Of a stretch of 64,000 bases of DNA, positions 1-64,000 are shown in pieces. A program made the translations under genes and the position numbers. The notes below the pieces were generated by a model. That model was given only the letters and a program-made list of their open reading frames with translations. It ran no database searches and had not been told where the DNA came from. The number at the start of each line of letters is the position of its first letter. Positions within the stretch are counted from its first letter, which is position 1. Source of the stretch: Acidobacteriota bacterium. Lineage in GTDB: Bacteria > Acidobacteriota > Terriglobia > Acidiferrales > UBA7541. The DNA is taken from NCBI GenBank assembly GCA_013289955.1, contig JABCYZ010000022.1, positions 1 through 64,000 on the forward strand. The letters are read 5' to 3'.

Positions 1-22
1 CCTCTGGTATTTCTTTCTCACG

Positions 23-85
23 GCGGCTCTCTCCTTTAAAAGGGATTCGCAACCCGAACTCTATCCGAGTTCGGGCGAGAGCCGC
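23..85. repeat. Nested inverted repeat, possible three-way-junction structure
   Basis: Bases 23-31 and 77-85 are perfect 9-bp inverted repeats. Inside them, 53-61 and 67-75 form a second perfect 9-bp stem with a 5-nt loop, and 33-37/39-43 can form a short third stem. The element could be a structured RNA, a transposon end or a repeat-family unit. No T-tract follows on either strand, so it does not look like an ordinary terminator. The rest of 1-251 holds no supportable gene. Confidence 0.5.
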
Positions 86-251
86 TGCTTCTTGTTCTCA
101 ACTTTCAACTAAATGTGGGGCATCCTCCACCCGTGCACACCCGATCGCACGAACGGTTAGGCGCGTGTACTCCATTTGAATGTTAGTCGGTCTTGTGACC
201 CGCCGTCGGGGGTTGGATTAACGCACTCGGTCGTCGCACTCACTGCTTGGA

Positions 252-626
252 CTACTTCGCCTCGGGAAACAACAACTCATTTCCGTCGGGATCGACGATC
301 TTGATCACGTCGTAACCCCACCAGGACTTCTCGCTCGGAATCGAGCGCTCGACGATTTCACGGCGGAGCGCGGTGAGTCCATCGGCGGTCAGTTCCACGA
401 ACAAGCGCGCTTTGTCTCTTCGCGTGGCATCTTCGCAAAGGATGATTTCGCATTCCGCGCGACTGACTTGGCAGACCTTGCCCGCGCCGTCGCCCTCATG
501 CCAACGCTTCTCGAAGCCGAGCATGTCGATGTAGAACAGAAGTGCACGGTTCACGTCAGCAACAAAGAGTACGGGACGGGTGTACCACCGGTGAGTGATT
601 TGCTCTCTGACGGTTGTCTCGGTCAT
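252..626 (-). CDS. VOC-family (glyoxalase/bleomycin-resistance-like) protein
   Basis: A 124-residue protein with the single vicinal-oxygen-chelate layout: an opening strand around VLFVADVNRALLFYIDMLGF, a middle acidic-cysteine stretch, and the closing DPDGNELLF signature. Members of this superfamily are metal-dependent lyases, dioxygenases or antibiotic-binding proteins and usually act as dimers in the cytoplasm; the substrate cannot be predicted here. I chose the ATG at 626 because the family fold begins just after it; an in-frame start at 647 only adds a glycine-rich heptapeptide. The gene stands alone, with about 220 bp of non-coding DNA upstream before the next minus-strand gene. The base strings GCCCAAC (642-648) and GTTAGGC (156-162) flank it and resemble integron core sites, but no full attC is visible. 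Confidence 0.75.
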   Translation of the reverse strand: MTETTVREQITHRWYTRPVLFVADVNRALLFYIDMLGFEKRWHEGDGAGKVCQVSRAECEIILCEDATRRDKARLFVELTADGLTALRREIVERSIPSEKSWWGYDVIKIVDPDGNELLFPEAK

Positions 627-848
627 GCCGGTTCCTGATCCGCCCAACGAGTACTAGGTCGACCAACATATCACGGCCAAACCTGCGAGGCTCGCAATCT
701 AGCGCCGAAGCCCGCCAGCGGACAGACAGTCTACAACTTATGCGGCCCCAAGCACTTGTTGGAGGCGACGGTTCCCGGCGAAGTCTGACTGGACCGACCT
801 CATCGTTCGTGTACAGGACGACGATTTTGTCTGGCATCGCCCTGTGGA

Positions 849-2327
849 CTATTTTCCCGCAGAGCCGTCCGCAGGATTGGCGTCTTGACTGCATTTGGTT
901 AGAAAGAGATAGAGATGTCGCAGTCCAGGCTTGCGCCGGAAGGGCAGAACTCCTCGATCGTCAACGTCCGTGGCCGTCAGGTTGAGTGACTCGAGTTTGC
1001 TCAGATTCGTGAGCGAAGCCAGACCGCGCGACGTCACCGCGGTGTAGGAAAGATCTAAGGAATGAAGGTTCCTAAACCCGCCGAGCGTCTTCACTCCTTC
1101 GTCCGTGATCTTGGTTCGCGCGAGTTCGGCGTCGACAATTAAGTCCGCAATCGGTTTGAGTGCGGTAAGAACCGAATCGTTACAGCGCTCGGGCGCGCTC
1201 ACGGTTCGGAGAATCAGTCCGTCGCCCGGATTCTGCGAGCGAGGAATCAGTCGCACACCAAACCTGGTTTCGAGCCCGGCAATCTGGCTCAACCGCGGAC
1301 GATAATCACCCGCTAGCGGCGGAAGAGCGGGCTTCGCCGGCGGGGGCGGCGGTGCCGCGCTGACCTTTTCTGTAGCAAGATTCTCGGTGGCACCCGAGAC
1401 GATCCAAAATTCGATCACTTTGAGTTCGGAGGCCGTCAAGCCTGGCTTCCCTTCGGCTGGCATGGCGTCCTTGTTATCCCGCGGAAGCGTGACCCGGCGA
1501 TAGAGTTCGCTGTTCCTGGCATCCCCCGGCTTCACGACTGCGCCATCCTTGCTGCCGCGCATTACGTAATCGAAGCTGTCGAGCCGGAGTTTCGCCTTTT
1601 TCTTTTCGGGTCCATGGCATTGAACGCATTTGTCGTCGAAAATCGGAGCCACTCGAGATGCAAAAAATGCGACGGAAGCTTGAGCTGGCGCGGATAGATT
1701 GGCGGCCGAGAGACTCGAGGCACTCGAAACAGCCGAGTTTGGCGTGAGATGTCTTTTTGCGGGAGGCGCCACACCAAGAAGCCCTCGAAGCTTTGCCGGC
1801 ATGTGCTCGGTCAGGAAGCCTTCTCCGTGAGTGAGTCTACCGCCCTGATCGCTCGTCCACGCCATGAGGCATACGGTGGCGAACAGCGCTATGCCATACA
1901 GTTTCCCGTTCGAACCCCGGATTCCGCAACACAGCACCAGCGCCGCAGCAAGCGAAAGGCCCCCCCACATGTGCCGCGTAACCAGAGCGCCTTCATAACC
2001 TCCGCTTCGGCCAAGCATCCAGCCGAGAAAAACAGCAACCAGCGCGGATGCCGCCGCCAGTGCGAGCACAAAGCCCGCAAAAGTTTGTAAGTGCTTTCCG
2101 GCGCGGAAAAGCCCGGCACATTCAAGAACAACCACGAGCAGCACCAGCGCGATAGGAAGATGAACTGCAAGAGGGTGAAATCGTCCGACGAATTGACGCC
2201 ACTCGCCGCGCTCCGCTCCGTCCGGAGGAGCTTTCAGCGCAACAAAAAGCAGAATCAGGACCGTGAACAGCCCGACGCCGCACAAAACTGATTTGAAGCG
2301 CGAGCTCATTCTAATTGAGTCAGACAC
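849..2327 (-). CDS. Membrane protein: DUF2231-like helices + cytochrome c + leucine-rich repeats
   Basis: A 492-residue protein with three modules. Residues about 15-165 hold four or five membrane helices of DUF2231 type, including HPLAVHLPIALVLL. Residues about 220-310 form a planctomycete-type cytochrome c module with haem motif CVQCH (C234, C237, H238). Residues about 340-480 contain leucine-rich-repeat-like units (LDLSYTAVTSRGLASL, LNLTATDVDDRGV). The likely role is a membrane-anchored periplasmic redox or binding protein working with the exported proteins encoded upstream. It is the last gene of a four-gene operon and overlaps the preceding stop codon by 8 bp if the GTG at 2327 is used. 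An ATG at 2309 is the alternative start and would leave a 10-bp gap. The composite architecture is seen directly; the function is inferred. Confidence 0.8.
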   Translation of the reverse strand: MSDSIRMSSRFKSVLCGVGLFTVLILLFVALKAPPDGAERGEWRQFVGRFHPLAVHLPIALVLLVVVLECAGLFRAGKHLQTFAGFVLALAAASALVAVFLGWMLGRSGGYEGALVTRHMWGGLSLAAALVLCCGIRGSNGKLYGIALFATVCLMAWTSDQGGRLTHGEGFLTEHMPAKLRGLLGVAPPAKRHLTPNSAVSSASSLSAANLSAPAQASVAFFASRVAPIFDDKCVQCHGPEKKKAKLRLDSFDYVMRGSKDGAVVKPGDARNSELYRRVTLPRDNKDAMPAEGKPGLTASELKVIEFWIVSGATENLATEKVSAAPPPPPAKPALPPLAGDYRPRLSQIAGLETRFGVRLIPRSQNPGDGLILRTVSAPERCNDSVLTALKPIADLIVDAELARTKITDEGVKTLGGFRNLHSLDLSYTAVTSRGLASLTNLSKLESLNLTATDVDDRGVLPFRRKPGLRHLYLFLTKCSQDANPADGSAGK

Positions 2328-3372
2328 GGCGCAACAGCGTAATGCGGCCGATCGGCAGCCACTCTGCTACGAGAATGTCGCCGTTCTTCAGGAAGATAGC
2401 CGCGTGGGGCGTGATGAATTGTCCTGGAGTAAATTCGCTTCGAGATTGCTTGCGGCGCGAACCGACTTCCCCGTTCGAAGCGCGGCCGTCGCCGAGCTGC
2501 GCGACGACGTTGTAGTCGCGGTCGAGAATGCACACCTGGCTGTCCAGGTCAGGGCAGACCATCCATTCGCCCTGGGTATCGAAGTGGCAGGGCATACGCA
2601 GCCGCGTGTCGTCCTTGATGGTACGAAGATGCTTGCCATCCAAGCCGAAGGTCTGCAAGCGGCGATTCCCGCGATCGGCAATCACCAGCACCGGAGTCGT
2701 ACTACGTGTGTCCACGAAAAGGCCGTGCGGAGTGTCAAATTCTCCGTCGTTGTGTCCCGGACTGCCAACCTCACCGAGGAATTTTCCGACCGCGGAAAAT
2801 CGCAGCACGTGATGCGAACCGTAGCCGTCGCCTACGTAGAAGTCGCCGTTCGGTGCAAACGCGACATTCGTGGGGACAAAATCAATCGGACGCTGACCGT
2901 AGGCGGCATCTTCTCGTGGATAGCCGTGAGTCCACAGCGTCTCGCCGTTCGGCGTTGTCTTCACAATCTTGCATTGGTTGATGTCGCAGTGATAAAGCAC
3001 TTCCGCGCTTTGCTCGCTACGGAGACCGAGCCCGTGCGCTCCACCGCGGAATTCTTCCCCATATGCGCGCACAAAGCGGCCAGTCGCGTCATAAACCACG
3101 ATAGCCTCTCCCCGCATGCTGGACTTGTTGACAGTGTGCGCTACGTAAATAAATCCCCGTTCATCCTCGGCAAGGCCATGCGTATCGCCCCAGACGAGGC
3201 CTTCGGGCGGCACCAGCCAATCATGCACGCATTCATATAGATGAGGTTCCGATCCGACCACCGGCAGTCGACGGCCGGACTTGTCCGATGTCTGGAGAAA
3301 GCGTGGGAGGGCCGCCACAACCGAGGCCCGCGAGCCTTTTTTTAGAAACTCACGGCGTGTGCTTGTCTTCAT
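2320..3372 (-). CDS. Tat-exported NHL-repeat beta-propeller protein
   Basis: A 350-residue protein starting with a twin-arginine signal (TRREFLKKG, residues 4-12) and a hydrophobic stretch. It is followed by repeated NHL-type blades such as GEVGSPGHNDGEFDTPHGLF and VLVIADRGNRRLQTFGLDG, which build a five- or six-bladed propeller. Related proteins are often labelled peptidylglycine monooxygenase-like, but only the propeller part is present and no copper-binding catalytic motif is visible. It overlaps the DUF1501 gene upstream by 4 bp (ATGA), so translation is probably coupled. A periplasmic scaffold or binding role beside the DUF1553/DUF1501 pair is inference. Confidence 0.82.
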   Translation of the reverse strand: MKTSTRREFLKKGSRASVVAALPRFLQTSDKSGRRLPVVGSEPHLYECVHDWLVPPEGLVWGDTHGLAEDERGFIYVAHTVNKSSMRGEAIVVYDATGRFVRAYGEEFRGGAHGLGLRSEQSAEVLYHCDINQCKIVKTTPNGETLWTHGYPREDAAYGQRPIDFVPTNVAFAPNGDFYVGDGYGSHHVLRFSAVGKFLGEVGSPGHNDGEFDTPHGLFVDTRSTTPVLVIADRGNRRLQTFGLDGKHLRTIKDDTRLRMPCHFDTQGEWMVCPDLDSQVCILDRDYNVVAQLGDGRASNGEVGSRRKQSRSEFTPGQFITPHAAIFLKNGDILVAEWLPIGRITLLRRV

Positions 3373-4940
3373 GCGATCAGGTCCGGGACCACCTTTGCCG
3401 GTACGACTCCCGTCAGTTTCTGTTCCAACCCCTGGAACTTGAACGTAAATCTCTCATGATTCATTCCGAGAAGCCTCAGCACGGTGGCATTGAAGTCCCG
3501 CACATGCACGGGGTCTTTCACCACGTTGTAACAGAAATCGTCGGTTTGTCCATGCACGTAGCCCGCTTTCGTTCCGCCGCCCGCCATCCACGTTGTGAAA
3601 CAACGCGGATGATGATCGCGGCCATAGTTGTCCTTGGTAAGGCCGCCCTGGCTATAGACCGTTCGGCCAAACTCACCGCCCCAGATGACGAGCGTGTCTT
3701 CGAGCATGCCGCGACGCTTGAGATCGGTCACCAATGCATAGCATCCGCGATCCGTGGCGGCAGAGAGCTTTGGAGTATTCCCGACGGCATTCGAATGCAC
3801 GTCCCAGCCCCGCTGATAGACCTGGGTAAAGCGCACGCCGCGCTCTGCCATTCGCCGCGCCAGCAAACAGTTGAAGGCAAAGCTACCCTGCTGTCTGGCT
3901 TCTTCTCCATACAAAGTCCAGGTGCTGGCCGGTTCATCGCGAAAATCAGTCAACTCCGGCAGAGAAGTCTGCATCCGGAACGCCAGCTCATACTGACGAA
4001 TGCGGGCATTGGTCTCTGGGTCGCCTACCTCCTCAAGAGTCATTTGGTTGATCGCGTTGACGGCGCCGATCAATTCATGCCGGACATCGCGGCTCATCCC
4101 CGCCGGGTCGTCCAAATAAAGGACCGGAGCGCCGTGCGAACGAAACGCGACGCCGGCATATTCGCTCGAAAGAAAACCGCTACTCCAGAGCTTCGGCGAA
4201 ATCGGCTGCAGATCCGTGCCCGGCAGCGTCAGGGAATTGAGAACCACAAACGTCGGAAGATTCTCATTCATGCTTCCGAGGCCGTAGGCCATCCACGAGC
4301 CCAGCGAGGGTTTGCCAGGATTCATATTCCCCGTATTGATCAGCAGGATGGCCGGTTCGTGATTGATGGCGTCGGTTTGCATCGTCTGAATGAGCGTGAT
4401 GTCATCCACCAGCTTGCCCGTCCAGGGCAAAAGTTCACTGACATAGAGCCCGCTCTTGCCTTGCCGGGAAAATCCCCAATGGGAGGGCGCGATGGGGAAA
4501 CGCGCCTGGCCGGAGGTCATGCCCGTCAGCTGCTGATTTCCACGCACAGAGTCGGGAAGGTCCTTGTCGAACTGGCTGGTCAGCGTTGGTTTGTAATCCC
4601 ACAAATCCATCTGAGAAGGGGCGCCGGACATGAAGAGATAGATCGCTCGCTTTGCTTTTGGTGCGAAATCGGTCAAGCGATGCGCCCCGACGCCAGCAGT
4701 CACGGGTTCGGCCGCCGATGCACGTCCGAGTGAATCGCCCAGTAGAGTCGCGAGCCCCGCCCAACCGAGCGTTTTCCCCATGCGCCCGAGAAAATGTCTG
4801 CGCGTCGCGAATGTTTTCCATTCTTCGCGCAAAGAGAGCGGCACCGGCAAGTCATAGACGGTCGGACCTTCTCCGCCATGGTCGCAGCATGCACCTTCCG
4901 GGAGTGCAGCTTCGTCCTTCCTGTGTGCGTCAGTCTTCAT
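3369..4940 (-). CDS. DUF1501 family exported protein
   Basis: A 523-residue protein with a Tat signal set back from the N-terminus (TRRHFLGRMG at about residues 47-56), then the DUF1501 body: KRAIYLFMSGAPSQMDLWD near the start of the domain, WGGEFGRT in the middle and GRDHHPRCFTTWMAGGG near the end. DUF1501 proteins resemble the alkaline-phosphatase/sulfatase superfamily, and the conserved Asp, Glu and His residues fit a metal site, but no substrate is established. These genes nearly always follow a DUF1549/DUF1553 gene, as here, where the two overlap by 4 bp (4937-4940). The long N-terminal leader before the twin arginines contains two cysteines and a CDHGG string. Confidence 0.88.
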   Translation of the reverse strand: MKTDAHRKDEAALPEGACCDHGGEGPTVYDLPVPLSLREEWKTFATRRHFLGRMGKTLGWAGLATLLGDSLGRASAAEPVTAGVGAHRLTDFAPKAKRAIYLFMSGAPSQMDLWDYKPTLTSQFDKDLPDSVRGNQQLTGMTSGQARFPIAPSHWGFSRQGKSGLYVSELLPWTGKLVDDITLIQTMQTDAINHEPAILLINTGNMNPGKPSLGSWMAYGLGSMNENLPTFVVLNSLTLPGTDLQPISPKLWSSGFLSSEYAGVAFRSHGAPVLYLDDPAGMSRDVRHELIGAVNAINQMTLEEVGDPETNARIRQYELAFRMQTSLPELTDFRDEPASTWTLYGEEARQQGSFAFNCLLARRMAERGVRFTQVYQRGWDVHSNAVGNTPKLSAATDRGCYALVTDLKRRGMLEDTLVIWGGEFGRTVYSQGGLTKDNYGRDHHPRCFTTWMAGGGTKAGYVHGQTDDFCYNVVKDPVHVRDFNATVLRLLGMNHERFTFKFQGLEQKLTGVVPAKVVPDLIA

Positions 4941-7900
4941 TTATTCAGGACCTCATCCAGGTTCAGCGCGGCGCTGGCGACCAGCATCCAGGATGCAAGT
5001 TCGCTCACGGGCAGATTCGTGCCGCGCTTGCTTTCGCCCACGGACAAAAGTTTCTCGGCAGAAGCCGCATCCTGCCCGTAGACCGTCTCGAATTTCGTCA
5101 ATGCCTTTTCCAAAATGGTTCTCTCCCCGGGTCTCCACGGCCGCGACAGGAGGATTTCACCGAGCGCGTTCAACCGCGTATCCGTTTGCTGCGATTCATT
5201 CAAGACGCGTTCCGCCAGATGACGCGAAGCCTCGAGCCACTGCGGATCGTTCATCAGCACCAAAGCTTGCAGGGGTGTATCTGTGCGTTGGCGGCGGGTG
5301 CATGCTCCGTCCCGAACAGGCTCGTCCAGAGCATCCATGTTCGGCATAGTCGCCATGCGTTTCCAAAAGGTGTATAAGCTGCGCCGATACAACGCGTCAC
5401 CGTGATCCTGTACGTATTCCTTGGTGTCGCTTGCCTGGTGGCTGCCCGCTTCCCAGACTCCAGCCGGTTGGTAGGGCCTCACGCTCGGCCCGCCAATTCT
5501 TTCCACCAATAGCCCGCTGCTGGCCAGCGCGGTGTCTCGAATCATCTCGCCGTCCATGCGGAATCGTGGTCCCCGCGCCAGCAACCGGTTCTTCGGATCC
5601 TTTTCTATCAACAGGGGCGTGGTTCGCGCCGATTGTCGGTAAGTAGCCGAGAGGACGATCTGCCGGTAAAAACGCTTCACATCCCAATCGTGGTCGCGAA
5701 AATCGAGCGCCAGCCAATCGAGCAATTCCGGATGACTCGGCCGCGCGCCCATCACGCCAAAATCTTCGGTCGTCTCGACGAGTCCGGTCCCAAAAATCTC
5801 GGACCACATACGATTCACCGCTACCCGCGCGGTGAGAGGGTTTTCCGGACTAACGGTCCATTTTGCAAGCGTCAAACGATCCAGCGGCGCGCCCGCGGGA
5901 AGGCCCGGCAGAAAATGCGGGACGCCGGGACGCACGCGCTCCATACGCGCGCTGAACACGCCGCGGTTCAGAACATCGGCATACGCGAGCGTAGGCGCTT
6001 CTTCGCTGATCAGCTCGATGTCGCCGTCCCTGGCTAAACGGTTCAGCTCTTTATCGAGCAGTGCAACCTGACCCTTCAGCGCGAGTGTCGGAACGTCGCG
6101 TTCACGGAAATAGTATTCCGTTACCGCGTGCGATTCGTCCTCGGACCATTCGGACATCGGCTTCCGCCCGACTTCCGCCACATAGTCGGCAAACGGAAGC
6201 CGAGCCGCTTCTATTACAGAAAGTTCTCGCTGGTAGAAACGAAAATCCTGAAAAGCGGTCTGCCGCAATGGATTGCTATCTGGATGCGTTCGCCCGAACT
6301 CGAGGGGAGCGGTCGTGCTGGCCGTCTCTTTCAGCCCATCTTTTAGTACGGTCAGGTCTTGTGGTACGCCATCCACATAAAGGTTCACGCCGGCGGCTTT
6401 TCCCGAACCGTCGTAGGTCGCGATCAAATGGTTCCACTGTCCGACCTCTAGTACTCTGCCCGGTGTCTCGACCTCAATGGCCTCATCCGGCGATTTGTGG
6501 GCGAGTACAAATTTCAGTTTCCCTTTGTCTGAAATCAGCTGCCACCCGCGACCGTCCTGATCGGCATCCGCGCGCGAAAAAATCACGCCGTCCGGAAGAT
6601 TTGGATCCTTGGGTTCATTGGGACGCAAATGAGGGCGCATCCAGGTCGCCACGCTGAAGGGTTTCGAGCCGTCTTCGTCTCCCACGTCGGGCAACTCCAA
6701 ATGAGTGCTGATCTCCATACGCATATAGGGCCAAAACCACGTGCCCTCTCCCCACACCACCGGAACGCCTGTCGCTGTAACGATATTTCGCTTTTCTCCG
6801 GCCGCGGAGTCACTGAACACATCACCTTTTCCTTCATCGAAACGGAAGTGCGCGACAAGACCCTCTGAACTGATCGGCCGGGGGCCGCCCAGCGGTTGCG
6901 CCAGCCAGCTTGCGATCAAGGCACTTGCCCGTGCGCGCCGATCGTGAATCTGCCGCTCGATTGCGACTTTCTTCGCCAAAACTTCTTCGTACGCGCCTCG
7001 ATTTTCCGGCTTCGGGACCAGCAGTATGGGCGGCCAGTCATTTCGGTCGTCATTGAAGGGGTTTTCGGCAAGATTGTTGAAAAATGCGGTCAGTCGATAA
7101 AACTCTTTCTGCGTGGTTGGATCGAACTTATGATCGTGGCAGTTAGCGCATCCTACGGTCAGTCCCAGGAAGGCGGCGCCGTAGGCTTCCGTGCGCTCGC
7201 GCTTGTTGTTTACACGCAGCTCTTCGGTGAGCGTGCCGCCCTCGCCGCTGCTGATCCCGGCCCGCACGTAAGCAGAAGCCATCAGGGAATCCAGCGACTT
7301 GTCCGGGAGCATATCTCCGGCGAGCTGCTCGGTCACGAACCGGTCGAAGCGCTTGTTCTGGTTGTAGGCTCTGATAACGTAGTCCCGATAGGGCCAGATA
7401 TAGCGAAAATTGTCGATGTGCAGCCCGTGAGTGTCGCCGTAACGAGCGACGTCCAGCCAATAGTGGGCGCGATGCTCTCCGTAACGTGGGCTCGCGAGCA
7501 GCCGATCAACCACTTTTTCATAAGCGTTGGGTGAGTCGTCCGCGACAAACGCTTCCACTTCTTGGGGGGCAGGCGGCAGCCCAGTCAGGTCATAGGTCAC
7601 GCGGCGAATCAGCGACCGCTTGTCTGTCTCGGGCGACGGCTTGAGGCCCTCCTTCTCTAGTCGATCCAGAATGAAATTGTCGATTGCGTTGCGCGCCCAC
7701 CCGTTTTGCTTCACCTCAGGGATTGCCTGTGGTTTCGGAGCAATAAAGGACCAATGTTCCTCGTACACAGCCCCTTGTTTTACCCACTCGCGCAGCAATG
7801 CAATTTGCTCGGGCTTGAGCGTTTTGTGCGCTTCGGGAGGCGGCATTCGGTCTTTCGGATTTTTCGCCTCGATCTTCTGTACCAAAGGACTCTTGTCCGG

Positions 7901-8200
7901 CCGTCCCGGGAGGATGGCGGGGCCGCTCTTGTCATGCGGCGCATAAGCAAACTCCGCGCGGTCAAGTCGTAGTTTGGCCTTTCGCGCGCCCGGATCGGGC
8001 CCGTGACACGCGTAACAATTCTCTGAAAGAATCGGCTGGACCGTTTGATTGAAGGAGAGTTGTGCTCGGGAAACTTTGCGGGCCACGGATGAATCTGTCT
8101 GCGCATTTGCTTTGCCGACAAACACCAGGACCCATGTGCAAAGCATCCATGCCGCGCACCAACCAGCCCTATGTCTCCGGGGAACCGACATTAACAGCAT
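4937..8200 (-). CDS. PSD1 cytochrome c / DUF1549 / LamG / DUF1553 exported protein
   Basis: A 1087-residue secreted multidomain protein. After a signal peptide ending near ANAQ comes a planctomycete-type cytochrome c module with CYACH (C62, C65, H66). Residues about 170-380 form the DUF1549 domain (IDNFILDRLEKEGLKPSPETDK), about 440-660 a LamG/concanavalin-like jelly roll, and about 770-1035 the DUF1553 domain (NPLTARVAVNRMW; EDFGVMGARPSHPELLDWLA). The architecture is typical of Planctomycetes, Verrucomicrobia and Acidobacteria and is suspected, not proven, to act on complex polysaccharides. It is the first gene of a four-gene, tightly overlapping operon. The start may be the ATG at 8200 or at 8191 (MSVPRR); both give an intact signal peptide. 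Confidence 0.9.
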   Translation of the reverse strand: MLLMSVPRRHRAGWCAAWMLCTWVLVFVGKANAQTDSSVARKVSRAQLSFNQTVQPILSENCYACHGPDPGARKAKLRLDRAEFAYAPHDKSGPAILPGRPDKSPLVQKIEAKNPKDRMPPPEAHKTLKPEQIALLREWVKQGAVYEEHWSFIAPKPQAIPEVKQNGWARNAIDNFILDRLEKEGLKPSPETDKRSLIRRVTYDLTGLPPAPQEVEAFVADDSPNAYEKVVDRLLASPRYGEHRAHYWLDVARYGDTHGLHIDNFRYIWPYRDYVIRAYNQNKRFDRFVTEQLAGDMLPDKSLDSLMASAYVRAGISSGEGGTLTEELRVNNKRERTEAYGAAFLGLTVGCANCHDHKFDPTTQKEFYRLTAFFNNLAENPFNDDRNDWPPILLVPKPENRGAYEEVLAKKVAIERQIHDRRARASALIASWLAQPLGGPRPISSEGLVAHFRFDEGKGDVFSDSAAGEKRNIVTATGVPVVWGEGTWFWPYMRMEISTHLELPDVGDEDGSKPFSVATWMRPHLRPNEPKDPNLPDGVIFSRADADQDGRGWQLISDKGKLKFVLAHKSPDEAIEVETPGRVLEVGQWNHLIATYDGSGKAAGVNLYVDGVPQDLTVLKDGLKETASTTAPLEFGRTHPDSNPLRQTAFQDFRFYQRELSVIEAARLPFADYVAEVGRKPMSEWSEDESHAVTEYYFRERDVPTLALKGQVALLDKELNRLARDGDIELISEEAPTLAYADVLNRGVFSARMERVRPGVPHFLPGLPAGAPLDRLTLAKWTVSPENPLTARVAVNRMWSEIFGTGLVETTEDFGVMGARPSHPELLDWLALDFRDHDWDVKRFYRQIVLSATYRQSARTTPLLIEKDPKNRLLARGPRFRMDGEMIRDTALASSGLLVERIGGPSVRPYQPAGVWEAGSHQASDTKEYVQDHGDALYRRSLYTFWKRMATMPNMDALDEPVRDGACTRRQRTDTPLQALVLMNDPQWLEASRHLAERVLNESQQTDTRLNALGEILLSRPWRPGERTILEKALTKFETVYGQDAASAEKLLSVGESKRGTNLPVSELASWMLVASAALNLDEVLNK

Positions 8201-8297
8201 TGCTAGAGTCGGGCTCCATTCCTCGACATTCTAGATGCTACTTACTGATATCAAAACGCAAGCTTACTCCGCGCTACCTCTCAAAGCGACGTTTATC

Positions 8298-8624
8298 TCA
8301 AAGGGGCGCTACTTCCGCGATGCTAAGGTCGCCCTTGGCTGGATTTGTTCTCAAGTTGGTGTGCACGTCGGCGGGAGGACAATCCAGCTTTGTAGCAGCA
8401 GGGCGGAGCACGGAGTCCATAAATGCAGTAAACGGCTTTCCTGTGTCGTCGAGGAATACTCGAAACTCGTTAGCAGATATGAAAGCAAACATCGGCGCGC
8501 TCGTCAGACCGATCCAGCGTTCGCGCGTGGGGGAAAATGATGTCCTAGTTTCTCCATCTTGGCCATCAGAGGGGCATACCTCCGTCAAGTCGAGCCGGTC
8601 ATTCACGATAATTCCAAGAGCCAA
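8298..8624 (-). CDS. Uncertain small ORF, possibly a remnant
   Basis: A 108-codon frame from a TTG at 8624 with a GAGGGA-type ribosome site just upstream. I recognise no family. An in-frame TGA lies four codons above the TTG, and the frame beyond that stop also reads plausibly (QLYRRVLVA), so this may be the 3' part of a longer gene broken by a nonsense change. A perfect 18-bp palindrome at 8701-8718 lies about 75 bp upstream, where an operator would be expected. Nothing else coding is supportable between 8201 and 8749. Confidence 0.3.
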   Translation of the reverse strand: MALGIIVNDRLDLTEVCPSDGQDGETRTSFSPTRERWIGLTSAPMFAFISANEFRVFLDDTGKPFTAFMDSVLRPAATKLDCPPADVHTNLRTNPAKGDLSIAEVAPL

Positions 8625-8700
8625 ACTCCCTCAAGCCACCAATACCCGTCGATACAATTGTTTTTCACAACGCGCCGCTAAATGCAGTTTCGTTTAGTGC

Positions 8701-8718
8701 TACTATTTGCAAATAGTA
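8701..8718. promoter_or_regulatory. Perfect 18-bp palindrome, operator-like
   Basis: TACTATTTG followed directly by CAAATAGTA gives a gapless 9+9 palindrome. Its core CTATTTGC...AATAG resembles the larger palindrome at 9282-9312, differing by C/T at one position per arm. It sits between the antitoxin gene (8750-8992) and the uncertain ORF at 8298-8624. A binding site for a dimeric regulator is inferred. Confidence 0.5.
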
Positions 8719-8749
8719 TCCCCACAGCCGTGCCAGCCAGACATTGGCG

Positions 8750-8992
8750 TCAAAGGAATTTGGCGTGTTCATAGATCTGTTCGTTGGTCAAATCGACCTT
8801 CGGTCCATCGGACGAGATAAGAGGAAACTTGATCTTTTTGGTACGAGAACGCTTACTCTCTATCCTAGTGACCCGCACGCCCAAAAGGATTAACTCGCTG
8901 TCGGAACGCTCTTGCGCGGCAGCTGGCTTCTTTAGCTTGTGGTAAAGGGAAGCGGGGATATCGACAGTTATCCGAATCGTTTGCTCTTTCAT
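8750..8992 (-). CDS. Orphan VapB-like ribbon-helix-helix antitoxin
   Basis: An 80-residue protein. The N-terminal half (TIRITVDIPASLYHKLKK...RSDSELILLGVR) fits a ribbon-helix-helix DNA-binding fold. The C-terminus (FPLISSDGPKVDLTNEQIYEH) matches the toxin-neutralising tail of VapB-type antitoxins that partner PIN-domain RNases. The start is the ATG at 8992, preceded by GGAG at 9-nt spacing; a longer in-frame start at 9016 would cover this site. No PIN toxin follows: downstream (below 8750) there is only the unrecognised ORF at 8298-8624. It is therefore a solitary antitoxin, either a remnant of a decayed module or one acting in trans. A small inverted repeat, CACTA-5 nt-TAGTG (9027-9041), lies upstream and could serve autoregulation. 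Confidence 0.7.
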   Translation of the reverse strand: MKEQTIRITVDIPASLYHKLKKPAAAQERSDSELILLGVRVTRIESKRSRTKKIKFPLISSDGPKVDLTNEQIYEHAKFL

Positions 8993-9281
8993 ATACCTAT
9001 TCTCCAGAGATGCCACAAATATGGAACACTACTCTTTAGTGGCCTTTCGTAGGACGTAGGACTCGCAAACAATGAGTCTTCTGGCCCGCATGGGGGTCTC
9101 TCACCGGAGCATAACTCATTGATTCCAAACGCTAGGGCGTGAAACGGAGAATTTTGCAAGATCGTTGGGGTCCAAAACTCCTACCGGGGTCGAGTTCCGT
9201 GTGTTTGCCACGTTCCTGAACAACCTGTATCTTATTGAATCAAAACAGAACACTGTCATTTCGAGCGGGGACGTAGATTTC

Positions 9282-9312
9282 ATTCGCTATTCGCGATTCG
9301 CGAATAGCGAAT
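9282..9312. promoter_or_regulatory. Perfect 14+14 bp inverted repeat upstream of a helix-turn-helix gene
   Basis: Bases 9282-9295 and 9299-9312 are exact reverse complements around a 3-nt centre (ATT). The repeat ends 6 nt before the GTG start at 9319, so a bound protein would block transcription or translation initiation. Each arm contains ATTCGC, and the string occurs a third time across the centre. The natural candidate to bind it is the winged-helix protein encoded immediately downstream (autoregulation, inferred). The remainder of 8993-9318 holds no gene. Confidence 0.65.
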
Positions 9313-9318
9313 GTCAAG

Positions 9319-9849
9319 GTGAACTTAAAACCTCAAGACATTGTTGTTGCGCTGAAGCTGAGTGGTTATCCAAACGCCCGCCCGCCGATCTCCATCATGG
9401 CAGGCGATCTTGGCCTCAGCCCGTCAGAAGTTCATGGAGCCATTCAGCGGCTGAGGAGTTCCAGGCTTCTTCATGGTGCGGCACTAAAGGACAAACCAAA
9501 TATCTCGGCACTTGAAGAGTTTTTGGTTCATGGATTGAAGTATGCATTTCCCGCTGAACATGGAGAAGTGACGAGAGGTGTTCCCACTTCCTATGCGGCC
9601 GAGCCGCTCAAAAGTGAAATTGCGGCCTCAAGCGACCTGCCGCCAGTTTGGCAATGGCATGAAGGTGATACCCGGGGCATTGGGCTTGAGCCACTTTACA
9701 AAAGCGTGCCTTATGCCGCGTTGCGTGACCCCGCGCTCTACCAACTGCTGGCGCTCGTAGATGCGATTCGCGACGGGCGTGCGCGCGAGCGAAATCTGGC
9801 CGAACGCGATTTAGTAGAGAGGCTCAGGTCGAGTCATGGCCAATCCTAA
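9319..9849 (+). CDS. Winged-helix/MarR-like protein of a regulator-nucleotidyltransferase pair
   Basis: A 176-residue protein. Residues about 1-60 form a helix-turn-helix: DIVVALKLSG...ISIMAGDLGLSPSEVHGAIQRLRSSRLL. The remainder is a charged C-terminal part with repeated WQWHEGDTRGIGL and VPYAALRDPALYQLLALVDAIRDGRARERNLA segments. I recognise this type as the upstream partner of small AbiEii-like nucleotidyltransferase genes in a two-gene module resembling toxin-antitoxin or abortive-infection pairs, so a repressor or antitoxin-like role is likely but inferred. The start is a GTG immediately after the 9282-9312 palindrome. The next gene overlaps its end by 14 bp, but that partner is truncated, so this copy may be an orphan regulator. 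Confidence 0.7.
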   Translation: MNLKPQDIVVALKLSGYPNARPPISIMAGDLGLSPSEVHGAIQRLRSSRLLHGAALKDKPNISALEEFLVHGLKYAFPAEHGEVTRGVPTSYAAEPLKSEIAASSDLPPVWQWHEGDTRGIGLEPLYKSVPYAALRDPALYQLLALVDAIRDGRARERNLAERDLVERLRSSHGQS

Positions 9850-10120
9850 CCTTCAACTGCTGACGGATGCCGCCAAATTGTTGGGGCCGGTTCTCAGAGA
9901 GTTGGTGTTTGTGGGCGGCTGCGCGACGGCATTGCTGATCACCGACAATGCGGCGGCTGACGTGCGTCCGACATTCGATATAGATGCGATCGCAGAAATC
10001 ACGTCCTATGCGGCCTACACGGAATTCTCGGAAAGGTTGCGAAAGCTCGGATTTCAAGAAGACACAAGTAAGGGTGAGCAGCTCGGGCCGCCTGCAACCA
10101 TTCCGCAGGGGTTCCAGTGA
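9836..10120 (+). pseudogene. Truncated AbiEii-like nucleotidyltransferase
   Basis: The first about 75 residues match the N-terminus of a nucleotidyltransferase of the AbiEii/MNT type: LVFVGGCATALLI is the glycine-rich motif and the Asp pair in FDIDAI would ligand the catalytic metal. After the EDTS segment (near 10070) the family similarity stops and about 15 unrelated residues lead to a TGA. Family members run to about 200-250 residues, so two thirds of the domain, including the third catalytic acid, are missing. The break lies about 80 bp before the start of the GH106 gene, which points to a deletion or recombination joint at about 10070-10090. It overlaps the upstream helix-turn-helix gene by 14 bp, as intact pairs do. 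Confidence 0.7.
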
Positions 10121-10151
10121 CTTTCAAAGAGCCGACAGTCAGAATGTAGGC

Positions 10152-12986
10152 ATGTTGCGAATACTCAGGGGGTGGCGGCTCCTCTTTTGCATTGTTGCCC
10201 TGGCAAGCTTGAGCGCCGAAGTCCGAGCGCAGGCTCAGAGCCCAGCTGACCCCATTGCCGATGTTCGAAGATCCTTCAAGAATCCACCGGACGATTGCCG
10301 AATCATGATGCGCTGGTGGTGGTTCGGCCCGTCTGTGACCCGGGATGAGCTAGAGCGGGAACTTCGGACAATGAAAGCCGGCGGCATCGGCGGCGTAGAG
10401 GTTCAGACGACCTACCCCCTTGAGCTTGACAATGCTGTCTCTGGATTTCGCAACTATTCCTTTCTCTCGGACGAGCACATAGACGCGCTTCGTTTTGCTT
10501 CCGAGAAAGCGCGTGAGCTGGGTCTGCGCATTGACCTGACGCTCGGCAGCGGGTGGCCATACGGCGGACCAAGCGTCCCGGTGACGCAGGCAGCGGGGAA
10601 GCTGCGCGTTTCAGCGATCACCGTGCCCCAAGGGGCAGGCTCGGTTGCCGTACCAGATATAGAAGGCGGAGAGCATTTCCTTGCTGCGTTTTTAGTCCCG
10701 TCCTCGCAAGGCAAAATCGTGACTGAAAATGCGGAACGCCTGTCCGAGCCTCGTCGGGGCCGCTTATGGTTGCCTCGTTTCGACGGACCACACACGGTGC
10801 TATTTTTCATCGCCGGCCGCACCGGGCAGCAAGTGAAACGGCCGGCTATCGGCGCAGAAGGATTCGTTCTGGATCATTACGATCGCGGTGCCATCGAGAA
10901 CTACCTTCGGACAACTGGCGACCGCCTGATAGAAGCTTTTGGATCGTATCCGCCCTACGCCATCTTCAGTGACAGCCTCGAAGTGTACGGATCCGACTGG
11001 ACCACTGACTTTCCGAAGGAGTTCAGGACGCGGCGCGGGTACGACCTGACGCCGTACTTGCCAGCCTTGGTCGGCGAAGGCAGCTCCCTGGCCAGCGAAA
11101 TTCGGCACGATTGGGGCCGAACTCTGAGTGAGCTGGCGAACGAAAACTACCTCATGCCCCTTCATGACTGGGCCGCCCAACATGGCACGCGCTTTCGTTC
11201 CCAGAATTATGGCACGCCGCCGGTGACGCTATCGAGCAACGCACTCGTTGACCTGCCGGAAGGCGAAGGCTGGCAATGGAAGGGTTTTTCGGCCGTGCGC
11301 TGGGCTGCCTCCGCTAATCATCTTTACGGCAAGCAGATCACCTCTTCGGAAACCTGGACGTGGTTGCATTCACCCGTCTTCCGCGCGACGCCGCTCGACA
11401 TGAAAGCCGCCGCCGACGCATATTTTCTAGAGGGCAGCAATCAGCTGATCGGGCATGGATGGCCGTATTCTCCGGAATCGGCCGGCGAACCGGGTTGGAG
11501 ATTCTATGCGGCCGCCGTTTTCAATCAGCACAATCCATGGTGGCTCGTCATGCCGGACGTTACAACCTACCTCCAACGAGTCAGTTACGTGCTTCGTCAG
11601 GGGAAGCCGGCCATCGATGTGGCTCTCTTGCTGCCTACCGACGATGCGTGGGCACAATTCACCGCTACATTTACGGGTCCCGCATCTGAACCGGCGGGCT
11701 CATCCCCGCTCGGGGCCGCCATCTCCGTCAATCAAGTCGAAGCCGTGCTGTTAGGGAAAAGCGTAATCCGGCAAATTCTCGACTCCGGCTTCAGCGTTGA
11801 TTTTATTGATGCCGAGGCAATCGATAAGATCGGGATTTCCTATCCTATTCTTGTTCTTCCCCACCTCGAGCGACTGCCGCTTGCTACGTACCGAAAAATC
11901 GAAGCGTATGTCCGGAGCGGCGGTAGAGTCATTGCAACGGGCAACTTACCTCAGCTCGCTCCCGGCTTTAAAGAATCCAGGACTGACTCCCCGGAAGTCC
12001 AGCAGATCTCCCAAGAACTCTTCCGGGAGCCGGGCGCGCCCGGTCATTTTCTCGAGGACGAAGCCGATCTTGGGCAAATGCTCGCGCGGGTGATGAAACC
12101 AGACGTATCGCTGTTGCCAGCTGCCCCGGACATTGGTTTCGTGCATCGAAAGCTTCCATCCGCAGATATCTATTTCCTGGCCAACACGGGAAATCAGATG
12201 ATCCGTACACAGGCGAGTTTTCGCGTTTCCGCAGATCAGGCCGAACTCTGGGACCCGGTTTCCGGCAAGACGCAAATTCTGAGTGCGGCTTCTCCGGTAC
12301 AACTCACGCTTGAGCCGTACCAGTCGTCTGTTCTCGTCTTTTACCACCAAGAGCAGCGCAGCATGCGGACGAAAGTTTTCCCGGCTAAGCCGAGCGCGCC
12401 GCTTCCATCACTAGACCTGGCTTCCGACTGGTCCGTGACATTTTCTGGCTTGGGCCGCACCGTCAAAATGGAAAGCTTGCATTCCTGGACTGACGATGCT
12501 GATACAAAGTACTACTCGGGGGCTGTTGTCTACGAGAAGAAGCTGAACGTTCCGGCAGTTCTGCTCGAGCCTGGCATAAATCTCTATCTCGATTTTGGCC
12601 ATGGAACACCGATTCCCGTACCCGCCGCGCCTTCCGATTCCGGAGCAGATGGTACAGGTTCCGGCACACCACGCATGCAAGCTTGGCTCGATAGTCCTGT
12701 GCGCGAAGCGGCTGTGGTCTTTGTAAACGAGAGATTAGCCGGGACGGTGTGGCTCCCACCCTATCAAGTAGATGCGACCAAATTCCTACATCTCGGCGAC
12801 AATCAACTTAGAATCGTAGTGGGTAATCTCGCCATTAACGAAATGGCTGGCCGCGCCCTGCCGAACTACCGGCTGCTGATCGACCGTTATGGAGAACGCT
12901 TCCGCGCCCAGGACCTGACTAATGTTCAGCCCTTGCCTTCCGGGATTCTTGGGAATTTACGATTGGTGCCCCGCGCGGCCCCGTGA
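10152..12986 (+). CDS. GH106-like alpha-L-rhamnosidase, exported
   Basis: A 944-residue protein starting at the ATG at 10152, which gives a good signal peptide (LLFCIVALASLSAEVRAQA). The following segment (RSFKNPPDDCRIMMRWWWFG, then MKAGGIGGVEVQTTYPL) is the characteristic opening of glycoside hydrolase family 106. The central part forms a (beta/alpha)8-type domain with ENYLMPLHDWAAQHGTRFRSQNYG. The C-terminal third ends in a jelly-roll-like carbohydrate-binding region (FVNERLAGTVWLPPYQVDATKFLHLGDN). Family members release L-rhamnose from plant and microbial glycans such as rhamnogalacturonan side chains. A longer frame from 9984 runs into the truncated nucleotidyltransferase and lacks a signal peptide, so it was not used. 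The gene stands alone and converges with the next gene. Confidence 0.85.
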   Translation: MLRILRGWRLLFCIVALASLSAEVRAQAQSPADPIADVRRSFKNPPDDCRIMMRWWWFGPSVTRDELERELRTMKAGGIGGVEVQTTYPLELDNAVSGFRNYSFLSDEHIDALRFASEKARELGLRIDLTLGSGWPYGGPSVPVTQAAGKLRVSAITVPQGAGSVAVPDIEGGEHFLAAFLVPSSQGKIVTENAERLSEPRRGRLWLPRFDGPHTVLFFIAGRTGQQVKRPAIGAEGFVLDHYDRGAIENYLRTTGDRLIEAFGSYPPYAIFSDSLEVYGSDWTTDFPKEFRTRRGYDLTPYLPALVGEGSSLASEIRHDWGRTLSELANENYLMPLHDWAAQHGTRFRSQNYGTPPVTLSSNALVDLPEGEGWQWKGFSAVRWAASANHLYGKQITSSETWTWLHSPVFRATPLDMKAAADAYFLEGSNQLIGHGWPYSPESAGEPGWRFYAAAVFNQHNPWWLVMPDVTTYLQRVSYVLRQGKPAIDVALLLPTDDAWAQFTATFTGPASEPAGSSPLGAAISVNQVEAVLLGKSVIRQILDSGFSVDFIDAEAIDKIGISYPILVLPHLERLPLATYRKIEAYVRSGGRVIATGNLPQLAPGFKESRTDSPEVQQISQELFREPGAPGHFLEDEADLGQMLARVMKPDVSLLPAAPDIGFVHRKLPSADIYFLANTGNQMIRTQASFRVSADQAELWDPVSGKTQILSAASPVQLTLEPYQSSVLVFYHQEQRSMRTKVFPAKPSAPLPSLDLASDWSVTFSGLGRTVKMESLHSWTDDADTKYYSGAVVYEKKLNVPAVLLEPGINLYLDFGHGTPIPVPAAPSDSGADGTGSGTPRMQAWLDSPVREAAVVFVNERLAGTVWLPPYQVDATKFLHLGDNQLRIVVGNLAINEMAGRALPNYRLLIDRYGERFRAQDLTNVQPLPSGILGNLRLVPRAAP

Positions 12987-13008
12987 GGTGTGCGCTAGAA
13001 ACAATTAC

Positions 13009-13029
13009 CTGGCGATTAGCCTTCGCCAG
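13009..13029. terminator. Hairpin between convergent genes, possible terminator
   Basis: CTGGCGA (13009-13015) pairs perfectly with TCGCCAG (13023-13029) around a 7-nt loop. It lies between the ends of the GH106 gene and the convergent minus-strand gene. The sequence after it is only weakly T-rich, so termination is plausible but unproven. Confidence 0.35.
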
Positions 13030-13089
13030 ACTTTCTGAAACATAACTGACCAAGGCACCCCGAATAACTCGTGACTTCACATGTCTCCG

Positions 13090-14442
13090 TCAAGCGTCGG
13101 CTTTTAGGGCCGCGGGCGCTTGCATTGGAACAATAAAGTTGCTGGCCAGAAGATAGGCGAACAAATGTCCGAGAGGTGGCGCGCGACGCAGTTGGGTGCC
13201 GGAAACCCATCCATTGGCCTCACTCCATTCCCAACCGGACGCGGAGGCAGTGCTGAGCCATTCCCGCAGATCCGCGGCAGTCATCGGATAAGCGTAAATG
13301 CGGACATTTTGTGCGAAAAGACGGCCGAGGGCCTCGAGACGGCTACCTTCGAGATTGCCGTAAAAGTCTTCAAACGCTCGAATCAGAAGCGAGAGACCTA
13401 CAACAAATCGCACGGGCGCCTTGGTGTAGCGATTGACGAGGGCCGTCATGTGGTACAGCTCGGCGTGCCGAAACAGGAGCACGTCGCCGCCTGTGGCCAG
13501 AAGGGCATCGATGCGCCGCAGCAACCCCGCTATCTCCGGAGGAGGCTCGTTGCGCACCAGCGGCGCAACCGTCAGGCAGAAAAAACCAGCGGGCTCGGCG
13601 TGCCCTGCGCCCATCTCATTCCGAAACTCCTGAATGCCGGAAGTCAAGAGTCTCGCGTGAACTTCTGCGTGCGCTTGATCCACGTGGCCGAAGTATCCCG
13701 GCGCAAGCACGACGGCTTTCTTGTAGAGAGCCTCCGTTGGCGGGACGGCCGGCCCCTTTGAGGAGAAAAATACCGCCTCGGCAAGTCCAGCGGAAACCAG
13801 ATGAGCCAGCAGGGCGGCGCGGTCCCAACTCTCGAACACCGGCCCGCGAAAATCCAAATAGTCGATCTCGATGCGCTCCTTGACGACATCTTGCGCCAAG
13901 CCTTCGAGAAAGGACTCTTCGCTTTCTAACCCATAGAAAGCGGTGTAAATCAGATTGACTCCCAGAATTCCGATCGCTTCCTGCTGAAGCACATTCGAAG
14001 GATCGAGCATATTCACGTGCAGCAACAGGTCGTTCGGAGGGCCGCCCGGCTCCGTCTGAAACCTGAGACCCACCCAGCCATGCGGGTCATTGGTTCCCGC
14101 GAAGTTGCGCGCCGATACCGTGTCAACAAACGAGAAGAATCGAGTTTGCGGCCCACGCGTTTTGCTCAATTGCGCCAGAAGCTCGCTCCATTCGTGCTCC
14201 AGCATCGCCTCCAGTCGCTGCCGCGATACGTACCGCGATCCGGAGCCGTAGAGGTCATCGCTGACTCCCTTGTCGTATGCGGAAATGGTCTTGGCCACCG
14301 TGCCAGAAGCCGCTCCGACCACCAGGAACCATCGTGCGACTTCCTGCCCGGCGCCGATTTCCGCAAAGGAGCCAAACGTAGACGGATCAAGATTCAGAGT
14401 AAGCGCTTTGTGGTGAGTGTCCAGTTTCTCAGTCGAAGGCAT
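13090..14442 (-). CDS. Conserved bacterial protein of unknown function
   Basis: A 450-residue protein that opens with LNLDPSTFGSFAEIGAGQ, followed by RWFLVVGAASGTVAKTISAYD and, further on, HVNMLDPSNVLQQEAIGILGVNLIYTAFYG. I recognise this as a widespread single-copy bacterial family of about 450-480 residues, but I know no established biochemical function, and no catalytic motif stands out. No signal peptide or membrane helix is evident, so it is probably cytoplasmic. The start is the ATG at 14442, with GGAG at 7-nt spacing; a TTG two codons earlier is less likely. It is monocistronic, converging with the GH106 gene and preceded by a decayed region. Confidence 0.75.
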   Translation of the reverse strand: MPSTEKLDTHHKALTLNLDPSTFGSFAEIGAGQEVARWFLVVGAASGTVAKTISAYDKGVSDDLYGSGSRYVSRQRLEAMLEHEWSELLAQLSKTRGPQTRFFSFVDTVSARNFAGTNDPHGWVGLRFQTEPGGPPNDLLLHVNMLDPSNVLQQEAIGILGVNLIYTAFYGLESEESFLEGLAQDVVKERIEIDYLDFRGPVFESWDRAALLAHLVSAGLAEAVFFSSKGPAVPPTEALYKKAVVLAPGYFGHVDQAHAEVHARLLTSGIQEFRNEMGAGHAEPAGFFCLTVAPLVRNEPPPEIAGLLRRIDALLATGGDVLLFRHAELYHMTALVNRYTKAPVRFVVGLSLLIRAFEDFYGNLEGSRLEALGRLFAQNVRIYAYPMTAADLREWLSTASASGWEWSEANGWVSGTQLRRAPPLGHLFAYLLASNFIVPMQAPAALKADA

Positions 14443-14701
14443 AGCCAAGCTCCGCTCGGGTTCCTAAAGAAGGCGCAAAGTGTCCCGGACGATCGAGCAA
14501 ACTCGGCGCCCATGCCGATTCTACCCGAGCCCATATATTTGATTCAAAAATGCGGAAGCCGCTACCACCATTTTGCCCCCATGCCCGTCGATTGAGCCGG
14601 TGCGTACCTGAGATACCCAGGTTCCAAGCTTCTAGGAAGTGATCAGCGCCGGCAAGCACTTCCGAATGGAAGGAAAAATTGGTCGAACTCCTGAGGAAAC
14701 G

Positions 14702-14887
14702 ATGGAAGGGGGCATTCGACTCAATTGGGAAGTGATCTTCGCCGAAGCCCGAAAGCGTCGCAAGGAGTGGGGGCTTACACAAGAGCACCTCGTCGCGGTC
14801 GCCAAGGCCGTCCGGCGAATGAGCCGGACTTCGGGACGACCGCTTAGCCCTAAGGCGCGAATACGGTGCCGTTCCACTTCCAGGTGA
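14702..14887 (+). pseudogene. XRE-type helix-turn-helix fragment
   Basis: The frame opens with an ATG at 14702 behind GAGGAAACG and reads LNWEVIFAEARKRRKEWGLTQEHLVAVAK. This matches the first helices of small XRE/Cro-type proteins that normally continue with VSRPTISRFE and an LSSALAILDALG tail. The match breaks after about 35 residues and the remaining 25 residues are low-complexity Arg/Ser, so the gene is probably frameshifted or truncated. The 14443-14701 interval before it holds nothing supportable. Confidence 0.45.
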
Positions 14888-14933
14888 GCATCGCCGCAAA
14901 AACGGAACCGGCAATCTGGTCTTGGCGATATAG

Positions 14934-15147
14934 CAGGGAGAGCTCATCCCCGAGCTGGGTAGTACCGGCGACGAAACCTCCTACGCGAAGATGCATCAGG
15001 CGATTCGCGCACTGGTGAAGCGCGGCGTAGAGAGCTGCGACATACGCAGCGACCTCGATCCGGTTGATTTGCTCCGCGCCCCATTGGCAGCCAAGCGCCA
15101 AAAGGTTAGTGGATATCCTCATCGCCGGGTCACGCCCGGCGAAGTAG
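14934..15147 (+). pseudogene. TetR-family regulator, C-terminal remnant with internal deletion
   Basis: The frame from 14934 reads QGELIPELGSTGDE... then MHQAIRALVKRGVESCDIRSDLDPVDLLRA, the ligand-binding domain of a TetR regulator. At about 15080 the reading frame must shift by one to continue with PHWQPSAKRLVDILIAGSRPAK and a TAG at 15145, which is a typical TetR C-terminus. Roughly ten residues usually found between LLRA and the WQ motif are absent, so an out-of-frame deletion is the simplest explanation. An in-frame TAG stands immediately upstream (14931-14933), and no N-terminal DNA-binding domain is visible. Both frames are seen directly; the deletion is inferred from family knowledge. 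Confidence 0.7.
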
Positions 15148-15395
15148 GTCCGAGAATTCAGGCCCAAATCCCGAACGGAACCCTACGACTCGGATAGGTC
15201 AACACCAACCAAACATATCGGTACTTATTGATTCCTCGATGAGTGACTCGGGGATTTGTCGGTTATCTCGAATTCCACCACAGAAGTCATTTCGCCATTT
15301 GCCAAAGAATACGGGTATGATTTTGTTCTGGATTTAGGCGTAAAGGCCAAAGATGTGGCCTAAATCCAAGGCGAAAGCGATAGGAGAATCTTAGA

Positions 15396-16355
15396 ATGAT
15401 TCCCGGGGCGTCACTCGACATTTCACGCCGTCAGTTTCTTACTGCTGGAGGCCTGACGGTCGCCGCGGCTTGCCTTGCTCCAAGACACCTGATCGCCCAG
15501 ACAAGTAGCATCGTTCCGGGTGCGTTCAAGGAAGCTGCAACAGCAAAGGTCACGATTCAAAACCTTCGGCGCAATATCAGTGTCCTTTTGGGCGCTGGTG
15601 GAAATATCGCCGTTCTGACAGGCCCTGACGGAAAGCTGGTCGTGGATGCGGAGATCGTCACCGCACGCCCAAACGTCTCGAAAGCCCTCGCAAGTATCAA
15701 CGCGGATCCGATCAAACAACTCATCAATACCCACTGGCATTTCGACCATACCGGCGGCAACGAGTGGGTCCATGAAGCTGGAGCCAGTATCCTGGCGCAC
15801 GAAAACACGCGCAAACATCTTTCCGAGGCCACGTTCGTCGGAGGAAACTTTCAGTACACTTTCCCAGCCGCGCCGGCGCGTGCGATTCCTTCCGCCGTCT
15901 TCAAAGACGAACACACTCTGCACATCAACAACACCACTCTCATGCTGAAGCACTACTCACCTGCCCATACGGACTCCGATATCTCCGTACATTTTCCTGA
16001 GGCCGACATTCTGCACACCGGAGACACCTTCTGGAACCGCGATTACCCCTTTATCGACTACTGGACGGGAGGAAGCATCGACGGCCACATACGCGCGGCA
16101 GAAGGGAACATCGCAAGGGTGACCAGCAAGACGATCGTCATTCCCGGGCATGGACCCGTGGGCGGCAAAGCCGACCTGATCCTATTTCGAGACGTTTTGG
16201 TTGATATCCGCGATAAGGTTGCGGTCCTCAAGAAACAGGGTAAGCCCCTCCCTGAAGTGATCGCTGCTAATCCTAGTGCGCGCTATGACGCGGAGTGGGG
16301 CAACCTGTTTCAGAATCCAAGTAACTTCATTGCGCTCGTGTACCAGGGCGTTTGA
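15396..16355 (+). CDS. Tat-exported metallo-beta-lactamase-fold hydrolase
   Basis: A 319-residue protein beginning with a Tat signal (SRRQFLTAGG, residues 10-19) and a hydrophobic run ending near HLIAQ. The metallo-beta-lactamase signature THWHFDHTGG supplies H113, H115, D117 and H118. Further metal-ligand positions follow in HYSPAHTDSD, LHTGDTFW and IVIPGHGPVGG. The fold is used by class B beta-lactamases, quinoprotein-relay proteins and other hydrolases, so exact activity cannot be assigned; export to the periplasm is well supported. The start is the ATG at 15396 behind AGGAG at about 9 nt. It stands alone after the decayed regulator region and converges with the LolA-like gene. Confidence 0.85.
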   Translation: MIPGASLDISRRQFLTAGGLTVAAACLAPRHLIAQTSSIVPGAFKEAATAKVTIQNLRRNISVLLGAGGNIAVLTGPDGKLVVDAEIVTARPNVSKALASINADPIKQLINTHWHFDHTGGNEWVHEAGASILAHENTRKHLSEATFVGGNFQYTFPAAPARAIPSAVFKDEHTLHINNTTLMLKHYSPAHTDSDISVHFPEADILHTGDTFWNRDYPFIDYWTGGSIDGHIRAAEGNIARVTSKTIVIPGHGPVGGKADLILFRDVLVDIRDKVAVLKKQGKPLPEVIAANPSARYDAEWGNLFQNPSNFIALVYQGV

Positions 16356-16375
16356 GACCATCTGGGGTTGCAGCT

Positions 16376-16450
16376 TCAGCTCTTGAGGAATGCTAGCAGG
16401 TCGGCGTTGATCTTCTCCCGGGGAGCCAACTTCTGCTTCTTTTCGCGCGA
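16376..16450 (-). pseudogene. Short cytochrome-like C-terminal remnant
   Basis: Read on the minus strand this stretch gives KKQKLAPREKINADLLAFLKS followed by TGA. This resembles the C-terminus of small c-type cytochromes (pattern LTPxEKADLxAFLKSL). No upstream haem motif or start is visible and the rest of 16356-16517 is non-coding. A remnant is possible but chance similarity cannot be excluded. Confidence 0.2.
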
Positions 16451-16517
16451 GGAATGAGAAAATCAAGGTAGGGCTTTCGCGGCAGATCGGTACAGAACGA
16501 AGTAAGAGCCGAACTTG

Positions 16518-17327
16518 CTAGTCGGGGTCGACGGTCCCGTTGGTTTTCGTTTCTCCTGGAGTCGTGGAGTTTATGATGTAGCGTTGATGGTCGACGGTGA
16601 AGGTCTTGCGACCGTAATTTTTGACTTCGACGGAAGTTTCATCGCGATAAGGAAGCCAGAAGCCGTCAATTTTCTGAAATTGCCTGACGAATTCGGCATC
16701 GTTGATCCAGAAAGACGGTTTCTTTGCGGGATGACCGGCAATCTTCACGATCGCGAAGTCCTCGGCGTCCACCCAGATTTTTCCTTCAAAGAGGTACTTG
16801 TCTTTGCGCCTGGGAGTCAGCTCGAGAACGAAGCAGCGGTACGGGCCAAGCCTCTCCTCGCCAGCGAGTCCAAATGCGTAATTCTCCGCGGTGATCGCGC
16901 TGTCCTTATGCTCACGCCCGGTCGTTGTCTCGCTCTCGCCTTGCATCAGGCGATCGAAAACCAGGTGACGGACGATCAGCGAGCCTCGCTCCGACGTCTT
17001 GCTGAAGTCCTTTCTGTCGGGCGCCTCGTACTCCACCCGCACGACCGCTTGAGCAGCGAGCTTGCCCTCCGAGTTCCTGATTTCGTAGGTGCGTACTTCG
17101 GAGTAGCGCTGGAGCTCTGAACTTCTGGAACGATTGCGTTCGAGCATCCTGGCGATGACCTCGTCGCTCGTGAGAGCCGCGATCGGAGCGCTGTAGACAG
17201 GAGGGGGTGTGTTTACCCCAGGTTGGCTGACGAAGCTGTTGCCTTGCGCAAATGTTGCCGGAGCAATTCCGGTCAGACAAACGATCAAGCCCCATCTTGA
17301 CGAGTTCGCGAATCGAGCAGTCATGGC
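16518..17327 (-). CDS. Exported LolA-like (outer-membrane lipoprotein-sorting-like) protein
   Basis: A 269-residue protein from the ATG at 17327, which places a signal peptide directly at the N-terminus (LIVCLTGIAPATFAQ). The body (SDEVIARMLERNRSRSSELQRYSEVRTYEI ... GRIWVDAEDFAIVKIAG-like segment KIWVDAEDFAIVKIAGHP) is the half-barrel pattern of LolA/LppX and DUF4292-type proteins, which bind lipids or lipoproteins in the periplasm. A Lol chaperone proper is usually about 200 residues and sits beside other Lol genes; none is present here, so the specific ligand is unknown. An in-frame start at 17390 would bury the signal peptide 21 residues in and was rejected. It is monocistronic and convergent with the metallo-hydrolase gene. 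Confidence 0.7.
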   Translation of the reverse strand, partial: AMTARFANSSRWGLIVCLTGIAPATFAQGNSFVSQPGVNTPPPVYSAPIAALTSDEVIARMLERNRSRSSELQRYSEVRTYEIRNSEGKLAAQAVVRVEYEAPDRKDFSKTSERGSLIVRHLVFDRLMQGESETTTGREHKDSAITAENYAFGLAGEERLGPYRCFVLELTPRRKDKYLFEGKIWVDAEDFAIVKIAGHPAKKPSFWINDAEFVRQFQKIDGFWLPYRDETSVEVKNYGRKTFTVDHQRYIINSTTPGETKTNGTVDPD

Positions 17328-17559
17328 CTCGGCATCTATTTCGTCCAACGTGGACGAGATGTGAGATAGCCCGCAATAGAGGGAACTCACTCATCAGTGG
17401 TTTGAGTTGGTCCACAAAGAAAAAGATGCAGTTTTATGCGTGGATTTCTGGAACACGAGAGATTTTTTGTTGGCCAGAATTGGCCGTGAAAGTTTTTGAG
17501 ACTTATTGCCGGGATCGAGAATCAAACGGAGTGTATCGGATCACGGAAGACAGGCAAAT

Positions 17560-17745
17560 ATGAGCAAGGAACAAAGGAAGCTGGCGCGAATTGCGGCGCG
17601 GCCGAATGTTGCCGCGGAGAGTCCGCTCGCGGCCGAGGTGTTGAATCTCTCCGGAATGCGCGTGGTCGCGGGGTTCGCGATTGCCATTGCTGCAGCGGGA
17701 CCGCTTATGTGGGTGTTTGTGAGGTACTGGCTTTTCGCGCCATGA
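17560..17745 (+). CDS. Small single-span membrane protein
   Basis: A 61-residue protein: a basic cytoplasmic N-terminus (MSKEQRKLARIAARPN) and one hydrophobic helix near the C-terminus (VVAGFAIAIAAAGPLMWVFVRYWLF). I recognise no family. The ATG at 17560 follows a purine-rich stretch. It lies between the divergently oriented LolA-like gene and the convergent hydrolase gene, so it must have its own promoter in 17328-17559. Length and amphipathic layout make it more credible than a chance frame, but this is not certain. Confidence 0.5.
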   Translation: MSKEQRKLARIAARPNVAAESPLAAEVLNLSGMRVVAGFAIAIAAAGPLMWVFVRYWLFAP

Positions 17746-17779
17746 GTGAACGGCTGCGCCAGGTAGATGCGGCTACTGC

Positions 17780-18862
17780 CTATTGTGGCTGGGCGAGTTC
17801 TTCGGAACTGGAGTTCGCGCCAGTAATCACATGGGAATTGTCCGCTCGGAACGCGGCGTCAACAACTCTTTGGATAGCCTGAGTGACCAGTTCCGGCTGG
17901 TCCTGCATGGTCCAGTGGCCACTTTTCTCCGCTGAGATGAACTTGCCCCGCGGAAGCCGGTCAGCCATCGCCGCGTGTTCCTTCCGTCGATGTTCCGGGG
18001 ACGTTTTCGCTGAGAGGATGACGACCGGCTTGTCGCAAATGCTGGTGAACTTCGCGAGCTTGGCTGCGCTGGCCGGTAGATTTTCCAGCTGGCTGGCAAT
18101 GGTGACCGCAAATTTGTCCTGGATCCAGAATATCGCGGCCATTTCCCGTTCCTGCGTGGGAAGCGCCGAGAACCAAGGACTCGAGACCGTTCCGGACTCG
18201 CCGGGAGCCCCCCGGCTGATAAGGCGAACGAAGGTTGCCGCAACTTTCTTAAAGCGCGTAGACAGAAGGAATGCGACAAACCGCGTGAGACCGATACGCG
18301 AAAGAAATGCCGCGCGCCGGCATACGGCGGCGCCAATCCGGGTGAGTCTCAGGTCGTGTTCGGAGGGCGGATTCCATTCCGCCGACGCAACCGGATCCAC
18401 AAGGACGACACCCGCCGTTTCTTGCGCGTAGCGAACGGCGAAAAGCGGCATGGTCAAGCCGCCGAAAGAGTGTCCCACAAGGATATACGGAGGAGGGACG
18501 CCCGCGCGGCGAAGCAAAGCGTGCAATTCGTCCACGATGCGGTCCGACGTGCGGGGCATAGGGCCGACATCGCTCCAACCCAGGCCGGCGCGGTCGTAGC
18601 TCACAACGCGAAACGATGGCGACAAATGTCGCTGAAGCTCGGTCCAGCTGAGGACGGTCGACATCAGACCGGCTTCCAAGACGATCGTGGGGCCACGCCG
18701 GCCGGATTCGAATAGGTGCAGCCGGTGTGTTCCGATGTCGACCAAGCGGCCGGGCGGAGGAAAACGCTTACGGTCCCGGCGGGCGCCGAGCGTCTGATAG
18801 TACCAACCGGCAACGCCAGAAATCACGGCGATTCCGCACATCCAACCCACAATAGAAAGCAA
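17780..18862 (-). CDS. Membrane-anchored alpha/beta-hydrolase
   Basis: A 360-residue protein with an N-terminal membrane anchor (IVGWMCGIAVISGVAGWYY). The alpha/beta-hydrolase fold follows: oxyanion region IVLEAGLMSTVLSW, strand SYDRAGLGWSD, nucleophile elbow GHSFGG, acid-bearing segment KPVVILSAKTSPEHRR and catalytic-histidine segment SAEKSGHWTMQDQPELV. The substrate is unknown; the family covers esterases, epoxide hydrolases and haloperoxidase-like enzymes. The start is a TTG at 18862 with a strong AAGGAG ribosome site 8 nt upstream. The ATG at 18841 would cut into the membrane anchor. It lies 33 bp downstream of the protoporphyrinogen oxidase gene, so the two are probably co-transcribed. 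Confidence 0.85.
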   Translation of the reverse strand: MLSIVGWMCGIAVISGVAGWYYQTLGARRDRKRFPPPGRLVDIGTHRLHLFESGRRGPTIVLEAGLMSTVLSWTELQRHLSPSFRVVSYDRAGLGWSDVGPMPRTSDRIVDELHALLRRAGVPPPYILVGHSFGGLTMPLFAVRYAQETAGVVLVDPVASAEWNPPSEHDLRLTRIGAAVCRRAAFLSRIGLTRFVAFLLSTRFKKVAATFVRLISRGAPGESGTVSSPWFSALPTQEREMAAIFWIQDKFAVTIASQLENLPASAAKLAKFTSICDKPVVILSAKTSPEHRRKEHAAMADRLPRGKFISAEKSGHWTMQDQPELVTQAIQRVVDAAFRADNSHVITGANSSSEELAQPQ

Positions 18863-18895
18863 AGTGGCGACTCCTTGCGAAGATCCCTCGTGGAA

Positions 18896-20362
18896 TTAGA
18901 TGACTGGAACTTCAAGTTGGCTATGCAGATCTTCTGCCACACGATTGGCAACGTCGACGCATTCGCCTATCGAGCGGCCGGAGAGATAGTTTCCTGCGAG
19001 GTGCAGATTTGGAAGCGAACGTAAAGTGGCAGAAATCTTTTTCACGCGAAGGGCATGTCCGACATTGTATTGCGGGAGGGCCCGAGGGTCCTCCGAGACC
19101 TCGCGGTCGAGCGGCGCACCACTGATTCCAAGAACCTGCGAGTTTTCTACGTCGACTGCCCGAACGAAAGCGTCTCGAGCCTGGTCGACGACACCGCTCG
19201 AACCTTCGCGCCCGGCGAACGTGGTGATCACGACATTTCCCTCCGGTGCACGGCCGGAAAAAAGAGACGAGTTCCAGAACGTGCAGATGGTTTGCAATCC
19301 TTCGCTCCGCGGCACGAGAAACCCAAAACCGTCCAGAGTGTTTCTGACAGCAGAGCGGTTGTAGGCAGAGGACACCACACAGATGGGTGCGTATTCAATG
19401 CCGCCCAGCAGGGAAGCAATCTCGGGCGCGCTGCGTGCCAGGAAGATCGACGCAACGTGCGCCGGAACGGCTAGCACAACGTGCTCGGTCGAAATCGACG
19501 TGCCGTCGGAGAGGGAGATCTGCCAATTTGAAATTGCGCTCGCATCACTTGGACGCGATGGCGCAATCGCAGCCACCGTAATGTTGTATCTGACCGCTCT
19601 TCCCAACTCGTCAGCAAGATGCTCCGGAAGAATGGCCATACCGGATTTGAAGGAGCCAAGCGCAGGCAGGGCTTCTGTGACGTGCAGCTTGTTCCCATTT
19701 CCGTTGGTGCCAACGCGCGTGCCCGCGCGAACGCTGGGGCGCGGTGCGGCCGCGACCTGCGCCGAGGGATTTCTCTGCGCTTTCCGGGCGCTAAGCGCGC
19801 CGCGCAGAAGGCTGCCCTTCCTGCGCTCCCATTCGACTAACGCCGGGAAGGCGCTTTCCATGCCCATCTTGCTGGCGTCGCCGAGAAACACGGTCGAGAT
19901 AAACGGATCGACCAGATTGTCGAGAATTTCGGGGCCGAATTTCCGCCGAATGAATTCCGCGAGGCTTTCTTCATGGTCCGGGGGTTGCGAATAGCCGAAT
20001 GGGTCGGCGAGAATGCGGAGCTTCGACGAGATACCGACCAGGCGCGTCTTGATAACGCCCATCGGCGAAAAGGGCGCGGGATGCAGCTGTCCGTGCCTGA
20101 GGATGTAGCGGTTGGCCGCGGAGTTGCCCGCGACGAATTCGCCGTCGAGATTCAGTTCGCGGACAAGCTGCCAGAGGGGAGCAGGAAATCGCGGGAACTG
20201 GGGCCCGGTTTCGAACAGGAAGCCCTTCCGCCGCGTGGTGGCGATGACGCCGCCCGGACGCGAGCTTGCTTCAAGAACGAGGCTCGGGATTCCCAAGCGC
20301 TTCAGGCGATAAGCAACCGCGAGGCCCGAAATTCCCGCGCCGATAATCACGACTTTTTCCAT
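18896..20362 (-). CDS. hemY: Protoporphyrinogen oxidase (HemY type)
   Basis: A 488-residue flavoprotein opening with the FAD-binding motif VVIIGAGISGLAVAYRLKRLG, then EASSRPGGVI. It contains FLFETGPQFP, the FVDPFISTVFLGD-like segment LVDPFISTVFLGD typical of oxygen-dependent protoporphyrinogen oxidase, and the closing FAD contact LHLAGNYLSGRSIGECVDVANRVAEDL. The enzyme oxidises protoporphyrinogen IX to protoporphyrin IX at the membrane. A low-complexity insertion of about 40 residues (near SARKAQRNPSAQVAAAPR) separates two halves of the substrate region. The start is the ATG at 20362; a frame from 20455 adds an unrelated hydrophobic leader and overlaps the divergent neighbour. No other haem gene is in the window. 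Confidence 0.85.
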   Translation of the reverse strand: MEKVVIIGAGISGLAVAYRLKRLGIPSLVLEASSRPGGVIATTRRKGFLFETGPQFPRFPAPLWQLVRELNLDGEFVAGNSAANRYILRHGQLHPAPFSPMGVIKTRLVGISSKLRILADPFGYSQPPDHEESLAEFIRRKFGPEILDNLVDPFISTVFLGDASKMGMESAFPALVEWERRKGSLLRGALSARKAQRNPSAQVAAAPRPSVRAGTRVGTNGNGNKLHVTEALPALGSFKSGMAILPEHLADELGRAVRYNITVAAIAPSRPSDASAISNWQISLSDGTSISTEHVVLAVPAHVASIFLARSAPEIASLLGGIEYAPICVVSSAYNRSAVRNTLDGFGFLVPRSEGLQTICTFWNSSLFSGRAPEGNVVITTFAGREGSSGVVDQARDAFVRAVDVENSQVLGISGAPLDREVSEDPRALPQYNVGHALRVKKISATLRSLPNLHLAGNYLSGRSIGECVDVANRVAEDLHSQLEVPVI

Positions 20363-20440
20363 ATATCCCGAGCGCGGCTTCTGCAATCTAAGAAGCAGTA
20401 GCGCCGCGGATAGAAGTGCGTCCCGGCACCAAAGAAATAG

Positions 20441-22990
20441 ATGTCCGAAGGGCATGTGGAGTCACTACTTAATTTCGTAGAGAAATTCGCGGCGCACGGC
20501 GAGGAAATTGCCGTGCGTCAGAAGCGCGGCTATCGAACGGAAAGCTGGACGCACGCGCGAATAGCCGCGGAAGCAAACCGTCTCGCCCGGGAGCTCGATG
20601 CTCGCGGCATCCGGAAGGGGGATGCGGTTCTGCTCTGGGGTGAGAATTCGGCGGAGTGGGTCGTCGCGTTCTTCGGATGTTTGCTTTCTGGCGCGGTGGC
20701 CGTGCCGATTGATCAAGCGTCGTCAGCGGAATTCGCTTGCCGCGTGGCGAAGGAAGTGAACGCCTCGCTCATCTTCCACGCTCGCGGGCACCAGGTATGC
20801 GGGAATACTCCGTCTATCGCGTTCGAGTCTCTCTCTGGGATGATTGCCCAGCGCGACTCCTCCGCGTACCCATCGCCGCGGCTCGCGCGTCACGACACAC
20901 TGGAGATTATCTTTACCTCCGGCACTACCGCTGAGCCCCGCGGAGTCGTGATCTCTCATGGAAACGTCCTGGCCAATATCGAGCCCATGGAGCGGGAGAT
21001 TCAAAAATATCTCCGCTATGAAAAGATCTTTCATCCCATTCGCTTTCTAAACCTTCTGCCGCTTAGCCATGTTTTCGGCCAAATGCTCGGCGTATTTATT
21101 CCGCCCCTGCTCGGCGGCACGGTGGTCTTCATGGATTCCATGAACGCGGCGGAGTTGCCGGAGACCATCCATCGGGAGCGCGTCTCCGTGCTGGTCGCCG
21201 TGCCCCGGTTCATCGAGTCGCTTCAGCGCGAAATCGAACGACGCGAGGAGCGCGACGGAAAGTCAGCGAGCTTAGGAAGGAACTTTGCGCTCGCGGAGCG
21301 GGAGCATTTTTTGCGGCGCTGGTGGCGATTCCGGCACATACACCGTCGCTTCGGGTGGAAGTTTTGGGCGTTCATTTCTGGCGGGGCGGCGTTGCCGGAA
21401 CAAGCGGAAACGTTCTGGAATCGTCTCGGGTATGTCGTCATTCAGGGTTATGGCATGACCGAAACGACTTCGCTGATCAGCGTGAACCACCCGTTCCGGT
21501 CCGCGAAGCGCTCGATTGGCAAAGTGTTTCCGGGGATGGAGTTGCGCGTTGACGAGAACGGCGAGATTCTCGTACGCGGAGAAAATGTCGCATCAACCTA
21601 TCGTCAAGACGGCGAGCTGCGCGCGTTGTCTGGGACGGATGGATGGTTCCGAACGGGCGACGTAGCGGACAAGGACGAGAGTGGCCGGCTGTATTTCCGG
21701 GGCCGGCGAAAAAATGTCATCGTGACCTCGGCAGGTATGAATGTCTATCCCGAAGACCTCGAAAAAGCGCTGCGGGAGCAGCCGAACGTCCGCGATTGCG
21801 TGGTACTGGGGATCGAACGCGATGCCAACGAGGAACCTTACGCGGTTTTGCTGATGAGCGGGTCTGCCAAAACCGGGGCGGCTCTCGCGGTAGAGGCCGC
21901 GAATCGAACGCTTGCCGAATATCAAAAGGTCCGCCACTGGCTCGTGTGGCCAGAGGCGGATTTTCCGAGGACGCCCACCGAGAAGCCGGTGCTCCCTCGG
22001 ATTCGCGAGTTTGTCCAGAACCCCGGCAACCGAGCTACCCGGACTGCAGGGAGTTCCGATTCCCTGGGAGGAATCATCTCGCGCATTACCGGAAGGACTG
22101 TTCCCAATCCTTCGAACGGCAACGGCGCAAATCTCGAAAGCGATCTGCAGCTGACTTCGCTCGACCGGGTCGAATTGATGAGCGTTCTCGAACAGCGATA
22201 CCAGGTCGATTTAAGCGAAGCGCAATTTCAAGATGCCACCACGATCCAGCAGCTCGAGAAACTGATTTCGGCTGACATTGCGCCGCATATTCAGCACGTT
22301 TTCCCGACCTGGCCGCAATCGCGGCTGATGACCGTGGCGCGGCTCGCGATTTACTATGCGCTGGCGTGGCCGGCGACGTATCTACTGGCTGCACCTCGGG
22401 TGCGCGGCCGGGAAAACCTGCGCGGCCTTCATGGGCCGGTGCTGGTTGTCTCGAACCACGTCACCTATCTCGACATCGCGTGGATTCTAGCGGCTCTGCC
22501 GGCCCGGCTGCGAAATGGGCTTGCGACAGCAATGGGCGGCGAACGGCTTCTGAGGATGCGGCAGCCCGCGAAAAGTGTAAGCCTGCCCGGGCGAATGCTG
22601 GAACACACTCGTTACTACCTGGCGACGGCTCTTTTCAACGTGTTTCCTCTGCCGCAAAAATCCGGATTTGTAAAGAGTTTCGGCTTCGCCGGGAGTCTCG
22701 CTGATCGCGGCTGGAACATTCTCGTTTTCCCGGAAGGGCAAACCACGGTTGACGGTGTGATGCTCCCCTTCCGCACAGGAATCGGGCTGCTCGCGAAGCA
22801 GCTGAACGTGCCGGTCGTACCGATCTATCTCTCCGGCTTGTACGATTTGAAGCTCGGAGAACGCTTCGCGGCGCGGCCCGGTCACGTGCAGGTGACGATC
22901 GGCGAGCCCGTTCGCTTTTCCATGGAGGAAGACCCCGGGCACATTACGCGCGACCTCGAACGTCGCGTGCGAGCACTTCATTCCGGCTGA
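20441..22990 (+). CDS. Fused acyl-CoA/acyl-ACP synthetase - carrier - 1-acylglycerol-phosphate acyltransferase
   Basis: An 849-residue three-domain protein. Residues about 1-530 form an AMP-forming ligase (P-loop-like IFTSGTTAEPRGVV at 157-170; GYGMTETTSLI; GWFRTGDVADKDESGRLYFRGRRKNVIV). Residues about 545-620 resemble an acyl-carrier domain with the phosphopantetheine-serine context LTSLDRVEL. Residues about 630-849 are a PlsC-type acyltransferase with the NHxxxxD box (NHVTYLD) and FPEGQT. The likely role is to activate a fatty acid and transfer it to a lysophospholipid or other acceptor, comparable in logic to the E. coli Aas protein, in which acyltransferase precedes ligase. Here the order is reversed and a carrier is inserted. 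It is divergent from hemY with a 78-bp shared control region and overlaps the DedA-like gene by 13 bp at the 3' end. Confidence 0.85.
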   Translation: MSEGHVESLLNFVEKFAAHGEEIAVRQKRGYRTESWTHARIAAEANRLARELDARGIRKGDAVLLWGENSAEWVVAFFGCLLSGAVAVPIDQASSAEFACRVAKEVNASLIFHARGHQVCGNTPSIAFESLSGMIAQRDSSAYPSPRLARHDTLEIIFTSGTTAEPRGVVISHGNVLANIEPMEREIQKYLRYEKIFHPIRFLNLLPLSHVFGQMLGVFIPPLLGGTVVFMDSMNAAELPETIHRERVSVLVAVPRFIESLQREIERREERDGKSASLGRNFALAEREHFLRRWWRFRHIHRRFGWKFWAFISGGAALPEQAETFWNRLGYVVIQGYGMTETTSLISVNHPFRSAKRSIGKVFPGMELRVDENGEILVRGENVASTYRQDGELRALSGTDGWFRTGDVADKDESGRLYFRGRRKNVIVTSAGMNVYPEDLEKALREQPNVRDCVVLGIERDANEEPYAVLLMSGSAKTGAALAVEAANRTLAEYQKVRHWLVWPEADFPRTPTEKPVLPRIREFVQNPGNRATRTAGSSDSLGGIISRITGRTVPNPSNGNGANLESDLQLTSLDRVELMSVLEQRYQVDLSEAQFQDATTIQQLEKLISADIAPHIQHVFPTWPQSRLMTVARLAIYYALAWPATYLLAAPRVRGRENLRGLHGPVLVVSNHVTYLDIAWILAALPARLRNGLATAMGGERLLRMRQPAKSVSLPGRMLEHTRYYLATALFNVFPLPQKSGFVKSFGFAGSLADRGWNILVFPEGQTTVDGVMLPFRTGIGLLAKQLNVPVVPIYLSGLYDLKLGERFAARPGHVQVTIGEPVRFSMEEDPGHITRDLERRVRALHSG

Positions 22991-23589
22991 GGTTGTTGCG
23001 CTCTTCGTAGCATCGACATGCGGCGGACTACCAGGAAAATCAGGACGAGTGCGACCACCACGATCAGCGACGGCAGTTTCTGGGTGAGTAGAAATTGCTT
23101 CGCCGCTTCGCCGTACCGTGCGCCGAGGAAGCCTTCAAGGAAAAACAAAAGCCCGCGGCCACAGAGCGTACCAACCACAAAGACGCCGAAGGGCACTTGA
23201 AACACACCTTGTGCGATCACGAACGGTTTGAACGGAACGGGAAACGGCGCCACCGCGGGAAAGAATACGCTGGCCATCGGATGCCGCTCGATCAGCGTTC
23301 GAATCCGACCAGGGGCGCGTCCCTGCGTCTTCTGGTAGTAGTTCTGTCCGCCCTTGCGCGCCAGCCAGTAAATCCAGATGCATCCGCCGAGCGAACCGAG
23401 AGCTGCCATCACTGCGTAATACGGCATGCGCACGGGATGGCGGCTCGAGAGCTCCATGAGAAGCAAATCCGTTACCAGCGGAAGGGGAACGAAAGAGGAA
23501 TCCACAAATGCGGAAAAGAATATCCCCAGTCCCCCGAAGCTCGCGAACGCCAGCTGGAGCCAGAATTTAAACTGTAACCAGTGCGACAT
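22978..23589 (-). CDS. DedA/YqaA-type (VTT domain) membrane protein
   Basis: A 203-residue polytopic protein with four to five hydrophobic segments. The family core SSFVPLPLVTDLLLMELSSRHPVRMPYYAVMAALGSLGG is followed by the re-entrant FFPAVAPFPVPFKPFVIAQGVFQVPFGVFVVGTLCGRG and a C-terminal anchor ending in arginines. DedA-superfamily proteins contribute to membrane homeostasis and polyprenyl-phosphate or lipid flipping; the specific substrate is unknown here. The ATG at 23589 opens the family-like sequence; a frame from 23721 adds 44 Arg/Ala-rich residues that look non-coding. Its end overlaps the end of the acyltransferase fusion by 13 bp, so the two are convergent. Confidence 0.8.
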   Translation of the reverse strand: MSHWLQFKFWLQLAFASFGGLGIFFSAFVDSSFVPLPLVTDLLLMELSSRHPVRMPYYAVMAALGSLGGCIWIYWLARKGGQNYYQKTQGRAPGRIRTLIERHPMASVFFPAVAPFPVPFKPFVIAQGVFQVPFGVFVVGTLCGRGLLFFLEGFLGARYGEAAKQFLLTQKLPSLIVVVALVLIFLVVRRMSMLRRAQQPQPE

Positions 23590-23940
23590 GGATTGAGATC
23601 CCGCGATTCCGCGCGGGCCTCTGCGCCCGCGCGTTTCAACGCTCTGCCGCGGGGCACACCCCGCCGCCGACGCTGGGCTTCCAGCGAGATAGATGCGCCG
23701 TGCGCAATCTCGGCCACACAAAAAATTGTGAGGGCCGGTTAGCTTTTTTTAACTTTCTATGTATCTACCCTGCTGCTTCGAAAATCTAATTGGGTGTGAC
23801 CAGGGGTTCGCTGTTGTTCCTTCAGGGCAACTAGTGGCAGTGCGAAGGTCTGAACCACTCATGGTCGAAATAGGATGACTCACCCGCATTCCGGCAGCGC
23901 CTGATTGCGGGAAAAACTTCATACGCTAGAGGTGTGTCCG
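23590..23940. other. Divergent intergenic region, no gene seen
   Basis: About 350 bp between the DedA-like gene and the radical SAM gene. It contains a GC-rich stretch at about 23610-23690 and an AT-rich stretch at about 23725-23800 that could hold promoters for both directions. I cannot assign -35/-10 boxes with confidence and find no open frame that resembles a protein. Confidence 0.4.
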
Positions 23941-25248
23941 ATGTCCACGGCGGAGCAGTCTCTTCCAACGGTTCCTGCACAGCCATTTCGTCTCGATGTC
24001 CCGCTGCACAATCTTCTTCAGGAGCCCGCGAGGCGGCCGCCGTCGCACGCGACCAGCGAGCCGGCTGCGCTGCCTGTTCCCGTCTTTCCGCAACATCCGG
24101 AGTTGTTTCACGAACTGGACATGGAGGACATTGCGGCGCACCAGAACGTAGTGGACACGGGAAAGCGGCACTGGCCTGTTTCGCGCATTCTCACGACGAT
24201 GCGCGGGTGGATGGTGCCATATTTCAAATCGCGTGTTTTGCCAGGAGACTTTCAGCCCATCATCGCGTACCTGTTCACGGAGTGGAAATGCAATCTCGAT
24301 TGCCACTACTGCTGGTCCTACGACAATCGTGTAAAGGGCATGACCGAAGACACGGCGCGGCGAGCGATCGACTGGCTCGAAGGCACTCCTTGCCGTGTTC
24401 TGGCGCCGACGGGCGGTGAGCCCTTGCTGCGGCCGGATTTCGTGCACAAGGTCATCTACTACGCCGCGAAGAAAGACTTCTGGGTCTACCTGGCGACGAA
24501 TGCGCGATTGCTGCGCCCGGAAGTCACCGATCGCCTCGCCGATGCGGGGATCGCGACGATCAACTTCGCGGTGGATACCATCAAGGAAAAGCCGGGCTTG
24601 CCGAAAGCTTTCGAGCACGTGGCGAAGAATTTTGACTATCTCGTGCGACGCCAGTACCGCTACGGCTACACCGTCTTCTTCAACACAAACATTTGCCGCA
24701 CCAACATCGAGGAAGTGAAGCAACTCGTGGAAATCGCGCACGCCCACGGAATATCCATCACCTTCCACATAAACGAAGCGCCGATGATGGAGCAATCGCA
24801 CTTCAAGCACCTCCATGAAAACGATACGTACATCCGGCCGCAGGACTTTCCGATGGTCGATGACCTGCTCGATTGGCTGATCGACAAGCAGCGCCAGGGC
24901 TACAAGATGGTGGACTCCATTCCGCGCCTCGAGAACATGAAGGGCTTCATGCGCGGCGTGGGCGAGCACTGGGGCTGCCGCGCCGGGCAGAACTGGCTGA
25001 TCATCCGCACCGACGGCTCGCTCGCGCCTTGCTTCCCGATGTACAACGCGAAGTTCGATTGGGGCACTGTGGAGAACCAGAAATTTGACCTGAAGCAACT
25101 GTCCGAAATGAAGAAGGGCTGCGAACCGAACTGCTTCTCGACGCTCGGCTACAACGTGGCGTACTGCTACGACATCGCGCGAGTGATGAAGTGGCTTGCG
25201 AAGCAGGCCAGCCACGGCTTTCAGGGTGTGACCGGCAGTTTTGAATGA
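23941..25248 (+). CDS. Radical SAM protein with C-terminal cysteine-rich (SPASM-like) region
   Basis: A 435-residue protein. The radical SAM [4Fe-4S] motif CNLDCHYC supplies C117, C121 and C124, followed by the GGEPLLRPD motif (APTGGEPLLRP). The C-terminal part holds further cysteines (WGCRAGQNWL, LAPCFPMYN, CEPNCF, AYCYD), consistent with auxiliary iron-sulfur clusters as in SPASM or twitch domains. The first about 100 residues are a proline-rich leader with no recognised domain. Such proteins modify peptides or small molecules, but no precursor peptide or partner enzyme is visible nearby. The start is the ATG at 23941, preceded by AGAGG about 10 nt upstream; an earlier in-frame codon at 23905 lies across this site. 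A CarboxypepD_reg gene follows after 63 bp. Confidence 0.8.
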   Translation: MSTAEQSLPTVPAQPFRLDVPLHNLLQEPARRPPSHATSEPAALPVPVFPQHPELFHELDMEDIAAHQNVVDTGKRHWPVSRILTTMRGWMVPYFKSRVLPGDFQPIIAYLFTEWKCNLDCHYCWSYDNRVKGMTEDTARRAIDWLEGTPCRVLAPTGGEPLLRPDFVHKVIYYAAKKDFWVYLATNARLLRPEVTDRLADAGIATINFAVDTIKEKPGLPKAFEHVAKNFDYLVRRQYRYGYTVFFNTNICRTNIEEVKQLVEIAHAHGISITFHINEAPMMEQSHFKHLHENDTYIRPQDFPMVDDLLDWLIDKQRQGYKMVDSIPRLENMKGFMRGVGEHWGCRAGQNWLIIRTDGSLAPCFPMYNAKFDWGTVENQKFDLKQLSEMKKGCEPNCFSTLGYNVAYCYDIARVMKWLAKQASHGFQGVTGSFE

Positions 25249-25311
25249 AGGAGCGCGTCGAAGGCTGACGCCAGCGATTCAGATGGGACTGTACGAAACA
25301 GGCTGGAAGCG

Positions 25312-26436
25312 ATGAGCGGCGACGGCACGAAGAATCGCCAGAGCCCGGGCTTAGGGCCACGGTTGGCGATCGGATTGTTGGCTCTGGGGTTCGTGTTGCC
25401 GGCGGCTGCGAGGTCTCAAGAGGAGCCGGTCCGAGAAGGCAGCGCGAACTCGCCGGGCGCACCCATCGAGGCTCGAGGCTCAACCAACGCGCAGCAGAGC
25501 GAGTCGCAATCTCTCGGGACTATTCGCGGGAAAGTCGTCGACCAGTCGGGCGCTGCGATCAGCGGAGCCCGTGTCGCGCTTTCGCGCGAAAATCAAGCAG
25601 AGGAATTGCAGGTGGAGACCGACGACGACGGTCTGTTCTTTTTTCCGAACCTCGCACCCGGTCTTTTGCAACTGACCTTCAGTTCCGAGGGTTTGACCGG
25701 ACAGGCTATCTACGAGACGTTGAGCGCGGGGCAGTCCTTGACCGTGCCAGATGTGGTGCTGATCGTTCAGACGCAAGTCACCGAAGTGCGCGTAGGCCTG
25801 ACGCCCGCAGAGCAGGCGGAGGACGAGGTGAAAGCAGAGGAGAAGCAGCGCATTTTTGGGTTGATCCCGAATTACTTCGTGACCTACGACCCTCATCCAG
25901 CTCCCCTTCCGTCGAAGCTAAAGTTCAGGCTCGCCTGGAAGTCGTCTGTGGATCCATTCACGCTACTAGCGATTGGCGCCGTGGCCGGAGCGGAGCAGGC
26001 GGGCAATCAGTGGCGCGGTTATGGGCAAGGGGCCGAAGGGTATGCGAAGCGTTACGGGGCATCCTACGCGGACGTTGCCGGTGGTACGTTCATCGGAGGA
26101 GCCGTACTGCCATCGCTTCTAAAACAGGATCCGCGTTACTTCTATCAAGGAAGGGGCACTAAGAAGTCGCGGCTCCTGCATGCTCTGGCAAGTTCCGTGA
26201 TATGCAGAGGCGATAACGGAAAGCTCGAACCAAATTACTCGAACATAGGAGGAGCCTTCGCGGCGGGCGGCCTTGCAAATCTTTACGCTGCGCCGGGGAG
26301 CAGGAGCGGGGGGAGGCTAGTGGTTTCAACGGCACTGGTCAGGCTAGGCGAAACAGTTGTAGCCGGCGTCTTTCAAGAATTCTTTATCAGGAAGGCCACG
26401 CCGAGTCAGCGCAACAGCTCTCTAGCTCAGCCTTAG
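25312..26436 (+). CDS. Exported protein with carboxypeptidase-regulatory-like domain
   Basis: A 374-residue protein with an N-terminal signal (LAIGLLALGFVLPAAARSQ). A CarboxypepD_reg/CnaB-like beta-sandwich follows at about residues 68-150 (GTIRGKVVDQSGAAISGARVALS ... FFPNLAPGLLQLTFSSEG). A C-terminal region of about 180 residues begins IFGLIPNYFVTYDPHPAPL and has alternating glycine-rich hydrophobic stretches (ADVAGGTFIGGAVLPSLLKQDPRYFYQG). I recognise this as a recurrent acidobacterial exported protein, but its function is not established; outer-membrane association is inferred. The ATG at 25312 follows GGAAG. It is in the same direction as the radical SAM gene, and co-transcription is possible. 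Confidence 0.72.
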   Translation: MSGDGTKNRQSPGLGPRLAIGLLALGFVLPAAARSQEEPVREGSANSPGAPIEARGSTNAQQSESQSLGTIRGKVVDQSGAAISGARVALSRENQAEELQVETDDDGLFFFPNLAPGLLQLTFSSEGLTGQAIYETLSAGQSLTVPDVVLIVQTQVTEVRVGLTPAEQAEDEVKAEEKQRIFGLIPNYFVTYDPHPAPLPSKLKFRLAWKSSVDPFTLLAIGAVAGAEQAGNQWRGYGQGAEGYAKRYGASYADVAGGTFIGGAVLPSLLKQDPRYFYQGRGTKKSRLLHALASSVICRGDNGKLEPNYSNIGGAFAAGGLANLYAAPGSRSGGRLVVSTALVRLGETVVAGVFQEFFIRKATPSQRNSSLAQP

Positions 26437-26470
26437 GGGCGCGAGTTGGCCCCTAAGACTTTCTTCCTGG

Positions 26471-27976
26471 TTAAGTCCTTTTATGACGGAAACTCTTCTC
26501 AGCCAAGAGCACACTTTTTAGCCGGCGGACGGCGTTTGGCATTTCCTCAGCCGTTGTGTTTCCAAACCCCAATATAAATCCCTGGCGAGGTGTGTCGCCG
26601 AGGTAGGCGGGAGAAAGCGGCGCGACCCAGAGCTTCTCGCGTGCGGCGCGCGCGGCTATTGGCTGGTCTCGCAACCCTTTTGGCAAGAGGACCGCAAGGT
26701 GCATTCCCGCCTCCGACCCAAGCACCTGGAGCACAGAGCCGAATTCCTTCTGGAGTTCGTCGACAAGCGCTGTCCTGCGCTGGGAGTAGAGCTGGCGCAT
26801 GCGACGAATGTGGCGCGCGAAATGGCCTTCATTCATGAAGTCCGTGAGTACGGCCTGGAAAAAATGGGGCGGCGCTATATCCATTACATAGCGAACCGCC
26901 GCGAAACGGCTCACCAGGTCCGGCGGAATCACGATGTAACCCAGCCGTAAGGAAGGAAACAAGGTTTTGCTGAAGGTTCCTATATAGATGACACGAGAGT
27001 TGTGGTCGAGACCCTGCAGAGAGGCGATGGGCATGCTCCCATAGCGGTACTCGCTGTCGTAATCGTCCTCAATGACCCAGGCTCCCGAACTTTGCGCCCA
27101 GTCAAGGAGCTGAAGGCGCCGCGCTGCGCTCATGGTCGCGCCGAGGGGGAATTGATGAGAAGGTGCAACAAAAGCGGCTCTTGCTTTGCGGCACGTCTTG
27201 ACGCCAAAGGCTACATCCAGGCCCTCGCCATCCACAGGGACAGGCACGAGACGACAGCCCGCCGCGGTTAAAACATGCCGTGTCAACCAGTATCCGGGTT
27301 CTTCGACCCAAGCGGCGCTTCGATCGTCGAGCAGGACCCGCGTCGTAATCTCTAGAGCTTGCTGAGAGCCAGCGACAATCATGACCTGCTCCGGATCGCA
27401 GTGCACCGCACGCGCGGTTCTGAGATAGGCGCATATGGCTTTGCGAAGCTCTTCGAAGCCGAGCGGCCCGCCGTACTGCAATTCTCTGGCACGGGGATTT
27501 CGGCAATGGCGCATGACGATGCGCGACCAGGTCTGAAAGGGGAATTGGTCGAAAGCCGGCTGGCTCACGTTGAAGGCCCCCAACCCGCTTAACCACGGGA
27601 GTCTTTCATATGCGGGAAGCAGGCTCGAGCGTCGCGAAGTAACCCGCGCGCCTGAACGCGCTACATCGGGACTGCTCGAGCCGCGATCACTGGAGGTCCA
27701 TTGGTCTGGCAGAGAACTGCAGACGAACGTTCCTGAACCTGCGCGAGCTTCGAAATATCCTTCGGCAAGAAGCTGAGAATAGGCCGTCAGCACCGGTATT
27801 CGAGAAATCTTCAATTCGCTGGCAAGCGCTCGGGTCGAAGGAATCTGCTGGTCCGCGCCCAGGTTCCGACTGACGATCATGGAACGATAGGCGTCATAGA
27901 TCTGCTTGTGCAAGGGCTTCGGGGCTTTCCGGTCAACAGCGATCACGGGCAACAACGCACTGGGTACCTTCTTCAT
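26471..27976 (-). CDS. MocR-type GntR regulator with PLP aminotransferase domain
   Basis: A 501-residue protein. Residues about 1-75 form a GntR winged helix (PLHKQIYDAYRSMIVSRNLGADQQIPSTRALASELKISR...YFEARAGSGTFV). Residues about 110-490 form a fold-type-I aminotransferase domain with the PLP-phosphate and lysine segment YIGTFSKTLFPSLRLGYIV and the DDYDSEYRYG acid. MocR/PdxR proteins bind PLP or its adducts and usually control a divergently transcribed neighbour; here that is the TonB-dependent receptor at 28197. The ATG at 27976 is used; the in-frame codon four positions earlier is weaker. Confidence 0.88.
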   Translation of the reverse strand: MKKVPSALLPVIAVDRKAPKPLHKQIYDAYRSMIVSRNLGADQQIPSTRALASELKISRIPVLTAYSQLLAEGYFEARAGSGTFVCSSLPDQWTSSDRGSSSPDVARSGARVTSRRSSLLPAYERLPWLSGLGAFNVSQPAFDQFPFQTWSRIVMRHCRNPRARELQYGGPLGFEELRKAICAYLRTARAVHCDPEQVMIVAGSQQALEITTRVLLDDRSAAWVEEPGYWLTRHVLTAAGCRLVPVPVDGEGLDVAFGVKTCRKARAAFVAPSHQFPLGATMSAARRLQLLDWAQSSGAWVIEDDYDSEYRYGSMPIASLQGLDHNSRVIYIGTFSKTLFPSLRLGYIVIPPDLVSRFAAVRYVMDIAPPHFFQAVLTDFMNEGHFARHIRRMRQLYSQRRTALVDELQKEFGSVLQVLGSEAGMHLAVLLPKGLRDQPIAARAAREKLWVAPLSPAYLGDTPRQGFILGFGNTTAEEMPNAVRRLKSVLLAEKSFRHKRT

Positions 27977-28196
27977 TTCCCTCCCCAACTGGTCATAGCG
28001 ATTTCATCCCAAGTGGATATTGCGCCCGACCACTCCCGCAAGCAACATTAAAAAAATCGATATTGCAGATCGTCTTTTGCTTCTTGTCCCGGTGCGACAG
28101 ATACGGGGCGTCGGTGCGGATGCTCCTGAAGGCTTGAAAGAGCTTTCCGAGGAATGAGATTGCTGGCGGCCTAATTTCTAAAGGGGGTATCTCGAA
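27977..28196. promoter_or_regulatory. Divergent control region between MocR gene and TonB receptor
   Basis: A 220-bp intergenic interval that must carry both promoters. It includes an AT-rich core at about 28045-28080 and, on the plus strand, AAGGGGG (28180-28186), a strong ribosome site for the GTG at 28197. MocR regulators typically bind such divergent spacers; no specific operator is claimed. Confidence 0.45.
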
Positions 28197-31100
28197 GTGC
28201 TCGACCAAAAAAACTTTCTAACTCAGATTAAGCAGTTTCGCTTGCGGTTTCTTTTTGTTCTTTTGATGTCCCTGATCGGTTTTTCTGCTTCAACGTTCGC
28301 GCAGCAAGCCACCATCGTTGGGACGGTTACCGATCCCTCGGGTGCCGTTGTCCCGAATGTGGCTGTCACTCTGACCAATACGGATACGGGCGTAAGCCAT
28401 GTCATTCCCACCAACGACGCTGGCCAGTACGTCGCGGTCGATCTCCAGATCGGCCACTACCGGGTGAAAGCGGAGGCCAAAGGATTCAAGGTTTCCGAGC
28501 AAAAAGATATCGTGCTGACCGTTGGCGATCGCATCCGCGTCGATTTCCAGATGCAACTGGGCGCGGCGCAGGAAACCGTAACGGTTGAAGCCAATGCCGT
28601 ACAGGTTCAGACGGATTCCGGAGAACGCAGCAACCTGATCACCGACCAGCAGATGAGCCAGATCGCCGTGGCCGGGCGCAGCATTTATCAGCTCGCCGCT
28701 CTGACCCCAGGAGCCTCGAGCCAGATTGGCGCCGGTGGCATGAACTCAGCCGAAGTCAACACTCCCGTGGGCGGCGACGCCAGCGTCGAATTCAATGGCA
28801 TGCGCCAGAACCACAACATCTACTTGCTTGACGGTGGTGAAGACGATGACCGCGGCGGCGCGGGTGGCATGAGCATCGCCCCATCGACGGACGCGATCCA
28901 GGAGTTTCGCGCTCTTACTTCCAACTACAGCGCGGACTACGGTCTCTCTTCGGCCGGCACCATGACCATGGTGCTGAAATCCGGAACGAGCCAGTTTCAC
29001 GCTTCCGCATGGGAATTTAACCGCAACGATTTCTTCGACGCGCAAAACTACTTCGTCCCGAATCAGGAGCTGCGCTTGAACGTTTACGGCTTTAACGTCG
29101 GCGGTCCGGTAACTCTAGGCCATCTCTATAACCCGGACAAGAAGCGGACTTTTTTCTTTTACAACATGGAGTGGCGCCCGCTGATTCAGGGCGGCGCGAC
29201 CAACCAGACGGTTCCCGGCACAGCTACTTACGGCGGAAATTTCAGCTCTCTTAGCACGCCGATCCTTGTGCCAACGACGGCACAAGTGGCCCCATCCGTT
29301 CTTTTCGCCAACTGTCCCGGCCAGGACGCGGCAGGCGCGGGAGTCGTGCAAGGTCAGCCTTTCCCGGGCAACGTCATTCCGGCGTGCATGATCAATCCGA
29401 ATTCCGCTGCTCTGGTCAAGGCCGGCATTTTCCCGGCAGACAACGCAGTGTCCTCGAACGGGAGCCCCGAGTTCAAGGGCGGCGCCAACGCGGACACGAA
29501 TTTGCGGGAAGAGATCGTCCGCATCGATCATAACTTCACCGACAAATTCTCCGTCTTCGGACACTACATCGCCGAGCAAGTTTCGCAAGGTTTTGCCACC
29601 AGCCAGTGGAGCGGCGACAACGTTCCCACGGTTGGCGACACTTTCGGCAACCCCTCGTATAGCGCCGTCATTCATACGACCTATACGATCAGCCCGACGC
29701 TCGTCAACGAAGTGGCCTTCAACTACAACGGGAACCGAATCAACATCGTGCCTTACGCAGCCTCGGGCCTGACCAGTCTGGCTCTTCCGAGCGGCTACGA
29801 TTCTACGAGCACCAGACTCTTCACTGGACCGAACAATGACAGCCGCATTCCCAACATCGATTTGAGCGGCGCGAGCGGCGCGCAATTTGAAATCTCCAGC
29901 TGGCCGTGGCACAACAAGGCCGATGACTATCAGATCCGCGACGATATTTCCTGGACCCATGGCGCCCACCAGTTCAAGTTCGGCGGAAGCTGGGCGCTCT
30001 ACAAGAAGACTCAGGACCTCTTTGGCCAGACCCAGGGTGGTTTCAGCTTCAACGGCACGTACACCGGAAATGGCACAGCCGCCGACCCCGGAAACAGCTT
30101 CGCCGATTTCTTGCTCGGAACTCCCAGCTCCTATCAAGAGCTGGCCGTGCAAGACCATGGGCAGTGGAACAACGTATCCTGGGCCGCGTACTTCCAGGAC
30201 AACTGGCGCGTGAACCGCAGGTTGACTCTTAACCTGGGCTTGCGCTGGGACGGCGTGCCGCACACCTACGAAGCCAACGACCGCATGGGGAATTTCTATC
30301 CCAGCCTTTATAACGCGGCCGATGCAGCCACCTTCAACGGCAACAACAGTATTTGCAGCGGGCCAGGGAATGGCTGCGTCGCAGCCAGTCCGGGTCTCGG
30401 CACGAGTCCGAATCCCATTCTCGCTGGTGTTCCGCTGTACTTGAACGGCATCGGCATTCCGGGTCAGGACGGCGTTCCAAAGGGCCTGGTCAACAATCAC
30501 TGGGCCGCCTTCGGTCCTCGCCTCGGCTTTGCCTATGATCTTACGGGAGCGGGCAAAACGGTTATCCGCGGCGGGTTCGGCATCATGTACGAACGCATCC
30601 AGGGCAACGATATGTACAATGCCGGTCCCAATATCCCGTTCAGCTTGCAGGTTAATCTCAATGGCGTCGAGATGACGAATCCAAGTCTCGCGCTCTCTAG
30701 CGGGGCGGCGGCGACTCAGCCCATCAACGCTGCCAGCATCACGGGCCTCGATGTGAGTGATTACAAGCTGCCGGTAAGCTATCAGTGGAGCATTGGCGTA
30801 CAACACCAGATTGGAACCAAGTCGGTGCTGACGGCGAGCTATGTGGGTAACCAAGCCCGCCACCAGAATGACTACCGGAACATCAACCTGCCCACCGAGA
30901 GTTATCTATCGAATCTGATTAACAACGCTCCTTATCAGACGGCGCCGGGCCTGCCCTATCCGGGCTTCAACGCCATCACGCTCTCTGAAAACGAAGCAAA
31001 CACCCACTACAATGGCCTGCAAGTGGATCTGAATTCACAACTGAGCCATGACCTGACCCTGCGGGCGATCTACACGCTTTCGCGTGCGGACGACCCGACC

Positions 31101-31715
31101 ACTGCCGGCAGCGGCGGCGGCGACCTTGGCAACGTGTCGAATCCCTACGCCGGCTGGCTATACGACGTCGGGCCGAGCGGCTACGATCGCTTGAACGTGG
31201 CCGTCGTCGACTTCATCTACGACATCCCGCTCTTCCGCCACAATGAGAACCGTCTCTTGAAGTCTGTGGTTGGAGGTTGGCAAGTATCGGGCATCGTTAC
31301 GATGGAGTCCGGCCTGCCGATTAACATCGGCATCAGCGGTGGACAAGGCGGCAATGGCGTACCCAATGGCGTTAACCGGCCGGACCTGACAGGCACATTG
31401 ACCACTCCGCATCTCGTCGACGAGTGGTTTAGCCCGTCGGCCTTCTCGCTTCCCGCTCTGGGGGCTTGGGGCACTCTGCCGCACAACGATCTGCGTGGAC
31501 CTGGCCGCGACAACTGGAACGTCTCGCTGTTCAAGAGCTTTACGCTCAGCGAATCTCGCGGCAGCCGACTGGAACTGCGTCTGGAAACCTTCAACACCTG
31601 GAACCATACCCAGTTCAACGCCGTGGATACGAACCTTGGCGACAGCCGATTCGGCCAAGTGACATCTGCCTTCGACCCGAGAATCCTTCAGCTCGGAGGA
31701 AAGATCTACTTCTAA
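28197..31715 (+). CDS. Oar-type TonB-dependent receptor with CarboxypepD_reg N-terminus
   Basis: An 1172-residue outer-membrane protein. The signal peptide (LRFLFVLLMSLIGFSASTFAQ) precedes a carboxypeptidase-regulatory-like sandwich (IVGTVTDPSGAVVPNVAVTL). Then come a plug (QQMSQIAVAGRSIYQLAALTPG; NGMRQNHNIYLLDGGEDDD) and a long beta-barrel ending in ILQLGGKIYF, with the aromatic terminal residue needed for outer-membrane insertion. Such receptors, abundant in Acidobacteriota, import large substrates (oligosaccharides, peptides, metal chelates) in a TonB-dependent way; the ligand is unknown. The start is a GTG at 28197 behind AAGGGGG. It is divergent from the MocR regulator, which suggests that an amino-acid- or vitamin B6-related signal may control it (inference). 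Confidence 0.9.
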   Translation: MLDQKNFLTQIKQFRLRFLFVLLMSLIGFSASTFAQQATIVGTVTDPSGAVVPNVAVTLTNTDTGVSHVIPTNDAGQYVAVDLQIGHYRVKAEAKGFKVSEQKDIVLTVGDRIRVDFQMQLGAAQETVTVEANAVQVQTDSGERSNLITDQQMSQIAVAGRSIYQLAALTPGASSQIGAGGMNSAEVNTPVGGDASVEFNGMRQNHNIYLLDGGEDDDRGGAGGMSIAPSTDAIQEFRALTSNYSADYGLSSAGTMTMVLKSGTSQFHASAWEFNRNDFFDAQNYFVPNQELRLNVYGFNVGGPVTLGHLYNPDKKRTFFFYNMEWRPLIQGGATNQTVPGTATYGGNFSSLSTPILVPTTAQVAPSVLFANCPGQDAAGAGVVQGQPFPGNVIPACMINPNSAALVKAGIFPADNAVSSNGSPEFKGGANADTNLREEIVRIDHNFTDKFSVFGHYIAEQVSQGFATSQWSGDNVPTVGDTFGNPSYSAVIHTTYTISPTLVNEVAFNYNGNRINIVPYAASGLTSLALPSGYDSTSTRLFTGPNNDSRIPNIDLSGASGAQFEISSWPWHNKADDYQIRDDISWTHGAHQFKFGGSWALYKKTQDLFGQTQGGFSFNGTYTGNGTAADPGNSFADFLLGTPSSYQELAVQDHGQWNNVSWAAYFQDNWRVNRRLTLNLGLRWDGVPHTYEANDRMGNFYPSLYNAADAATFNGNNSICSGPGNGCVAASPGLGTSPNPILAGVPLYLNGIGIPGQDGVPKGLVNNHWAAFGPRLGFAYDLTGAGKTVIRGGFGIMYERIQGNDMYNAGPNIPFSLQVNLNGVEMTNPSLALSSGAAATQPINAASITGLDVSDYKLPVSYQWSIGVQHQIGTKSVLTASYVGNQARHQNDYRNINLPTESYLSNLINNAPYQTAPGLPYPGFNAITLSENEANTHYNGLQVDLNSQLSHDLTLRAIYTLSRADDPTTAGSGGGDLGNVSNPYAGWLYDVGPSGYDRLNVAVVDFIYDIPLFRHNENRLLKSVVGGWQVSGIVTMESGLPINIGISGGQGGNGVPNGVNRPDLTGTLTTPHLVDEWFSPSAFSLPALGAWGTLPHNDLRGPGRDNWNVSLFKSFTLSESRGSRLELRLETFNTWNHTQFNAVDTNLGDSRFGQVTSAFDPRILQLGGKIYF

Positions 31716-31740
31716 CCACACCCTGGAAGTAGGCAAGGCA

Positions 31741-31781
31741 CCCCGCTCGCCCACCACACCGTGCGAGCGGGGTTTTGTTTT
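31741..31781 (+). terminator. Rho-independent terminator after the TonB receptor
   Basis: CCCCGCTCGC (31741-31750) pairs perfectly with GCGAGCGGGG (31763-31772) around a 12-nt loop and is followed by TTTTGTTTT. It lies 26 bp past the receptor stop codon. Confidence 0.9.
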
Positions 31782-31894
31782 CGGCTTCAGAAAAGATAGA
31801 AGCCCCTGGGGGCTAGAACCACCGAGTTGTTAGCCGGGGACCGTCGTCCGAAATTCTTCTTGCGGCACCGAAGTCGAGAGAGCGTCAATCGAAA

Positions 31895-32695
31895 TCAATG
31901 GGGCACCCAGATGGGATTGTGCGTGAAGAGACCGCTGACGAAGCCCATCTGATAAACAATGAAGAGGCCAAAGACCAGACTCACGAGCCCAGAGACCAGC
32001 CCCAGGCCATGATTGAGGCGAGCAAAGCGCTTCTCAGAATAGGTAAATGGGACAGCGATGGCCGCAGTGATCAGCATCATCCCTGCGACGGTGCCGAGAC
32101 CAAAAACCAAAAGATATACAACGGCCCAGGATGGAATACGAATGGTGGTCAGCACGAGCAATGCGACGGCCGCCGATCCCGCTAGCCCGTGAACGATACC
32201 AACAGCCAGCGGCCGAACGACTTGATAGAAGCCAAGCTTCCCAAAAATGCGATCCATCCAACCGACGGGAGTGGCGTCCTCAGCGTGGCCGTGTCTTTCC
32301 GGGCCATGACCGTGCGGGTGGCTGTGAATGTAGTCTCCATGCCCGTGGGGATCTGAATGAGTTCCCATTTGAGACGGTGTGAAAGTCTCCGTAATCCTTT
32401 GCATGATTCCGGAGAGATTCAGAATTCCCAGAAGAATCAGCATCAAGCCAACCGACAACTCCATCGTGAGGCCCAGTCTTGGCGGAATCACGATGCCAAA
32501 CAGGATGATTAGCGAACCAACAACGAGAATCGTGATCGTGTGTCCCAGTCCCCAGAGAGCCCCAATCAAAGCCGCGTGGCGGATACTTCGCTGACGGCTC
32601 ACGATGGTCGTTACGGCGATCACATGGTCCGGATCGGTCGCATGGCGCATACCGAGAAAAAAGCCAAGAGCGATAATGGAAAGCAATGTGATCAT
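31895..32695 (-). CDS. NiCoT/UreH-type nickel-cobalt transporter-like membrane protein
   Basis: A 266-residue polytopic protein with six or more membrane helices. It carries the nickel/cobalt-permease helix signature GMRHATDPDHVIAV (about residues 15-28). A histidine-rich cytoplasmic loop follows (HSDPHGHGDYIHSHPHGHGPERHGHAED, broken here by description), and a second signature-like helix reads VGIVHGLAGSAAV. The His-rich loop is typical of metal delivery. Family members import Ni2+ or Co2+ for urease, hydrogenase or cobalamin, or export excess metal; none of those enzymes is encoded in the window, so direction is open. The ATG at 32695 abuts the TAA of a small upstream ORF. The TonB receptor terminator separates it from the convergent gene. 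Confidence 0.85.
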   Translation of the reverse strand: MITLLSIIALGFFLGMRHATDPDHVIAVTTIVSRQRSIRHAALIGALWGLGHTITILVVGSLIILFGIVIPPRLGLTMELSVGLMLILLGILNLSGIMQRITETFTPSQMGTHSDPHGHGDYIHSHPHGHGPERHGHAEDATPVGWMDRIFGKLGFYQVVRPLAVGIVHGLAGSAAVALLVLTTIRIPSWAVVYLLVFGLGTVAGMMLITAAIAVPFTYSEKRFARLNHGLGLVSGLVSLVFGLFIVYQMGFVSGLFTHNPIWVPH

Positions 32696-32917
32696 TTATT
32701 CCCTGACCCGAGAGGCGGCGCGGAATCGGATCCGCCGAGTTTCGATAGACTCCAGGTATTCTGTCATTCTTTTTCCGGTTTGGCCGTCACTTTGAAATTT
32801 TTTTATCTCCCGCCGTAGTGTTTCGGTGTTTCGTCTCGCCGCTGTCTCGTCAAATTCTACGGCGGCGGTAAGATCCGATCCAGCAGAGATGATAGCAAGG
32901 GCCGCGCTCGTGAACAT
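32696..32917 (-). CDS. Possible small protein abutting the metal transporter gene
   Basis: A 73-codon frame whose TAA is directly followed by the ATG of the transporter gene, an arrangement that usually indicates translational coupling. The frame stays open further upstream (REYPA before the methionine), so the true start may be earlier. The sequence is rich in Arg, Glu and Thr (TETLRREIKKFQSDGQTGKRMTEY), with an Ala-rich N-terminus, and I recognise no family. No histidine-rich or metal-binding motif is present. Confidence 0.35.
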   Translation of the reverse strand: MFTSAALAIISAGSDLTAAVEFDETAARRNTETLRREIKKFQSDGQTGKRMTEYLESIETRRIRFRAASRVRE

Positions 32918-33219
32918 CGCCGGATATTCTCGCTCTCTCTTCCCGGGAGCAGCGCGAAAGGCAAATCTCGGCCGAGACGGTCAGCGGAAGGGCACACTAC
33001 CTGACGAGGCGATGGGGGGCCATCCAATCCACCTCCCTTTTTCCCGTGTATCCGCACCCCGCCCGATTACATCTAAGGGGCTCTGAAGGCAGATTCGAAA
33101 CTCGCCCGGCTTTGGGGACCGCGCCGGGCGCCTGGCAGATTTGCCGCTTTCGATGAGCCCTGATGTCATCGCCAGAATGCCGTGAAGTGTGTGCTACTGT
33201 CGTCGCCGAAGGAGTATTC
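32918..33219. other. Divergent intergenic region before the RND operon
   Basis: About 300 bp between the transporter region (minus) and the efflux operon (plus). I searched it by eye for cobalamin or NiCo riboswitch features and found none. AAGGAG near 33208 is the ribosome site for the adaptor gene. No protein-like frame is evident. Confidence 0.4.
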
Positions 33220-34437
33220 ATGTCGCTCGATTTCGCTGGACCTGTTAGTCCACCTCTACGCCCGGGAGAGCAGCCCCGTCATTTCCGCTCTGCCTGCCCG
33301 AGAATTGTTCGGGCCCTCTTCGTCGCGAGTACTTTTTCATTTCTAGCCATCCTCGCTGGCTGCGGAAAAGCCGCAGGGACTGCTGGCCCTCCTCCAGAAG
33401 TAAAAGTCCTCGCAGTGGTTCAAAAGGACGTTCCCATCGTTAGCGAGTGGGTCGCCACACTCGACGGCTACGTCAACGCCCAGATCCAGCCGCAAGTCAC
33501 CGGCTACATCGTCAAACAAACATACAAAGAGGGAGCTCCTGTTCACAACGGCGCCGTTTTATTTGAGATTGACCCGCGTCCCTTCCAGGCTCTGCTCGAC
33601 CAGGCCAAGGCCCAGTTGGCGCAAGCGCAAGCGCAAATGGGCAAGACCCAGCTCGACGTTGACCGTGACACGCCGCTCGCCAAAGAGCGCGCCATCGCGC
33701 AAAGCCAGCTCGACAACGATATCCAGGCGAATCTTGCCGCAAAAGCCGCCGTCCAATCCTCGGAGGCTCAAGTCGAGCAAGCCCAATTAAATTTAGGATT
33801 CACCCACGTCACGTCGCTCTTTGACGGCATCGCCGGCATCGCCCAGGTGCAGCTCGGCAACCTGGTGAACCCGAGCACCGTACTTACTTCTGTCTCCCAG
33901 GTAGATCCCATCAAAGCCTATTTCCCCATCAGCGAGCAGGAATATCTCCGTCTCGCCGAGCGCATCAACGCCCCACAGGGCCATGAGGACGCGCCCAAAG
34001 ATGCTCCGCCGCTCGAATTGATTCTCGCCGACGGAACCGTTTACCCATCCAAAGGCCGCGTTCTTTATACCGATCGCCAGGTGGACATTACGACCGGCAC
34101 CATTCGTGTCGTTTCGGCGTTTCCCAACCCCAAGAATTTCCTGCGCCCGGGACAGTTCGGCCGCGTTCGCGCCTCGACCTACACGCGCACCGGTGCGCTC
34201 CTGGTTCCGCAACGCGCCGTCATCGAGCTGCAAGGGAGCTTTCAACTCGCGGTTGTCGGTAGCGACAACAAGGTCAGCATCCGCATCGTCAAGGTCGGCG
34301 AGCGCGTCGGCACGGAATGGATCATCGACAGCGGCGTGAAGCAAGGCGAGATGGTCATTGTCGAAGGCGTGCAGAAAGTGCGCGACGGATCTTCCGTCGA
34401 CCCCAAACCATTGGCTGCAGCCGCGGGAGCGGACTGA
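33220..34437 (+). CDS. RND efflux periplasmic adaptor lipoprotein
   Basis: A 405-residue membrane-fusion protein. A lipobox, AILAGC (Cys48), lies after an unusually long N-terminal stretch. Lipoyl/barrel-sandwich strands (VSEWVATLDGYVNAQIQPQVTGYIVKQ) are followed by a coiled-coil hairpin (about residues 135-205, LLDQAKAQLAQAQAQMGKTQLDVDRD), the beta-barrel (VDITTGTIRVVSAFPNP) and a membrane-proximal domain. It links the inner-membrane pump to the outer-membrane channel. The ATG at 33220 follows AAGGAG. It is the first gene of a three-gene operon; the pump starts 3 bp after its stop codon. Confidence 0.92.
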   Translation: MSLDFAGPVSPPLRPGEQPRHFRSACPRIVRALFVASTFSFLAILAGCGKAAGTAGPPPEVKVLAVVQKDVPIVSEWVATLDGYVNAQIQPQVTGYIVKQTYKEGAPVHNGAVLFEIDPRPFQALLDQAKAQLAQAQAQMGKTQLDVDRDTPLAKERAIAQSQLDNDIQANLAAKAAVQSSEAQVEQAQLNLGFTHVTSLFDGIAGIAQVQLGNLVNPSTVLTSVSQVDPIKAYFPISEQEYLRLAERINAPQGHEDAPKDAPPLELILADGTVYPSKGRVLYTDRQVDITTGTIRVVSAFPNPKNFLRPGQFGRVRASTYTRTGALLVPQRAVIELQGSFQLAVVGSDNKVSIRIVKVGERVGTEWIIDSGVKQGEMVIVEGVQKVRDGSSVDPKPLAAAAGAD

Positions 34438-34440
34438 CCC

Positions 34441-37400
34441 ATGTCAAAATTTTTCATCAATCGCCCCATCGTAGCCATGGTGATCTCCATCATCATGGTC
34501 ATTGTTGGCGCCATCACCATTCTCGCTCTCCCGGTCGCTCTCTTCCCGAACATCGTTCCTCCCGAAGTGCAAGTGCTTGCCACCTACGTCGGCGCCGACG
34601 CCGGTACCATCGAACAATCCGTCGCCACGCCCATCGAGCAGCAAATGAGCGGCGTGGACAACATGAACTACATGTATTCGCTGAACTCCACCGCCGACGG
34701 GGGCATGCGCCTGATCGTCGATTACGACGTGAAAACCGATCCGAACACCGATCTCATTCTCACCCAGTTGCGGACCACGCAGGCCGCATCGCAACTTCCC
34801 GGCGACGTCACCAACTACGGCATCACCGTCCAAAAAACCGTCACCGCGCCGCTCATGCTCATCACCCTCTATTCCCCGAATGGCACCTACGACGCCCAGT
34901 TTCTCTCGAATTTCGCCTACATCAATCTCAGCGATCAGATCACGCGGCTCTACGGCATCGGCAGCGTGCAGATTTTCGGCGCCGGCCAATACGCCATGCG
35001 TCTATGGGTCAAGCCCGACCAGTTGGCCAAACTCGCCATCACCGTTCCCGAAATCGTCAACGCCATCCAGTCGCAAAACACGGTCAATCCCGCCGGCCAG
35101 GTCGGCAGCGAACCCGTCCCTAAGGGCCAGGAATTCACCTATTCCGTCCGCGCCCGCGGCCGCCTCTCCTCGCCCGAAGAGTTCGGCCAAATTGTGGTGC
35201 GCGAGAGCACTGCCGGTGGTGTCGTTCGCGTCAAAGATGTGGCACGCGTCGAGCTTGGCGCCCAGAGCTATGCCACGCTCGGCCGTCTTAACGGCAAGCC
35301 CGGCGCCATCATTGCCGCTTACCAATTGCCCGGCTCGAACGCCGTGCAAGCCGCCGCGGCCCTCAAGAAATTAATGGCCGAGTCTAAATCGCGCTTCCCG
35401 GGCGATATTGATTACGTCGTTTCCCTCGACACCACTCTGGCCGTCACCCAGGGCATCAAGGAAATCGTCGAAACGCTGCTGATCGCCATTCTCCTCGTCA
35501 TCATCGTGGTTTACATTTTCCTCCAGGGCTGGCGCGCCACCCTGATCCCCCTCCTGGCCGTGCCCGTTTCTCTGGTTGGCACGTTCATTTTCTTTCCTCT
35601 CTTCGGCTTTTCCATCAACACGCTCTCTCTTTTCGGCCTGGTTCTCGCTATCGGCCTTGTCGTCGACGACGCCATCGTGGTCGTCGAAGCCGTCGAGCGC
35701 CATATCGAAGACGGCCTTTCCCCGAAAGAAGCCGCTCTCAAAGCCATGACGGAAATTTCCGGCCCCGTCGTGGGCATCGCGCTGGTTCTTTCCGCAGTCT
35801 TCATCCCCACGGCGTTCATCCCTGGCATCACTGGCCGTCTCTACCAGCAGTTCGCCGTGACCATAGCGATCTCCGTCGCCCTTTCCGCTTTCAACGCACT
35901 TACACTCAGCCCGGCTCTCTCGGCATTGCTCTTGCGCCCCAAGGACAACACTCGCGGAGGCCTGCTCAAGAAATTCTTCAACCTGTTTAACCGGACTTTC
36001 ACCCGGGCCACCAATGCCTACGTTCGTGTCTGCGGCTTCCTGATCCGCAAAACCGCCATCGCTCTCATACTTCTTGTGGTCTTTGGAGCGGCCGCTGGCT
36101 TCTTCAGCGTGAAAGTCCCCTCCAGCTTTCTTCCCGATGAGGACCAGGGCTATCTCTATATCAACCTGCAATTGCCCAACGCCGCTTCTCTCCAACGCAC
36201 CGACGAAGTCGCTCGCAAAATCGAGACTGCTCTCGACAAAACCCCCGGCGTCCAGTACACCACGAGCGTTGTTGGCTTCAGTCTGCTCAGCTTCGTGCGC
36301 ACCAGCTACAACGGTTTCTTCTTCGTCACCCTTAAGCCCTGGGACGATCGGAAATCCCGCGATGAGCAATTCCAGCAGATCAAGCAGAATATCAACCGCG
36401 AGCTCGGCGGAATTCCCGAAGGCATCGCTTTTTCCTTCTCGCCGCCCGCCATTCCCGGCGTCGGCACTTCCGGCGGCTTCACCTTCGTTCTCGAAGACCG
36501 GGCCGGAAACGATGTCCAGTTTCTCGCCGACAACTTGAACAAATTTCTGGCCGCCGCCCGCAAGCGTCCCGAAATCGCCAACGTCAGCACCACGTTTCTC
36601 CCGAGCGTCCCGCAGCAGTTCGTGGACGTCGACCGCGACAAGGTCATCAAGCAGGGCGTCGCCATCAAGGATGTCTATCAGACTCTTCAAGCCTTTATGG
36701 GTGGCCTTTTCATCAACTATTTCAATCGCTTCGGCCGGCAGTGGCAGGTCTATATCGAAGCCGAGGGCGAGTACCGCACTCGTGCGGAAAACGTCGGGCA
36801 GTTTTTCGTCAAGAACAATACCGGGGCGATGGTTCCCCTCGCCGCTCTCACCAGATTCGAGTCCCGTCCCGGCCCCGAATTCACCATGCGCTTCAACGAA
36901 TACCGCTCCGCCCAAATCAATGGCGCCGCTGCTCCGGGTTACAGCGCCGGCCAGGCTATGGCAGCTATCGAAGAAGTCTTCGACCAAACCATGCCCCGCG
37001 AAATGGGCTACGACTACTCCGGCATGTCCTTCCAGGAGAAAAAGGCTCAGGAAGGTGTCCCCGCCTCTGCTGTTTTTGGTTTTTCCCTGCTCTTCGTTTT
37101 CCTGATTCTCGCCGCGCTTTATGAAAGCTGGACGCTGCCCTTCAGCGTCCTTCTCAGCACGCCTGTCGCCGTTTTCGGGGCCTTCTTCATCCTCTGGCTG
37201 AGACGCGCTTTGCTCTCCGCATTTCTTCCGACCTACATGGTGCAGATCGAGAACGACGTCTATTCTCAAATCGGCCTGGTCATGCTCATCGGTCTCGCCG
37301 CGAAGAACGCCATCCTCATCGTCGAATTTGCCAAAGACGAATACGAACAAGGCAAACCGCTTGTCGATGCCGCTCTCGAAGGCGCTCGTTTGCGACTCCG

Positions 37401-37659
37401 CCCCATCCTGATGACTTCTTTCGCCTTCATCCTTGGTTGTGTCCCTCTATGGACCGCCAGCGGCGCTGGCTCCGTCGCACGTCAAATCATGGGCACCGCC
37501 GTGATCGGCGGCATGCTCGCAGCCAGCGCCCTCGGCATCTTCTTTATTCCCGCCGTTTTTTATGTCGTCGAGCGGCTTTCGATGGGCAAAGCAGGCCGCG
37601 CCGCAATGGCAGGCGGAATCCCCGCTCCAGGCGCGAGTCCAGCTAGAGGAGACGACTGA
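34441..37659 (+). CDS. RND (HAE1 family) multidrug efflux pump
   Basis: A 1072-residue inner-membrane protein with the AcrB layout: helix 1 at FINRPIVAMVISIIMVIVGA, two large periplasmic loops and twelve membrane helices. The proton-relay aspartate pair in helix 4 is present (LVVDDAIVVVEAVE, about residue 408), as is helix 11 with AAKNAILIVEFAKDEYEQG. Porter-domain motifs such as AVTIAISVALSAFNALTLSPALSALLL are intact. The pump captures hydrophobic compounds from the periplasm or inner leaflet and drives them out using the proton gradient. It is the middle gene of the operon and is followed after 1 bp by the outer-membrane factor. The substrate cannot be predicted, and no local repressor gene is visible next to the operon. 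Confidence 0.95.
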   Translation: MSKFFINRPIVAMVISIIMVIVGAITILALPVALFPNIVPPEVQVLATYVGADAGTIEQSVATPIEQQMSGVDNMNYMYSLNSTADGGMRLIVDYDVKTDPNTDLILTQLRTTQAASQLPGDVTNYGITVQKTVTAPLMLITLYSPNGTYDAQFLSNFAYINLSDQITRLYGIGSVQIFGAGQYAMRLWVKPDQLAKLAITVPEIVNAIQSQNTVNPAGQVGSEPVPKGQEFTYSVRARGRLSSPEEFGQIVVRESTAGGVVRVKDVARVELGAQSYATLGRLNGKPGAIIAAYQLPGSNAVQAAAALKKLMAESKSRFPGDIDYVVSLDTTLAVTQGIKEIVETLLIAILLVIIVVYIFLQGWRATLIPLLAVPVSLVGTFIFFPLFGFSINTLSLFGLVLAIGLVVDDAIVVVEAVERHIEDGLSPKEAALKAMTEISGPVVGIALVLSAVFIPTAFIPGITGRLYQQFAVTIAISVALSAFNALTLSPALSALLLRPKDNTRGGLLKKFFNLFNRTFTRATNAYVRVCGFLIRKTAIALILLVVFGAAAGFFSVKVPSSFLPDEDQGYLYINLQLPNAASLQRTDEVARKIETALDKTPGVQYTTSVVGFSLLSFVRTSYNGFFFVTLKPWDDRKSRDEQFQQIKQNINRELGGIPEGIAFSFSPPAIPGVGTSGGFTFVLEDRAGNDVQFLADNLNKFLAAARKRPEIANVSTTFLPSVPQQFVDVDRDKVIKQGVAIKDVYQTLQAFMGGLFINYFNRFGRQWQVYIEAEGEYRTRAENVGQFFVKNNTGAMVPLAALTRFESRPGPEFTMRFNEYRSAQINGAAAPGYSAGQAMAAIEEVFDQTMPREMGYDYSGMSFQEKKAQEGVPASAVFGFSLLFVFLILAALYESWTLPFSVLLSTPVAVFGAFFILWLRRALLSAFLPTYMVQIENDVYSQIGLVMLIGLAAKNAILIVEFAKDEYEQGKPLVDAALEGARLRLRPILMTSFAFILGCVPLWTASGAGSVARQIMGTAVIGGMLAASALGIFFIPAVFYVVERLSMGKAGRAAMAGGIPAPGASPARGDD

Positions 37660-37660
37660 C

Positions 37661-39052
37661 ATGAGACCACTTCTTCCGTCGTTCCTCGTCGCGCTGCTCA
37701 TCTCCGGCTGCACGGTGGGACCAGACTACAAGCGTCCCTCGGCCGTCGTCCCTACGGAATTCCGCGCCGCGTCGCCCGAAGCCTCGAGAGCCGAGGCCGC
37801 CTCGCTAGGCAATCAAAAATGGTTTGACGTTTTTCGCGACGAGCAGCTCCAGTCCCTGATCCGCACCGCCATTCAGCAAAATTACGATGTCCGCATCGCC
37901 GCCACGCGCGTGCTCCAGGCGCAAGCGCAGTTGGGCATCACGCGTTCGAATCAGTTCCCGAGTGTCAGCGGCGGCGCCACGCTCGGTGCGCAACGCACTC
38001 CAGAAACCATCGCCTTTCCTCCGATCGAGCAATCCACCGGAGGACTGAATCTCTCGGCCGCCTGGCAACTCGATTTCTGGGGACAATATCGCCGCGCCAC
38101 CGAAGCCGCCCGCGCTTCTCTCCTCGCCACGGAGTGGGGCCGCCGCGCCGTGATCAGCTCCCTGGTCTCAAGCGTAGCCTCCGCCTATTTCCAGCTACGC
38201 GCTCTCGATCTCCAGATGGAACTTTCCGAGAACGCTCTCACCGCCCGCCGCGAATCCCTTCGCCTCACCAGCGTTCTCGCCAATCATGGCAATACCTCCG
38301 AGCTGGATGTTCGCCAGGCCGAACAGCTTGTCTACACCGCCAGCGAAGAAATCCCCGACCTCGAGCGCCGCATCCAGCAGCAGGAAAATCTTCTCAGCAC
38401 CCTGCTCGGAAACAACCCGGGCCCGATTGCCCGCGGCCTGTCCCTCACCGAGCAGCCGCATCCACCGGAAGTTCCGGCCGGCATTCCTTCCGAGCTTCTT
38501 GAGCGCCGCCCCGATATACGCCAGTCCGAACAGGTTCTCATTGCCGCCAACGCGCAGATCGGAGTCGCGCGCGCCGCCTATTATCCTCAGATTTCGCTGA
38601 CCGGCGCAGGTGGCTTCCAGAGCGATGCGCTGGCGCGCCTTTTCGCCGGCTCTGCGGGTCTCTGGAGCTTTGCCGGTTCTCTTGCTCAGCCTATCTTCAC
38701 TGCCGGCAGAATTCGCTCCGGCGTCCGGCTCGCCGAAGCTCAACAGCAGGAAGCTGTCCTTTCCTATCAGCAAACTATCCAGCAGTCCTTCCGCGAGGTT
38801 TCTGACGCCTTGATCGGTTACCGCAAACTCCGGGAATTTCGCGAACAGCAGGAGCTTCTCACCGCTTCCGCCCAGGACGCCGCGCACCTTTCCAATATCC
38901 GCTACAAAGGCGGAGTGGCCAGCTATCTCGAAGTCCTCACCAACGAAACCAACTATTTCTCCGCTGAACTCAATCTCGCGCAAGCCCAGGCCAACGAACT
39001 TCTCGCTCTGGTTCAGCTCTATCAGGCCCTCGGCGGCGGCTGGCAAGAGTAG
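37661..39052 (+). CDS. NodT-family outer-membrane efflux lipoprotein
   Basis: A 463-residue TolC-like channel subunit. It has a lipoprotein signal with lipobox LISGC (Cys17) and the CTVGPDYKRP opening typical of OprM/NodT proteins. Two repeated outer-membrane-efflux domains follow (WFDVFRDEQLQSLIRTAIQQNYDVRIAATRVLQAQAQ; LLERRPDIRQSEQVLIAANAQIGVARAAYYPQISLTG), each a helical hairpin plus strand pair. It completes a tripartite pump with the two preceding genes. The start is the ATG at 37661 behind AGAGGAG, one base after the pump stop codon. Confidence 0.93.
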   Translation: MRPLLPSFLVALLISGCTVGPDYKRPSAVVPTEFRAASPEASRAEAASLGNQKWFDVFRDEQLQSLIRTAIQQNYDVRIAATRVLQAQAQLGITRSNQFPSVSGGATLGAQRTPETIAFPPIEQSTGGLNLSAAWQLDFWGQYRRATEAARASLLATEWGRRAVISSLVSSVASAYFQLRALDLQMELSENALTARRESLRLTSVLANHGNTSELDVRQAEQLVYTASEEIPDLERRIQQQENLLSTLLGNNPGPIARGLSLTEQPHPPEVPAGIPSELLERRPDIRQSEQVLIAANAQIGVARAAYYPQISLTGAGGFQSDALARLFAGSAGLWSFAGSLAQPIFTAGRIRSGVRLAEAQQQEAVLSYQQTIQQSFREVSDALIGYRKLREFREQQELLTASAQDAAHLSNIRYKGGVASYLEVLTNETNYFSAELNLAQAQANELLALVQLYQALGGGWQE

Positions 39053-39236
39053 GGGCCCCCGGCGCAAGACCATCGCCTCGGCGCCCCTGCCGAATCCTCT
39101 CGACACGGCTCCTCGTCAATGCGATTCTTCCCCGCGTGTATTGGATCGTCTCTCACCGGGCCCTCTCTAAAAGCTCGCTGCGCGAGCGCTTCTTGAGCGT
39201 TCCCTATGATTTCTTTTTCTCGAAAACCTGAAACCG

Positions 39237-40109
39237 ATGACTCTACGAATTGACGCCCACCATCACCTCTGGCGCTATTCCGAAGAAGAGTACGGCTGGA
39301 TCACTCGGAATATGGCGGCCATCGCCAGGGATTTTCTACCCGAGGATCTCGAGCAAGTTCTCTCCTCTTCAGGAATGGACGGCAGCATCGCCGTTCAGGC
39401 AAGGCAGTCGCTCGAGGAGACTCAATCGCTGCTTGATTTCGCCGAACATTTCGATGTGATTCAGGGAGTGGTCGGTTGGGCGCCTATCGCCCTTCCCGAG
39501 TTTCCCGCAGTCCTCGACCGCTTCAGGCATTTTCAGAAATTGAAGGGGTTCCGCCACGTGGTTCAAGACGAGCCCGACGACGCCTTCCTCCTCCGCCCGG
39601 ACTTCAACAGAGGCATCACTCTCTTAAAACAGTACGGCTTTGTCTACGATATTTTAATCTTCGAACGCCAGCTGCCCGCAGCCATCTCTTTCGTCGACCG
39701 CCATCCCGCGCAGGTTTTCGTCCTGGATCACATCGGAAAACCCCGCATTCGCGAACGCGCGCTCGAACCCTGGCGCGCGTACATTCGCGAACTGGCACGC
39801 CGCGATAATGTCTTCTGCAAACTTTCCGGTATGGTCACCGAAGCGGACTGGGCGGAATGGGGTTTAGGAGATCTTCAACCCTATTTCGATGTCGTCCTCG
39901 ACGCCTTCGGACCCGAGCGCCTCATGGCCGGCTCGGACTGGCCCGTCTGCCTCCTGGCGGCCACGCACCAAAAATGGTTTTCGACTCTTCGTGAATTGAT
40001 CTCGCCGCTTTCCGTTAGCGAGCAGGAGATGATTCTCGGCGGCGTAGCGACGCATGTCTACTCTCTCTCTGGACAAGACGCAGGAACGCCAAAACCATGC
40101 GAGCTCTGA
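39237..40109 (+). CDS. Amidohydrolase-family lactonase, L-fuconolactonase-like
   Basis: A 290-residue protein of the COG3618 group. It begins with the metal-binding DAHHHLW motif, contains the barrel-strand motifs LDHIGKPRI and CKLSGMVTEADW, and ends in the catalytic GSDWPVCLLA. These proteins hydrolyse sugar lactones such as L-fucono-1,4- or 1,5-lactone. The neighbouring dehydrogenase would make the lactone and FucP would import the sugar, so an L-fucose or L-galactose substrate is a reasonable inference. It is first in a three-gene cluster; the next gene starts 13 bp before its stop codon. No strong ribosome site precedes the ATG. Confidence 0.8.
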   Translation: MTLRIDAHHHLWRYSEEEYGWITRNMAAIARDFLPEDLEQVLSSSGMDGSIAVQARQSLEETQSLLDFAEHFDVIQGVVGWAPIALPEFPAVLDRFRHFQKLKGFRHVVQDEPDDAFLLRPDFNRGITLLKQYGFVYDILIFERQLPAAISFVDRHPAQVFVLDHIGKPRIRERALEPWRAYIRELARRDNVFCKLSGMVTEADWAEWGLGDLQPYFDVVLDAFGPERLMAGSDWPVCLLAATHQKWFSTLRELISPLSVSEQEMILGGVATHVYSLSGQDAGTPKPCEL

Positions 40110-41110
40110 TGATCCGAGAACCCGGGGCGGCTTCCATCGAACACGTGCCCGAGCCTCAGCCCGGGCGCGGCGAAATCCTGCTGCGCGTCCGCATGGTTGG
40201 CCTCTGCGGCAGCGATCTGAATTCCTTCCGCGGCAGGAATCCTATGGTCCGTTTCCCCCGCATCCCCGGCCACGAAATTGCCGCCACCATCGTCGAAGGA
40301 AGCTCTTCTTTCCCCGATCTCGCCCCCGGCCGGAACGTCACCCTGTCTCCCTACACCAGCTGCGGCAAATGCGCCTCGTGCCTCCGCGGCCGTCCCAATG
40401 CCTGCGCGTTCAATGAGACCCTCGGCGTCCAGCGCGATGGCGCGCTCACCGAATACATCACCATGCCGCCCGAGAAACTCTACCCGGCTCCGCTCACGAT
40501 CAAGGAACTCTGCCTGGTGGAACCGCTCACGGTTGGTTTTCACGCCGTCGCCCGAGGCCGCGTCAGTTCCGCCGACAAAGTCGCCGTCTTCGGCTGTGGC
40601 GGCGTGGGCCTTGGCGCCATCGCCGCTTCCCGTTTTGCCGGCGCCACCACCATTGCCGTCGACCTCGACGATGATAAGCTTCAGCTCGCCAGAAAAGCCG
40701 GCGCAGCTCATGTCGTGAACTCCGCCAAATCCCGTCTCCATGACCAACTGCTGGAACTCACGGGCGGCCGCGGACCCGACGTCATCATCGAAGCCATCGG
40801 TCTCGCCGAAACCTTTCGCGCCGCGGTCGAGGAAGCCGCTTTCACTGGCCGCGTCGTTTACATCGGCTACGCCAAGGAACCCGTAGCTTACGAAACCAAG
40901 CTCTTTGTCGAAAAGGAACTCGATATTCTCGGCTCGCGCAACGCGCTGCCAGAGGATTTTCGCACCGTTATCAAAATGCTTGAGGAAGGCAAGTTTCCCG
41001 TCGAAGACGCCGTCGGCTCGATTGTTCCCCTCGACGACGCTCCGACGATCCTCAAAGCCTGGAGTTCCAATCCCCTGAAGTTCAGGAAAATCATGGTGCA
41101 ACTCGACTGA
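40097..41110 (+). CDS. Zinc-dependent medium-chain alcohol/sugar dehydrogenase
   Basis: A 337-residue MDR enzyme with catalytic-zinc ligands in GLCGSDLN and GHEIAA. The structural-zinc cysteine loop reads TSCGKCASCLRGRPNAC, and the Rossmann motif is VFGCGGVGLGAIAASRFAG. The family oxidises secondary alcohols of sugars and polyols with NAD(P). In this setting it probably oxidises L-fucose to the lactone handled by the upstream lactonase, or a downstream acid intermediate such as an L-gulonate-type substrate; the sequence alone does not decide. It overlaps the lactonase gene by 13 bp, and the permease gene follows after about 70 bp. Confidence 0.85.
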   Translation: MRALMIREPGAASIEHVPEPQPGRGEILLRVRMVGLCGSDLNSFRGRNPMVRFPRIPGHEIAATIVEGSSSFPDLAPGRNVTLSPYTSCGKCASCLRGRPNACAFNETLGVQRDGALTEYITMPPEKLYPAPLTIKELCLVEPLTVGFHAVARGRVSSADKVAVFGCGGVGLGAIAASRFAGATTIAVDLDDDKLQLARKAGAAHVVNSAKSRLHDQLLELTGGRGPDVIIEAIGLAETFRAAVEEAAFTGRVVYIGYAKEPVAYETKLFVEKELDILGSRNALPEDFRTVIKMLEEGKFPVEDAVGSIVPLDDAPTILKAWSSNPLKFRKIMVQLD

Positions 41111-41179
41111 TCAGGAAAAAGGCACAGAAGGGTTTCGCTTTCACGGCGCTTCGAGGACTCTTTGAGGAGAAGACGGACG

Positions 41180-42526
41180 ATGGCACAGCATCCACTGGAA
41201 AGTTTACCGCGGGAAACGGCGCCCTCAGCCCGCCATTCCTTGTTTCCCGCAGGCCAAATCGTTCCCTTCATTCTCGTCACCGTACTTTTCTTCCTCTGGG
41301 GCATTCCCAATAACCTGAACGACGTCCTCATCCGGCACTTCATGAAGTCCTTTGCCATCTCCCGCTTCGAAGCCAGCCTCGTGCAAACAGCTTTCTACCT
41401 GGGATATTTTCTCCCGGCAATTCCCGCAGCCCTTTTCATGAAACGCGTCGGCTATAAACCGGGCTTCATCGTCGGCCTCCTGCTCCTTGCTTCAGGCTGT
41501 TTCTTGTTCTGGCCGGCCGCGCTTCAGAGCAGCTATGCCTTTTTTCTTTTCGCGCTTTTCGTCATTGCCAGCGGGCTCTCTTTTCTCGAAACAGCCTCCA
41601 ATCCATTCATCGCCCAGCTCGGCGATCCGGACACTTCCGAGCGCCGCCTGAATTTTTCGCAGGCCTTTAATCCCTTCGGCGCCATGACGGGAGCACTGAT
41701 CGGCACAGTCTTCATTTTTTCCGGTGTCGAGCTGACACCGGCAGAAATCGCCGCCCGCGAGGCCAATCACACCTATCAGGCCTACCTCGAATTCGAAGTC
41801 TTGCGCGTCGTCCGTCCTTATCTGGTTCTGGGCGTCGTCGCCGTAGTCTGGGCGCTGCTCATCCTCCGTACGAAATTCCCCGCAATCTCCAGTGAAAACG
41901 AAGCCGCCGATGGCGGTCGCGGCAGCGCGAGCCAGCTCCTCCGTCAAAGACACTTTCTGCTAGCGGTCGTCGCGCAATTCTTCTACGTCGGCGCCCAGGT
42001 CGGCACATGGAGCTATTTCATTCCTTACGTTCAGGAATACGCCCACAAGCCTGAAAAAACCGCTGGATATTTCCTCATCGGCACGCTTGCTGCCTTCGGC
42101 GTCGGCCGTTTCGTCTCCGCCTGGCTGATGCGCTTTATCTCTCCGAGCCGCCTCATGGGTTTTTACGCCCTGGCGAATATCGCGCTGGTTTCCGTCGGCG
42201 TTTTCTTCCCGGGATGGGTCGGCATCTGGTGCGTCTTCCTCACGAGTTTCTTCATGTCCCTCATGTTCCCCACCATTTTCGCTCTCGGCCTGAAAGGTCT
42301 TGGCCCCAACACGAAACTCGGCGGCTCCTTCCTGGTCTTGGCTATCGTTGGCGGCGCCGTCCTTACGCCCGTCATGGGCCTGATTTCAGACAAGCTTCAC
42401 AGCTACGCCCTGGCTTATTCCATACCCTTCCTCGCCTACATCTATATCTCTCTCTATTCCTTCCTGGGCTCAGAGCGAGTCGACGCCGCTCCCGCTCGGG
42501 GCGGAGCCGCGAGTTCCACCGACTGA
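41180..42526 (+). CDS. fucP: L-fucose:proton symporter-like MFS permease
   Basis: A 448-residue, twelve-helix MFS transporter of the FucP type: TVLFFLWGIPNNLNDVLIRHF in helix 1, FYLGYFLPAIPAALFMKRVGYK in helices 2-3, and SGLSFLETASNPFIAQLGDP in helix 5 with the family Glu and Asn. Family members import L-fucose, related 6-deoxyhexoses or glucose/galactose. The gene is last in the lactonase-dehydrogenase-permease cluster and is followed by a hairpin at 42561-42579. The start is the ATG at 41180 with AGGAG about 10 nt upstream; an in-frame codon at 41162 lies before that site. No kinase or isomerase of the phosphorylative fucose route is present. Confidence 0.85.
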   Translation: MAQHPLESLPRETAPSARHSLFPAGQIVPFILVTVLFFLWGIPNNLNDVLIRHFMKSFAISRFEASLVQTAFYLGYFLPAIPAALFMKRVGYKPGFIVGLLLLASGCFLFWPAALQSSYAFFLFALFVIASGLSFLETASNPFIAQLGDPDTSERRLNFSQAFNPFGAMTGALIGTVFIFSGVELTPAEIAAREANHTYQAYLEFEVLRVVRPYLVLGVVAVVWALLILRTKFPAISSENEAADGGRGSASQLLRQRHFLLAVVAQFFYVGAQVGTWSYFIPYVQEYAHKPEKTAGYFLIGTLAAFGVGRFVSAWLMRFISPSRLMGFYALANIALVSVGVFFPGWVGIWCVFLTSFFMSLMFPTIFALGLKGLGPNTKLGGSFLVLAIVGGAVLTPVMGLISDKLHSYALAYSIPFLAYIYISLYSFLGSERVDAAPARGGAASSTD

Positions 42527-42560
42527 GCTCGTCATTCTATTGCGGCGTAGCCGTGGGGGT

Positions 42561-42585
42561 GCGGCAGCTCTGCTGCCGCTCTTCT
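42561..42585 (+). terminator. Probable terminator after the fucose cluster
   Basis: GCGGCAGC (42561-42568) pairs perfectly with GCTGCCGC (42572-42579) around a TCT loop and is followed by the pyrimidine run TCTTCTC. The tail is short in uninterrupted T, so confidence is moderate. Confidence 0.5.
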
Positions 42586-42712
42586 CGGTGACTCAGACGA
42601 CTCCCTATCTGCCAAGGCTCAAAGAAAAGCAACATCCAATCGAAATTTTGACGGGGCCAGCCTTCGTCGCTGATCTATAAAGCGCTTGTGCCCGCTCGGC
42701 AGAATCTATATC

Positions 42713-44152
42713 GTGACCGCCATCGATTCCTCGCTGGAAGAAATCAGAGAAGGGCCTAGCCCCGAGAAAATGGCCGAAACGTTTCCCGAAGCAGGCAGTT
42801 ACGGATTGCGGCGCGAAGTCCTCTCCCCCATGGAGACGCTTGCCCAGTCCGTCTCGACCATTGCGCCCACCACGACTCCTGTCGCCACCATTCCGCTCGT
42901 CGCGGCCCTCGCAGGCAATGGCACCTGGCTCGCCTACGTCCTGGCAACCGCCGCGATCCTTCTGGTCGCACTGTGTATCAGCAAATTCGCTCGCTACTCC
43001 GCTTCTCCGGGTTCGCTCTATACCTACGCCTCCATGATCCTTCCTCCTTCGCTCGGTGCCACCGCGGCCTGGAGCCTCCTTCTCGCCTACATTGCGACGG
43101 GCTCGAGCGTCATCGGCGGTTTCTATCACTTCGGAATCCTTCTGCTTCAGGACGCCACAGGCCACGGCACTTCCGCCGTATTTCTCGCTCTTCTCGTCAC
43201 AGCCCTCTCTATCTGGATCGCCTGGCGCGACGTAAAAATCTCCGCCCGCCTCATGCTCTGGATCGAAGCCGTCTCCGTCTCCTTCATTCTGATCGTCGTG
43301 CTACTGGTATTCTTCCGCCACGGTTGGCATCTGGACTGGGAACAATTCCATCTCCGCGGCATGACCGGCAGCGGCTTGCGCCTCGGCCTGGTCCTGGCGC
43401 TCTTCAGCTTTGTGGGATTTGAAAGCGCCACGACGCTAGGCTCGGAGGCGCAGAATCCGCTTAAAACAATTCCCCGCGCCGTAATCCAGAGCGCGCTCCT
43501 CGCGGGAGCCATTTTCATCCTCTGCGCCTATACGGAGGTCCTCGGCCTCAAGAGTGCCGGCCAGAATCTCTCGACCAGCACGGCCCCCATGCGTGTCCTC
43601 GCGAGACTTGGCGGCCTTCCCGTCCTCGGCCTGCTCATCGACATCGGCGCCCTGGTCAGCATGTTTGCCGGAACCCTCGCCTGCATCACCGCCGCCGCCC
43701 GCGTTCTGCTTCTCATGTCCCATAACGGCCTCGCGCACGGCTCATTCCGGAAAACTCACGCGCGCAACGAAACTCCCGGCATTGCCATTGCCGTCACCGG
43801 AACCGCGGCCGTTCTGCCCGTTGCCGTCCTCGCGGCACGCGGCGCGAGCGGCCTCGACGTCTACGGCTGGATGGGCTCTCTCGCCACCTACGGCTTCATC
43901 GTCACCTACGCGCTGGTCAGCGTCGCTCTCCCGCGCTATTTGCGCGCGCACAACGCCTATCGCGCCGGCGCCCAGATCATTCCCTGGCTCGCCTCGGCCG
44001 CCATGCTCCTGGCTCTTGTCGGAAATCTCTATCCCGTCCCCGAAGGCCCCTACGGCAAACTCCCCTTCATTTACCTCGCCTATCTTGTCGTCGGCCTTGT
44101 CTGGTTTTTCTGGCGCGCCCGGGATCAGAAACCAGGATTGACGGAAAGTTAG
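42713..44152 (+). CDS. APC-superfamily amino-acid permease
   Basis: A polytopic protein of about 479 residues with twelve predicted helices. The first-helix segment AQSVSTIAPTTTPVATIPLV matches the substrate-contacting unwound helix of APC transporters, and SFVGFESATTLGSEAQNPLKTIPRAVIQS is the classic helix-6/loop signature. The C-terminus ends with a helix and a short charged tail. The amino acid transported cannot be specified. The start is uncertain: a GTG at 42713 is used, a TTG at 42686 would add nine residues and an ATG at 42770 would still keep all helices. It lies alone between the fucose cluster and the second TonB receptor. Confidence 0.82.
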   Translation: MTAIDSSLEEIREGPSPEKMAETFPEAGSYGLRREVLSPMETLAQSVSTIAPTTTPVATIPLVAALAGNGTWLAYVLATAAILLVALCISKFARYSASPGSLYTYASMILPPSLGATAAWSLLLAYIATGSSVIGGFYHFGILLLQDATGHGTSAVFLALLVTALSIWIAWRDVKISARLMLWIEAVSVSFILIVVLLVFFRHGWHLDWEQFHLRGMTGSGLRLGLVLALFSFVGFESATTLGSEAQNPLKTIPRAVIQSALLAGAIFILCAYTEVLGLKSAGQNLSTSTAPMRVLARLGGLPVLGLLIDIGALVSMFAGTLACITAAARVLLLMSHNGLAHGSFRKTHARNETPGIAIAVTGTAAVLPVAVLAARGASGLDVYGWMGSLATYGFIVTYALVSVALPRYLRAHNAYRAGAQIIPWLASAAMLLALVGNLYPVPEGPYGKLPFIYLAYLVVGLVWFFWRARDQKPGLTES

Positions 44153-44318
44153 CAAGAGCCGCTTCGATGCTCACTCGGGCATTTGTCTTTCGATGAAATA
44201 AAAAAACAGATCGAAGAAAACAAAAGTTTGCGTTTCGGTTCTGCGCCGTTATGCAATACCTTCCTCGAAACTTACTGTCCTCGGGGCGCGGCCAAGCGGG
44301 GTGAATCCGAAATTCTTT

Positions 44319-44332
44319 GCAAAAATTTTTGC
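44319..44332. promoter_or_regulatory. AT-core palindrome upstream of the second TonB receptor
   Basis: GCAAAAA followed directly by TTTTTGC forms a perfect 14-bp palindrome 64 bp before the receptor ATG. CCAAGC (44292-44297) and GCTTGG (44331-44336) form an outer inverted repeat around it. It may be an operator or a bent promoter element. Confidence 0.3.
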
Positions 44333-44396
44333 TTGGTCTCGGTCCCGAAGACGGCCGGCTTTGTGTGTGTTCCTGGAAAGCGGGAGGCGTCGCGGA

Positions 44397-47300
44397 ATGG
44401 CCAAGTCATCAGCTGGAGTTTTTTTCTTCTTCGTGGCATCGTGCCTTTGTTGTCTCGGGCTTCCCCCGGATGCCTTCCCGCAGCAGACTCTCGGCGGCAT
44501 TACCGGCACGGTCATGGACTCCTCCGGCGGAGTTCTCGCCGATGCCTCCGTCACCGTCGTCTCGGACAGCACGCAGCTCACCCGCACTCAAAAAACCACC
44601 AGCGTCGGCAGCTACGATTTTGTAAACCTTCCCATTGGCTCCTACACGCTCACCTTCTCCCACGATGGCTTCGAAACCCAAAGAATCCCGTCTATCGTCG
44701 TGCAAGCCGATCGCACGGCCACCGTCAACGCTGTCCTCAAAGTTGGGCAGGTCGGCACGACCGTCACCGTCGAGGCCACCCCGCTCCTGAACGCCGTGGA
44801 CACCACCAACGGCTACATTCTCGAAAAAGCCCAGCTCGAGTCCATTCCGCTTCCCACCGGCAGCTTTACCGGCATCGCCATCCTTTCTCCCGGCGTCAAT
44901 GCCGAACTCTCGAGCGGCTCCGGCGTCAACGCCGGCTTGGGTAATCTTCCCATCTGGGCCAACGGCCAGCGCGACACGAGCAACACTTTCCTGCTCAACG
45001 GCGTCGATGCCAGCAATCTCTTCAACGGCAAAAGCACCAGCCAGGTCGCCAGCGCCCGCATCGTCAACAATACCGGCATCGGCGGCGCCGCCAGCATCTC
45101 CAGCACCACCGCCGAGCCTCTCCAAAGCACCGCTTCTCCCTATCTCGCCATCGGCCAGGCTCTTCCCACTCCGGCTTCTGAAACCATCGAAGAATTTCGC
45201 GTGAACACTTCGATGTACGACGCCCAGCAAGGTTCGACCAGCGGTGCGCACATTGATATGAGCACCGCCTCCGGCACCAACACTCTCCATGGCAGCGCTT
45301 ATCTCTATCGCGCCTCGGACGCCCTCAACGCCGCTCCCTTCTTCTACAATGCCGATCCCAATATTCCCTCGAGCGACAAAGTGCCCGGCCTTCACAATTA
45401 CACGGCTGGCGGCACCGTCGGAGGTCCGATCCTCAAGAACAAGCTCTTCGGCTTTCTCTCCTACCAGCATGTCGAGAAATCCGACGCCGAAATCGGCAGC
45501 TCCCGCGTTTCCGTTCCTCCCGGCCTCACCGGCGATCGCAGCCCGGCCGCTTTGGCCGCCCTCGTTAACGGCAACTTTCCCGATTCCGCCACGGTTAATC
45601 CCGTCATCGGCACGGCCCCCGGCGACATCAGCCCGATCGCCTATGGCCTCCTCAATTACAAACTCCCCAACGGCCAATTCCTCTTCCCCAGCGCCAACAG
45701 CTTCGTCCCCACCATCAGTTTCCCCGAAAACACCTTCACGCCCGGCACCGCCTACTTCAAGGCCGATCAAGCCGTCTCCGATCTCGACTGGATGGCTACT
45801 TCCAAAGACACCGTCGCTCTCAAGTATTACTACCAGCACGATCCGAGCATCGCTCCCTACGCCTACTCCGGCTCCCCCGGCTTCACGCAGAATCTCGACG
45901 CTGGCAGCCAGGTCGCCTCCATCACCAACACCCAGGTCCTCAAACCCAATCTCAGCGTTGTCGAAGTCTTCGGCTTCCTTCGTGAAAAGATCTACAGCAC
46001 CCTCCAGCAGCCCTTCACCCCTCAGCAATTCGGCTCCTATGTTCAGCAGCTTACCGGCGCCTCCGTCTCCGATTCCACCATCAACACTTTCGGGTCTTCC
46101 TTTTTCCCCGGCATCTCCATCGTCGACAACTACGGCAACTCCGCTCCCTACAATGAAAACTTTGTCTTCAACGCCGCCACCAACATCGGCAGCGGCGCGG
46201 CTTCCCAGGGCGCCTGGACCGGCGTCTTCCAAAATCGCTTCATGCCCAGCGCCAACGCCATCTGGACTTTCGGCAAACACACCATCACTTTCGGCGGCAA
46301 CTTCGCCTACACCCAGCTGAACACCCGCGATGAACGCACTGACAAGGGCACTATCGGTTTCGCCGACTTCTCTCAATTCCTTCAGGGCCTGGTCGTCCCC
46401 TATACGCCCGACGGCTTCATAACCACCGCCTATCTCCAGGGCGACGCCAACCGCTACTACCGCTCCAAGGAAACCGGCCTCTTTCTTCAGGACAAATATC
46501 AAATCTTCCCGAACCTCAGTCTGACCGCCGGCCTCCGCTTCGACGACCACGGCGGCCTCACCGAAAAATACGGCCGCCTCTACAATTTCAATCCTGCCGA
46601 ATACGACTACGACGATGCCACTGACACCATCGTCAACACCGGCTTCCTCATCGCCGGCAATAACAAGCTCTTCCCCACGAAAGGCGTCAGCGATTCCACG
46701 CTCACCGGCCGCCAGTGGGGTCTCGGCCCGCGCCTCGGCCTCGCCTGGAGTCCCAAAAAGTTCAACAACAAAATCGTCGTCCGCGCCGGTTGGGGCATGT
46801 ACTACGACCGCGGCGAACTCTTCACCTATCTCTCCCCCGGCTTTGCCGCAGGCGTCATTGCCGGAGGTCCTTTCGGCGTCAACCAGGCCCCACCCTTCGT
46901 CAATTCCCAGGTCTGCAGCAGCATCGGCACCTTCTACCAGGGATTCATACCCACCTGCGATCCCGCGCAGCCAACCGGTGGCTCGTTCTCGAATCCCTGG
47001 GGAGCAGCTCTCCAGGCTCCTCCCACCGGCAATCCCGCCAGCATCGTCCTTCCCAACGCCGCCGCGATCGAAAATGGCGCTCAGCTCTTCTCCTTTGCCG
47101 ATTACAACCGAGCCAACAAGCTCCCCTACACCCTCAACCAGACGCTCGACATCCAGTGGCAGCCCAGGAAAGATCTAGCTATCACGATCGGCTATGTTGG
47201 CAACTTCGGCCGCCACGAAGTCATCCCCGTGCCCTTCAACCAGGCCGGCATCGCCACTCCCACCCATCCCATTCACGGCCAAACCTACACCTACGGCTAC

Positions 47301-48365
47301 ACCGTAGAAGCGCCCCCGGGCTGCAATCCCACTCTGGACCCAGCCGCCTGCGCCTACACTTCCACTTGCAACGCAAGTGGCGCCACTTCCGGCTGCTTAC
47401 CCATGGGCCTTCCCGACGGCACGAGCATGATGGAGAACTATGAAGGCGGCAACATCGACCTCCGCGTCCCCTACATCGGCTATTCTTCCGAATCCGAGTC
47501 CTACACCGCCGCTGGCATTTCCGCCTACAATGCGCTCCAAGCCCACGTCGAAAAACGCATCAGTCACGGACTCCAGGTTGGCTTCTCCTACACCTTCTCC
47601 CACGCCACCGACGAACAAAGTGCCATGGGCCTCTTCTACAACGGCAACAATGCCACGGACCTCCGCAGCGGCTACGGTCTCTCCGATTTCGACCGCAAGC
47701 ACGTTATCAACTTCACCTATCTCTACGAGCTTCCGAAGTTCTTCGAACTGACTTCCATGCGCGGCCGCTTTGCCGACGGCTGGGCTATCTCAGGCCTTGC
47801 CATCATCCAAAGTGGCCAGCCCTACAGCGTCATCGACTATTCGGGCGCCGTCGGCAGCCTTTACTACGGCACGAGCGACGGCATCACCAACCCCATCGTC
47901 CCCCTCGCTCCCGGCTGCACGCCTTCAAACGCCTACACCGGCGCCAGCGGCACCGTTCCCGGCCTCCCAGCCCTCAATCCCAATTGCTTCACGGTCCCGC
48001 TTCTCGCCCCGGGAGATCTCGGCGGCGCCATTCCGGCCGGCGACACGTTTGAAACTACCTACACCACTGGCCAGCGCAACATCTTCCGCCAGCCCTGGCA
48101 GCGCCGCACCGATCTCTCCGTCATTAAAATGACCCAGCTGACCGAGCGCGTCTCCCTAAGATTCACTTTCGAAGTTTTCAACCTAACCAACACCCCGAGC
48201 TTCGATATTCCCATCGACGACGTTACTCAAAACCTTAACTTCAACGATTTCCCCGTCTATGGCTCCCAGCTCTATTCCTCCCCCACCCTGAGCGGCATCG
48301 GCATCGTCAACAAGACCATAGGCAGCCCCCGCCAAATCCAAATGTCCCTAAAATTCAGCTTCTAA
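44397..48365 (+). CDS. Second Oar-type TonB-dependent receptor
   Basis: A 1322-residue outer-membrane protein. It has a signal peptide (GVFFFFVASCLCCLGLPPDAFPQ) and a CarboxypepD_reg sandwich (GGITGTVMDSSGGVLADASVTVV). The plug (LESIPLPTGSFTGIAILSPGVNAELSSGSGVNAGLG; FLLNGVDASNLFNGK) is followed by a large barrel ending in IQMSLKFSF. Compared with the first receptor (28197) it is about 150 residues longer, mostly in cysteine-containing surface loops (GCNPTLDPAACAYTSTCNAS). Ligand unknown; import of oligosaccharide or peptide is the usual role. The start is the ATG at 44397 behind GGGAGG; a frame from 44301 adds an Arg-rich leader that would displace the signal peptide. The gene is monocistronic. 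Confidence 0.9.
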   Translation: MAKSSAGVFFFFVASCLCCLGLPPDAFPQQTLGGITGTVMDSSGGVLADASVTVVSDSTQLTRTQKTTSVGSYDFVNLPIGSYTLTFSHDGFETQRIPSIVVQADRTATVNAVLKVGQVGTTVTVEATPLLNAVDTTNGYILEKAQLESIPLPTGSFTGIAILSPGVNAELSSGSGVNAGLGNLPIWANGQRDTSNTFLLNGVDASNLFNGKSTSQVASARIVNNTGIGGAASISSTTAEPLQSTASPYLAIGQALPTPASETIEEFRVNTSMYDAQQGSTSGAHIDMSTASGTNTLHGSAYLYRASDALNAAPFFYNADPNIPSSDKVPGLHNYTAGGTVGGPILKNKLFGFLSYQHVEKSDAEIGSSRVSVPPGLTGDRSPAALAALVNGNFPDSATVNPVIGTAPGDISPIAYGLLNYKLPNGQFLFPSANSFVPTISFPENTFTPGTAYFKADQAVSDLDWMATSKDTVALKYYYQHDPSIAPYAYSGSPGFTQNLDAGSQVASITNTQVLKPNLSVVEVFGFLREKIYSTLQQPFTPQQFGSYVQQLTGASVSDSTINTFGSSFFPGISIVDNYGNSAPYNENFVFNAATNIGSGAASQGAWTGVFQNRFMPSANAIWTFGKHTITFGGNFAYTQLNTRDERTDKGTIGFADFSQFLQGLVVPYTPDGFITTAYLQGDANRYYRSKETGLFLQDKYQIFPNLSLTAGLRFDDHGGLTEKYGRLYNFNPAEYDYDDATDTIVNTGFLIAGNNKLFPTKGVSDSTLTGRQWGLGPRLGLAWSPKKFNNKIVVRAGWGMYYDRGELFTYLSPGFAAGVIAGGPFGVNQAPPFVNSQVCSSIGTFYQGFIPTCDPAQPTGGSFSNPWGAALQAPPTGNPASIVLPNAAAIENGAQLFSFADYNRANKLPYTLNQTLDIQWQPRKDLAITIGYVGNFGRHEVIPVPFNQAGIATPTHPIHGQTYTYGYTVEAPPGCNPTLDPAACAYTSTCNASGATSGCLPMGLPDGTSMMENYEGGNIDLRVPYIGYSSESESYTAAGISAYNALQAHVEKRISHGLQVGFSYTFSHATDEQSAMGLFYNGNNATDLRSGYGLSDFDRKHVINFTYLYELPKFFELTSMRGRFADGWAISGLAIIQSGQPYSVIDYSGAVGSLYYGTSDGITNPIVPLAPGCTPSNAYTGASGTVPGLPALNPNCFTVPLLAPGDLGGAIPAGDTFETTYTTGQRNIFRQPWQRRTDLSVIKMTQLTERVSLRFTFEVFNLTNTPSFDIPIDDVTQNLNFNDFPVYGSQLYSSPTLSGIGIVNKTIGSPRQIQMSLKFSF

Positions 48366-48373
48366 CCTCGACT

Positions 48374-48399
48374 CTCCACTGTGATGGGTGGGGCTTTTT
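48374..48399 (+). terminator. Weak terminator after the second TonB receptor
   Basis: CTCCACT (48374-48380) can pair with GGTGGGG-type bases 48387-48393, including two G-T pairs, followed by CTTTTT. It starts 9 bp past the receptor stop codon. The stem is short, so this is tentative. Confidence 0.4.
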
Positions 48400-48727
48400 G
48401 GAGGTTCGGCCGATGGTGGCCTAAACGGCGAGCGGAAAATCGAGTGCCAGTTGGCCGTCATCGAGACCGCCCAAGATCAGTAGAGCTTTAAATTCGAGAC
48501 GAGGAAAGAACGGAAGAGCCGAGAAAAAATACTGCACAGCCCGTCGAAGACAGAAGTGCTGTCCTTTTCGTTGGTTCTTACCACTTGAGGCGTTTTTCCG
48601 CACGCTCTCGCCCATCGCTCGCGGTAATCCCGCTCGCGGGACGCTCGAGTCAAAATTCGACCCTCACAAGGGCAAGAATGCGGAAATCCGACCCTCGCGC
48701 TTCGCGCAGCAAAGGAAGGGTTACTCT
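48400..48727. other. Intergenic region, no gene seen
   Basis: About 330 bp between the second TonB receptor (plus) and the basic-protein gene (minus). A long minus-strand frame crosses it but is a shadow of the basic-protein gene with no protein-like composition here. Several short GC-rich inverted repeats occur (for instance around GCTCGCGG/CCGCGAGC near 48615-48650), but I cannot assign a function. Confidence 0.4.
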
Positions 48728-49036
48728 TTATTTGCGGCGAGTGGCTCGCCGGGCGGAGGAACTCGCTCGACGCAACCCGCTCCGGGTGGCTTTCGCGACC
48801 TTGCTTCTCTTCAGACTTACAGCCGCAGTCTTCCGAGTCTTCCGGACCGCTCTTTTGGTTCTTCGTCCAAGCCTCTTGGCTTCCCGTTCCACAACATGAA
48901 CCGCGCTCGTTCGGCTCAGAGCCTTCTGTGCCGCATTGGCCTTCGCTGCGATCGTTCCGAGGGCCGATCCGATCGACTCCGCCAAACTCGTCAGTAGTGC
49001 CGCATCCTTTGCGCGGCTTCGTGTGCGTGCTTTCAT
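48728..49036 (-). CDS. Small highly basic, Lys/Arg/Ala-rich protein
   Basis: A 102-residue protein dominated by Arg, Lys, Ala and Ser, for example RLGRRTKRAVRKTRKTAAVSLKRSKVAKATRSGLRR. The N-terminal part, AALLTSLAESIGSALGTIAAKANAAQKAL, can form an amphipathic helix. The composition resembles histone H1-like or nucleoid-associated tails and some cell-envelope stress proteins; no enzymatic motif is present. The ATG at 49036 has GGAG at 7-nt spacing. It is the last gene of a minus-strand stress-type block. Confidence 0.6.
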   Translation of the reverse strand: MKARTRSRAKDAALLTSLAESIGSALGTIAAKANAAQKALSRTSAVHVVEREAKRLGRRTKRAVRKTRKTAAVSLKRSKVAKATRSGLRRASSSARRATRRK

Positions 49037-49128
49037 ATCTTGGCTCCGTTCCGATCTCTGGATGCCCTGTTTGCTGGAACAGGGGTCGTGCGGCATTGCT
49101 TTCTATCTTGATTCGCTTCGCGTAAAGG

Positions 49129-49398
49129 TTATGCCTTCTTGGCCTGCTTGTACGCGTTGTCGCCTGCGTCCATCGCGTCCTGCACCTGATCTTTTGCCAT
49201 ATCCACAACCTTTTGTGCTCGCCGCTTCAAATCCCTGCCAGTTCTGCGAACCTGATGGGCGCCTTCATTCACGCCGTCAACAATGTCCTCCCGCAATTCT
49301 TCGCCGGATTTGGGCGCAAAGAGTAAAGCAACTGCCGCTCCTATTCCTGCACCCACAGCAAAACTGGCTATCGCTCCTGGAATCTGTTTTCTGTTCAT
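49129..49398 (-). CDS. YtxH-domain envelope protein
   Basis: An 89-residue protein with one glycine-rich membrane segment (GAIASFAVGAGIGAAVALLFAPKSGEELREDI), the YtxH signature with its conserved APKSGEE turn. A charged, probably coiled-coil tail rich in Lys, Asp and Gln follows. YtxH proteins are general-stress proteins of unknown mechanism. The ATG at 49398 is preceded by AAGGG at about 7 nt, so the frame extension to 49428 was not used. It sits between the basic-protein gene and the YflT-like gene in the same orientation. Confidence 0.8.
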   Translation of the reverse strand: MNRKQIPGAIASFAVGAGIGAAVALLFAPKSGEELREDIVDGVNEGAHQVRRTGRDLKRRAQKVVDMAKDQVQDAMDAGDNAYKQAKKA

Positions 49399-49489
49399 CG
49401 TCAATCCCTTTCCAACGATCCTTTTCACTCTTCAAAATTGTTCTAGAAAAAAGGAGGAAGCCGATGTCGACTTCCTCCCGATTGGTTGA

Positions 49490-50047
49490 CTACGAAGTAC
49501 GCGCGGCTTTGGCGTCGCGATCCACCGAAGCTTCTCCGGTCGACGTAACATCTTCCGCGCCCGTCGCTTTCAGAACATCCTTGGCGCGTTTGATTTCGTT
49601 CGACGTGTCGCAATGGACAGAGAGGAGAATTCCGCCGTGCTGCAGGCGGCCTTCGTAACGCTTCGCTTCGAATTCAGGAATTCCCGAACCGATGAGAGCG
49701 CCAGTAACCCCTCCCACTGCTCCGCCAACGCCCAGCCCCGCAAGTCCTGCCATGATCGGGCCTGCGGCAATGAAAGGCCCAAGGCCAGGGATCGCAAGCA
49801 AGCCGACGCCCGCCAGCACGCCAAGCGTGCCGCCAATCACTCCTCCTGCTGTGACGCCTGCTGTCGTACCTTCAGGCGCTTTCGTGGCTTTCTCCGTTCC
49901 CATCTCCTTCGTTCCTGCAAGATTTTCCGGCAGGAGCACCGAAATATCCGGAGAAGGGAAGCCCGCCCGTACAAGCGCGTCTACGCCGTTTTCAACTCCC
50001 ATGCGAGTGGAATAAATTCCAAACACGCCTACTTTTTTTCCTGACAT
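49490..50047 (-). CDS. YflT/general-stress-type protein with glycine-rich central hydrophobic region
   Basis: A 185-residue protein. The N-terminal alpha/beta part (KVGVFGIYSTRMGVENGVDALVRAGFPSPDISVLLPEN) matches the heat-induced stress protein YflT pattern. A long Gly/Ala-rich hydrophobic centre follows (AGVTAGGVIGGTLGVLAGVGLLAIPGLGPFIAAGPIMAGLAG, about residues 63-115), and the C-terminus returns to a small fold (YEGRLQHGGILLSVHCDTSNEIKRAKDVLKATGAEDV). Such proteins appear in stress regulons; mechanism unknown. AAGGAG lies 7-8 nt before the ATG. Confidence 0.78.
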   Translation of the reverse strand: MSGKKVGVFGIYSTRMGVENGVDALVRAGFPSPDISVLLPENLAGTKEMGTEKATKAPEGTTAGVTAGGVIGGTLGVLAGVGLLAIPGLGPFIAAGPIMAGLAGLGVGGAVGGVTGALIGSGIPEFEAKRYEGRLQHGGILLSVHCDTSNEIKRAKDVLKATGAEDVTSTGEASVDRDAKAARTS

Positions 50048-50102
50048 TTGTATTTCTCCTTTTCGATCTAACTTTTACGTTCACGGACTGTCTGCGTCTA
50101 CT

Positions 50103-50507
50103 TTATTTGGGCGGCGCAATTTCAAGCTGATCGCTTACATTCCCTTGTCCCGCCACGGCCACGGCTTTGGCTTCGATGTTGTTCTTCTCGTCCTCGGACC
50201 GCACTGGCCCGCGGAGAGTCACTTTGCCGTCTTGTGAAATGATTTTGATGTTGTGCGCATAGGTCGAAAGGGTAGTGTCCTCATGAATTGCCTTTCGAAT
50301 CTTCTGTGTCAGCGCGCGGTCCGCCGGATTCATCTTCTGCTGATCGGCGGTGGGGCTGGTTTGGTCCTTGTTTTGTTTGGTGTTATCCGGCGACGTCTGC
50401 TGAGGATCCTGGCGCCCCGGGGTTGGCGTAGCCAGGAGGGATGCGCAAAAAACGAGCGCTCCCACAGGCAAAAGCAATCGAGTCCATCGAATAGAACTTC
50501 CGCTCAT
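50103..50507 (-). CDS. Exported BON-domain protein
   Basis: A 134-residue protein with a signal peptide (LLLPVGALVFCASLLATPTPG), a Gln/Asp/Thr-rich linker, and a single BON domain (ADRALTQKIRKAIHEDTTLSTYAHNIKIISQDGKVTLRGPVRSE). BON domains, as in OsmY, bind membranes and protect the periplasm under osmotic or envelope stress. Two in-frame ATGs occur: the one at 50513 is only 2 nt from AAGGAG, whereas the ATG at 50507 has the usual 8-nt spacing and is preferred. It lies between the YflT-like and DUF892 genes. Confidence 0.85.
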   Translation of the reverse strand: MSGSSIRWTRLLLPVGALVFCASLLATPTPGRQDPQQTSPDNTKQNKDQTSPTADQQKMNPADRALTQKIRKAIHEDTTLSTYAHNIKIISQDGKVTLRGPVRSEDEKNNIEAKAVAVAGQGNVSDQLEIAPPK

Positions 50508-50556
50508 TTTCATTTCTCCTTTTCAAATGCACTGCTGGCACTTCTTGAAAATGCCG

Positions 50557-51102
50557 TTAGGCTTTGGCGGCCCTGGCTTTTTTTCCCGCTCCGTTTCCTT
50601 CTTCTTCTCTCTCTGTGTTGGCTGCCTGGCGGTTGACGCTGCTTGAAAGTTGCGTCAGCTTTTGGTTGGTCTCTTTTTCTTCCTCGAGCGTCTGCTTCAA
50701 TAGCTTCTCGGCTGCTTCTTCGCCAAGAATATTTGCAAACCCGCTCACGGCCCCGTAGGCGGCAATTTCATAGTGCTCCACTCGCTGGGCCGCAGAGATC
50801 AACCCGGCGTCCAGCTCTGCCGATGGAAGTTCTTCCCCGATCAGTTCGCCACCCTCCTTGATCAGCCCTTCCATGCCTACGCATTTCTTTCCCTTTGGGC
50901 TTTCTCGAAGAGTCTGGAATATCTCTTCCAACCGGGCTACGTGCCCCTTGGTTTGTTCCAGATGCTCTTCAAAACCTGCCCGCAGGTCGGGAGCCGTCGC
51001 GGCCCTGGCCATTTTGGGAAGGGCCTTCACCAACTGGTTTTCTGCGCTGAACAAATCCTTCAATTCCTCGATGTAAAGATGCCTCAAGCCATTCGTTTCC
51101 AT
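50557..51102 (-). CDS. DUF892 (YciE/YciF-type) ferritin-like protein
   Basis: A 181-residue four-helix-bundle protein: LRHLYIEELKDLFSAENQLVKALPKMARAA starts the fold, and acidic and histidine residues in FEEHLEQTKGHVARLEEIF and QRVEHYEIAAYGAVSGFA fit a di-metal site. The C-terminal about 25 residues are a Lys/Glu/Ala-rich tail. DUF892 proteins respond to osmotic and general stress, and some bind DNA or metals; the precise role is unknown. The start has AGGAG at 7 nt. It follows the AI-2E-type gene by about 145 bp and shares orientation with the stress block. Confidence 0.85.
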   Translation of the reverse strand: METNGLRHLYIEELKDLFSAENQLVKALPKMARAATAPDLRAGFEEHLEQTKGHVARLEEIFQTLRESPKGKKCVGMEGLIKEGGELIGEELPSAELDAGLISAAQRVEHYEIAAYGAVSGFANILGEEAAEKLLKQTLEEEKETNQKLTQLSSSVNRQAANTEREEEGNGAGKKARAAKA

Positions 51103-51246
51103 TTGGGGTCTCCTGCCAAAGCAAACTTCGCCTGGTCTCCGTAATTTCTGATGCGGAAATGCGCCGCACCTTCCATAAACAACTTCAGGTCCCGAGCAGC
51201 CATAAGGGGAAACAGGTAGGGAGCGAGCATTAAATCGTGTAGCGGT

Positions 51247-53106
51247 CTATAGGTGTCCGGCCTCGGAGGTAATTTTTTCCGGTTGAAAAGCGATGTGCTT
51301 CAGGATCTGCGGCAGCGTTGTGAACACCCCGGGGCCCCTGGTCAGTTTCAGGCGAATGGCCACCTTTTCAGGATCTCCCTCGAAATGCCAGAGACAAACG
51401 GCGATATACAAATCCGGCGACTGGGCCCGCAATCTTGCGTACAGCGCTCGCGCGTGGTCCACGGCAAACGGCGGCAGCGCCGAAATGCACACGACCGCCG
51501 GGTTTAGCTCCGCCACCTGGGCCAACATCTCCGCGACTGAGCCGATCGCTATGCTCTGCGCTCTGTGACCCTGTCGCTCGAGGAGTTGCGCCAGCAGCAT
51601 GGCCACAACGTCATCTGCATCGTCCCGAGCCGGCATGCAGAGCACCTCCAAACTGCCTGTTTCGTCGATCCCCCTTCGAAACGATTCGGACCGCTTTTCT
51701 CCTGTACTCTCTCCGCTCTCGGCAGGGGCGGTATCGGCCAGCTCCTCGATAATTTCCCGCGTGCTTTGATAGATGAAATTTTGCTTTTCTTCATCCAGTT
51801 CGTTTCGGTGCCGGTCCTGCTCGGCAAGACTCAACGCCGGTATCAGCACGGTGCTATAAAGTTCTTCGAGATTGTTCTCTTTGAGATGCAGCTCCAGGAC
51901 TTGCCTGGCCTCATTTTGATCCGTGGCCAAGAGCCGCTGATAATATTGTGCGTGCGGCGGCAGAACAGGCGCATCCCCCAAAAGCACATTCAGGAAACTC
52001 AGGCTTGGAACGTAGCGCCCCATCACGACCAGACAAACCGTCAGGGGGGTCGCCAGCACAAGCCCGGGAAATCCCCAGATCAGCGTCCAAAATACAGCCG
52101 CCACCAGGATCGCGAGTGGCCCAAGCCCGAGGTGTGCGCCGTATAGAAGCGGTTCAACGATATTCGCTACGGTCAACTCCAGAAGCAGGAAAAGTCCCGC
52201 GGTTGCGAGAGCGTGCTGCCATCCGGGGAAAACCGCAAGGGAAAGCAAAATAGGCATTGCTGCTGCCATTGGCGGCCCGATATAGGGCAGGAAGCGAAGA
52301 ACAGCGGCCGCCACGCCCCAAAGCGCGGAATTCGGAATACCAATCAGATGCAATGCCGTGAACACGATCAGCCCGTAACCTGAGTTAACGAGCAGTTGGA
52401 GAAGTAAATACCGGTTTATCCGCTGGGTCGCTTCGTCCAGCGCCTGGGTCATCATATTCAATCGCCCACCGCCCGCCAGCCGGATGAGCCGATTGCGCAA
52501 ATCTTCCCTGCCCGCAAGAATAAAAATGGTGAACAGGATCACCACTCCCGCGTTTCCGAGTGGACCCAGCAGGTCTTCGACGGATTCAAGCGGGTTACCG
52601 GGAGCAACGAGTTCCACGGCGATCGGTCGCGATTCTGTGGATCCGGGAGCCGCGGCTGTCCTTTTCGTTTCATTCCTGGACGGTACGGCCCCCGGACTCA
52701 CCGCAGTTATTTCCCTCGACAACTCTTTAACGGTGTCGGAAGCCTTGTGAATACTCTGGCTGCCGGGCCCTTTGAGCGAGCGGATCTTGTCTTCGAGCGT
52801 TTGCCTGTAGGAAGGCAGCTGGTCCGTCAAGTCGACGAATTGCTGGGAAGTTTTCCACCCGATCAGGCCCATCAAACCAACCAGTAGGACGATCACGAGA
52901 AAAATGGCAAGTGCGCGTGGCAGCCTGATTCTTTCAAGGAAGGCAACGGGCGCAGACAATACGAGCGAGAGAAGCAGAGCCAGCGCCAGGGGTATGAATA
53001 CGATTCGGGCAAAATAAAGTGTTGCGATCACCACCACTGCGGCAACAATTCCGAGAAGCCGCGAATTTACGGCCGATCCTGCTGCCCGTTTTAGAGATTT
53101 TTCCAT
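51247..53106 (-). CDS. AI-2E family transporter with C-terminal B12-domain-like extension
   Basis: A 619-residue protein. Residues 1-375 are an AI-2E/PerM-family membrane protein (eight or so helices, family motif PYIGPPMAAAMPILLSL at 274-290). Residues about 384-456 form a helical segment (YYQRLLATDQNEARQVLELHLKENNLEELYSTVLIPALSLAEQ) that resembles the four-helix cap of cobalamin-binding modules. After a charged linker, residues about 486-605 resemble the Rossmann-like B12 domain (SLEVLCMPARDDADDV ... VCISALPPF). The SxL element is present (SAL, 542-544), but the DxHxxG histidine is replaced (DDADDV, 495-500), so cobalamin ligation through histidine is unlikely. Family members export quorum signals or contribute to sodium/proton exchange. 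The extension suggests a sensory or regulatory role (inference). No strong ribosome site precedes the ATG at 53106. Confidence 0.85.
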   Translation of the reverse strand: MEKSLKRAAGSAVNSRLLGIVAAVVVIATLYFARIVFIPLALALLLSLVLSAPVAFLERIRLPRALAIFLVIVLLVGLMGLIGWKTSQQFVDLTDQLPSYRQTLEDKIRSLKGPGSQSIHKASDTVKELSREITAVSPGAVPSRNETKRTAAAPGSTESRPIAVELVAPGNPLESVEDLLGPLGNAGVVILFTIFILAGREDLRNRLIRLAGGGRLNMMTQALDEATQRINRYLLLQLLVNSGYGLIVFTALHLIGIPNSALWGVAAAVLRFLPYIGPPMAAAMPILLSLAVFPGWQHALATAGLFLLLELTVANIVEPLLYGAHLGLGPLAILVAAVFWTLIWGFPGLVLATPLTVCLVVMGRYVPSLSFLNVLLGDAPVLPPHAQYYQRLLATDQNEARQVLELHLKENNLEELYSTVLIPALSLAEQDRHRNELDEEKQNFIYQSTREIIEELADTAPAESGESTGEKRSESFRRGIDETGSLEVLCMPARDDADDVVAMLLAQLLERQGHRAQSIAIGSVAEMLAQVAELNPAVVCISALPPFAVDHARALYARLRAQSPDLYIAVCLWHFEGDPEKVAIRLKLTRGPGVFTTLPQILKHIAFQPEKITSEAGHL

Positions 53107-54166
53107 GAGAGAAATTCGTACTCTCGGCCATCTTCACCCAAGCGAGAAGGAAGGGACATACACAATTCTCCTTACCCGGATAGTCTGATTTGAAAGTCAG
53201 GCACCGTCTGTCCAAATGGATACATGGAATTAGCCTTCCCGGACATCGAACTGGCCGGGCCGAATAAACTTGCTATTCGGCGCGCACTGAATCCAAGGTC
53301 AGGCGAGTGGGCGGAACGCTCGGTGGGCGAGTGAACCAGAATGGTCCGGCTCACGAAGGATGCCGGAATGGGCTTCACCGCCCTTGGCGTCGTAAGAACC
53401 TATGCCTCCACGACTTCTCCGCGGTCATTCAGCGCGAGATGGGCAACCGGTCGCAACGGAATCGCGAGCAGACATCTTGCATGCCTGCGCTCACCTTCTG
53501 GGACTAGGGCTCCTTGTGAGCGATAGCAAGCATTTCTATCACTCACGAAATCCAGAATGCCCGGTAAGATCAACAAATATAAGCAGCTTATAAGCAACGC
53601 TTCCGTCGCTCGACCGCCATTCGACGAAACTCGTTCGGATACCGTCCCTTTCGTTTCCTCGCCACTTCGCAGTTCCTTCCCCTGCAGAGTGTGCCATTTC
53701 CGTTTGTCTCAAACAGGGGTTCAGTCCACTAGCTCCTCGGCCACGAAATCACGTGCATCGCAATCGCCGAGCGAAGATTACCGGCTGTCCTCCTCCGTTC
53801 GGCAGGTGGCAGCCTTTTAACAGGGTGGGGTCCCTCGTCCGCGGATTGGTTTCTTTGAAACGGTAGGTCGCTCCTCCTGCGCAACTCTTTCAAACCTCTC
53901 GAGTTCCGTTTATCTCGTTCGAATCCGCGCACGCTGTTCGAGTAAGCATCCAGTAAACTTTTAAGGTGATGGACAAACTCCCGTTCCCCGGCTAGCATTC
54001 CCTATGTTTCGCTTTTACCCTGAGTCCCGTAGGGCACACCTTCCAGTCTCCAGTCTTTGTAGGTGCGGGTCTTCCGGCTGCCGCGCTCCCTTGCGCGGCT
54101 CCGCGCACGCTGCGTTACGCTTTTCCGCCGCTCGTTTCTCCTCTTTGGCGCAAGAGAAAGTCCTCG
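53107..54166. other. 1.06-kb intergenic region, no supportable gene
   Basis: Several frames of 60-90 codons occur on both strands, but they are Ser/Arg/Pro-rich and resemble no family. The best of them (53729-53998, minus) starts LAGEREFVHHLKSLLDAYSNSVRGFERD, then loses protein-like character. The interval must contain the promoter of the minus-strand stress block and that of the adenosine deaminase gene. It could hold remnants or an unannotated RNA, but I see no conserved structure. Confidence 0.4.
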
Positions 54167-55252
54167 ATGAACCTTGATCACGAACTATTGAAAAGTCTCC
54201 CCAAAGTTCTGCTCCACGAGCACCTCGACGGCGTCCTCCGCCCCGAAACCGTCATAGACCTGGCCAAAACCGCCGGCTATGACGGACTTCCCACCAAAAA
54301 CCCCGAAGAGCTCGCCCACTGGTTCCACCAGGGCGCCAACCAAGGCAGCCTCCCCAAATATCTCGAGGGCTTTGTTCACACCATCGCCGTGATGCAAACC
54401 GAAGAGGCCCTCGAACGCGTCGCCTACGAACAAGCCGAGGACTTGTCGGGCGACGGCATCGTCTACTTTGAAACGCGCTTCGCCCCGATCTTTCACACCA
54501 AGAAAAGCCTGAGCCACCAGCAGGTGGTCTCCGCCGTCCTAAAAGGCCTCGAGCGCGGCAAGCACGACTTTGGAATCTCCTCAGGATTGATCATCTGCGC
54601 CATGCGCAACATGGACGTCTCTCTCGAAATGGCCGAGCTCGCCGTCGACTTCCGCGATCGCGGAGTCGTAGGATTCGATTTAGCCGGCGAAGAAGGCGGC
54701 TATCCGCCCAAAAAACACGTCGACGCTTTTCATTACATTCAGCGCAAGAATTTCAGCATCACCATTCACGCCGGCGAAGGCTACGGAAAGGAATCGATCT
54801 GGCAGGCCATCCAATATTGCGGCGCGCACCGCATCGGCCACGGCACCCGCCTCATCGACGACATCGCCATCGCCGAAGACGGCAAAGTCGTCAAATTGGG
54901 CGACATCGCGCAATATGTTCTCGACAAAAGAATTCCGCTGGAAATCTGCCTGCTCAGCAACGTGCAAACCGGCGCCGCGCGCAGCCTCCCCGAGCATCCC
55001 TTCAAAACTTTCTATCAGCAGAAATTCCGCGTCACGCTGAATACCGACAACCGCCTGATGAGCGACACCACCATGACCAAGGAATTCGAGGCCGCCGCCG
55101 ACACCTTTGGCCTGACCCTCGACGACTTCGAAATACTCACCGTCAACGCCATGAAAAGCGCGTTCCTCCCCTATCACCAGCGCTGCGATTTCATCTACAA
55201 CGTCCTCAAGCCCGGCTACGCCAAAATCCGCCGCTTCCAGCAAGAGGAGTGA
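54167..55252 (+). CDS. add: Adenosine deaminase family protein
   Basis: A 361-residue amidohydrolase of the adenosine/adenine deaminase family. Metal ligands lie in LLHEHLDG (H17, H19) and HAGEGYG (H201, with catalytic E204), and the late barrel motifs are ICLLSNVQTGA and TLNTDNRLMS, where TDNR carries the metal-binding aspartate. The N-terminal KVLLHEHLDGVLRP is shared with true adenosine deaminases. It converts (deoxy)adenosine to (deoxy)inosine, which would feed purine salvage or, via hypoxanthine, the xanthine dehydrogenase encoded next door. The gene converges with the purine-degradation cluster, ending 19 bp from the last gene of that operon. The ATG at 54167 follows a purine-rich AGAGAAAG. 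Confidence 0.88.
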   Translation: MNLDHELLKSLPKVLLHEHLDGVLRPETVIDLAKTAGYDGLPTKNPEELAHWFHQGANQGSLPKYLEGFVHTIAVMQTEEALERVAYEQAEDLSGDGIVYFETRFAPIFHTKKSLSHQQVVSAVLKGLERGKHDFGISSGLIICAMRNMDVSLEMAELAVDFRDRGVVGFDLAGEEGGYPPKKHVDAFHYIQRKNFSITIHAGEGYGKESIWQAIQYCGAHRIGHGTRLIDDIAIAEDGKVVKLGDIAQYVLDKRIPLEICLLSNVQTGAARSLPEHPFKTFYQQKFRVTLNTDNRLMSDTTMTKEFEAAADTFGLTLDDFEILTVNAMKSAFLPYHQRCDFIYNVLKPGYAKIRRFQQEE

Positions 55253-55271
55253 CGCCCCGCCTCTAAGGGTC

Positions 55272-56510
55272 TCAACCCGCGAGCGCAGCGAGCGTTTCGG
55301 CAAGCACAAGCACGCCGCGCCCGATATCCTCCGGCGACGCGTATTCATCCGGCCGGTGGCTGTACCCGTTGCGGCAAGGAATAAACAACATCGCGACAGG
55401 AGCAACCCGCGACATAAAAAGTGAATCATGATAAGCGCGACTGACCATTTCGATCGAAGCCAGCCCATGTTTCCGGCAGGCCTCGGATAGCGCTTCAACA
55501 ATCAGAGGAGCGCACTGCGCGGGCGCATCGGCGTTGACGATTTCTTCCTCGATCGAAACTTGCCGCTTCGCTGCAATCGTTTTCTGCGCCGTTCCGATCG
55601 CGCGCATCCCGGCATCACGTCGCCCGAGATCCGTATCGCGAATGTCGAGGGTTAAATGGACGCGACTCGGGATGCTGTTGACCGCGCCGGGAAACACATC
55701 GCAAATGCCGACCGTCGCCACCGTATCCACCGCGCCGCTCGTCTTGGCCGCATTCTCGATCGCGAGAATGAGTTCGGATGCAGCGCAAAGCGCGTCGCGT
55801 CGCTCCGGCATCAGCACGGCCCCCGCATGCCCGCCCGCGCCTCCTATCGTAAAGCGCAAACTCGCCGGCGCCGCGATGCTCGTGACGATGCCAAGCGGAA
55901 CTTTTTGCTCCTCGAGCAGTGGACCCTGCTCGATGTGTAGTTCGACAAACGCCTTGTAGTAGCCGTCGCGCAGTTTCACGTCCCGAAGCGGCGCCTGGTA
56001 GCCCGCGTTACGGCGAACCTCTTCGAGCGACGCACCGTCTTTGTCAGAAAGCTTTCCGGCCGCTTCCGGAGTCATCGCGCCGGACAGCAGCCTGCTGCCG
56101 AGACAGCCAATTCCAAAGCGCGTCGGCTCCTCGGAAGTGAAGACGAGCAATTCGATCGAATGCTTCGGACAGAAGCCGACGCGCTCGAGCGAGCGAATCG
56201 CTTCGAGCCCGCCAAGCACGCCCACGACGCCATCATATTTTCCGGCGTTGGGGATGGCATCGATGTGGGAACCCGTTCCCACTGCCGGAGCTGCCGCCTC
56301 GGACCCCGTCCACCGCGCAAAAATATTACCGATAGCATCCTGGCGCACCGCAAGGCCGGCCTTTTCGCATCGCCCAACAAGCCACGCGCGCGCCAGCAAA
56401 TCCGCCGCCGAAAAAACAATTCGCGTGACGACCGGCGGCTCGGCTTCAGAAATCGCGGCCAGCTCTTCGATCTCCGCCACCAGACGATTCTGGTCGACAG
56501 CGAGATTCAT
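55272..56510 (-). CDS. Ureidoglycolate amidohydrolase (M20 family)
   Basis: A 412-residue M20-family metal-dependent hydrolase. The metal and catalytic segments are GTGSHIDAIPNAGKYDGVVG and TSEEPTRFGIGCLGSR; the latter string closely matches plant ureidoglycolate amidohydrolase (UAH) and separates this enzyme from the allantoate amidohydrolase encoded two genes upstream. FVELHIEQGPLLEE and AGGHAGAVLMPERRD are further family motifs. It splits S-ureidoglycolate to glyoxylate, CO2 and two ammonia, the last step of the ureide pathway. Its ATG shares a base with the TGA of the ureidoglycine aminohydrolase gene (TGATG), implying coupled translation. It is the last gene of the eight-gene operon. Confidence 0.87.
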   Translation of the reverse strand: MNLAVDQNRLVAEIEELAAISEAEPPVVTRIVFSAADLLARAWLVGRCEKAGLAVRQDAIGNIFARWTGSEAAAPAVGTGSHIDAIPNAGKYDGVVGVLGGLEAIRSLERVGFCPKHSIELLVFTSEEPTRFGIGCLGSRLLSGAMTPEAAGKLSDKDGASLEEVRRNAGYQAPLRDVKLRDGYYKAFVELHIEQGPLLEEQKVPLGIVTSIAAPASLRFTIGGAGGHAGAVLMPERRDALCAASELILAIENAAKTSGAVDTVATVGICDVFPGAVNSIPSRVHLTLDIRDTDLGRRDAGMRAIGTAQKTIAAKRQVSIEEEIVNADAPAQCAPLIVEALSEACRKHGLASIEMVSRAYHDSLFMSRVAPVAMLFIPCRNGYSHRPDEYASPEDIGRGVLVLAETLAALAG

Positions 56511-57322
56511 CAGCGCCGGCCCTTCTTTGGCGGATTCTTCGCCGTTTTGCTCTGCGGCGCCGGAGCCGGCTCATCCGATGGCCGGGCGGGACCGAGCGGA
56601 TGGCGGTTCCAGTCTTTGTAGATGAGATATTTCGCGGGGACTTTGCCGATGGCGCCGAACCACTGCGGGCACCACGGTGCCATCCAGATGAAATCGCCGG
56701 CGGTGACGGGATACCACGAATCGCCGAGGCGATAAATGCCGCCGCCTTCGAGCATGAGCAACCCGTGTTCCATGACGTGCATTTCGACCATGCTGAGCGC
56801 GGCGCCGGGCTGGTACACCATCGAGTTCACTGCAAAATCGAATTGCATCGTGTCGGGAAGCAGGTGCTTCACTTCCAAGGCCGTATCGCCGTCCAGCGGC
56901 TCCGAAGAAATAGCGTCTTCCGAGGAAAGAATGGCGCGGGGCGATTCGAATGGGGCGAGTGGCTGATAGGTTTTTTCGATGATGGCCGCACGGCTCGCCT
57001 TCGCTGCCACTACACGATGCGAGGCGCCTTCGGGAAGGTACGCGTAGGCGCGGACCCCCAGGTCGTTTTGGCGGCCATCCACCTCGAGCCTGAGCTGGCC
57101 TTCGAGGACGTAAAGGAAGCGCTGCGCGTTGGTGGGGCCAAGTTCGCCGCCGGACTGGAATTCGGCGGTGTACTCGGTGAATCGCGCGCCTCCCGCAAGG
57201 CCCGCATGCACGACCCCGAGGCAAGCTTTCATGCCGGGCAACGGGGTTCGCACGAAGGTGTCTGGTGTCAGAAGGAGATGGTTGTGCTTCTGGGAGCTGC
57301 GCGTTTGACCAAGATTATGCAC
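56510..57322 (-). CDS. allE: (S)-ureidoglycine aminohydrolase
   Basis: A 270-residue bicupin. The first cupin starts at SSQKHNHLLLTPDTFVRTPLPG and includes YTAEFQSGGELGPTNAQRFLYVLEGQL. The second has the Mn-binding set in VEMHVMEHGLLMLEGGGIYRLGDSWYPVTAGDFIWMAPWCPQWFGA, the signature of ureidoglycine aminohydrolase (plant UGlyAH, bacterial AllE/YlbA). It releases ammonia from S-ureidoglycine to give S-ureidoglycolate. The start is a GTG at 57322, which overlaps the upstream stop by 8 bp and has AAGGA at about 9 nt; the frame open to 57445 only shadows the upstream gene. A C-terminal Pro/Lys-rich tail of about 35 residues (PARPSDEPAPAPQSK) is unusual. It lies between the two M20 hydrolases, exactly between their steps in the pathway. 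Confidence 0.87.
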   Translation of the reverse strand: MHNLGQTRSSQKHNHLLLTPDTFVRTPLPGMKACLGVVHAGLAGGARFTEYTAEFQSGGELGPTNAQRFLYVLEGQLRLEVDGRQNDLGVRAYAYLPEGASHRVVAAKASRAAIIEKTYQPLAPFESPRAILSSEDAISSEPLDGDTALEVKHLLPDTMQFDFAVNSMVYQPGAALSMVEMHVMEHGLLMLEGGGIYRLGDSWYPVTAGDFIWMAPWCPQWFGAIGKVPAKYLIYKDWNRHPLGPARPSDEPAPAPQSKTAKNPPKKGRR

Positions 57323-58580
57323 GGCACATCCTTTTTTGAAGTTCAGAAGAATTTGCAAGCTGATCGAGCAAGTGCAAGCCGCATTCGAGCGCTTTGGCGA
57401 CGTCTCCCGGTTCGACGGATTCCGCCGGGTCGTGGCTGATTCCACCGGGAGAGCGCAGGAAAATCATCGCGGCAGGAACCTTTTCGGCGAGGATCATGGC
57501 GTCGTGTCCGGCGCCGCTTGTCATGCGGTGCGGTTGGCAGCCTGTGCTGCGAATGGCTTCCTGGATCTGGTCGATCAGAAATGGGTCCATCGCAACCGCG
57601 TGCTGGCTTAGCAGCACGCTTTGCCGGAGGGTCAGGCCACGGCGCGCGGCAATTTCGCGGGCCAGCCGAACAAGCGTTTCCGCCGCGCGTTTGAGAATGT
57701 CGTCCGACTTGTGGCGAACATCAAGACTTACGCGCGCTTCCGCGGCAATCACATTCGTCGCGCCGGGTTTTGCTTCGATTTGGCCAACGGTCGCAACGAG
57801 GCCGGGATGATTTTCGGCGGTGCGCTCGACGGCCAGGATCCATTCGGCGGCGGCGGCGATGGCATCGTGGCGGAGATGCATGGGCGTTGTGCCGGCATGG
57901 TTGGCCCTGCCCAGAAATTCGAACGACATGCGAGATTGCGCCGCGATGGCTTCGACGGCGCCAAGCGACCGTCCCAGCGATTCGAGCACCGGTCCTTGCT
58001 CGATATGAAATTCCAGGTAGGCCAGGGTGCCCTTGCTCAGCGCCGCGCGCGGAATATCCTCGAGGTTCAGTCCAAAGTGTTCGATGGCGTTCTTGACGGA
58101 GATTCCATTCCCGTCCTCGCGATTCAGGAGATCAGAATCGAGCCTGCCGACCAGAGCGCAGCTGCCGATAAAAGGCGTGCCGAAGCGGACTCCTTCTTCT
58201 TCGGAAAAGCCGACGACTTCGATGGCGAAAGGAAGCTGTCGCCCCTCGAGCGCCTCGAGGAGAGCGACGGCGATCACCACGCCTAGGACGCCGTCAAAAG
58301 CTCCGGCGTTCGGGACTGTATCGAGGTGCGAGCCGAGCAGCAGGCGGGGTCGAGAGGATTCGGCCGCGCCGTAGAAGCCTCGCAGGTTTCCAGCTGCATC
58401 CACGGTCACTTCGGCTCCGGCGGCTTTGAGCCACCGGGCGATTTCGCGGTGACAATCGTGCATCGGCCGGGAAAGGAAAGTACGTCGCGTACCAGTTGGG
58501 TCTTCGGAGAAAGACGCGAGTTTACGGCAGCGAGCGATCACTTCATCCGCGCGAATTGTTGTACCGCCCAGTGTGGACAC
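57315..58580 (-). CDS. allC: Allantoate amidohydrolase (M20 family)
   Basis: A 421-residue M20 enzyme. The metal-binding residues sit in LLLGSHLDTVPNAGAFDGVLG, the catalytic glutamates in GFSEEEGVRFGTPFIGS, and downstream ligands in YLEFHIEQGPVLES and MTSGAGHDAMILAEKVP. GRANHAGTTPMHLRHDA is the dimerisation/substrate segment common to allantoate and N-carbamoyl-amino-acid amidohydrolases. Beside a ureidoglycine aminohydrolase and uricase, allantoate (to S-ureidoglycine, CO2 and ammonia) is the natural substrate. The start is a GTG at 58580 behind AAAAGG, 6 bp after the uricase stop codon. Confidence 0.85.
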   Translation of the reverse strand: MSTLGGTTIRADEVIARCRKLASFSEDPTGTRRTFLSRPMHDCHREIARWLKAAGAEVTVDAAGNLRGFYGAAESSRPRLLLGSHLDTVPNAGAFDGVLGVVIAVALLEALEGRQLPFAIEVVGFSEEEGVRFGTPFIGSCALVGRLDSDLLNREDGNGISVKNAIEHFGLNLEDIPRAALSKGTLAYLEFHIEQGPVLESLGRSLGAVEAIAAQSRMSFEFLGRANHAGTTPMHLRHDAIAAAAEWILAVERTAENHPGLVATVGQIEAKPGATNVIAAEARVSLDVRHKSDDILKRAAETLVRLAREIAARRGLTLRQSVLLSQHAVAMDPFLIDQIQEAIRSTGCQPHRMTSGAGHDAMILAEKVPAAMIFLRSPGGISHDPAESVEPGDVAKALECGLHLLDQLANSSELQKRMCRA

Positions 58581-58586
58581 AGAAGT

Positions 58587-59435
58587 CTAGCCTTTTCGGC
58601 CGAGGCGCGCCTCGATCGTGCCGTGAGGCTCGTCGATCGGCACAAAAATCTCGTTGGGATTGTCCTGTCCGAAACGCGAAAGGTCTGCGAGTAGAAAGTG
58701 TTTGTTGGGCATCGTCAAATGGATGTCTGCGATTTCGGGAACACCAGCGAGAACGCTTTCACCCATGGCGTATAGCGTGTGTTGCACGGATTTGCTGGCG
58801 TGGGCGGCGAAGACGCCCAGCAAAATGTCGCGAACCCTCGAACGCAATGCGCGAAAAGGGACACTGGCCGACGAATAGGTCCAACGCGCGCCGAGAGACG
58901 TCGCAAGGAGACGGTCTGTTGTTTCCGGCAAAGTTGTAAGCGAATCCTTGAGGAAGCCCATAAAAGCGGAGTTCGCCGTTTTCAGGATGATCAGGTCTCG
59001 GAGCCCCGCCTGGACTGACGGCGCGGCATTTCGCGCCGCGGCAATCGCCGCCGTCTGGCATTCGCTGCTGGATTCGACAAAGGTCGTGGGGTGAGGCTTC
59101 CCTTTCAGGTCAAGGTGCCGCCAGGATTTTTCAGAGAGGGTGACCCGGGCGGCCGAGACTTGGGGATTCCGGTCCAGGAAAAAAGCGGCCAGTTCCTTGC
59201 CAAATTCTTCCATGCCGTCCGCTCGAGAAGTTCGCGCCAGGGAGTACACAGTGTTCTTCATCGTGTCGGTCGGGAGAATCCTGCTGTTGTCGCCCGCGAC
59301 AAAACAGGACTCGAAATCACCTTCGAGAAGAATCTCGATGGTCCATTCGCAAAAATCGTGATGGCCGGGGTGGCGCCGCACCTTTGCGAGGCGGACTCGC
59401 GATTTGCCGTAGCTATTTTCGGCCAGCGTGATCAT
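58587..59435 (-). CDS. Urate oxidase (uricase)
   Basis: A 282-residue cofactor-free uricase. The catalytic triad is visible as K11 (NSYGKSRVRLAKV), T56 (ILPTDTMKNTVY) and H246 (MPNKHFLLAD), corresponding to Lys10-Thr57-His256 of the fungal enzyme. SSASVPFRALRSRVRDILLGVFA belongs to the second T-fold repeat. It oxidises urate with O2 to 5-hydroxyisourate and H2O2. The next two steps are encoded immediately upstream, the HIU hydrolase and the OHCU-decarboxylase part of the fusion. The ATG at 59435 lies 4 bp after the HIU-hydrolase stop codon, with GGGGAAG upstream. The normal T-fold length is intact. Confidence 0.93.
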   Translation of the reverse strand: MITLAENSYGKSRVRLAKVRRHPGHHDFCEWTIEILLEGDFESCFVAGDNSRILPTDTMKNTVYSLARTSRADGMEEFGKELAAFFLDRNPQVSAARVTLSEKSWRHLDLKGKPHPTTFVESSSECQTAAIAAARNAAPSVQAGLRDLIILKTANSAFMGFLKDSLTTLPETTDRLLATSLGARWTYSSASVPFRALRSRVRDILLGVFAAHASKSVQHTLYAMGESVLAGVPEIADIHLTMPNKHFLLADLSRFGQDNPNEIFVPIDEPHGTIEARLGRKG

Positions 59436-59439
59436 GAGC

Positions 59440-59784
59440 TCAGCTTCCCCGGTACGTCGTATAGCCGTTGGGACTCAGGAGCAACGGAATGTGGAAGTGC
59501 GACTGGCCTTCGCGCGCTTCGAAGGTGATTTCGACGACCGGATAAAGGCCTTCACTTTTCTGATGACGATAATAGGTTGCCGTATCGAAGGCCAAGCGGT
59601 ACGTCCCCGCGCCGAGGGCTTCATTTTCAGGGAGCATTTGAGCGCAGCGGCCGTCGCTGTCGGTACGCAGCAGACTCAGCACGCGCCATTCGCCGGGGGA
59701 CACTTGCCGCTCGAGCCGTACCGGGACATCTTGGGCCGGCTTGCCGAGTGCGGTATCCAGAACGTGGGTTGAAATTCGATTCAT
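59440..59784 (-). CDS. hiuH: 5-hydroxyisourate hydrolase (transthyretin-like)
   Basis: A 114-residue transthyretin-like protein opening with RISTHVLDTALGKPAQDVPVRLE. The invariant C-terminal tetrapeptide motif is YRGS (SPNGYTTYRGS), and HFHIPLLLSP carries a catalytic histidine. The enzyme hydrolyses 5-hydroxyisourate to OHCU as a tetramer. The ATG at 59784 overlaps the TGA of the upstream fusion gene (ATGA), so translation is coupled; an alternative ATG at 59796 adds four residues. It has no signal peptide and is cytoplasmic, in line with a single compartment for the pathway. Confidence 0.95.
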   Translation of the reverse strand: MNRISTHVLDTALGKPAQDVPVRLERQVSPGEWRVLSLLRTDSDGRCAQMLPENEALGAGTYRLAFDTATYYRHQKSEGLYPVVEITFEAREGQSHFHIPLLLSPNGYTTYRGS

Positions 59785-61175
59785 GAAGAGAGCCATTTCC
59801 TGAGGCGAAGATGGGTGATCTGGCGCTGCTGCTCGACTGCTTCGTAAAGCTCTGTTCTTTCGTCGCTCTCCAAGCGCCGCTTGAGAATCTCGAGGATTTC
59901 TGACGCCGATTTGCCGGTGGCGCACACGATAAAGATGCGGTTAAAGCGCCGCTCATAGGCGCGATTGCCTTCGGCGAGTGCGGTCCTGACGTCTTCGCCG
60001 GAAGTTGCAACCTGGCGCTGCTCTTCTCCGGACCAGGCACGAGACCGCGCCGGCGCGGAGGCGGGGGAATGGGAATCGCCTATTCTCGGATGGCTCTCGA
60101 AGGCTTCTAGCCAATCGGACTCCGGGAGACTCTTCCAGACTTCGTCACAGGCAGACAAGAGGGCCGTTTCCCCAAGGATTGGTCTCCGGTTCGCCATCGC
60201 GAGGGCCCAGGCTTTTGAGCCGCAACAGGGCAGGATTTTTTCGGCGGCTTCACCGAGCGGCAGATCGTTCCATCTCGCGAGTACTTTTCTGGCGTTTTCG
60301 CTCCGCGCTCCGTGCGCTTTGAGGTTTTCGAGAAATTCGGCGACAAGGTTCCCGGCGACTGCCGCTCGATACCGGGATGTGGAGCGAATATCGTCGATCG
60401 GCCGGACCTCGCTCGCTGCCATCGTTTTCACTAGCGGAATGAGATGCGGATCGATGCGATTTCCTTTCACGAGCCGTTCTGTCTCGGCCAAACGCAGGGG
60501 AACGGGCGCTACGCTTCCCATGGCAAGACGAAGGTCGTAGACAACGCCATTCCGGAGATGCCCCAGCCCCGCGAGGCACACTTTCGAAATGGCTTGCGCA
60601 TTGCGCGCCCCAACCTTCCGCGCATGGGCATAGTAACCTGAAAACTGTTTCTTGAGGCAGACCGCCTTAACCAGTTCGCCGGGCGCGAGCCGGGTTTTGC
60701 GGTAGCCAATGTGAAAGTCCCTGTAGGGCACGCGCCGTTCTCCTCCGGCAGAAACGAGAAGAAGCTCTGCCTCGTAAACCATAAGCACAGGGAGGGAATC
60801 GGCTGCCGGAGAAGCGTTCACGATGTTGCCGCCGATCGTCCCGCGATTCTGGTTGGCGATGCCGCCGGTCCAGGCTGCGGCACTGGCCAGCAAGGGGAAC
60901 TCACGGTTGATCGTTTCATTTCGGCGCAAATCGGTATAGGTCGATCCGGCACCAATCTGGATTTCGTCGGAGATACTCTCGATCCGGCGCAGCTCGGGAA
61001 GATTCCAGATGCTGACCAGCTTCTGCCGGAGAAGTTTTCCAGCGGAATATTGCACCATGACGTCGGTGCCGCCGGCGATGGGTAGCCATGCGCCGGGATC
61101 CTGAGCGAGAAGCGAAAGGACGGCGGGCAGCGTCGGCGGCCGAACGAGTTCATATTCGGCGGGATGGGCCCTCAC
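59781..61175 (-). CDS. Xanthine dehydrogenase FAD subunit fused to OHCU decarboxylase
   Basis: A 464-residue bifunctional protein. Residues 1-290 are a CoxM/XdhB-type FAD-binding subunit with PIAGGTDVMVQ (32-42), GAGSTYTDL (75-83) and RGTIGGNIVNASPAADSLPV (111-130). Residues about 300-464 are an OHCU decarboxylase with the catalytic HPRIGD box (362-367), SGEEQRQVA and the C-terminal FIVCATGKSASEILEILKRRL ... EQQRQITHLRLRKWL. It should pass electrons from the Mo/Fe-S subunits to NAD or another acceptor and also decarboxylate OHCU to S-allantoin. The start is a GTG at 61175 overlapping the TGA of the Fe-S subunit gene (GTGA); the open frame to 61349 only shadows that gene. Both domains look full length. 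The fusion joins the first and the fourth catalytic steps of urate formation and breakdown. Confidence 0.9.
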   Translation of the reverse strand: MRAHPAEYELVRPPTLPAVLSLLAQDPGAWLPIAGGTDVMVQYSAGKLLRQKLVSIWNLPELRRIESISDEIQIGAGSTYTDLRRNETINREFPLLASAAAWTGGIANQNRGTIGGNIVNASPAADSLPVLMVYEAELLLVSAGGERRVPYRDFHIGYRKTRLAPGELVKAVCLKKQFSGYYAHARKVGARNAQAISKVCLAGLGHLRNGVVYDLRLAMGSVAPVPLRLAETERLVKGNRIDPHLIPLVKTMAASEVRPIDDIRSTSRYRAAVAGNLVAEFLENLKAHGARSENARKVLARWNDLPLGEAAEKILPCCGSKAWALAMANRRPILGETALLSACDEVWKSLPESDWLEAFESHPRIGDSHSPASAPARSRAWSGEEQRQVATSGEDVRTALAEGNRAYERRFNRIFIVCATGKSASEILEILKRRLESDERTELYEAVEQQRQITHLRLRKWLSS

Positions 61176-61669
61176 GTCGCGGCTCCCCGGCGGCCGGCTT
61201 CCGCGACGGCTTCGAAGATTTGCATGTAGCCCGTGCAGCGGCAAAGATTGCCGCTGAGGCCTTCGCGGATTTCTTCGAGCGTGGGCTCGGGTGTTTTCTC
61301 CAGTAGATGAAGGGACGCGAGGATCATTCCGGGAGTGCAGATGCCGCACTGTGCAGCGCCGCAGTCGAGAAAAGACTGCTGCAGCAGTTCCAGGCGGCCG
61401 TCAGAAGCCAGGCCTTCGATCGTGACGATCTTCGCGCCTTCGGCTTGAAGCGCGGGGATGAGGCAGCTGTTCACCAGCGTTCCGTCGACCAAAACGGAGC
61501 ATGAGCCGCACTCGCCTTCGCCACACCCTTCTTTCGTTCCGGTCAAGCGAAGCTCGTGGCGCAGGACGTCGAGCAGACGCTCCATCGGGTACACGTGGAC
61601 GGTTTCGAGCTTTCCGTTGACCGTAAAAGAAATGTCGCTTTTGGCCTGGCCCTCGGGGGATTCGCTCAT
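61172..61669 (-). CDS. Xanthine dehydrogenase [2Fe-2S] subunit
   Basis: A 165-residue ferredoxin-like subunit of the xanthine oxidase family. The plant-type [2Fe-2S] cluster is bound by C49, C54, C57 and C69 (EGCGEGECGSC...NSC). The second cluster is bound by C108, C111, C143 and C145 (CGICTPGM; NLCRCTGY). It carries electrons from the molybdenum centre to FAD. The gene overlaps both neighbours by 4 bp (ATGA with the Mo-subunit gene, GTGA with the FAD fusion), which fixes subunit stoichiometry by coupled translation. Confidence 0.94.
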   Translation of the reverse strand: MSESPEGQAKSDISFTVNGKLETVHVYPMERLLDVLRHELRLTGTKEGCGEGECGSCSVLVDGTLVNSCLIPALQAEGAKIVTIEGLASDGRLELLQQSFLDCGAAQCGICTPGMILASLHLLEKTPEPTLEEIREGLSGNLCRCTGYMQIFEAVAEAGRRGAAT

Positions 61670-63927
61670 TCTCGGCCTCCGGCCTCTCGCACGGGCTCGG
61701 CGGAGCTTTCAGGCAGCGCAGCGAAAATATCTTCCGGAAGCAGCGGGATCGAATGGAAGGAGACGTGCAGCGCGTCTTCGACGGCGTTGATAATCGCCGG
61801 AGCCGGGCCGTCCATCGGGAGTTCGCCGATTCCCTTTGCGCCGTACGCACCGTGAACGTTGCCCAGTTCCTCGAAATAGACTCGAATGGGAGGAAGATCG
61901 GCCGAAGTGGGCATGATGTAGTTGGTCATCTGGCCGTTTTGCATGCGGCCCTCTTCCCAGACGACTTTTTCGTATAAGGCAAAGCCGATGCCTTGGGCGA
62001 CGCCGCCGACGATTTGTCCTTTGGCAAGAACAGGGTGCAGGACTTTTCCTACTTCCTGGAGGGCCACGAAATCGTCTACCGTGACGCTGTAGGTGGCCAG
62101 GTCCACGGTGACTTCGGCGACGTAAACGGCCCAGGCAAAGGCGGCGTACGCCGAGCCGCGGTATTTTTCCTCATCCCACACAATGTCTTCGGGCTGCTCG
62201 TACTCGGCCAGGCTGCGGATTTTGCCGTGCTTTCGGGTGTAGGCCCGGCAGGCGGCGCGGAATTCTTCGGGCGAGTAGGAGTCAGAGAGCAGGCCACTTG
62301 CGGTCAGTGTTTTCAGGACTCCCAGGGCCGCTGATTGCACGAGTTTTCCAACGACCATGACCGTGCGGGAGGCGACCGTGGGGCCGCTGTTGGGGACTTC
62401 GTCGGTGTCGGGCTGGGCAATGCTGACGTCTTCATAAGCGATACCGAGGGCTTCGGCAACAATTTGGCACAACACGGTATTGGTTCCCTGGCCGAATTCC
62501 GTGCTGGAGACGAGGATGCGCAGGCTGCCGTTGGCGCTGGCTTCGACGCCGACTACAGAGCCGAGAAAACGCTCGCCGGAGCCCGTGAATCCGGCGCCGT
62601 GGAGGAAAGAGGCGATGCCGACGCCCTTTTTGCGCGAGGCTTGATCGTTTCGCCGCGCGAAGTTTTCTTTTTTTGCGTGATAGTCCGAGAGTTCGAGGGC
62701 GCGGCTGAGAAGTTTATCGAGATCAATCTCTTCGTTTATGGTCTGGCCGGTTGTGGTGGTCTGGCCTGGTTTGAGGAAATTTCGGCGGCGGATTTCGACG
62801 GGAGAAAGACCAACGGCCTGGGCGATGCGGTCCATGTGGCGTTCGAGCGCGAAGAGCGACTGGGGCGCGCCGAATCCGCGGAACGCGCCGTGCGGCGGGG
62901 CGTTGGTGGCGACGGCTTTGGCGCGAATGCGGACACTCGGCCAGTAGTACGGGCCGCCCGAGTGAATGGCGCCGCGAGAGAGAACGACCGGGGAGAGGGT
63001 TTTGTAGGCGCCGCCGTCGATGGTGAAATCGATCTCTCCACCGAGAATTCGGCCGTCTTTGCTGACTGCGGTGCGGAGCCGGGTGCGGGAGGGATGACGC
63101 TTGGTGGTGGCGGCCATGTCTTCCAAGCGATCGTAAATAATCTTCACCGGTTTGCCGGCCTTCCTGGCGAGTAGCGCGGCGTGGGCGGCGATCATCGACG
63201 GATATTCTTCCTTGCCGCCAAAAGCGCCGCCGGTTTCCATTTGTACGACGCGGACCCGGTCGGCGGCGAAAGCGAAGAGCTTCATGAGGGCTTTGTGGAT
63301 GTAGTAGGGACACTGAAGCGAGCCCCAGACGGTGATGCCCTGCTCGGGGTCGAAGGCAGCGATCATTCCGTTATTTTCGATGTAGAGCTGCTCTTGCGCT
63401 CCCGTGGTGTATTCCGCTTCGACGATATGGTCTGCGTTTTGCCAGACGCAGTCGACATCGCCTTTTTCGATCAGATAACTCTTGAACGTGTTGTCGGCGC
63501 CCCAGATGATCTGTTCGAGCGACTCGCTTTCTTCGAGGGAGAAAATCGCGGGCAGAGGATCGTATTCGACGGAGACCGCGGCGACGGCTTTTGGGAGAAG
63601 ATGGCGGTCCGGATGAGCGAGCAGGAGAAGCGGCTCCTCGGGGTGATTCACGATGCCGTCGGCGAGGCAGGGTTGGTCATCTTCGATGAGCGCGATGCAA
63701 TTTTTACCAGGGATGTCTTTGGCGGAGACGATTACGAATTCGTTCCAGCGGATGCCGGGGCCGAAGGAGATCTGTTTGATTTTCGCGCGGGGAATGCGGC
63801 TGCGGACGGTGGCGCCATAGAGCATGCCGGGTAAAACCATGTCGTCCACGTAACGAGCCTGGCCGGTGACTTTGCCGCGGCCTTCCATGCGGGGGACCGA
63901 GGTGCCGACGATGGGTGCGTTTTTCAT
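61666..63927 (-). CDS. Xanthine dehydrogenase molybdopterin-binding subunit
   Basis: A 753-residue Mo-hydroxylase large subunit. It opens with VGTSVPRMEGRGKVTGQARYVDD and contains METGGAFGGKEE, APPHGAFRGFGAPQSLFALE (the Arg-bearing substrate loop) and the catalytic-glutamate motif GAYGAKGIGELP near the C-terminus. It oxidises hypoxanthine and xanthine to urate; homologous subunits act on nicotinate, CO or aldehydes, so the purine assignment rests largely on the uricase pathway encoded in the same operon. The ATG at 63927 is preferred; a GTG at 63948 would add seven residues. It is the first gene visible in the operon. No XdhC-type cofactor-insertion gene is in the window. Confidence 0.88.
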   Translation of the reverse strand: MKNAPIVGTSVPRMEGRGKVTGQARYVDDMVLPGMLYGATVRSRIPRAKIKQISFGPGIRWNEFVIVSAKDIPGKNCIALIEDDQPCLADGIVNHPEEPLLLLAHPDRHLLPKAVAAVSVEYDPLPAIFSLEESESLEQIIWGADNTFKSYLIEKGDVDCVWQNADHIVEAEYTTGAQEQLYIENNGMIAAFDPEQGITVWGSLQCPYYIHKALMKLFAFAADRVRVVQMETGGAFGGKEEYPSMIAAHAALLARKAGKPVKIIYDRLEDMAATTKRHPSRTRLRTAVSKDGRILGGEIDFTIDGGAYKTLSPVVLSRGAIHSGGPYYWPSVRIRAKAVATNAPPHGAFRGFGAPQSLFALERHMDRIAQAVGLSPVEIRRRNFLKPGQTTTTGQTINEEIDLDKLLSRALELSDYHAKKENFARRNDQASRKKGVGIASFLHGAGFTGSGERFLGSVVGVEASANGSLRILVSSTEFGQGTNTVLCQIVAEALGIAYEDVSIAQPDTDEVPNSGPTVASRTVMVVGKLVQSAALGVLKTLTASGLLSDSYSPEEFRAACRAYTRKHGKIRSLAEYEQPEDIVWDEEKYRGSAYAAFAWAVYVAEVTVDLATYSVTVDDFVALQEVGKVLHPVLAKGQIVGGVAQGIGFALYEKVVWEEGRMQNGQMTNYIMPTSADLPPIRVYFEELGNVHGAYGAKGIGELPMDGPAPAIINAVEDALHVSFHSIPLLPEDIFAALPESSAEPVREAGGRE

Positions 63928-63971
63928 CCGGATCGCGGCTTTCGCCACGGGTTTCTTGCTTCTATTAGTGT

Positions 63972-64000
63972 ATGACAGACAAATCGAAACGCGGCGTTCC
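63972..64000 (+). CDS. Possible divergent gene, cut by the window end
   Basis: An ATG at 63972 opens a frame reading MTDKSKRGV to the end of the window. It lies 44 bp from the xanthine dehydrogenase start in divergent orientation, which would suit a regulator or an additional pathway gene. Only nine or ten codons are visible, so nothing can be said about its product. Confidence 0.25.

Follow-up and report, generated by a model that had tools for sequence, protein, structure and literature searches.

An AI-2E-family transporter fused to a B12-type fold lacking the cobalt-coordinating histidine in an Acidobacteriota bacterium

The fusion gene and its transporter domain

The window analysed here, 64,000 nucleotides of contig JABCYZ010000022.1 from an Acidobacteriota bacterium, carries on its minus strand a gene (51247..53106) whose 619-residue open reading frame joins an AI-2E/PerM-type transporter to a C-terminal tail of B12-type fold; full-length relatives of the protein are 57% identical. 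The transporter domain (approximately residues 15-370; 51997..53064, minus strand), already recognized in a first-pass annotation made from the sequence, belongs to PF01594, scoring 141 bits against the Pfam gathering score of 34.3 (E = 6.7e-41). AI-2E/PerM proteins form a large family with poorly known regulation, and their cargo varies between members (PMC7221264). The sole solved structure matched by the N-terminal part is TqsA, the AI-2 exporter of Escherichia coli (7nb6; E = 2e-20; residues 22-112 and 189-377), which shares the AI-2E domain but is a 344-residue chain without a B12-fold tail, the match stopping where the tail begins. TqsA was deposited as one entry with five chains, in agreement with an oligomeric transporter. 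A full-length structure model of the fusion protein was poor (pLDDT 61), and we rejected it as a guide to how the tail is placed on the membrane part.

Downstream on the same strand lie genes for DUF892, BON, ActD/YflT-like and YtxH proteins, the ActD/YflT-like one scoring just under its Pfam cut-off. Two further loci in the window deserve mention: a purine/ureide catabolism cluster (54167-58580) encoding adenosine deaminase, two allantoate amidohydrolase-type M20 enzymes and (S)-ureidoglycine aminohydrolase, and a gene (44301-48365) for a 1354-residue TonB-dependent-receptor-like protein with a carboxypeptidase-regulatory-like N-terminus, whose family matches are weak.

Fold of the tail

A structure model of the tail, built from an alignment of the tail and six relatives (7 sequences), reached a mean pLDDT of 82 and a pTM of 0.80, with both domains mostly above 90. 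It predicts a four-helix cap at residues 384-459 (51730..51957, minus strand; helices 384-393, 397-410, 413-433 and 439-459), a flexible linker at residues 460-486 (51649..51729, minus strand), where pLDDT falls below 50 at 464-483 and the alignment is very variable, and an alternating beta-alpha, Rossmann-like domain at residues 487-606 (51289..51648, minus strand). The best 50 Foldseek matches of this model were all B12 modules, and in its predicted structure, a four-helix cap followed by a Rossmann-like domain, the tail itself has the fold of such modules. The first-pass annotation had placed a helical cap at 384-456 and a Rossmann-like part at 486-605, and had proposed structure prediction with a fold search as the means of checking this; the model moves these boundaries by at most a few residues, and the search returned cap-plus-Rossmann modules rather than another arrangement.

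Comparison over the whole tail model ranked the photocobilins SasPcob and AbDPcob highest (8j2x and 8j2w, Z = 19.7 over 203-206 residues; 8j2y, Z = 19.1), followed by the SCHIC domain of AppA (4heh; Z = 18.1, rmsd 3.2, 195 residues aligned), the B12 domain of a Chloracidobacterium MerR protein (8jbs; Z = 17.7), MetH (1bmt; Z = 17.2) and CarH (5c8a; Z about 16). The photocobilins share the cap and Rossmann parts but bind adenosylcobalamin, carry a biliverdin domain and are not fused to a transporter, whereas AppA SCHIC offers a precedent for a regulatory B12-like fold without cobalamin. The modules of CarH and MetH have the identical two-part fold but retain DxHxxG and GG.

Sequence comparison with Pfam models was weak for this protein. 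With the whole protein as query, PF02310 was found below the cut-off (E = 3.5e-4; 20.8-22.9 bits against a gathering score of 32.1) and PF02607 weakly (E = 0.5); among the tails of 33 relatives, PF02310 was found in 25 (best E = 7e-11), PF02607 in 19 and the CarH model in 7. A profile of 33 tails searched against PDB sequences was likewise led by B12 proteins, 8j2y (E = 6e-4) and 8jbs (E = 3e-3) ranking ahead of 4jgi, 2yxb and 2i2x. Matches to the Rossmann part alone reached Z of at most about 11.6. We considered and rejected a chance Rossmann resemblance, because cap and Rossmann domain jointly match B12 modules and the sequence profiles agree.

Cobalamin-binding motifs

Conservation was assessed over 48 non-redundant fused tails from Acidobacteriota and Proteobacteria. 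The equivalent of DxHxxG is D496-A-D498-D-V-V501 (51604..51621, minus strand), a register taken from all printed profile alignments that span the motif (8j2y, 8jbs, 4jgi and 2i2x), in each of which Asp498 faces the cobalt-coordinating His and V501 faces Gly. The earlier reading that the motif had been replaced was right about the missing His, but its register, DDADDV (495-500), lay one residue early; the correct stretch is DADDVV (496-501). At position 498, Asp is found in 44 of the 48 tails and Leu in the other 4, so that none of these fusions retains the cobalt His. The SxL element, which the annotation had described as kept, is indeed present as S542-A-L544 (51475..51483, minus strand), with Ser in 30/48 tails and Leu in 37/48. 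At the place of GG stand C571-L572, followed by W573 (51388..51396, minus strand), a Trp shared by 36 of the 48; the second Gly of GG is kept only in the four Leu-bearing tails. The cap has a signature of its own, Y389-Q-R391-L-L-A-T-D396-Q-N-E399-A400 (51907..51942, minus strand), in which Y389, R391 and A400 are invariant (48/48).

CarH carries in addition a W-x9-EH cap motif, whose positions we take to correspond to R432 and Q442/N443 here. The light signature of CarH (GxxW, EH and GxxH; PMC11796333) is thus absent from this tail, which has R432, Q442-N443 and D498 instead. Nor is any other His conserved in the tail, the share of His in any column being at most 42% of members. In AppA SCHIC, heme is bound through a nearby His, offset by two residues from the place of the B12 ligand (PMC9144470); this His is missing here, where D496 and V500 stand, and the SCHIC domain further differs in being soluble and fused to BLUF. 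The His counts over the tail columns therefore indicate that neither the B12 ligand nor a shifted SCHIC-type heme ligand is conserved. They bear on a reading in which heme or a linear tetrapyrrole is the ligand of the tail, as in AppA SCHIC and the photocobilins; those proteins are the best fold matches, but the SCHIC ligand His is matched in only 1/48 tails (L023, at position 496) and the globin-like additional domain that houses biliverdin in photocobilins (PMC10979010) is absent here, and we consider this reading very improbable.

By the topology of the model, the strongest conservation in the Rossmann domain (D498, S-A-L-P-P and W573) probably lies in loops facing the cap, on the ligand side of the fold. 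This placement argues against a tail that is ligand-free and serves as a platform for protein contacts or oligomerization, in the manner of the AppA B12-like domain that contacts PpsR. Such a platform would be in keeping with the high rank of AppA SCHIC among the fold matches and with the solved SCHIC-PpsR complex (4hh3), and the conserved cap residues Y389, R391 and D396 could be contact residues; on balance we find it doubtful. We caution that the conserved tail residues may be purely structural.

Comparison with HaAI-2E

This type of fusion is already on record and is not unprecedented. A literature search, which did not extend to most subscription papers, returned one description of an AI-2E protein fused to a B12 or cobalamin domain, HaAI-2E (WP_052573826; PMC11796333). 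According to that 2024 paper, HaAI-2E combines AI-2E, cobalamin-binding and diguanylate cyclase domains, has Arg in place of His177 of CarH and, when obtained by expression in E. coli, bound hydroxocobalamin but not adenosyl- or methylcobalamin. The present protein shares the order of an AI-2E domain followed by a cobalamin-type module with the cobalt His replaced; judged by the published description, it differs in having Asp rather than Arg and in lacking the added diguanylate cyclase. What is new here is the breadth of the subfamily, its single origin and its Asp/Trp signature.

Since HaAI-2E bound hydroxocobalamin without the His, the missing His alone is no proof that corrinoid binding has been lost. 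The tail could accordingly sense a corrinoid such as aquo- or hydroxocobalamin or a cobinamide-like compound without a lower axial His, with the state of the corrinoid, not light, regulating the protein. The host genome holds three other B12-domain loci above the Pfam cut-off, so corrinoids may be around. However, GG has lost its second Gly and in most members is flanked by a Trp, which should crowd the channel for the nucleotide tail; the 48 tails have no conserved His; and the hydroxocobalamin binding of HaAI-2E could by our reckoning be unspecific ligation of cobalt by His. For these reasons we regard corrinoid sensing as unlikely.

Distribution and origin of the fusion

The fusion design is widespread in soil bacteria. 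The annotation had suggested a profile search for the same fusion in other Acidobacteriota, and we found the tail in 26/396 genomes and 15/211 genera of this phylum. It was also present in 181 plasmid records, mostly from rhizobia but also from Azospirillum, Sphingomonas, Microvirga, Nitrobacter and Caballeronia, the spread in Proteobacteria being known through plasmid records alone. A recent or unique fusion is rejected by these counts.

In a quick tree of the transporter domain, which included a small sample of seven truly unfused rows, some of them long-branched, every fused row fell in one clade (SH-aLRT 100), which argues for an old subfamily with a single fusion origin. The only two unfused rows inside this clade (L018 and L097) were considered as natural two-gene versions and rejected, because both are frameshift-split copies and the break in L097 lies within the AI-2E domain. 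The four Leu-bearing tails (L034, L035, L036 and L037) branch near the base of the fused clade, which suggests that loss of the cobalt His preceded the spread of the subfamily or came very soon after it began. This deep clade retains ExLxLG, GG and a His at the place of the CarH EH; its tail had no match when searched against the plasmids. Five other members (L026, L033, L085, L086 and L094) are four-part proteins in which AI-2E, cap and Rossmann domains are followed by a C-terminal GAF domain, an addition that fits a sensory tail.

Possible role of the tail

On the most probable reading, the tail lies in the cytoplasm and regulates the transporter, having departed from canonical His-on cobalamin binding. 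Two observations make a regulatory role likely: the subfamily arose once, and some of its members have an added GAF domain. The first-pass annotation had reached a similar view, a transporter regulated by a different ligand or by protein contacts; the regulatory part of that proposal is likely, but its step from a missing His to another ligand is weakened by HaAI-2E. We give about even chances to the more specific proposal that a ligand or partner regulates the transporter without His-cobalt ligation.

Under this proposal, the ancestor of the tail would be a sensor domain that bound cobalamin, resembling those of CarH, the photocobilins or AppA SCHIC, and several copies of the tail would hang beneath an oligomeric transporter. 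The cap and the Rossmann domain might hold between them a small molecule or a partner protein, without a cobalt-His bond; the presence of this ligand or partner would alter the shape or the association of the tail, and that change might open, close or orient the transporter. A bolder version, for which we see a minority chance, is that in the Asp498/Trp573 subfamily the B12 fold now serves to recognize some new ligand, not a tetrapyrrole, and gates the transporter directly; this, if true, would be a mode of transporter control unknown for the B12 sensor fold. Should the tail indeed gate transport, it would offer a soluble, readily assayed handle on AI-2E/PerM control and present a case of a B12 photosensor fold reused after loss of its grip on the cofactor. 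Because the fusion is widespread among soil Acidobacteriota and among rhizobia, where large plasmids often carry it, it is open to genetic tests in strains kept in the laboratory, Sinorhizobium meliloti among them.

Gene neighbourhoods hint at stress physiology rather than a conserved operon. Frequent neighbours in relatives are genes for BON, YflT-type, BrkB, transglycosylase-associated, CsbD, PepSY, DUF2382 and EAL proteins, in a set that varies; the description of the gene as lying beside stress genes thus applies at this locus and roughly in several relatives, but the neighbourhood is not strictly conserved. An EAL-domain gene follows the fusion gene in Sinorhizobium meliloti (L042) and another precedes it in an Agrobacterium (L091), which may point to cyclic di-GMP, a connection that HaAI-2E also brings to mind.
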